The position numbers and the translations under genes are program-made. Below are positions 1 to 34,581 of a stretch of 34,581 nt of DNA, one piece after another. The DNA is taken from NCBI GenBank assembly GCA_016873715.1, contig VGWF01000045.1:1-34581 (forward strand), given 5' to 3'. Within the stretch, counting starts at the first letter, position 1, and every line of letters begins with the position of its first letter. The notes beneath the pieces were generated by a model. That model was given only the letters and a program-made list of their open reading frames with translations, ran no database searches and was not told the origin of the DNA. Source of the DNA: Lentisphaerota bacterium (GTDB lineage Bacteria > Verrucomicrobiota > Kiritimatiellia > PWTM01).

Positions 1-167
1 TAGGCCCGGTGGATCCCGCGGATGACGTCCGGCGAGTTCACGCACAGGGCGTCGAAGCACGTGTTGACGAAGAAGTGGCGCTTGTAGATCTCGGTGCCCA
101 TCGCGCCGTCGAAGATCACCACGCCGCGGGCAAGCCGCTCCCGCAACCCCTGTCGTTGATCCGTCAT
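1..167 (-). CDS. Homocysteine S-methyltransferase domain protein, 5' end only
   Basis: Only the first 55 codons are in the window; the gene runs off the left edge. The ATG at 167-165 opens a protein whose residues 16-28 read VVIFDGAMGTEIY, the conserved start of the homocysteine/betaine-homocysteine methyltransferase barrel (DGAMGT), followed by a stretch NTCFDALCVNSPDVI. The family transfers a methyl group to homocysteine to make methionine, with zinc held by cysteines that would lie outside the window. The gene could be metH or a bifunctional homocysteine methyltransferase/methylenetetrahydrofolate reductase; the early CFDAL segment resembles the second type more, but that is a recollection of family sequences. 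The preceding gene (exonuclease) ends 60 bases upstream on the same strand. The ribosome-binding site is weak. Confidence 0.72.
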   Translation of the reverse strand, partial: MTDQRQGLRERLARGVVIFDGAMGTEIYKRHFFVNTCFDALCVNSPDVIRGIHRA

Positions 168-227
168 GCGATGGTTCGTGCCTCGGGCCTTGGATTCCGG
201 GATCGTCGCGCCGCCCCGGCGCGGACG

Positions 228-989
228 TCAGGCCGTTGCATCCTCCCGGGCGGCGATGGCCAGGTAGATCTCGCGGGCGACCCATGCGTCGGTGGCCGCG
301 TAGCGGACCTGCGCCTCGGTGAGGTCCTCGCGCGCCCAGTTGGACCGCTGGGCCCCCTTGGACACGCGGACCCCGAGGATCGCCGCCGCGAGGCCCCGCA
401 GACCGGTCTTCTTGAAGCCCATGCGCGAGGCGATGGTGGCAAGGTCGACGAAGCCCGCGGGCGTGATCGCCGAAAGGTCGCCGAGTTTCCGGAGGTCGTG
501 CTGGATCGCGACGCCCGTCTTGATCACGTCGGCCGCGCCGAAGATCGTCCAGATGCGCTCCGGATGCTTCAACGGCTCGATCTGGACGAGGTAGACGGCG
601 TCCACCGTCGCGAACTGGATGAGCGAGACGGGGAACGACTGGCCCCGCTGGAACGACGGACGCGACTCGGTGTCGAAGCCCAGGACCCGCTCCTGGTGCA
701 GGACGCGCATCATGTCCGGGACGTCGGCATCGTCCTTGATGATCCGGACCGGGCCGTCGTACTGCCGCAGCGGAAGCTGGTTGATCTCCTCCGACGACCA
801 CTGCGTGCGCCAGCCGTGGACGGTGACGGGGACGGTCTCCGGCGCCGCCGGCGCATCGGCGGCCTCCCGCCCGGCGGGGACCGGGGGCTCGCGGCGCGGC
901 GCGCCCTCCGCACCCCGGCGCGGCGGACGCGACGGCGGTCTCCCGCCCGGCGGGGACCGGGGGCTCGCGGCGCGGCGCGCCCTCCGCAC
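228..989 (-). CDS. RNase D-like DEDDy 3'-5' exonuclease domain
   Basis: This open frame encodes a 3'-5' exonuclease of the RNase D/WRN type, which trims RNA or DNA ends using two metal ions. The visible active-site motifs are Exo I GFDTES, Exo II with the Asp of QHDLRKL, and Exo III YAATD, giving the DEDDy set. The domain starts at about SSEEINQLPLRQYDGP, which is where stand-alone members of this bacterial family usually begin. The formal start, a GTG at 989, lies inside a 76-bp tandem duplication and is probably not real: the first 19 residues are the repeat read in a non-native frame. If one repeat copy is removed, the domain continues in frame from the ThyX gene upstream through a Pro/Arg-rich linker, giving a single 521-codon gene (1869-228). 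Whether the cell makes a fusion or two proteins cannot be told here. Confidence 0.85.
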   Translation of the reverse strand: MRRARRAASPRSPPGGRPPSRPPRRGAEGAPRREPPVPAGREAADAPAAPETVPVTVHGWRTQWSSEEINQLPLRQYDGPVRIIKDDADVPDMMRVLHQERVLGFDTESRPSFQRGQSFPVSLIQFATVDAVYLVQIEPLKHPERIWTIFGAADVIKTGVAIQHDLRKLGDLSAITPAGFVDLATIASRMGFKKTGLRGLAAAILGVRVSKGAQRSNWAREDLTEAQVRYAATDAWVAREIYLAIAAREDATA

Positions 990-1014
990 CCCGGCGCGGC
1001 GGACGCGACGGCGG
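864..1014. repeat. Tandem duplication, period 76 bp, between thyX and exonuclease
   Basis: A 75-base segment at 864-938 is repeated without mismatch at 940-1014, with one base between. The period of 76 is not a multiple of three. On the minus strand, the upstream copy read in the thyX frame and the downstream copy read in the exonuclease frame encode the same peptide (SRPPRRGAEGAPRREPP and six further residues). Removing one copy therefore joins thyX and the exonuclease into one frame. The sequence is proline/arginine-rich low-complexity coding DNA. It may be a real duplication or an assembly artefact. Confidence 0.95.
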
Positions 1015-1869
1015 AGGCGGCGGGGGAAGCTCGTCCGGCGCCGGACGGCCCCGAAGCTTCGCCTCGAATTCGGCCAGGCGGCGGCCGGCCAGGGGATTCG
1101 TCTCGCCCCGGAGCAGGGCGCGCACGGCCTCGAGTTCGTCGGCCGAGAACCGGGCCCCGAGCAGGAGGTGGCGCTCGAACGACTCGTAGGCCAGCGGCGC
1201 GACCGCGCGGGCGGCCGTTGCCAGCGCCGCCGCGTACTGGCGGATCTCCCACTGCGCGTGCGGGTCCATCCGAAGCGCGAGGAAACGGAAGAGGTTGTGG
1301 AGGTCCATCTGCCAGTACCACTCGGTGTAGAGCGACAGCGGCAGGTTGATGCGGGCCAGCTCCCGGGCGAGATCGTCCTTCAGCAGGGCCTGGTAGGTCG
1401 CGTAGGAGGCGTGCTGCTCCTCCTTGAGAAGGTCGAGGACGCGGCGCTGGAGCTCCCGCGGCACCTCGGCGTCGTCGCGGCCCTGCTTGTTGTCGGCCGA
1501 CTGCCGCCGGATCTGCGCCGCCGGGGGCACGTAGAACTCGTCGGCCATGACGCTGTAGCGGCCGGAGATCTCGTTGAGCCGCGCCGTCCGGTGGCGGATC
1601 CACTGGCGGGCGACGAAGATCGGCAGCTTGCAGTGGAACTCGAGCACGACGTGCTCGAACGGCGACGTGTGCCGGTGCCGCATCAGGTAGTCGATGAGCC
1701 CGGCATCCTCCCGGACGGTCTTCGTGCCGGCCCCGTAGGACACGCGCGCGGTCTGGACGATGCGCGCGTCGCCGCCCATGTAGTCGACCAGCCGCACGAA
1801 GCCACGGTCCAGAACCTTGATTTCCTTGTCCAGCAGCGCCTCGGCCGCCGGAACGATGATATGGCCCAT
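940..1869 (-). CDS. thyX: Flavin-dependent thymidylate synthase ThyX
   Basis: ThyX makes dTMP from dUMP using FAD, NADPH and methylenetetrahydrofolate, and replaces ThyA in many bacteria. The ThyX signature RHRX7S is present as RHRTARLNEIS (residues 92-102), followed by GRYS. N-terminal residues RIVQTARVSYG and SPFEHVVLEF match the family's substrate-binding region. The ATG at 1869 is preceded by AGGAGA at a short spacing. The catalytic domain ends near residue 255, followed by a Pro-rich tail (six prolines). The frame has no stop codon before the window edge because the 76-bp duplication throws it out of the exonuclease frame; the end given here is the end of the first repeat copy and is only nominal. 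Without the duplication the protein would continue into the exonuclease domain. It is transcribed divergently from enolase. Confidence 0.88.
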
Positions 1870-1959
1870 GATGTCTCCTGCAGAACCCTTCCAGCGTCGC
1901 AACTGCGGGGGCGAAAATCAAGCCCGGCCCGCCCGCGGTCCGGAGCGCGGCCTTTCGGC

Positions 1960-3325
<1,366 letters not shown>

Positions 3326-3326
3326 C

Positions 3327-3345
3327 GGCGGACCGGCGGTCCGCC
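3327..3345 (+). terminator. Hairpin after eno
   Basis: GGCGGACC-GGC-GGTCCGCC forms an 8-bp stem with a 3-base loop starting two bases after the enolase stop. No T-run follows, so it is terminator-like but not a canonical intrinsic terminator. A second perfect 16-base GC palindrome lies at 3369-3384, before the rpmE promoter. Confidence 0.5.
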
Positions 3346-3399
3346 CCCCGTCCGGATCGCGGAAGGGGCGGGCCCCGGGGCCCGGGCGCGAATCCCGGC

Positions 3400-3427
3400 T
3401 TGCAATTCCGGCGCGCGGGGCTATTCT
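3400..3427 (+). promoter_or_regulatory. Candidate promoter for rpmE
   Basis: TTGCAA (3400-3405) and TATTCT (3422-3427, five of six matches to the -10 consensus) with a 16-base spacer, about 57 bases before the rpmE start. It lies in the only AT-richer patch of the 159-base eno-rpmE gap. Confidence 0.5.
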
Positions 3428-3484
3428 CCCAGCCTTTCGAAGTCGGCGGGCTCGATTGGGACACCCGCCGGGGAACGAGGACCG

Positions 3485-3694
3485 ATGAAGAAAGACATCC
3501 ATCCCGAGTACGGGCAGGCGACCATCACGTGCGCGTGCGGCAGCGTGGTGAAGACCCGCTCGACCGTCAAGGAAATGCACATCAACACCTGCTCGAAGTG
3601 CCATCCGTTCTTCTCCGGCCAGGCGAAGCTGATGGACACCGAGGGCCGCGTGGACCGCTTCCGCAAGCGCTACGCCGCTCCGGCGAAGAAGTAG
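3485..3694 (+). CDS. rpmE: 50S ribosomal protein L31, zinc-binding type
   Basis: A 69-residue ribosomal protein of the large-subunit surface. It begins [19 protein letters not shown] and carries the four zinc ligand cysteine/histidine region CAC...CSKCHPFF, so it is the zinc-containing (C+) L31 paralogue rather than the zinc-independent form. HPFFSGQ and the basic RFRKRY tail are characteristic. ATG 3485 has GAGGA five bases upstream. It precedes prfA by 70 bases, an arrangement (rpmE-prfA-prmC) common in bacteria, so the three translation genes probably form one transcription unit driven by the promoter at 3400-3427. Confidence 0.97.
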
Positions 3695-3764
3695 CGACCG
3701 CGCTCCCCGGGGGCCGGCGGCGCATCCATGCGGTGCGGGCCGGCCCTCCGGCGTTTCTACGGAC

Positions 3765-4862
3765 ATGATCGACACACGCTACATCGAGGCCGCCCGCCGC
3801 CAGCTTGCCGAGGTCGAGGCCGAGATCTCCCGGCCCGGCGCCGCGGCCAATCCCCAGACCTACCGCGGACGCATCGCCGAACACGCGCGGCTCCGCGGGA
3901 TCTGCGAGAAGGCCGACCGGGTCGACGCCCTCCGCGCCGAGGCCGCCGCCACCCGCGAGCTCGCCGCCGAGGCCGGGAGCGACGCCGAGCTGCGCACCAT
4001 GGCCGAGACCGATCTCGCCCGGATCGATGCCGCCCTGCCGGGCGCCGAGAAGGACCTGCTCGTCGCCCTGCTCCCCCCCGACCCCTCCGAGAACCGGAAC
4101 ATCATCATGGAGATCCGGGCCGGAACGGGAGGGGAGGAGGCCGCCCTCTTCGCCGCGGACCTCTTCCGGATGTACTCGCGCTACGCCGACCGGCGCGGGT
4201 GGCGCACCGGCGTCGTCGACTGCAACGCCTCCGACATCGGCGGCTTCAAGGAGATCGTCTTCTCCGTCGAGGGCGAGCAGGTCTACCGCGCGATGCGCTT
4301 CGAGAGCGGCGTCCACCGCGTCCAGCGCGTCCCCGCCACCGAGCAGCAGGGCCGCATCCACACCTCCGCCGCGACCGTCGCCGTGCTGCCCGAGGCCGAC
4401 GAGGTCGACGAGATCGAGATCCGGCCCGAGGACATCCGCATGGACCTCTACCGGGCGTCCGGCGCCGGCGGCCAGAAGGTCAACAAGACCGAATCCGCCG
4501 TTCGCATCACCCACCTGCCCACCGGGCTCGTCGTCCAGTGCCAGGACGAGCGCTCGCAGACGCGCAACAAGGACAAGGCCATGCGGGTTCTCAAGGCCCG
4601 CCTCCTCGACGCGCACCGCGAGTCCGAGGCCTCCAAGACCGCCGACGCCCGCCGCACGCAGGTCGGCAGCGGCGACCGCAGCGAACGCATCCGCACCTAC
4701 AACTTCCCGCAGAACCGGCTCACCGACCACCGCATCAACTTCACTCTCTACAAGCTCGGCTTCATCATGGAGGGCGACCTCGACGAGGTCGTCGCAGCCC
4801 TCCAGGCCCACGACCTCCAGGAGCGCCTCGACCGCCACCTTCCGGGCGCCGCCTCGCCGTGA
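3765..4862 (+). CDS. prfA: Peptide chain release factor 1
   Basis: RF1 recognises UAA and UAG stop codons in the ribosomal A site and triggers peptidyl-tRNA hydrolysis. The 365-residue protein has the universal GGQ motif in [13 protein letters not shown] and the RF1-type PAT anticodon tripeptide in [18 protein letters not shown], which separates it from RF2 (SPF). The N-terminal helical domain spans about residues 1-110. The GGQ glutamine is the substrate of PrmC, encoded immediately downstream with a four-base overlap (the prfA TGA lies inside GTGA), which indicates translational coupling. The start at 3765 gives [16 protein letters not shown], the usual N-terminus. Confidence 0.98.
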
Positions 4863-5737
4863 CATCCCCCGCCCCGTCCGCGCCGCTCCCCGCGCGCGAG
4901 GCCGCGGACCGGCTGGCCCGAACCCTCGACGCATCGGGCATCGACGAGGCGGCCGTCCTCGCCGAATGGACCGTCGCCGACCTCGCAGGGTGCAGCCGGT
5001 CCGAACTCCGGACCGGCGGCGGCGGCACCCTCGGCGCGGCCGCACAGGAGCGGCTGGCGTCGCACACCTCGCGCCTGGCCGCGGGAGAGCCGCTGCAATA
5101 CGTCCTCGGCCACGCGGACTTCCTCGGCCACCGCTTCGCCTGCGACCGCCGCGCCCTCATCCCGCGGCCGGAGACCGAGGAACTCGTCCTGGCGGCGCTG
5201 CGCCTCGCCCTGCCCGGCCCCGCCGCCCCCGCCCGCGTGGCCGACGTCGGGACGGGCACCGGGTGCATCGCCATCAGCCTCGCCCTCGCCCGGCCCCGCG
5301 CCGGCGTGATCGCAACCGACACCTCGGCCGACGCCCTCGCCCTCGCCGCTTCGAATGCGCGCGCCCTCGGCGTCCACGAACGCGTCCGGTTCACCCGGGC
5401 GGATCTCCTCGACGGCATCGAACCCGGCGGCCTCGATCTCGTCGTCGCCAATCCTCCCTACATCGAGTCGGACACCATCGCCGGCCTCGACCGGAACGTC
5501 CGCGACTTCGAACCCCGCACGGCCCTCGACGGCGGCCCCGATGGTCTCGCGACGATCCGGCGTCTCGTCCCCGCCGCCTTCAACGCCCTCCGCCCGGGCG
5601 GACGGATCCTGATCGAGATCGGCGAGACGCAGGGCCAGGCCGTCCGGGTACTCCTTGAAAGCTGCGGGTTCTCGGACGCCGCCATCCTCCCGGACCTCTC
5701 CGGCCGCGACCGGATCGCCAGCGCCCGCTCGCCCTGA
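4859..5737 (+). CDS. prmC: Release factor glutamine N5-methyltransferase
   Basis: PrmC methylates the GGQ glutamine of release factors with S-adenosylmethionine. The 292-residue protein begins at GTG 4859, overlapping the prfA stop by four bases. The SAM-binding motif I is [17 protein letters not shown] and the catalytic NPPY motif is in [11 protein letters not shown]; the N-terminal part before about residue 90 is the helical substrate-binding domain ending in [11 protein letters not shown] and PRPETEELV. The longer open frame upstream of 4859 overlaps all of prfA in another frame and is not coding. The gene ends the rpmE-prfA-prmC unit; a pair of palindromes follows it. Confidence 0.96.
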
Positions 5738-5751
5738 GGCTTCGCCCGCTG

Positions 5752-5799
5752 TCCAAGCCTTGGAAACACTGGTCGGATGACGTTCCAAGGATTGGAACG
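5752..5799. promoter_or_regulatory. Two TCCAA/TTGGA palindromes upstream of the giant gene
   Basis: TCCAAGCCTTGGA at 5752-5764 (6-bp arms, one central base) and CGTTCCAAGGATTGGAACG at 5781-5799 (8-bp arms around GGA) share a TTCCAA...TTGGAA core and lie 17 bases apart. They sit between the prmC stop and a promoter candidate, in an unusually AT-rich gap for this genome. They could be a paired operator site or a dispersed palindromic repeat. Neither is followed by a T-run, so a terminator is less likely. Confidence 0.5.
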
Positions 5800-5817
5800 C
5801 ACCTGGAACCTGACGCA

Positions 5818-5856
5818 ATTGTCAGATTTGACAATAAGCGAATCCGCTGCTACTTT
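5818..5856 (+). promoter_or_regulatory. Candidate promoter with overlapping inverted repeat
   Basis: ATTGTCA-GATT-TGACAAT (5818-5835) is a perfect 7-bp inverted repeat. Its right arm contains a consensus -35, TTGACA (5828-5833). Seventeen bases later, TACTTT (5851-5856) is a weak -10. A start site near 5863 would leave about 50 bases of leader before GTG 5913. The overlap of a palindrome with the -35 is typical of operator sites, though no regulator can be named. Confidence 0.4.
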
Positions 5857-5912
5857 TGTCTACGCTAATGATGATCTCATTGCGCCCTTGCGTTCTCCCA
5901 ACCCGGAGCCTC

Positions 5913-8900
5913 GTGCATGGGAACTGGCTTCCGGTCGCGCTGCTGCTGGCGGCGGCATCCGCTGGCGCAATCCGCCGTGGTCATCAGCGAGATCATGTAC
6001 GACCCGGTCGGTGGAGGAACGAACGAGTTCGTCGAGTTGCACAACGCCGGGACCGGCACCGTGTCGGTCGCCGGATGGTACTTCGCCGACGGCATCACCT
6101 ACACGTTCCCGGCGGGCACGACGATCGGCGCGGGGGACTACCTCGTGGTCGCGATCAACCGGGCGGCCTTCCAGATGCGGTATCCCGGGGTGACGAACCT
6201 CGCGCCCGGCTTCTTCAACGGGCAGCTCAACAACGGCGGCGAGCGGCTGTCCGTGGCCGATCCGTCGAGCAACCGGGTCTTCGACGTGACCTACGACAAC
6301 AACGCTCCGTGGCCCGAGGCGGCGGCGGGGCTCGGGAGTTCGCTCGTCCTCGTCGATCCGGCCGGGCCCGCGAACGACCCGGCGAACTGGCGGGCCAGCG
6401 CCAATCTTCACGGCTCGCCCGGGGAGCCCGGCGGTTTCTTCGTGCGCGACGTCGTCATCAACGAGGTGCTCGCCCACACCGATCCCCCGCAGGAGGACGC
6501 GGTCGAGCTGGCCAACCTGACGACGAACGCGATCGGCATCGGCGGCTGGTATCTGAGCGACGACAACGCCGTCCGGAAGAAGTACCGCTTCCCCGACGGG
6601 ACCGTGATCCCCGCCGGCGGGTATCTCGTCGTCTACCAGGCCCAGATGACGAACGGCGCCGTGCCCTTCTCCATCAGTTCCAAGGGCGACGACGTCTACC
6701 TGTCGGAGGCCGACGGCCAGAGCAACATCGTCCGCTACGTCGACCAGGTGGAATTCGAGCCGACGAAGAACGGCGTGGCGGTGGGCCGGCATCCCGACGG
6801 AACCGGCGAAAGCCTCATCGCCTTGTCGACCGCGACGCTGGGTGTCGACTCGCCGGGGTCGCTCGAGGAGTTCCGCACGGGGACGGGCGCCCGCAACGCG
6901 GGCCCCTACGTCGGCCCGCTGGTGATCAGCGAGATCATGTACCGCCCGGTGGCCTCGAACATGGCGGGGCGGATGGAGGCCGAGTTCGTCGAGATCGCGA
7001 ACCGGACCCCCACCAACGTGCCCCTGTTCAATCCCGACTACCCCGAACTGCCCTGGAGCCTGACGGGGGGCATCAGCTACCGGTTCCCGTCCAACACGGT
7101 CCTGGCGGCCGGCCAGCGGCTCGTCGTGATCTCCACCAACGCGTTCGAGGCCTTCCGCGCAAGCTGGGGGCTCGCGACGAACGCGGCGATCCTCGGCCCG
7201 TTCACCAACCAGCTCGGCAACGCGGGCGACACGGTCCGCATGCGGGCGCCGAACAACCCCGAGCCGGGCACCAACGCCGCGGCCTACCACGTCGAGGACG
7301 AGGTCCACTACGACGACGACCTCCCGTGGCCGCTCGCCGCGGACGGCCTGGGCGGATCGCTCGAGCGGACGGACCTCGACGCATGGGGCGACACGGCGGG
7401 CAACTGGCACAGCACGCCGGGGACGGCCACGCCCTGCGCGACGAACTCGGTCTTCGTACCCCCGGGCGCCGTCGTCATCAGCGAGATCATGGCCGTCAAC
7501 CGGCACACGGTCCGCGACGAGGACGGGGACTTCTCCGACTACATCGAGCTGTACAACACCACCGAGTTCCCGGTGTCGCTCGCCGGCTGGCACCTGACCG
7601 ACCAGCAGGCCAATCCCGCACTGTGGACCTTCCCCGCCGTGACGATCCCGGCCCGCGGCACCCTGGTGGTCTTCGCCTCCCAGAAGGACCGCACGAACGA
7701 CGTCAACTTCCTGCACACGAATTTCGCGCTCGACGCGGCGGGCGAGTACCTCGCGCTGTTCCGCAGCGACCTCGTCCTCGAGTACGCGTTCGACCCGGCC
7801 TATCCGCCGCAAACGGCGGATGTCGCGTACGGTCACCCCGACATCGGCGGCCGCAACGCCACGGCGGTCCGGGCCGGCAGCGCGGGCCGGTGTCTCGTCC
7901 CGACCAACGCGGCGATGCTCGCAGTGGACTGGCCGTCGCGCACGTTCGACGACTCCGCGTGGCTCCCCGCCGGCAACGGCGTCGGGTTCGACACGGACAC
8001 GACCTACCTGTCGCTGATCGAGACCGACCTCAAGGCCGCGATGCTGAACCGGCAGGCGTCGGCCTTCGTCCGCTATCCCTTCGTGATCACCCACAGCGCC
8101 GACGCGAGCCGCATGCTGCTGCGGCTCAAGTACGACGACGGCATCGACGTCTTCCTCAACGGCGTCCGGGTCGCCTCCAACAACGTCCCCGCGGGGGCGA
8201 CATGGAACTCGTCCGCCCCCTCCAGCCGGAGCGACTCGTCTGCCATCGTCTTCGAGGATCGCGACCTCTCCTCCTTCGTGCACCTCCTCGTCGACGGCAC
8301 GAACGTGCTCGCGATCCAGGGGCTGAACAACGGAGCCAGCAGTGGCGACTTCCTCGCGCTGCCGGAGCTGCAGCTCTCCTGGTCGGGCGCGACGGGGATC
8401 GTGGTCGCCGCGCCCGGCTACCTGGCGGCAGGCACGCCCGGCAGCGCGAACGGTCCGGTCCTTCCGGGCTTCGTCGGCACGCCGGTCTTCTCGCATCCCG
8501 GAGGCCTGTTCTCCGGATCCCTTTCGGTGACGGTCTCCTGCGCGTCCGCCGGCGCGGTGATCCGCTACACGCTCGACGGGACGGAACCGACGACCAACTC
8601 CCCGGTCTACATCGAGCCGCTGGCGGTGACGAACGACGTGGAGATCGTCGCGCGGGCCTACGCCGTCGGTCTCGTCCCCAGCCCGACGGCCGGCGTGGCC
8701 TTCCGCTCGTCGTTCCTCGGCATCAACGAGATCCTGGCGAGCAATGCGACCGCGACCCCGGAGCTGAAGGACCACACGGACTTCGGCGACTGGATCGAGA
8801 TCTACAACGGCGGGGCCGAGGCCGTCGATCTCGGGGGCTACCACCTCAGCGACAGTTCGCAGCAGCCCTTCCGCTGGCAGATCCCGACCGGGACCGTGAT

Positions 8901-11900
8901 CGCGGCCGGCGGCTTCCTCTTCGTCTGGGCGGACGGGGGCGACCTCGAGCCCGGCCTGACGCTCACCTATCCCTTCTGGCCGTACTACACTCACGTTACG
9001 CTGGATTACCACGCGAACTTCAAGCTCGGCGCCGAGGGCGAGGAAGTCGGCCTGTTCAGCCCGGCCGGCAGCCGGATCGACTCGGTGGTCTTCGGGCTCC
9101 AGATGACCGACATCTCCTACGGCCGCCATCCCGACGGCGCCGCCACGTGGGGCTACTTCGGCGAGCCGACCGCGCGCACCAACAACCGGCCGCCGGTCCT
9201 GTCGCACAACCTCCACCGCGCGCCGGCCGTCGCGATCTCGCCGGACGGACCGCTCTTCACGAACGGGACGGTGACGGTGACCCTCGCCTCCGGGCCTGAG
9301 GTGACGGAGATCCGCTACACGACGAACGGCGCCGCGCCCTCCTCCGCCTCGATCCTCTTCACGAATCCCGTCATGCTGACGACCAGCGGTGTGATCCGCG
9401 CGCGCGCCTACGCCGCCGGCCTGCATCCCGGCCCCGTGGCAACACGCACGTTCCTCGTCAACGAGCGGCAGCCCGACCTTCCGATCCTGTCGATGGTCGT
9501 CGACCCGTTCCTGTTCTTCGATCCGCAGCGCGGCATCTACACCAACGTGATCAAGGAGCGGGAGGTGCCCGGACACCTCGAGTTCCACACGACGCCGACG
9601 AACGCGGGGTTCCGCATCGACGCCGGCTTCCGCATCTACGGTCTCAACACCTTCCTCTACGCGCAGAAGCCGTTCACGGTCTACCTGGACGGCAAGTACG
9701 GGCAGGACGTCCTCGCCTACCAGCTCTTCCCGGACAAGGCGATCGGCGAGTTCGACCGGTTCATCCTCCGCAACGGAAATGACGACTGGTCGACGACGTT
9801 CTTCCGCGACACCCTCGGGCAGTCGATGCTCCGGGGCGTCCTCGATAATGCGATCCAGTCCTACCGGCCCTGCGCGATGTACCTCAACGGCCGCTACTAC
9901 GGCCTGATGAACATCCAGGAGAAGATGGACGAGATGTACTGCGTGAAGAACCGCGGCGTCGCCCTGGAGGATGTCGACTTCTTCGAGATGGACGGCACCG
10001 CGACGACGGACGACTGGATCCTCAATGCCGGCACGGCTGACGGCTGGAACGCGCTGATGGCCTTCGTCGGCACGAACAACCTGGCCGACCCGGCGGCCTA
10101 CGCCCACGTGAAGAGCCAGGTCGACATCGAGGATCTCGTCGACTACGTCGCCGGCCAGGTCTTCGTCTACGACTCAAGCTGGTTCCACAACCGCAAATGG
10201 TGGCGGGACCGCAACCCGGGCGGCAAGTGGCGGTTCTGTTTCGTCGACCTGGACCGCGCCCTCCGGACCAACAGCCTGAACAGCAACGTCATCAGCACCA
10301 TGACCAGCGGCTCGCGCGACATGTTCATCTTCCGCGAGTGCATCAGCAACGCGGAGTTCCGCGCCTACGCCGTCCAGCGCATCATGGCCCACCTGGGCAG
10401 TTCCTTCAGCACGAACCGCACCCTGCCCCTCATCAACGCCGAGGCCCAACGCCTCCGCAACGAGATGGTCGAGCACATCAAGGCGTACGGCACACGCGGC
10501 GGCATCCCGAGCCTGGCCACGTGGGACGCCCAGGTCGAGGCGGTCCGGATCTACGTCCGCCAACGGCCCGCCATCGCCCTCCAGCAGGTGGCCAGCTACT
10601 TCGGAACCGGCCAAACCGCCCGCATCCGGGTGGACACCGGCGGCGGCGCGGGGCGGATCACGGCGAACCACGTGGCACTGGACCCCTCGGTCACGAACAC
10701 GTTTGTCGCCGGCCTGCCGGTCCGGATCAAGGCGATCCCGGAGATCGGCCAGACCTTCGTGCAATGGGAGTTCATTGCCACGACGAACGTCCCTCTCGTG
10801 GTCGCGGGCGCCGAATGGCGGTACCTGGTCCCGACGAACGAGGTTCCCGGCTGGAACGACCCGGGGTTTGACGATGCCGCATGGGCGTCGGGGCCCGCCC
10901 AACTCGGCTACGGCGACGGGGACGAGTCCACCACGATCGGCCATTCGTCGAACCTGACCACGGCGGCCTACTTCCGGCGTCCGCTCGTCGTCACCAACGC
11001 CGCGGCCCTTGGCCCCCTCAATCTGCGGCTTCTCGCGGACGACGGCGCGATCGTCTACGTCAACGGAGGGGAGATCCTCCGCCAGAACATGCCGACGGGG
11101 ACCATCGCGCACACGACGCTGTCCGTCACCAACGTCCCCAGCCCTGCCGAGAACTACTTCATCGACTACTTCCTCTCCCCGACCAACCTTGTGGAGGGTT
11201 CGAACTCCATCGCCGTGGAGGTCCACCAGACGGCGGCCAACTACACCGATCTCGGCTTTGACCTCTCCATCGTCGCGTACGTCTCCGGCACCCAGACCGT
11301 CGCCGGGGCCGAGACCGAGGTCGTGCCCTCCGCCGCCCTCGACATCCGTGCCGTGTTCGCGCCGACGGGCGCGAGCGTGCTTCCCGGGGGGACGATCGGG
11401 TCAGATACGACGCTGACCGCGGCCGGCTCGCCTTGGCTGGCGACGGGCGACATCTTCGTACCCTCGAACACGACGCTGACCGTCGAGCCGGGGACGACGA
11501 TCCGCATGCCCGACGGGGCCAGCGTCCGCGTCCAGGGCCGGCTCCTGATGCTCGGAACGACCGGCCAGCCGGTCCGCGTCGAGGCCAACCCCGACGCGGC
11601 GGCCCGGCGCACGCTGAACTCGGATCCGCTCCTCGCCGTCGGAGACGAGCTGTCGCCCTGCTGGGGCGGGATCACCTTCGAGCACGCCACGCATGCCGGC
11701 ATCCTGTCCAACGTTGTTCTCCGCGGGGCCTCCCTCGCGGCGCACGACCCGGTCAACCTGAAGGCCGCGGTGTCGGCGCTCGGGTCGGACCTCTTCATGC
11801 ACGGGATCGACCTCGACGAGGTGCGGTTCCCGATCTTCGTGCAGGAGGGCGCCCCGACGGTCCTCGAGAACAGCCGGATCCGCCTCGCGATCACCGGTGA

Positions 11901-13281
11901 CGGCATCAACATCAAGCGCGCCGCGTATGCCCGCGTCGAGGGGTGCGAGTTCTCCGGCGCCTTTGCGGTCGACGCCGACGCCATCGACTACGACGGCGTT
12001 CACGGCGGCATCATCCGCGGCAACCACCTCCACGATTTCCTGGGCGACAACGACGACGCGATCGACATCGGCGAACTGGCCACGGACCTTCTGGTGGAGA
12101 GCAACTTCATCGCCCGCTGCTCCGACAAGGGCGTCTCCATCGGCCAGGGATCCACGGCCCTCGTGCGCCACAACGTGATCCGCAACGTCGCCTTGGGAGC
12201 GGGCATCAAGGACGCCGGCTCGTTCGGCCTCTTCGAGAACAACACGTTCCACAACACCGGCAACGCGATCGCGGTCTACGAGAAGAATCCCGGGGCCGGC
12301 GGCGGCGGGGTCGAGGTGCGGAACTGCATCTTCTCGGGAACCGCGATGGAACCCGTAACGATCGATGCGCTGTCGACGGGACTCGTCTCGTGGTGCCTGT
12401 CGGACACGCTGGCCGTCGCGGGAGCGGGAAACCGCCTCGGCGAGCCGCTGTTCGAGCGTGCGGGCGCCGACAACTTCCGGCTGCAGACCGGCTCCCCCGC
12501 GATCGACTCCGGATCGCCGGTCTCGCCGGCCGATGCGGACGGCAGCCGCACCGACATGGGCGCCGTTGCCTTCGACTGGCGCGAGGGCCATGCGGTCATC
12601 AACGAAATCCACTACCACCCCGCCGACACGAACCAGGCGGAGTACCTGGAACTGCACAACCCGGGCAGCGCGGCGCTCGATCTGGCCGGCTGGCGCTTCG
12701 GTCAGGGCCTGACCTTCGAGTTCCCCGCCGGCACCGTGCTTCCGGCGGGCGGCTACCTCCTGCTGTGCGCGGGAACGAACGGGGCGCCCGTGGTCCCGAA
12801 CCGGTTCGCGTGGACGGCGGGGGTTCTGGACAACGCGGGCGAGACCCTGGAACTTCTGGATGCGGCTTCCAACGTCATGGACAAGGTCACCTATCTCAAC
12901 TATGCCCCCTGGCCGGCCGGGCCCGACGGGCTGGGGCCCTCACTCTCGCTGATCGATCCTCGATGGGACAACTCCCGGCCGGAGAGTTGGTATGCGAGCG
13001 GTGCGGACGGAGGCACGCCCGGCGGAGCGTTCGACCACCAGTTCCCCGGACCCGTCGGCGCCGGCCCGCTCCCCGGCAGTGCGCCGGGCGGTGTCCGCTT
13101 CGACTTCGACGGCGTGCCGGGGCTGCTCTATGTGCTCGAGGGAACGGACGACCTCCTCCACCCGGACTGGCAGCCCACGGGAGTGTCCGGCTTGCCGTCG
13201 GGTGGTCGCGTCGTTCTCGACCTGACGCCCCCGCCCGGGTCGTCGAACCGGTTCTATCGGATCCGCGTGCGGTCTCCGTAG
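5913..13281 (+). CDS. Giant secreted lamin-tail/CotH/beta-helix protein (frameshifted near its signal peptide)
   Basis: About 2,455 residues, exported, function unknown. Visible domains in order: four lamin-tail domains opening with VVISEIMYDP-like motifs (about residues 20-640), a beta-sandwich ligand-binding-like region (660-830), a chitobiase/hexosaminidase C-terminal-like domain (860-930), a fifth lamin-tail domain (933-1090), a second chitobiase-C-like domain (1105-1185), a CotH-like kinase domain (1187-1570; LRNGNDDW, FRDTLGQSML and the metal-binding FVDLDRAL), another beta-sandwich (1630-1790), a right-handed beta-helix (1840-2180), a sixth lamin-tail domain (2225-2360) and a short C-terminal module ending SNRFYRIRV. 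The apparent start ATG 5917 gives no signal peptide. Another frame starting at GTG 5913, with GGAG upstream, encodes WLPVALLLAAASA, a good signal peptide. One surplus base at about 5961-5970 separates the frames, so the true protein probably reads ...AAASA-AQSAVVISE. CotH proteins phosphorylate secreted proteins; activity here is unproven. Confidence 0.9.
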
Positions 13282-13338
13282 CGGTTGCCGTCCGCATCCG
13301 CCCCCATCCGGGGCCATCCCCAATTACGGGACCCAAGT

Positions 13339-13366
13339 TTGACAATCCAGGTCAATTGCGTAGACT
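13339..13366 (+). promoter_or_regulatory. Candidate promoter for the transhydrogenase operon
   Basis: A consensus -35 TTGACA (13339-13344), a 16-base spacer and TAGACT (13361-13366) lie 34 bases before the pntAA ATG. The -35 and spacer also carry TTGAC-N7-GTCAA, a 5-bp inverted repeat. The same spacer length and identical -10 hexamer occur at 26354-26381. Confidence 0.55.
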
Positions 13367-13400
13367 CCCACGGCTTCGGCAACGGAAGGGGTAGGTTTCC

Positions 13401-14543
13401 ATGAAGATCTTCGCAGCCCGGGAACTTCATCCGGGCGAACAGCGGGCCGCACTGAACCCCGCCTCGACGGACAAGCTTGTGAAGCTTGGCCTCGAAGTCT
13501 CGATTGAATCGGGAATCGGACAGACCCTCCACCACCCCGACGCGGACTACACCGCCAAGGGCGCCACCGTGGCCCCGGACCGGGCCGCGGGCCTGTCCGG
13601 CGCGGACCTGATCCTGCGCCTCCGCCCGCCCACGGTCGAGGAGGCCGCCGCCTCCCGTCCGGGCTCCATGCACATCGGCTACCTCGAGCCCTTCTCCAAC
13701 AAGACCGTGATCGAGGCCTTCGCGAAGTCCGGGGCCACGGCGATGTCCGTCGAACTGGTTCCCCGCTCGACGATCGCGCAGAAGATGGATGCGATCAGCT
13801 CGCAGGCGAACCTCGGCGGATATGTCGCGGTGGTGCTCGCGGCGGAGCGGCTGACCAAGGTCCTCCCGATGATGATGACGCCCGCCGGCACCATCACGCC
13901 GGCCCGGGTGTTCATCATCGGCGCGGGCGTGGCGGGTCTCCAGGCGATCGCCACGGCCAAGCGTCTCGGCGCCCGCGTCGAGGCCTTCGACACGCGGCCG
14001 GTCGTCAAGGAGCAGGTCCAGTCGCTCGGCGCGAAGTTCGTCGAGGTCGACCTCGGCGAGACCGGGCAGACCAAGGACGGCTACGCCAAGCAGCTGACCG
14101 AGGAGCAGCTCGCCAAGCAGCGCGCCGCGATGGCGAAGCACTGCGCCGAGGCGGACGTCGTCATCACGACCGCCCAGGTGTTCGGCAAGCGCGCGCCGCG
14201 GATCATCACCGCCGACATGGTCCGGGGGATGAAGGCCGGCAGCATCGTCGTCGACATGGCCGTCGAGACGGGCGGCAACGTCGAAGGCTCGGCGCTGGAC
14301 CAGGAGGTCAACGTCAACGGCGTGCGGATCCTGGGCCTCGCAAACCTCCCCGGCCGCGTGCCGGTCGCCGCGAGCCAGATGTACGCGAGCAACCTGGCGA
14401 ACTTCGTCGAGCACTTCTGGGACAAGAAGGCGAAGACGTTCGGGTTCAACCTCGAGGACGAGATCCTCAAGGGACTCGTGGTCACCCACGGCGGCAAGGT
14501 CGTCCATTCGGCCGTCCGCCAAGCGCTCGGTTTGAACGACTAG
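13401..14543 (+). CDS. pntAA: NAD(P) transhydrogenase subunit alpha part 1 (NAD-binding domain I)
   Basis: This is the soluble NAD(H)-binding component of the proton-translocating transhydrogenase, which uses the proton gradient to reduce NADP+ with NADH. The 380-residue protein begins KIFAARELHPGEQRAALNP, has the Rossmann motif IIGAGVAGLQAIATAKRLGA (about residues 172-191) and the RQD-loop-like region RSTIAQKMDAISSQANLGGY. It lacks membrane helices: the alpha subunit is split here, as in Rhodospirillum, and the helices are encoded by the next gene. ATG 13401 is preceded by a purine-rich GGAAGGGG. It is first in a three-gene operon with pntAB and pntB. Confidence 0.97.
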   Translation: MKIFAARELHPGEQRAALNPASTDKLVKLGLEVSIESGIGQTLHHPDADYTAKGATVAPDRAAGLSGADLILRLRPPTVEEAAASRPGSMHIGYLEPFSNKTVIEAFAKSGATAMSVELVPRSTIAQKMDAISSQANLGGYVAVVLAAERLTKVLPMMMTPAGTITPARVFIIGAGVAGLQAIATAKRLGARVEAFDTRPVVKEQVQSLGAKFVEVDLGETGQTKDGYAKQLTEEQLAKQRAAMAKHCAEADVVITTAQVFGKRAPRIITADMVRGMKAGSIVVDMAVETGGNVEGSALDQEVNVNGVRILGLANLPGRVPVAASQMYASNLANFVEHFWDKKAKTFGFNLEDEILKGLVVTHGGKVVHSAVRQALGLND

Positions 14544-14563
14544 GTCAAGGAAGGAGCCTCGAC

Positions 14564-14854
14564 ATGCTGGGTCTGCTGTTCTTCGTATTCGTCCTTGCGG
14601 TCTTCCTCGGATTCGAGTTGATCGCCAAGGTTCCCTCGCAACTCCACACCCCGCTGATGTCGGGATCGAACGCGATCTCCGGCATCACGATCGTCGGCGC
14701 GCTGGTCGCGGCCGGGCAGCCCCACGGCGGCGACTTCGTGACGGTCCTCGGCACGATCGCCGTGGCGGCCGCGATGATCAACGTGGTGGGCGGCTACCTG
14801 GTCACCGACCGGATGCTCGCGATGTTCAAGCACAAGGACGGAGGCGCGAAGTAG
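14564..14854 (+). CDS. pntAB: NAD(P) transhydrogenase subunit alpha part 2 (membrane)
   Basis: A 96-residue membrane protein with three hydrophobic segments: about residues 1-20 (LLFFVFVLAVFLGFELI), 40-58 (ISGITIVGALVAAG) and 64-85 (VLGTIAVAAAMINVVGGYLV). It contributes helices to the proton channel of the transhydrogenase. The motif KVPSQLHTPLMSGSNAISGI is highly characteristic of this subunit. The start has a strong AAGGAAGGAG site. It lies 20 bases after pntAA and two bases before pntB, so the three are clearly one operon. Confidence 0.97.
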   Translation: MLGLLFFVFVLAVFLGFELIAKVPSQLHTPLMSGSNAISGITIVGALVAAGQPHGGDFVTVLGTIAVAAAMINVVGGYLVTDRMLAMFKHKDGGAK

Positions 14855-14856
14855 CC

Positions 14857-16290
<1,434 letters not shown>

Positions 16291-16309
16291 GCCGGGGCAC
16301 CCGGAAGGC

Positions 16310-16351
16310 GAACCCCCGCCGGGACGGCTTCGGCCGCTCCGGCGGGGGTTC
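16310..16351. terminator. Bidirectional terminator between pntB and galE
   Basis: Perfect 13-bp arms, GAACCCCCGCCGG (16310-16322) and its complement (16339-16351), enclose a 16-base loop that can itself pair further. It is 20 bases after the pntB stop and 23 bases after the end of galE on the other strand, serving both converging units. T-runs are short. Confidence 0.7.
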
Positions 16352-16373
16352 CGTTTCCGGCTCCGGGCGGGGC

Positions 16374-17348
16374 TCAGGCGCCGCGGTATCCGCGCGGATG
16401 GGCGCGGTGCCAGGCCCACGCATGTTCGACGATGGTCCGGATGGCGCCGTAGCGGGGCTTCCACCCCAGGACGGTCCGCGCCTTTTCCGCGGCCGCCACG
16501 AGCCGCGGCGGATCGCCCGGGCGGCGGGGCGACACCGTGGCCGGGATCGGGTGGCCGGTCACCTCGCGGGCGACGTCGATGACCTCCTGGACGGAGAACC
16601 CGCTGCCGTTGCCCAGGTTGAACGGGCCCGTATGGTTCCCGGTCAGGGCCAGGATGTGCGCCTCGGCGAGGTCGACGATGTGGATGTAGTCGCGGACGCA
16701 GGTGCCGTCGGGCGTCGGGTAGTCGCCGCCGAAGACCGAGACGGCCGGGCTCTGCCCGAGGGCGACGCGCAGCACGTTCGGGATCAGGTGCGTCTCGGGC
16801 TCGTGGTCCTCGCCGAACTTCTCCGTCGCGCCGCACGCGTTGAAGTAGCGGAGGAAGACGGCCTGGGTGCGGTGAAGCTCCTCGTACCAGCGGAGCATCT
16901 TCTCGAACAGGAGCTTCGACTCGCCGTAGGGATTCGCCGGCCGCTGCGGGAGGTCCTCGGACATCGGCACGCGCTCCGGAACCCCGTAGGTGGCGCACGT
17001 GGACGAGAAGATGATCTTCGGCACGCCGGCCTTGCGCATCGCCTCCACGAGGTTCAACCCGCCGACGACGTTGTTCTGGAAGTACATCTCCGGGTGCTGC
17101 ATCGACTCGCCGACCAGCGCGAAGGCCGCGAAGTGCATCACCGCGTCCGGCCGGACCGACGCCATGGCGGCCCCGATCTCGCCGGGGTGGTTCAGGTCGC
17201 CCACGAAGAGTTCCGCCCGGCCGTCCACCGCCTCGCGGTGCCCGCGGCCGAGATTGTCGAACACGCACACCGCGTGGCCCGCGTCGAGCAACCGCTCGGT
17301 GGTCACGCTGCCGATGTAGCCCGCGCCGCCCGTCACCAGGACCTTCAT
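16374..17348 (-). CDS. galE: UDP-glucose 4-epimerase
   Basis: GalE interconverts UDP-glucose and UDP-galactose (or the N-acetyl forms) using bound NAD+, feeding envelope polysaccharide synthesis. The 324-residue protein opens with the dinucleotide motif VLVTGGAGYIGS and has the catalytic YxxxK in NPYGESK, preceded by the SSTCATYG serine/threonine segment. RDYIHIVDLAEAHILAL and NLGNGSGFSVQEV are family-typical. The start ATG 17348 overlaps the stop of the upstream BFN gene in ATGA, so the two are translationally coupled. An in-frame extension to 17468 would lie inside that neighbour and is rejected. Confidence 0.95.
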   Translation of the reverse strand: MKVLVTGGAGYIGSVTTERLLDAGHAVCVFDNLGRGHREAVDGRAELFVGDLNHPGEIGAAMASVRPDAVMHFAAFALVGESMQHPEMYFQNNVVGGLNLVEAMRKAGVPKIIFSSTCATYGVPERVPMSEDLPQRPANPYGESKLLFEKMLRWYEELHRTQAVFLRYFNACGATEKFGEDHEPETHLIPNVLRVALGQSPAVSVFGGDYPTPDGTCVRDYIHIVDLAEAHILALTGNHTGPFNLGNGSGFSVQEVIDVAREVTGHPIPATVSPRRPGDPPRLVAAAEKARTVLGWKPRYGAIRTIVEHAWAWHRAHPRGYRGA

Positions 17349-17821
17349 TGCCCGTCTCCCTTCCCTTCCCCCGCTGCCGTTCCGCCCTGCTGCTCCCGGG
17401 CCTGCTGGAGCGCCCACGTCGCATCCTCCGCATGGTCCCAGACCCCGGCCGCCACGTAGATCGGGCACTTCTGCTGGATCGCCAGCGCGATCGAATCGCT
17501 GGGCCGCGCATCGATCTCGACGACGCCCCGGCCGAGTTCGCTTTCCTGGAGCAGGTAGACCCGCGCGAAGAACGTGTCGCCCTTGAGGTCGTTGATCACG
17601 ACCTTCGTCGCGCGGGCGCCGAAGCCGGACAGCATCGCGACGATGAAGTCGTGCGTCAGCGGGCGCGGCTTGCGGACCTTCTGCGCGAACATCGTGATCG
17701 CGGCCGCGACGTAGGGATCGACGAAGATCGCGATCGTCTTGAGGCCGTCCGAGAGAAACACGCCGACCCCCTGCGGGGTGGGCAGGAGGGCCTTCAGCGT
17801 CACCAGGACATCCGGTTTCAC
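17345..17821 (-). CDS. Bifunctional nuclease (BFN/DUF151) family protein
   Basis: A 158-residue cytoplasmic protein of the BFN (DUF151) family, first described as plant and bacterial nucleases acting on DNA and RNA; its role in bacteria is poorly defined. Family features seen are GVFLSDGLKTIAIFVDPYVAAAI, THDFIVAML, KVVINDLKGDTFFARVYL and DARPSDSIALAIQQKCPIYVA, the last being the most conserved block. The final 20 residues are a Gln/Gly-rich tail. The start is a GTG at 17821 without a strong ribosome-binding site. It overlaps galE by four bases, an operon not obviously linked in function. Confidence 0.85.
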   Translation of the reverse strand: MKPDVLVTLKALLPTPQGVGVFLSDGLKTIAIFVDPYVAAAITMFAQKVRKPRPLTHDFIVAMLSGFGARATKVVINDLKGDTFFARVYLLQESELGRGVVEIDARPSDSIALAIQQKCPIYVAAGVWDHAEDATWALQQAREQQGGTAAGEGKGDGQ

Positions 17822-17879
17822 GATCGATTGCCGCCGGGGGAACGGAAGCGTAGTGTCATGCTAGCGCAGCGGGCCGGCG

Positions 17880-18167
17880 GTGTCGACTTCGACGGCGGGC
17901 CCGCGACGAACCGTGAGCGGAACGTTCCATTGGAAGAACCTCCCGATGCCCCTGCGGGTGGCGCTGGGAGTCACGCTGGTCGGACTGGGAATCCTCGGGC
18001 TGTTCCTTCCCTTTCTCCAGGGCCTCCTCTTCATCACGGTCGGCCTGGCGATCCTCGCCCACGATGTCCCCCCGGTCCGGCGGGCCCTGGACCGGCTTCG
18101 CAGGTCGCGGACGGCGGGGCGGCTGCGGGAGCGGCTGGCCTCGCTCGGCCGCCGATGGCGGGGATAG
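17880..18167 (+). CDS. Small membrane protein, PGPGW/DUF454-like
   Basis: A 95-residue protein with a long hydrophobic region, RVALGVTLVGLGILGLFLPFLQGLLFITVGLAILAHD in outline, which forms one hairpin of two helices broken by LPFLQG, and a strongly basic C-terminus (RRALDRLRRSRTAGRLRERL). The LGLFLP...L.FI..GLAIL pattern resembles small PGPGW or YbaN/DUF454 inner-membrane proteins, but the exact PGPGW motif is absent. The start is uncertain: GTG 17880 gives the full length, and GTG 17913 or ATG 17946 (with GGAAG about ten bases upstream) are also possible. It stands alone between two minus-strand genes. Confidence 0.6.
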   Translation: MSTSTAGPRRTVSGTFHWKNLPMPLRVALGVTLVGLGILGLFLPFLQGLLFITVGLAILAHDVPPVRRALDRLRRSRTAGRLRERLASLGRRWRG

Positions 18168-18185
18168 GCGTCCCCGGAAACGGAC

Positions 18186-18217
18186 GCGCCCCCCGGCGGC
18201 GGGCCGCCGGAGGGCGC
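18186..18217. terminator. GC-rich hairpin between the small membrane gene and ompA
   Basis: Arms at 18186-18200 and 18203-18217 pair over 15 positions with one G-T pair and almost no loop; in practice the stem would be about 14 bp. A second hairpin, GGGGCGCG-AA-CGCGCCCC, follows at 18234-18251, ten bases beyond the ompA-family stop. Together they can end transcription from both sides. Confidence 0.6.
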
Positions 18218-18260
18218 ATCGATCGCGGACGGCGGGGCGCGAACGCGCCCCCCTCCGGGT

Positions 18261-19622
18261 TCAGCGCGGGATATCCGCGCCGGACGGCCGCTTCTCGCCG
18301 GGCTTCGGCAGATCAGCCGGGGCCTCGGGGCCGGACGAGATCTTGGAAGGATCGACCGGACCCGTCGGAGCGGGCACCTCGACGCTGGGCCGGATGTAGA
18401 TGTCCGTCCGCCGGTTCTTCTGCATGTTCGTCTCGGTGTCGTTCGGGGCGATCGGCCGGTCGAACCCGTAGCCCTTGTGCGTGACGCGCGACGGGGCGAT
18501 GCCGCCGGCCCGGACGATGTACTCCATGACGGCCTTGGCGCGGCGCTCGGAGAGCGACTGGTTGTAGTCGCGCTTGGAGGTCTTGCGCCGGTCGGCGTGG
18601 CCCTCGACGCGGGCGGTCGCGCCCGGGTCGCGCTGCATGACCTTGATGACCTTGTCGAGCTGCTCGTGGTAGATCGGGCGCAGGTTCGCCTTGTCGTAAT
18701 CGAACTCGATCAGCAGGCGGAAGAGCATCAGGTCATCGGCCGGGTTGAGCGGATCGGTGTTGTCCTCGATGACCTCGTGACCGTCGGCGACGCCGCCCTT
18801 GTCGGTGTCGGGGTCGAGCGGGTTGGTCTTGTAGGTCAGCACCTCGGCGCCGTCCTTGAGCCCGTCGAGATCGCAATCGGGATCCAGCGGGTTCGTCTTG
18901 AACTCCTTGACTTCCTGGCCGTCGGTGAGGCCGTCCTTGTCCGTATCGGGATCGAACGGATCGGTTCCGTACGCCGGCTCCTCCTTGTCCAGGAGGCCGT
19001 CGCCGTCGCTGTCGATGTCGCCTCCGACCACCATCGGCGCGAACGGCGGGGCGGCGCCGAAGCGGTAGTTGATGCCGGCGCCCAGGATCCAGTTGACCTC
19101 GGTATCGGCCCCGGCGAGGGCGGTCTTCGCGTCGACGCGGACGGCCCACTCGTCGTTGAAGTGGTACTGGAGGCCGCCGCCGGCGGTCAGGACGGTGTCC
19201 ACGGTGCCGTCGTCGACGCCCATGTCCATGCCGTAGAAGATGAAGCCGCCGCCGATGGACAGGTAGGGATCGATCCGCTGATCCGCCTGGTTGCGCAGGT
19301 GGAAGAGCAGGTCGAGGCCGAGGCGCAGGCCGTACGTGTCATCGGTGAGATGATAGCGCTCGTCCGTGAACTCCCGGGCCTCGAGCACCGGGGCGTAGTC
19401 CATCCCGACCTCGAGTTCCCACATCGGGGTGAACGTGTAGCCGAGGCGCAATCCCAGGCTGGCGCCGCTCTTGACCTCTTCGTCGCCCTCGTAGAGGAAG
19501 GCGCCGATCAGCGCGCTGCCGGACCAGGGGGCCCGGTCGAACAGATCCTCCACCGCCGGGGCGGGCCGGCCCGCCAGGACCGCGGCCACCGCAAGAACCG
19601 ATATCCAAGATCGCGCAACCAT
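18261..19622 (-). CDS. OmpA-family outer-membrane protein with TSP3 repeats
   Basis: A 453-residue outer-membrane protein. It has a signal peptide (MVARSWISVLAVAAVLAGRP), an eight-strand-type beta-barrel with alternating aromatic patterns (about residues 33-195, ending NYRFG), a calcium-binding thrombospondin type 3 segment with repeated DxDxDG (DIDSDGDGLLD, DPDTDKDGLTDG, DPDCDLDGLKDG, DPDTDKGGVADG; about 200-295) and a C-terminal OmpA peptidoglycan-binding domain (about 305-415) with IEFDYDKANLRP, EGHADRRKTSKRDYNQSLSERRA and NRRTDIYI. A Pro/Ser-rich tail follows. This layout is an OprF-like cell-wall anchor. It is divergent from the FHA gene. Confidence 0.92.
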   Translation of the reverse strand: MVARSWISVLAVAAVLAGRPAPAVEDLFDRAPWSGSALIGAFLYEGDEEVKSGASLGLRLGYTFTPMWELEVGMDYAPVLEAREFTDERYHLTDDTYGLRLGLDLLFHLRNQADQRIDPYLSIGGGFIFYGMDMGVDDGTVDTVLTAGGGLQYHFNDEWAVRVDAKTALAGADTEVNWILGAGINYRFGAAPPFAPMVVGGDIDSDGDGLLDKEEPAYGTDPFDPDTDKDGLTDGQEVKEFKTNPLDPDCDLDGLKDGAEVLTYKTNPLDPDTDKGGVADGHEVIEDNTDPLNPADDLMLFRLLIEFDYDKANLRPIYHEQLDKVIKVMQRDPGATARVEGHADRRKTSKRDYNQSLSERRAKAVMEYIVRAGGIAPSRVTHKGYGFDRPIAPNDTETNMQKNRRTDIYIRPSVEVPAPTGPVDPSKISSGPEAPADLPKPGEKRPSGADIPR

Positions 19623-19688
19623 GATCCGTACTCCCTTGATGCGGCGCCCCCCGGGGGTCGCGCCCGTTTGAACTGACAGAACGATTAC

Positions 19689-19716
19689 ACTTTACCAGAG
19701 CGGGTCCCCCTTGCAA
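19689..19716 (-). promoter_or_regulatory. Candidate promoter for the ompA-family gene
   Basis: On the minus strand, TTGCAA (19716-19711), a 16-base spacer and TAAAGT (19694-19689) precede the OmpA ATG by about 66 bases. The gap is the AT-richest patch between the divergent OmpA and FHA genes. Pattern evidence only. Confidence 0.35.
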
Positions 19717-19773
19717 TATGTTTCCCAACGGATGCGCGGAGGGCCGCGCGGCGCGAACCACGGACAAAGCAGC

Positions 19774-21147
19774 GTGACACCTACGGCAACTCTCGTCGTC
19801 GAATCGGGCCCGGACAAGGGACTGGAGATCGTCGTGCCGGCCGCCGGCGCGAGGGTCGGCCGGGCGTCGGGCAACGACGTCGTCCTGCACGACCCCGCCC
19901 TCTCCCGGTTCCATTGCCGGTTCTATTTCAAGGACGGGCAGGCCCTGTATGTCTCGGACCTGGCGAGCACCAACGAGACGCTCGTCAACAACCGTCCCTC
20001 GCCCGACGGCCGGCTGAGGGCCGGCGACCGGATCACGATCGGCGAGACCGTGATCAAGGTCGCGCGCGACGCGGCCGGCGGAGCGGCCGAGCCGCCGCCC
20101 GCCTCGCCGTCGCCCGCGGCCGCACCCCCCCCGCTTCCGCCCCCGCCGCCCGCCGACCCGGCCGGCGCCGCCGCGGGCGGCAAGCCGATGGAGATCGATC
20201 TCGGCCTGGACCGCGAGGACGGCTTCGAATCCGCCCGGGCGCTCAAGCCGAAGGCGCCCCTGAAGGCGCGGCTGCTGATCTACGCGGGCATCGCCGTCAT
20301 GGTCGTGGCCGCCGTCGGCCTTTCCGCATGGCTGATGAAGCCCCGCGCGGGCCGGAAGCCGTCGGCCGCCGCAACCGGCGGCCTGGAGATCCACTACGAG
20401 AAGGTCGAGGCGGGCGCGAAGAACATCTTCCGCTACGCCATGGCCCTGGAGGGCGGAACCCTCTCGGTGCGCATCGACAACCTCCAGGACGGGCAGCACG
20501 TCAGCCGCGAGAAGAAGACCGACCCGAAGATCCTCGAACTCCTCGCGTCCTCGCTCGAACAATCGGGGTTCTTCCAGCTCGTCGACGAGTACCAGGGTCT
20601 CGCGCCGGGCGTGTGGGACCAGGCCGACCTGACGATCGTCGTCAACCGCCGCGCCCACCGCGTCCGCGTCCTCAACCGCCTCCAGCCGGACGCCTTCAAG
20701 AAGGCGCGCGAGGAGATCGAGGAGTTCGTGCGCAACGAGATCGGCCTCTACGCGCTGGCCCTGCCGCCGGAGAAGCTCGTGGAGATCGGCCGCAATGCGT
20801 GGCTGACGGGGCAGAAGCTGTACGACGAGCGCGAGGTGCGGCACGACAACCTCGCCCGCACGATCAAGTCGCTCACCGAGGCCGAGAGCCTCGTCGAGAC
20901 CCTGGAGCCCAAGCCCGACTTCTACGAGAAGGCGATCGCCCTTCGCGAGGAGGCTCGACGGATGCTGCAGGCCAAGTACGAGGACTACCTCTTCCGGGCC
21001 GACCGGTCGATCAAGCTCAACGACTGGAAGGAGGCGAACGCGCACCTCCAGGTCCTGCTCGAAACCGTGTCGGACCGCTCCGACGAGCGGTATGACAAGG
21101 TCTACAAGAAACTGGTCGACGTGCAGCGTCGGCTCAACCGGAAGTGA
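19774..21147 (+). CDS. FHA-domain membrane protein
   Basis: A 457-residue protein (from GTG 19774) with an N-terminal forkhead-associated domain (about residues 5-95), which binds phosphothreonine peptides. The FHA core is visible: ARVGRASGNDVVLHDP, SRFHCRFYF and LASTNETLVNN. A Pro/Ala-rich linker (about 105-140) and a basic stretch lead to one membrane helix (LLIYAGIAVMVVAAVGLSAWL, about 167-187). The remaining 270 residues would then be periplasmic; I recognise no known fold there, though the end is helical with charged, tetratricopeptide-like periodicity (KYEDYLFRADRSIKLNDWKEANAHL). The start is uncertain: an upstream TTG 19711 or ATG 19732 would add 21 or 14 residues, but homology to FHA begins only after 19774. 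The PEGA lipoprotein gene follows by 13 bases. Confidence 0.85.
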   Translation: MTPTATLVVESGPDKGLEIVVPAAGARVGRASGNDVVLHDPALSRFHCRFYFKDGQALYVSDLASTNETLVNNRPSPDGRLRAGDRITIGETVIKVARDAAGGAAEPPPASPSPAAAPPPLPPPPPADPAGAAAGGKPMEIDLGLDREDGFESARALKPKAPLKARLLIYAGIAVMVVAAVGLSAWLMKPRAGRKPSAAATGGLEIHYEKVEAGAKNIFRYAMALEGGTLSVRIDNLQDGQHVSREKKTDPKILELLASSLEQSGFFQLVDEYQGLAPGVWDQADLTIVVNRRAHRVRVLNRLQPDAFKKAREEIEEFVRNEIGLYALALPPEKLVEIGRNAWLTGQKLYDEREVRHDNLARTIKSLTEAESLVETLEPKPDFYEKAIALREEARRMLQAKYEDYLFRADRSIKLNDWKEANAHLQVLLETVSDRSDERYDKVYKKLVDVQRRLNRK

Positions 21148-21160
21148 TCGGATCCCGCCC

Positions 21161-22530
21161 ATGACGATCCCGCATCCTCGTTTCCTTCGCGTCGGCCTGG
21201 CGGCCCTCGCGGCCGCCGCCCTGGCCCGGGGCCTCGCCGGGTGCGACACCGGCCCCGGCGGGGACGGCCAGATCCGGGTGTCGACCGATCCGCCCGAGGC
21301 GGCCATCACGTGCAACGGCGTCGCGGCGGAGGCCTCGCCGACCACGATCACGCGCCTGCTTCCGGGCACGTACCTGATCGTCGCGGAGAAGCCGGGCTAC
21401 CAGCCGGCGCGCAAGTCGGTCTCGATCCTGGAGGGCGGGCGCGGCTCCGTGGACCTGAAACTCGAGCCCGCCTTCGGGCTGGTCCTCGTCGACTCGAAGC
21501 CGCAGGGCGCCGACGTCCACGTCGACGGCGCCTTCCGGGGCCGCACGCCGTTCTTCATGACCGACCTTGTCCCCGGAACCCACCGCTTCGCGTTCTCGCT
21601 GGCCGGCCACCTGAACCGCGAGGTGGAGGAGATCGTGGCCGACCGGGTCCCGCGCAAGGTCCTCGCCGAGCTGCCGACGAACGCCGGCAAGTTGATGGTC
21701 CGGTCGACGCCTCCCGGCGCGGCCGTCCGCCTGAACGGCGTCGACCGCGGCAAGACCCCGCTCGAGATCACCGATGCCCCGTCCGGCGAGAACACCGTCG
21801 AGATCCTGATGGACGGCTACAAGCCCCTCACCGAGAAGGTCGCCGTCCAGGCCCAGGAGACCAAGGAGGTGGCCGGGGTTCTCCAGGCGATCCCGACGAC
21901 GCTGCAGATCGTCTCCATCCCGCCGGGCGCGCGCATCTACGTCAACAACCAGTTCCGCGGCGAGGCCCCGGTGACGCTGACCGACCTGCCGCCGGGCGAG
22001 CAGCGGCTGCGGGCCGAACTGGCCGGCTTCGAGACCGCCGCGCGCTCCGTCTCGCTGCTCCAGCAGAGCGCGGTCGTCGAGGAGTTCCGCATGCAGAAGA
22101 ACAGCGGGAAGATCGTCGTCGTCAGCGATCCGCCCGGCGCGAAGGTCTTTCTCAATGGCGAGGAGAGGGGCGTGACGGTCGCCCCCGCCACCGGGCTGGT
22201 CTCGGAGCCGTTCGAGATTTCATCGACCTGCTACCCCCGGGCGCCTACACGATCCAGCTGCACCGGACGGGCTACGGCCACACCCCGAAGAGCGTCACGG
22301 TGGCGCCGAACGCGGTGGTCGACCTCCACGAGAAGATGGTCCGCCGCTTCGTCCCGGACACGCGGATCCGCATGCGGATGGAGAGCGGCGGCGAGATCGT
22401 GCGCGAGGGCATGATGCTCCGGAAGATGCCCGACGGAACGATCGAGCTTCAGCTCGACACGGGCACCATCATGAAGATCCCGCAGGCGCAGATCGTCGCG
22501 ATCGAACCGCTCAAGGCGGGTCCCAACTGA
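21161..22530 (+). CDS. PEGA-repeat lipoprotein, one-base frameshift near 22216
   Basis: A lipoprotein with signal ending LARGLAGC (lipobox, Cys28), then five PEGA-type repeats of about 70 residues: [64 protein letters not shown] and [20 protein letters not shown] repeats are extracellular beta-sandwich modules often found in surface or peptidoglycan-associated proteins. The fifth repeat is split: the frame from 21161 reads to ...GLVSEPFE and then goes off, while the frame one base away continues [21 protein letters not shown] to the stop at 22530. One base appears missing after 22216; restoring it gives 456 residues. The C-terminal 55 residues form a small separate module ([19 protein letters not shown]). 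It follows the FHA gene closely, so the two probably act together at the envelope. Its last 20 bases overlap the converging DUF192 gene. Confidence 0.88.
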
Positions 22531-22870
22531 CCCGGTCGCCCGGGGCGACGGCCCCGGCGGCCATCCACCCGGCGGCGACCTCCAGCACGTCGTGCGCCCC
22601 CGGGCCTCCGAACGCCAGCCTCCACGGCCTCACGCCGCGGATCACCCGCACGACGATGCCGTCGGCACCCAGGAACACCAGGTCGAGCGGGAACCGCATG
22701 AAGAAGGTGTGGACGTCCCCGCAGGACCGGATGCGAAGGCCCTCGCCGGGGTCGAGCCGCGCCCGCCCCATCAGGCCGAGGGCTCGCGCCAGGAAGCCCC
22801 GCGCCGTCGAAACCCGGGATACGAGCACCGCGCCCCGGCACATCGCGCGCGCCAAGCCGTCCGGCGGCAT
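22511..22870 (-). CDS. DUF192 family protein
   Basis: A 119-residue protein of the DUF192 family, function unknown. The defining segments are present: [20 protein letters not shown], the central [20 protein letters not shown] (in family members H/TxFMxxxIDvxFld) and a C-terminal [18 protein letters not shown]. No signal peptide is evident although many family members have one. ATG 22870 shares its last base position with the parB stop (TGATG), so it is translated coupled to parB. Its end overlaps the end of the PEGA gene on the opposite strand by 20 bases. Confidence 0.87.
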
Positions 22871-23951
22871 CAGAACTCCTCGGTGAGGCCGAGGATCAGC
22901 ATGAGGCGGTCGAGGTCGTCGCCCGTGTAGAACTCGATCTCGATCCGGCCCTTCGCCTTGCGGCCGTTGGCCAGGGTGCGCGAGGGCGTGATGCGGACGG
23001 CGCTTCCCAGCTTCTGCTTGAGCCGCTCCTCGATGTCCTTCACGTGCGGTGCGGGAACGTCCGATTGGGCCGACCGGCGGCGGCGGGGTCCGCGGCGGAT
23101 CCGCTCGACCGCCTTCTCGATCTCGCGGACCGACCAGCCCTCCTTCACGGACTGGCGCGCCAGCGACTCCATCTCCAGCGGGATCGAGAGTCCGAGCAGG
23201 ACCTTGGCGTGTTTCCTCGCGGACCGACCAGCCCTCCTTCACGGACTGGCGCGCCAGCGACTCCATCTCCAGCGGGATCGAGAGCCCGAGCAGGACCTTG
23301 GCGTGTCCGACCGAGAGGCGGCCGTCCTCGATCATCGAGCGGACCGGGTCGGGAAGCCCGAGCAGGCGGAGGGCGTTCGCGACCGAGGCCCGTCCCTTCC
23401 CGACGCGCTCGGCGACCTGCTCCTGGGTGAGCTGGAACCGCTCGGCGAGCATCCGGTAGCCCTCGGCCTCCTCGATCGGGTCGAGATCCTCGCGCTGGAG
23501 GTTCTCGATCAGCGCCAGTTCCAGCGCCTCGCGATCGGAGACCGCCATCAGCCGCACCGGCACCTCGGCCAGGCCGGCGGCCACCGCGGCGCGAAGGCGC
23601 CGTTCGCCGGCGATGAGTTCGAATCCGTCGCCCGCCGCGCGGACGAGGAGCGGTTGGAGGACCCCGCGCTCGCGGACCGACTGGACCAGTTCATCCAGGC
23701 GCGCGGACGAGGAGCGGTTGGAGGACCCCGCGCTCGCGGACCGACTGGACCAGTTCATCCAGGGGCTCGGCCCGGAACGTCCGTCGCGGCTGCCAGACCC
23801 CGGTGCGGACCGAGCCCACGGGCACCCGGCGGACCTCCGAAGGCGGGGCGGCGGGCTCCGGTCGCGGATCGCCCGCGGCGGCCGCGACGGCGCTCGCCTT
23901 CGGAATCAGCGCGCCCAATCCCCTGCCCAATCCGCCCGGCTTTCCGGCCAT
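22870..23951 (-). CDS. parB: Chromosome-partitioning protein ParB, interrupted by two duplications
   Basis: ParB binds parS sites near the origin and spreads as a CTP-dependent clamp. The ATG at 23951 gives the signature N-terminus [13 protein letters not shown], followed by [21 protein letters not shown], the CTP-binding [28 protein letters not shown], the helix-turn-helix [21 protein letters not shown] and a C-terminal dimerisation segment. As given, the frame changes twice, at direct duplications of period 64 (23636-23763) and 94 (23122-23306). Removing one copy of each leaves 924 bases, exactly 308 codons, and a normal 307-residue ParB. I therefore treat it as one gene. parA is not next to it in this window. 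It lies after asd and before the DUF192 gene on the same strand. Confidence 0.93.
23122..23306. repeat. Direct duplication, period 94 bp, inside parB
   Basis: A 91-base segment at 23122-23212 recurs at 23216-23306 with a three-base spacer (TTC). There is one mismatch (T at 23191 against C at 23285), synonymous in the parB frame (Gly GGA/GGG). The period is 1 modulo 3, so parB is thrown out of frame. Confidence 0.95.
23636..23763. repeat. Exact tandem duplication, 64 bp, inside parB
   Basis: 23636-23699 and 23700-23763 are identical and directly abutting. Each encodes the [20 protein letters not shown] block of ParB, but in different frames. One copy is surplus to the protein. Confidence 0.96.
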
Positions 23952-23959
23952 AAGCGATG

Positions 23960-24178
23960 CATCCCCCACCCGCCCCCGCGGCGGAACCGGTGGCACCCTG
24001 CGCGAATCCGCCGGTTCCGTCAAGCCCGCGCCGGCGGGGCGGACGGCGGTCCTCAGCGAAGGCCATCCCCCACCCGCCCCCGCGGCGGAACCGGTGGCAC
24101 CCTGCGCGAATCCGCCGGTTCCGTCAAGCCCGCGCCGGCGGGGCGGCGCGGGGCGGGCGGCGGTCCTCAGCGAAGGCC
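23960..24178. repeat. Duplicated asd-parB intergenic segment, period 104 bp
   Basis: 83 bases at 23960-24042 are repeated without mismatch at 24064-24146. A further 20 bases, including the last codons of asd, recur at 24045-24064 and 24159-24178, shifted by ten bases. Each main copy contains GGAACCGG and CCGGTTCC arms 20 bases apart (23983-24018 and 24087-24122). This non-coding duplication accounts for most of the 215-base gap between asd and parB. No gene is seen in the gap. Confidence 0.92.
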
Positions 24179-25180
24179 GCGGCGGACCATCTCCTCCGCG
24201 ATCTGGATGGCATTCTGGGCGGCGCCCTTCCAGATGTTGTCGCCGGCGCACCACAGAGCCAGGCCGTTCTCCACGGTCGGATCGCGGCGGATGCGGCCGA
24301 CGATGACGTCGTACCGCCCCGAGGCATCGACCGGCATCGGGTAGACCGCCTTCTTCGGCTCGTCCGCAACGACCACGCCCGGCTCCTTCGCCAGCAGGTC
24401 GCGCGCCTGCTCCGGGGAGAGCGGCCGCTCGAACTCGGCGTTGATCGAGATGCTGTGCCCGTTGAAGACCGGCACGCGCACGCAGGTGGTGCAGACGCGG
24501 ATCGACCCGTCGCCGAGGATCTTGTGCGTCTCCCGGCGCATCTTGATCTCCTCGGTGCTCTCGCCCGAGTCGTCCTTGAACGACCCGACTGACGGGATCA
24601 GGTTGAACGCGATCGTGTGCGGGTAGACCTCGCGCACGGGCGGCGTTCCGGCGGCCCACGCGCGGGCCTGGGCCTCGAGTTCCTTCACCGCGGCGCTGCC
24701 GGTGCCCGAGACGGCCTGGTAGGTGCTGGCCACCAGGCGGCGCAGCTTCGCGGCGCGGTGCAGCGCGGCCAGCGGCATCAGCGCGATGATCGTGCTGCAG
24801 TTCGGGTTCGCGATGAATCCCTGGTGCCCGGCGAGGGCGTCGCCGTTGATCTCGGGGATCACGAGGGGGACGCGGGGGTCCATCCGGAAGTCATCGCCGT
24901 TGTCGATGACGACCGCGCCGCGGCGGACCGCCTCCCACCCCAGCGTCTGCGAGGCGCCCTTGTCGCCCTCCGTGCCGGCGAAGAACGCGAAATCGACGCC
25001 GTCGAAGGCTTCCGCCACCGCCGGGACCACCTCGTAGTCCACCCCGTCGATCGTCTCGGTCCGCGCGCGACGCGCGAGGATCTTCATCGACTTCGCCGGG
25101 AAGTTCCGCGCCCTGAGCAGGCGCACCATCTCCGTGCCCACGGCCCCGACACCGACCACCACCACCGAATAACTCTTCAT
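24167..25180 (-). CDS. asd: Aspartate-semialdehyde dehydrogenase
   Basis: Asd reduces aspartyl phosphate to aspartate semialdehyde, the branch point to lysine/diaminopimelate, methionine and threonine. The 337-residue protein begins [20 protein letters not shown] (NADP-binding glycine motif), has the catalytic cysteine in [14 protein letters not shown], the [14 protein letters not shown] segment and [20 protein letters not shown] with the catalytic histidine. The ATG at 25180 lies one base after the leuB stop, so the two are co-transcribed. The end of the gene is included in a duplicated segment that extends into the gap before parB. Confidence 0.95.
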
Positions 25181-25181
25181 G

Positions 25182-26243
25182 CTACACCCGCTCCGCGACC
25201 AGGTCGCCGACCTCGGTCGTTCCGTAGCCCATGCGGCCGGCGGCGAGGCTCTTGAGCTTGCCGGCCGTGACATCCATGACCGCCTTCTCGATCGCCTCCG
25301 CCGCGCGCTCCTCGCCGAGGTGCTTCATCATCATGCCGCCGGCGCAGATCGCGGCGAGCGGGTTGATGACGTTCTTGCCCGTGTACTTCGGCGCCGAGCC
25401 GCCGATCGGCTCGAACATGCTGACGCCCTCGGGATTGATGTTGCCGCCGGCGGCGATGCCCATGCCGCCCTGCGTGATGGCGCCGAGGTCCGTGATGATG
25501 TCGCCGAACATGTTGCCGGTGACGATCACGTCGAACCACTCGGGGTTCTTCACCATCCACATGCACGTCGCGTCGACGTGGTAGTACTCGCGCTTGATGT
25601 CCGGGTAATCCTTCGCGCCCATCTCGTGGAACGCGCGCTCCCAGAGGTCGTAGACGTAGGTGAGCACGTTGGTCTTGCCGCAGAGCGCCAGGGTCTTCTT
25701 CTTCCCGCGCCGGCGGGCGAGGTCGAAGGCGTAGCGCAGGCACCGGTCGACCTGGTGGCGGGAGTAGACGCTCGTCTGGATCGCGACCTCGTGCGGCGAG
25801 CCGCGCATGTTGAAGCCGCCGGCGCCCGAGTAGAGGTCGCCGGTGTTCTCGCGCACGACGACGTAGTCGATGTGCTCGGGGCCCTTGTCCTTCAACGGGC
25901 ACTCGACGCCCGGGTAGAGCTTCACCGGGCGCAGGTTGATGTACTGGTCCAAGTCGAACCGCAGCTTGAGCAGGATCCCCTTCTCGAGGATGCCGGGCTT
26001 CACGTCGGGATGGCCGATCGCGCCCAGGAGGATCGCGTCGAACTTGCGCAGTTCGTCCGCGGCGTTGGCCGGCAGCACCTCGCCCGTGCGCAGGTAGCGC
26101 TCGCCGCCGAAATCGTAGTCCTGCAGCTCCAGCTTGAACGCGTGTTTCGCCGCCGTGGCCTGGAGGACCTTCACCGCCTCCCGCGCCACCTCGGGTCCCG
26201 TCCCGTCGCCGCCGACCACCGCGATCCTGTACGTCCTGCTCAT
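25182..26243 (-). CDS. leuB: 3-isopropylmalate dehydrogenase
   Basis: A 353-residue beta-decarboxylating dehydrogenase. LeuB oxidises 3-isopropylmalate in leucine synthesis. Visible motifs are the N-terminal [52 protein letters not shown], the metal-binding [18 protein letters not shown] and [17 protein letters not shown]. The substrate loop is of the RENTxxLYxG kind that this PVC-type branch shares with isocitrate and tartrate dehydrogenases, so a related substrate cannot be excluded; sequences of this branch are usually called LeuB. ATG 26243 is preceded by GGAAGGTGA. It leads the leuB-asd-parB-DUF192 string. No leuC or leuD gene lies in the window. Confidence 0.85.
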
Positions 26244-26353
26244 GATTCACCTTCCATGCCCCTCCGCGGGGACCATCCCTCCGCGGAACCGGGCCGCGCA
26301 TGATAGCGGACCGTCCGCCGGGCCGCAATCCCGCCGCGGGACGGAATCCGGGA

Positions 26354-26381
26354 TGGACACCGCCCGCCGCAATCGTAGACT
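26354..26381 (+). promoter_or_regulatory. Candidate promoter for a leaderless transcript
   Basis: TGGACA (26354-26359), a 16-base spacer and TAGACT (26376-26381) place the expected start site about seven bases later, at 26388, which is the first base of the GTG start codon of the next gene. The pair matches the pntAA promoter in spacer and -10. Pattern evidence only. Confidence 0.45.
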
Positions 26382-26387
26382 TGAAGG

Positions 26388-27596
26388 GTGACACGGGCGC
26401 TCGCCATCGCAGGGGCCGGGGCCGTGCTGGCGGCTGCCATCCCGGCGGCGGGCCAGGCGCCGGCCGCCCCCGCGCCCCCCCCGCCCGCCGTTCCGGCGCC
26501 CGCCGCCACCAACGGCGCGCCGGCGAAGCCCGCGCCGTTCCCCGCCGAGGCGGAGAAGAGCCGCGAGGCGTTCGAGGCCCGGATCCGGGACATGGACCGG
26601 CGCGCGGCGCAGCTCGCCAAGACCCTCGGCGCGGCCTACGCCGCCCTGCTGAAGGATCTCCGGAACTCGCTCCAGATTGCCGGCCGGGTCCGCGACATGG
26701 CCCTCGTGCACGACGAAATGGCCCGGTACGCGAAGGAGCAGACCATCCCCGCCGCCGACGTCATCAAGGAGCCGCCGGAGCTGCGGAAGATCGTCGAGCA
26801 GCTGGCCACGCAGGCGCGCGACGAAACCCATGCCAACGAGATCGAGGTCGTCGATGCCGCCGCCCGGCACCTGCAGACCCTCGGCTCGCTGGCCGTTCAG
26901 ATGACGCTCGGCGACAAGGCCGGCGTCCAGGGCGCGGTGGAGGCCGAACGCGACCGCGTCATCACCCACCCCCGCCTTCGGGCCGCCCTCGCCCTGAGCG
27001 CGGCCGTTCCCAACCGCTCCGTCCTCGGCCCGGCCGCCGCCGAGGCCCCTCCCGTCGACACGGCCCTGGAGATCCGGAAGCTCCGCATGTACTCGCCCGC
27101 CGGGGAGGACGCGGGACGCGTGATGAGCTACTCGATCGACGCGGCCATGTGGGAGGACCGGTCCCGCATGTACCAAAGCAAGACGGCGGGATCGCCGAAA
27201 CTCGGCCAGTCCGAGACCCTGTCCGGCCCCGTCGCCTACAAGATCCGCCTGACGGTCTCCTGCCGGAATCGCGAGGTGCCGCCGGACTGCCGGCTCGTGA
27301 TCGAGTACTTCCGCCGTTCCCTGACCGATGGCGACAAGTCCTACCTGTCGTCCGAGGAACTCAAGCTGCCGCCGATCGCGCGCAACGAGAACCGCACCTT
27401 CGAGATCAAGGGCGTCGAGACGACCCAGTCCGAGACGAAGTCCACGACGCTGTACGGGAGCAACCGGACCCTGTCCGGCTACGAACTGCACGGCATCATC
27501 GTCAGCCTGCTCGACCCGTCCGGCAAGGTCATGCTGCAGCGCTTCACGCCTCAGTCGCTGGGCAAGGACGCCGTCCCGACGCCGGGGAAGCGCTGA
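26388..27596 (+). CDS. Secreted protein of unknown function
   Basis: A 402-residue protein I do not recognise. The N-terminus is a signal peptide (ALAIAGAGAVLAAAIPAAGQA), followed by a Pro/Ala linker (about residues 22-50) and a helical, likely coiled-coil region (about 55-165; EKSREAFEARIRDMDRRAAQL onward). The C-terminal part (about 220-395) is beta-rich: YKIRLTVSCRNREVPPDCRLVIEYF, FEIKGVETTQSETKSTTL and LHGIIVSLLDPSGKVMLQRF suggest a beta-sandwich. No catalytic motif is visible. The GTG start abuts GAAGG with no spacing, which does not work as a normal ribosome-binding site; a promoter candidate just upstream suggests a leaderless message. It is divergent from leuB and converges with pgk. 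Confidence 0.8.
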   Translation: MTRALAIAGAGAVLAAAIPAAGQAPAAPAPPPPAVPAPAATNGAPAKPAPFPAEAEKSREAFEARIRDMDRRAAQLAKTLGAAYAALLKDLRNSLQIAGRVRDMALVHDEMARYAKEQTIPAADVIKEPPELRKIVEQLATQARDETHANEIEVVDAAARHLQTLGSLAVQMTLGDKAGVQGAVEAERDRVITHPRLRAALALSAAVPNRSVLGPAAAEAPPVDTALEIRKLRMYSPAGEDAGRVMSYSIDAAMWEDRSRMYQSKTAGSPKLGQSETLSGPVAYKIRLTVSCRNREVPPDCRLVIEYFRRSLTDGDKSYLSSEELKLPPIARNENRTFEIKGVETTQSETKSTTLYGSNRTLSGYELHGIIVSLLDPSGKVMLQRFTPQSLGKDAVPTPGKR

Positions 27597-27614
27597 CCAG
27601 GATCCAACGAGCCG

Positions 27615-27671
27615 CGCCCCGCCCCCGGCATCCGGCGGATGGGTCCGCCATGGGATGCCGGCTGCGGGGCG
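27615..27671. terminator. Long three-part hairpin between the secreted protein gene and pgk
   Basis: Nested arms pair: CGCCCCGC/GCGGGGCG (outer, 8 bp), CCGGCATCC/GGATGCCGG (middle, 9 bp) and GGCGGA/TCCGCC around TGGG (inner, 6 bp), with only small internal loops. It lies 18 bases after one stop and 17 bases after the other, as expected for a shared terminator. Confidence 0.75.
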
Positions 27672-27688
27672 CCGGAGGCCGGTCGCCG

Positions 27689-28945
27689 TTACCGGTCCGT
27701 CAGCGCGACGACGCCCGGCAGGGCCTTGCCCTCAAGGAACTCGAGGCTCGCGCCGCCGCCGGTGCTGATGTGCGTCATCTTCGCCGCGAGTCCGCTCTTG
27801 TTCACCGCCGCGACGCTGTCGCCGCCGCCGATGATGCTGAGGCACTTCGTCGCGGCGATCGCCTTCGCCATCGCCATGGTGCCGCCGGCGAACGGGGCCA
27901 TCTCGAAGCAGCCCATCGGGCCGTTCCAGACCACCGTCTTCGCCCGGGCGATCTCGTCGCAGAAGAGCGCGGTGCTCCTCGGCCCGATGTCGAGGGCCAT
28001 CCAGCCGTCCTTGATCCCCGCTTCGCCGACCGTTTCGGTCGCGGCCGCGGCGTCGAACTTGTCGGCGATGACGTGGTCGACCGGCAGCAGCAGCTTCACT
28101 CCCTTCGCCGCCGCCTTCGCGAGGATCTCCTTCGCGAGGTCGGCCTTGTCCTCCTCGACCAGGCTCTTGCCGGTCGGAAGGCCCTTGGCGCGGTAGAACG
28201 TGTAGGCCATCGCGCCGCCGATGATCAGCGAGTTCACCTTCTCGAGCAGGTTCGTGATGACGTTGACCTTGTCGCTGACCTTGGCGCCGCCGAGAATGGC
28301 GACGAACGGCCTCTCGGGGCTGGCCAGCGCCCGGCCGAGGTAGTCGATCTCCTTCTCCATCAGGAAGCCCGCCACGTTCCGCTTGTAGAACTTGCAGACC
28401 AGCGCCGTGGACGAGTGGGCGCGGTGCGCGGAGCCGAACGCGTCGTTGATGAAGATCTCGCCGTCGCCGAGCGGGGCGAGCTTCTCGGCCAGTTCGGCCT
28501 GCTTCTTCTTCATCTCGGCCTTGGCGGCCTTCTTCTCCTCGTCCGTCGCCGTGTCGGGCAGCTTGGCCTTGCCCTCGTCGGCGTAGAACCGGGTGTTCTC
28601 GACGACCATGACCTCGCCGGGCTTGAGCGCCCGGGCCATCGCGACCGTCTCCGCGCCGATGCAGTCCGACCCGAACTTGACCGGCATGCCCAGAAGCTCG
28701 GCGAGCTTGTCGGCCGCGGGCTTCAGGCTGAAGGCGGCCTCGAACCCCTTGCCCTTCGGCCGGCCGAGGTGGCTCATCAGGACCAGCGCCCCGCCCTTCT
28801 CGAGAACGTACCGGATGGTCGGCAGCGCGGCGCGGATGCGCGTGTCGTCGGCGACCTTGCCGTCCTTGATCGGCACGTTGAAGTCCACGCGGCTCAACAC
28901 CCGCCGCCCCGCCACGTCCACATCGCGAACCGTGAGCTTGTTCAT
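27689..28945 (-). CDS. pgk: Phosphoglycerate kinase
   Basis: Pgk converts 1,3-bisphosphoglycerate and ADP to 3-phosphoglycerate and ATP. The 418-residue protein shows RVDFNVPIKDGKVADDTRI, LMSHLGRPKG, VVENTRFY (normally LLENvRF), FINDAFGSAHRAHSS, ILGGAKVSDKV, VVWNGPMGCFE and the ATP-site GGGDSVAAV. The N-domain has an unusual charged, lysine-rich insertion after the ENTRFY motif (about residues 125-160), making the protein some 20 residues longer than typical. ATG 28945 has an AGGAG site. It lies on the same strand as gapA, but the HzsA-like gene separates them in the opposite orientation. Confidence 0.97.
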   Translation of the reverse strand: MNKLTVRDVDVAGRRVLSRVDFNVPIKDGKVADDTRIRAALPTIRYVLEKGGALVLMSHLGRPKGKGFEAAFSLKPAADKLAELLGMPVKFGSDCIGAETVAMARALKPGEVMVVENTRFYADEGKAKLPDTATDEEKKAAKAEMKKKQAELAEKLAPLGDGEIFINDAFGSAHRAHSSTALVCKFYKRNVAGFLMEKEIDYLGRALASPERPFVAILGGAKVSDKVNVITNLLEKVNSLIIGGAMAYTFYRAKGLPTGKSLVEEDKADLAKEILAKAAAKGVKLLLPVDHVIADKFDAAAATETVGEAGIKDGWMALDIGPRSTALFCDEIARAKTVVWNGPMGCFEMAPFAGGTMAMAKAIAATKCLSIIGGGDSVAAVNKSGLAAKMTHISTGGGASLEFLEGKALPGVVALTDR

Positions 28946-29170
28946 CCTGTCATCTCCTGGTCATGTTGCCGGGACACCCGGCGCGATTCCCTGCCCGATC
29001 GCCGGCCTGAAATTCCGCGACAGGTATCATGAGCGTCCCCCTCTGTCCAGCCGACCGCGGCCTCGAGGCCATGGGCGGGGCGGCGGTGTTCCCGGCGGCG
29101 GCGACGAGGCGCGCCATGGGCCGGCAGAATGGTCTTGCGCCCGGGCGTTGGCATGGACAGGGTACGTGGC
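28946..29170. other. Divergent intergenic gap, no gene seen
   Basis: 225 bases between the divergent pgk and HzsA-related genes. Apart from the pgk ribosome-binding site and a small hairpin in its leader (GCCGGG-ACA-CCCGGC, 28968-28982), I see no convincing promoter pair. Open frames through it are continuations of shadow frames. Confidence 0.5.
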
Positions 29171-32100
29171 ATGGGAAAGGCGAAACCGGGGTTCGGATCC
29201 CTGATCACGCGAACGAGAGCGGGCGTCGCTGCTTCCCTGTTCGCGCTGGGCGCGGCATGGGGCGCGGCCGCGGAACCGGAAGCGGCGGACCGGACCGCGC
29301 TCGTCGCCCCCATCCTGTTCTGCAAGCGCTTCAATTACCAGGGCCTGCACATCTACGACACGTTCTACCAGTGGCGCCCCGGCGGCGGCCTCTACGTGCT
29401 GGAGAATCCCGCCGACCCGCCGGAGCGGCACCGCGTGCGTCCGGTCATCGACCCCTCGACGGCCGAAACGCCGGGAGAAGGCGTCTATTTCGACCCCGCG
29501 TTGTCCTACGATGCGAAGAAGCTCCTTTTCTGTTTCAAGGGTTCGGAAACGGGGGCGTCGGCGATCTTCGAAATCGGCACGGACGGACGGGGGTTGCGGC
29601 GCATCACCCGTCCCGACGCCGTCGGCAATCCCTACCGGGGCCGGGGCGGCGGACACCACGACGTGAAACCGTGCTACCTGCCCGACGGCCGCATCGCGTT
29701 CACCTCCACGCGCTACAGCGGCCTGGTTCCGTGCGCGAACAACGGCGTGGCGATCCTGCACGCCATGAACGCCGACGGCGGCGGCATCCAGGCCCTCTCC
29801 GTGAACAACGTGACCGAGTTCGATCCCTGCGTGCTGCCGGACGGCCGGATCCTGTTCGGGCGCTGGGAATACGTCGACCGCAACGCGCTGGTGATCCAGA
29901 GCCTCTGGACGATGCTGCCGGACGGCCGCCACGAGATGGAGTATTTCGCCAACAACATGGTCTTTCCCGAGGCCGTCCTGCAGGCCAAGCCGGTGCCGGG
30001 CCACGACGGACTGGTGGTGGCCACCTTCGCGCCGCACAACGCGCCGCCCCGCGGCACGATCGCGATGATCGACGCGCGCATCGGCCGGAACGACCCCGCG
30101 GCCATCTTCAACTTCGAATCGCCGGACCGTCCCACGCACGACCGGGGCGAATCGTGCGACCCGTGGGCGCTGGGCCGGAATGTCGTTCTCTTCAGCGGCG
30201 TGCCCCCCGACACGAACGCGCCGGCCATCCCGGTGGAGACCCCCGGCTTCCGGCGGCGCAGCAATCCCCGGCTCAACGCCCTCCTGCTCATCGACCGCGC
30301 GGGCCGCCGCGAGGTCGTGCACAGCGACCCGGCCATCGACCTGCACAACCCGATCCCGCTGGCGCCGCGACCGCGGCCGGTCACCGGCCCGGACCTGGCC
30401 GACCGCACGCAGCGGACGGGCCGGTTCTTCGTGAACGACGTCCACGTCTCCATGCCGGAGGTTCCGCGCGGGACGGTCAAGTGGCTCCGCGTCCTGGAGG
30501 AGACCTCGCGTGTGAGCGAAAGCCCCGGCGGCACGTGGATGAACCAGACGTTCTCCATCTCGGCGGCGCTGGCGTGGAGCGCCAAGATCTTCCACGGGAT
30601 CGTGCCGGTGGAGCCGGACGGATCGGTCTACTTCGAGGCGCCCTCCGGCCGGGCGCTCTACTTCCAGCTGCTCGACGGGGATTACCGCCTGGTGCGCGGC
30701 ATGCGGACCTTCGTCCAGGCGGCGCCCGGCACGACGCGCAGCTGCACGGGCTGCCACGAGTACGGGCCCACGTCGTCCGCCGCCCCCCGGCCCGATGGCC
30801 GCGAACTGCGCCGGCTGCGGGACGAATCGTGGGGCGGCGGGTATCTCGACTACACGGAGCGGGTCCAGCCAATCCTGGACGCGCGGTGCGTAAGCTGCCA
30901 CGGCGGGGAGAAGGGCCTGGCGGCGGGACTCGACCTTTCGCGCGGCTGGACGGAGTTCTTCAACATCTCCTACGAGCACCTCACCGCGCGCCGCGAGCGG
31001 ATGTACACGGCCGACCTGATCGGCGGCATCTGCGCCATGAACGGGACGGCGCACTGGTCCTGCAAGGTCTTCGGCCCCTATTCCCACGGAAGCGGCAGGG
31101 CCATCCTCGCGGACGTCCTGCTCAGGGAACCGCACCGGAACCTGCTGTCCCGCGAGGAGCGCGAACAGGTCTTCGCGTGGATGGACTCCAACGGTCTCTA
31201 CTTCGGAACGTGGGACTACACGCAGGCCGGTCCTCGCTCCAGGCCGTTTCTGGACGCGGTGGATCGCGTGAAGGCGGTCATGAAGGATGCGGGGTGCGTG
31301 CGCTGCCACGCGGACGCCAAGGGCGAGATCCTGCGCTTCGACTCGTGGATCAATCTCGACCGCCCGGAGATGAGCCGCGTGCTGCGCGCGCCGCTGCCGG
31401 CGTCGGCCTCTGCGGAGGGCGGCTACGGGCTGGCGCTCTGCCGCGGGAGGCCGGTGGATCCGTCGTTCAGCCGCAAGGGGCTGATCTACGGCTTCGGCTA
31501 CGCCCACGGCGTGAAGGAACTCGACTCGTTCCCGACGCAAACCTGGCCCACGACCTGGCCCCCCGAGGGCGCGCCGGTGACGTCCTTCGCGTCCACCGTC
31601 GACCCGCACTACCGCCGGATGCTGGAGGTCATCCGGGACGCCCGCTCGGCCCAGCTCGCCGCGCCGCGCGTGGACATGCCGGGCGCCGAATGGGTCGGGG
31701 GCGGCATCCGCGAGGGACGGTCCCGCCAGATGCTGCCGCAGCCGCTGCCGGACCCGTTGCCCGGGGTCCGGGCGTCGGTGGACGGGAACGGGTTCGTGCG
31801 GCTGGACTGGGAGCGCTCGGCGCGGATGATCGGGCTGATCGCCGAGGTGCACCGCGGCGAAACCGCCGGCTTCGAGCCCGGCGAGGCGACCCGCATCGGA
31901 CGGACCGAACGCTTCGGCTTCAGCGACACCAACGCGCCGCCGGGCACGGCCCACTACGCCGTGGTGTTCGTCTCCGACCCGGCCGAGACCTGCGGCACCT
32001 GCAAGAGCGGCGCGGTGGTCACGTTCGCGGGAGACCAGGCCGGGGCGACGGCCGCCGCCCCGGACCCCACGGGGTGTCCGCTCTCGACCTTCGAACCCCG

Positions 32101-33158
32101 CCGCGGCGATCCGGTGCGGGTGGCCGTCGAGGTGCCGGGGGCCCTCCCCGCCATCCGGGCCGGCACGCCGCGGACCGAACCGCTCGCGGGCCGGGTGCGG
32201 CTGCGCTGGGCGGAGGCCGGCATGCCCGGGCTGACGACCTACGACGTGTACGGCCAGGCGGCGGACGGCCCCCCGGAACCGCCCCGGCGGCTCAACCGCG
32301 AACCGCTGAGAGGAACGACGTTCGTCGATGCGATATTCCACGCGGGACGCGAGGTGCGCTACGCGGTCGTCGCTCACGCGCCGCGCCGACCCGCGGCGGG
32401 AGTGCCCCCGCCCGGCGAAGGCTGGGCGACAGCGCGCGCCATGCCGCCGCGCACGGATCCCCTGTTCACGCTGGAGTCGGCGGCCGGCGAACTGCAGCTG
32501 TCGGGGGACGCGCGACTCGAGAACGGCACGCTCGACCTCTCGCGGGGCGGGTTCGCGACGCTGGCGGCGTCGGACGGCCGCGTGATGGACGGGCCGTTCA
32601 GTTTCGCGATGGACGCGCGTTTCGACGAGGCCGGCCAGATGCCCGTGCTGCTGGGCTTCGGGGCGTACAACGGTGCGGGCTGGTTCCTTCAGAAGATCGG
32701 CGGACGCTGGCGCTTCCACCTCTCGGGCGTCTCCTGCGACGGCGGCACCGTGCCGCTGGGGGCCTGGGTGCGCGTGCTGGGCGTTTACGACGGACGCTCC
32801 GCGCGGCTGTACCAGGACGGGAAGCTCGTGGCCGAAGCGGAGGTGCCCGCCCCGCCGACGCCCCACGGCCCGGTGTTCTCGGTCGGGCAGTACAAAATCG
32901 GGCGTCTCCTGCGACGGCGGCACCGTGCCGCTGGGGACCTGGGTGCACCTGCTGGGCGTTTACGACGGACGCTCCGCGCGGCTGTACCAGGACGGGAAGC
33001 TCGTGGCCGAAGCGGAGGTGCCCGCCCCGCCGACGCCCCACGGCCCGGTGTTCTCGGTCGGGCAGTACACCGCGGCCGGAGAGGCCCCCTACCAGTTCAA
33101 GGGCGCCATCCGGAACCTGGCGCTCTACGATCGCGCCCTGGACGCGGATGGCAGGTAG
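29171..33158 (+). CDS. HzsA-related multiheme beta-propeller protein with FN3-like and LamG-like tail (duplication near its end)
   Basis: A secreted protein of 1,270 residues once a 175-bp duplication is collapsed. After a signal peptide (GVAASLFALGAAWGAAA), the N-terminal half has propeller-like repeats (DVKPCYLPDGRIAFTSTR near 160, EFDPCVLPDGRILFGRWEY near 214), then three c-type heme sites: CTGCH (525-529), CVSCH (573-577) and CVRCH (709-713). Propeller plus hemes, and the contexts SCTGCHE and ILDARCVSCH, match the group related to hydrazine synthase alpha (HzsA). Unlike HzsA, it continues with two FN3-like domains (about 860-1080) and a LamG-like domain (about 1100-1270). True HzsA works with HzsB and HzsC in anammox bacteria; neither is here, so hydrazine synthesis is not implied. 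The start is uncertain: ATG 29153 or 29129 would add 6 or 14 residues. No strong ribosome-binding site is seen. Confidence 0.72.
32723..33069. repeat. Direct duplication, period 175 bp, in the LamG-like domain
   Basis: A 172-base segment at 32723-32894 recurs at 32898-33069, with a three-base spacer (AAA). Three bases differ, changing GAWVRVLGVYD to GTWVHLLGVYD. The period is 1 modulo 3, so the reading frame of the first copy runs out, and the natural end of the protein (YQFKGAIRNLALYDRALDAD) is read only from the frame of the second copy. Confidence 0.95.
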
Positions 33159-33200
33159 AAGGCACCCGCGGCCCGCGACGAGCCGCCGGGCGCATACGAA

Positions 33201-33236
33201 GAAACGCGGCGGGATCCGGGGACCCCGCCGCGTTTC
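33201..33236. terminator. Bidirectional terminator between the HzsA-like gene and gapA
   Basis: Perfect 13-bp arms GAAACGCGGCGGG (33201-33213) and CCCGCCGCGTTTC (33224-33236) with a 10-base loop. The AT ends of the stem and short T-rich flanks suit termination in both directions. It lies 42 bases after one stop and 19 bases after the other. Confidence 0.75.
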
Positions 33237-33255
33237 GTTCAGACCGGGAAGCGGC

Positions 33256-34381
<1,126 letters not shown>

Positions 34382-34394
34382 TCCTGAAGATGGC

Positions 34395-34581
34395 CGCCCC
34401 CGCTTCGGGGGCGCCTCTCCGATTCACTGACCTGATCACGCGGGCGCCTTCGTCACGCTGCGCAGGACCGGAGATGCGCCCCTCCGGCCATCACCCCGCG
34501 CAAGATCGGCGGTGGCCTCGCAGGGTAGTCATCACGCTCCGCGTGATGACCATCCGGATAGCGAAGATGTCCTCACGCCCC
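34395..34581. other. Right-end non-coding stretch with two hairpins
   Basis: Upstream of gapA to the window edge (34276-34581) no gene is supported. It contains CGCCCCCG-CTT-CGGGGGCG (34395-34413) and GTCATCACGC-TCC-GCGTGATGAC (34528-34550, perfect 10-bp stem, three-base loop). The second is terminator-like for a gene entering from the right, but could also be a dispersed repeat. Confidence 0.5.

Follow-up and report, generated by a model that had tools for sequence, protein, structure and literature searches.

To our knowledge, the alpha subunit of anammox hydrazine synthase (HzsA) is the sole member of the HZS_alpha superfamily with an established function, and we know of no function for the relatives of hydrazine synthase that occur outside anammox bacteria. 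Such relatives are already published. In the available text of Hagglund et al. (PMC12758564), homologs of the alpha subunit outside anammox were assigned to clades I–IV and lacked the HzsA active-site residues, which, according to the accessible parts of the same paper and of PMC12607021, include Tyr591 (ligand of heme alphaI) and Cys303 (Zn site). Alternative substrates for non-anammox HZS_alpha relatives have also been suggested (PMC10732223, available text). A further group of many-copy c-type cytochromes in PVC bacteria, the Planctomycete-specific cytochromes PSCyt1-3, was proposed to act on carbohydrates (PMC5615132). Here, a relative of HzsA with a third heme motif and an added C-terminal tail was analysed in a window of 34,581 nucleotides, a term that refers throughout to the whole stretch of DNA under study.

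Organisation of the gene and its reading frame

The following features were located in the window (coordinates, strand and description):

27689..28945, minus strand: pgk, phosphoglycerate kinase (gene annotation of the window)
29129..33307, plus strand: open reading frame of the HZS_alpha-family protein, 1392 aa as the window reads, with the last ~135 aa out of frame past the tandem repeat
29171..29275, plus strand: second possible start (aa 15), followed by an N terminus resembling a signal peptide, to near AAA-EPEA (from the sequence; hydrophobic stretch and A-x-A motif assigned by eye)
29300..30470, plus strand: beta-propeller part, PD40/TolB-like (domain search, profile, AlphaFold model and structure match)
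30470..30760, plus strand: HZS_alpha middle domain (PF18582) with heme site I at its end (profile match)
30743..30757, plus strand: heme site I, CTGCH, aa 539-543, counterpart of heme alphaI
30887..30901, plus strand: heme site II, CVSCH, aa 587-591, counterpart of heme alphaII
31295..31309, plus strand: heme site III, CVRCH, aa 723-727, in a C-terminal extension absent from HzsA
31736..32400, plus strand: two FN3-like domains, the first with a CGTC (CxxC) insert
32460..32896, plus strand: LamG-like domain, including the first copy of the repeated segment (E 9.7e-9)
32723..32894, plus strand: tandem repeat copy 1, 172 nt (sequence comparison)
32898..33069, plus strand: tandem repeat copy 2, 172 nt, with 3 differences, shifting the frame (sequence comparison)
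33070..33158, plus strand: final part of the LamG domain, read in the other frame up to its stop (list of open reading frames, domain match)
33198..33240, plus strand: G+C-rich hairpin separating the convergent gene pair and resembling a terminator on either strand (-30 kcal/mol, z -3.1)
33256..34317, minus strand: gapA, glyceraldehyde-3-phosphate dehydrogenase (gene annotation of the window)

The plus-strand frame from 29129 displayed a normal, coding-type codon periodicity, and its product is predicted from the sequence to be exported. The middle domain was matched by PF18582 at aa 448-544 (E 7.8e-19) with 68.5 bits, above the curated cut-off of 26.6 bits. An earlier note on this DNA had described three CxxCH motifs in place of two and a tail composed of FN3-like and LamG-like domains; all three motifs were recovered at the positions given above, and the tail was resolved into two FN3 folds and the LamG-like match. 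Its treatment of 29171-33158 as one gene had to be revised, as this range comprises two frames split by a 175-nt tandem repeat: the stop at 33158 belongs to a frame (32673-33158) different from that of the start at 29129. The two 172-nt copies are spaced by 175 nt inside the LamG domain. Because 175 is not divisible by 3, the frame from 29129 departs from this domain near aa 1257 and continues as far as 33307, giving a 52-nt overlap with gapA.

The repeat may be a real mutation or the result of an assembler joining two strain variants. Separate from any functional reading of the protein is the possibility that the window copy is decaying or truncated, with the repeat as a true mutation that deleted the end of the LamG domain. 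The frameshift and the ensuing overlap with gapA would fit this explanation, as does the finding that close relatives carry the repeated segment in single copy within an uninterrupted LamG domain; however, the remaining 1250 codons are open and of normal periodicity, the heme core is intact, and the 3 base differences sit in a small cluster, a pattern equally compatible with joined strain variants. Decay of the window copy is thus possible but on the unlikely side.

Relationship to hydrazine synthase alpha

A profile of the core matched PDB entry 5c2v chain A over the whole length (E 3.7e-45). Residues 58-870 were modelled with AlphaFold (pLDDT 83.5, pTM 0.88) and the model was compared with known structures by Foldseek; the best PDB match was again 5c2v_A (E 1.9e-24, TM 0.56/0.59, 814 columns), while TolB structures occupied ranks 3-21 and were matched by the propeller part only. 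Hydrazine synthase alpha is therefore the closest PDB structure to the first ~800 residues, in line with the earlier proposal that the N-terminal half is HzsA-like. In sequence alignments, heme sites I and II coincided with the two CxxCH sites of HzsA that bind hemes alphaI and alphaII. A histidine was aligned by phmmer with HzsA His772, the distal heme alphaII ligand, but the profile alignment placed it one position away; in the clade alignment, it was missing from two relatives, L072 and L076.

The fold match and the two aligned heme sites would be expected of a hydrazine synthase alpha subunit, or of some other enzyme that carries out N-N or nitric-oxide chemistry, but several features argue strongly against this assignment. 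The NCBIfam equivalog for hydrazine synthase alpha, NF052339, gave 47.3 bits against a cut-off of 800; the tyrosine corresponding to Tyr591, expected four residues past the CxxCH histidine, was missing, and so was the Cys303 counterpart at the aligned YGNC position. No gene resembling hzsB, hzsC or a fused hzsBC was found within the window, as had been noted before, and a genome search with CCP_MauG as a proxy query for HzsB/C returned one full match, on another contig (C120) that has no PF18582 gene. HZS homologs outside anammox are, moreover, judged unable to make hydrazine in the available text of PMC12758564. A function in nitrogen chemistry is accordingly considered highly improbable. Because the HzsA-specific features fail and the published homologs are likewise devoid of them, the window protein is a member of the HZS_alpha superfamily that is very unlikely to produce hydrazine.

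Distribution of the family and the three-heme clade

The pgk product shared 88% identity with its nearest Kiritimatiellae counterpart, 65-77% with others in the class and 50-61% with those of nearly all other phyla (the exception outside Kiritimatiellae being a Victivallales MAG at 65%); the genome probably belongs to the class Kiritimatiellae. It contains 27 PF18582 loci, including the window gene. Across 57 relatives, PF18582 was present in 13 and missing from 44, with 23 loci in one other genome. When five other Kiritimatiellae genomes, reached by way of individual loci, were searched with the HZS_alpha core (E<=1e-30), the match counts were 13, 13, 26, 28 and 85, with split matches possibly inflating these figures. 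The genome with 85 matches (L135, G062), some of them maybe split, is a 6.3-Mb Kiritimatiellia MAG and lies well above all others examined.

A 100-row tree united the window protein with L071 to L081 in a 12-row clade (SH-aLRT 100) that consisted entirely of three-heme proteins, with all three CxxCH sites kept in 12/12 members. Five phyla were represented in this clade: Kiritimatiellota, Planctomycetota, Verrucomicrobiota, Lentisphaerota and Hydrogenedentota. Judging from this tree, the three-heme form is a cross-phylum clade, not a private fusion. The remaining paralogs were spread over other clades, most of them also of mixed phylum, which indicates that the copies did not arise from local duplication alone. 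A lineage-specific tandem expansion was likewise considered and ruled out, the 27 paralogs sitting in many clades common to other phyla. Sampled genomes of the same family yielded no close orthologue of the window protein (best identity 38%); close orthologues were present in the genome of L071 and two more Kiritimatiellae.

The C-terminal tail proved to be modular across relatives. The CGTC (CxxC) insert of the first FN3 domain, SDPAETCGTCKSG, was seen in the window protein, L071 and L072 only. By eye, the N-terminal module of a GH32 protein encoded near an HZS_alpha gene (L078:1119-3263) is very like the N terminus of the paralog L028:631-3612.

Insertion between gapA and pgk

The window gene is convergent with gapA and divergent from pgk. 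Its opposite orientation to both had been pointed out in the earlier note, together with the suggestion that it was inserted between two genes that are often adjacent, a suggestion that was supported when the spacing was compared across genomes. By coordinates, gapA directly precedes pgk on the same strand, 23-209 nt apart, in 27/37 relatives, and the two genes are adjacent in all three Kiritimatiellae checked (84-128 nt apart), including the nearest by pgk. The corresponding gap in the window measures 4.3 kb and contains the HZS_alpha gene in opposite orientation. Although gapA and pgk are also apart in four further genera of this family, the window gene is not what separates them there, and the interrupted order was not conserved in relatives. 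The comparison supports an insertion of the window gene into an ancestral gapA-pgk pair. Insertion breakpoints were not recovered, as the gapA-pgk spacer of the nearest relative fails to align with the window flanks. The hairpin at 33198..33240 was missed by a pattern scan, and Rfam gave zero matches in the window.

Fused modules and gene neighbourhoods

Among 25 paralogs of the window's genome (window gene included), 6 carried F5/8C, 5 FGE-sulfatase (SUMF1/EgtB-type) and 3 LamG domains, with single cases of GH28, NPCBM and Bac_rhamnosid_N. The fused modules of 43 relatives from other genomes included LamG (11), F5/8C (7), NPCBM (3), 3-keto-disaccharide hydrolase (2) and CBM_4_9 (1). Genes for GH2, GH95, GH78, GH32, GH127, GH99, sulfatases and GFO/IDH oxidoreductases were found among the neighbours of HZS_alpha genes.

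Relatives on Bacteroidota plasmids (L171-L173) are annotated with the same SUMF1/EgtB/PvdO domain as the FGE-sulfatase-type paralogs, and a context of sulfatases and GH2 occurs among them. On the Parabacteroides distasonis plasmid record L171, the gene for an HZS_alpha-like/SUMF1 protein (10678-14664) is directly followed by ccsA, and dihydroxyacetone kinase genes (DhaK), lsrF and GH130 lie downstream; this cluster is possibly an operon for a sugar pathway that includes a dedicated gene for heme attachment.

The window's genome (5.1 Mb) gave 130 sulfatase (PF00884) and 29 3-keto-disaccharide hydrolase matches, a content that suggests a specialist for sulfated glycans. In a whole-genome position test, sulfatases lay within 3 kb of HZS_alpha genes in 4/27 cases against 3.5 expected, i.e. 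without enrichment. An apparent excess of sulfatases among neighbours (7/69, with none listed among 69 random-region controls) was undone by this test and was discarded as support. For 3-keto-disaccharide hydrolases the excess was marginal, with 4/27 cases within 5 kb against 1.3 expected (p 0.04 in one test among several). None of the neighbours compared was a partner gene conserved across phyla, and no sugar-degradation gene stands directly beside the window gene, whose neighbours are gapA and pgk. Elsewhere in the window (5917-13281, plus strand), a protein of 2454 aa is encoded that combines six lamin-tail domains with CotH kinase, chitobiase C-terminal and beta-helix domains.

Proposed role of the window protein

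With a heme predicted to be attached at each CxxCH motif, the window protein would be a c-type cytochrome. This prediction is made because the three heme motifs are kept, a cytochrome c assembly protein (PF01578) is encoded in the genome and ccsA adjoins the Parabacteroides relative. A redox role, as proposed in the earlier note, is reasonable. Because of the fused sugar-related modules and some of the gene neighbourhoods, we propose a sugar-linked periplasmic or surface redox protein that serves carbohydrate catabolism rather than nitrogen metabolism; this is the likeliest of the readings considered, with belief and doubt evenly balanced. Briefly, the propeller and the HZS middle domain would form a pocket over heme I, where either a substrate derived from sugar or a soluble carrier of that substrate's electrons would be oxidised; the electrons would travel on via heme II and the additional heme III towards an acceptor in the periplasm or at the surface, while the FN3-LamG tail would anchor the protein to a glycan or a partner protein. 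In this scheme, we infer the substrate class, the direction of electron flow and the role of the tail. Counting against a sugar role, sulfatases are no nearer to HZS_alpha genes than chance, no neighbour family is conserved across phyla and the window gene lies beside gapA and pgk only; in addition, LamG, FN3 and F5/8C domains also bind proteins, and FGE-sulfatase-type domains have several functions.

Methionine 525, near heme site I and conserved in 31/35 alignment rows, could as an axial ligand make heme I an electron-transfer rather than a catalytic site. Together with the clade-specific His at aa 653, it provides candidate distal ligands for an arrangement without substrate chemistry, in which all three hemes would be low-spin and six-coordinate and the propeller would act as a docking surface, e.g. 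for an outer-membrane acceptor. Weak matches to MtrC/MtrF-type domains point the same way, whereas the HZS_alpha architecture kept in full and the paralogs with fused enzyme domains (e.g. GH28 or FGE-sulfatase type) speak for catalysis, so that pure electron transfer appears rather unlikely.

Should these proteins act on sugars, this would bear on the origin of hydrazine synthase, as the anammox enzyme may then descend from a carbohydrate-linked cytochrome family. A broader idea casts HZS_alpha-fold cytochromes, with their tens of copies per genome and varied sugar-related modules, as a big and so far overlooked group of exported heme oxidoreductases that act on sugars in Kiritimatiellae and further PVC bacteria, and from which the anammox enzyme was recruited; at present it is doubtful. 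The superfamily is in any case a major part of the exported proteome of these bacteria, with 27 genes beside ~130 sulfatase matches in the window's genome and up to 85 matches in other Kiritimatiellae, and the three-heme clade with its compact core offers a concrete protein for expression.

Comparison with described systems

Neither a three-heme clade with an FN3-LamG tail nor an expansion on the scale seen in Kiritimatiellae was found in the open-access literature searched. Two published sets, clades I-IV (PMC12758564) and the hzs-like genes from MAGs of the Oslofjord tunnel (PMC10732223), are likewise of the PF18582 type, come from Planctomycetota and others, and lack the active-site residues of HzsA. 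According to the available text of both papers, these homologs were chosen for an adjacent fused beta-gamma gene, whereas the window gene has no such neighbour, and the same text mentions neither a clade with three hemes nor an FN3-LamG tail, nor genomes with tens of copies.

PSCyt1-3 resemble the present family in their many copies, their suspected sugar role and, in some members, fused LamG, NPCBM or F5/8C modules (PMC5615132). They differ in their Pfam domains: the window protein carries HZS_alpha, and its match to PSCyt1 (14.2 bits) remained below the cut-off of 22. TolB and PD40 propellers are related to the propeller part of the window protein, which matched TolB structures, but TolB possesses neither heme nor the HZS middle domain, and the window gene has no Tol-Pal context.

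HzsA of Kuenenia stuttgartiensis (5c2v) shares the fold over the whole length, with propeller, middle domain and C-terminal cytochrome part, at 16% identity in the structural alignment. In contrast to HzsA, whose beta and gamma partner genes are not found beside the window gene, the window protein is devoid of the Tyr591 and Zn-site residues and adds a third heme and the FN3-LamG tail.
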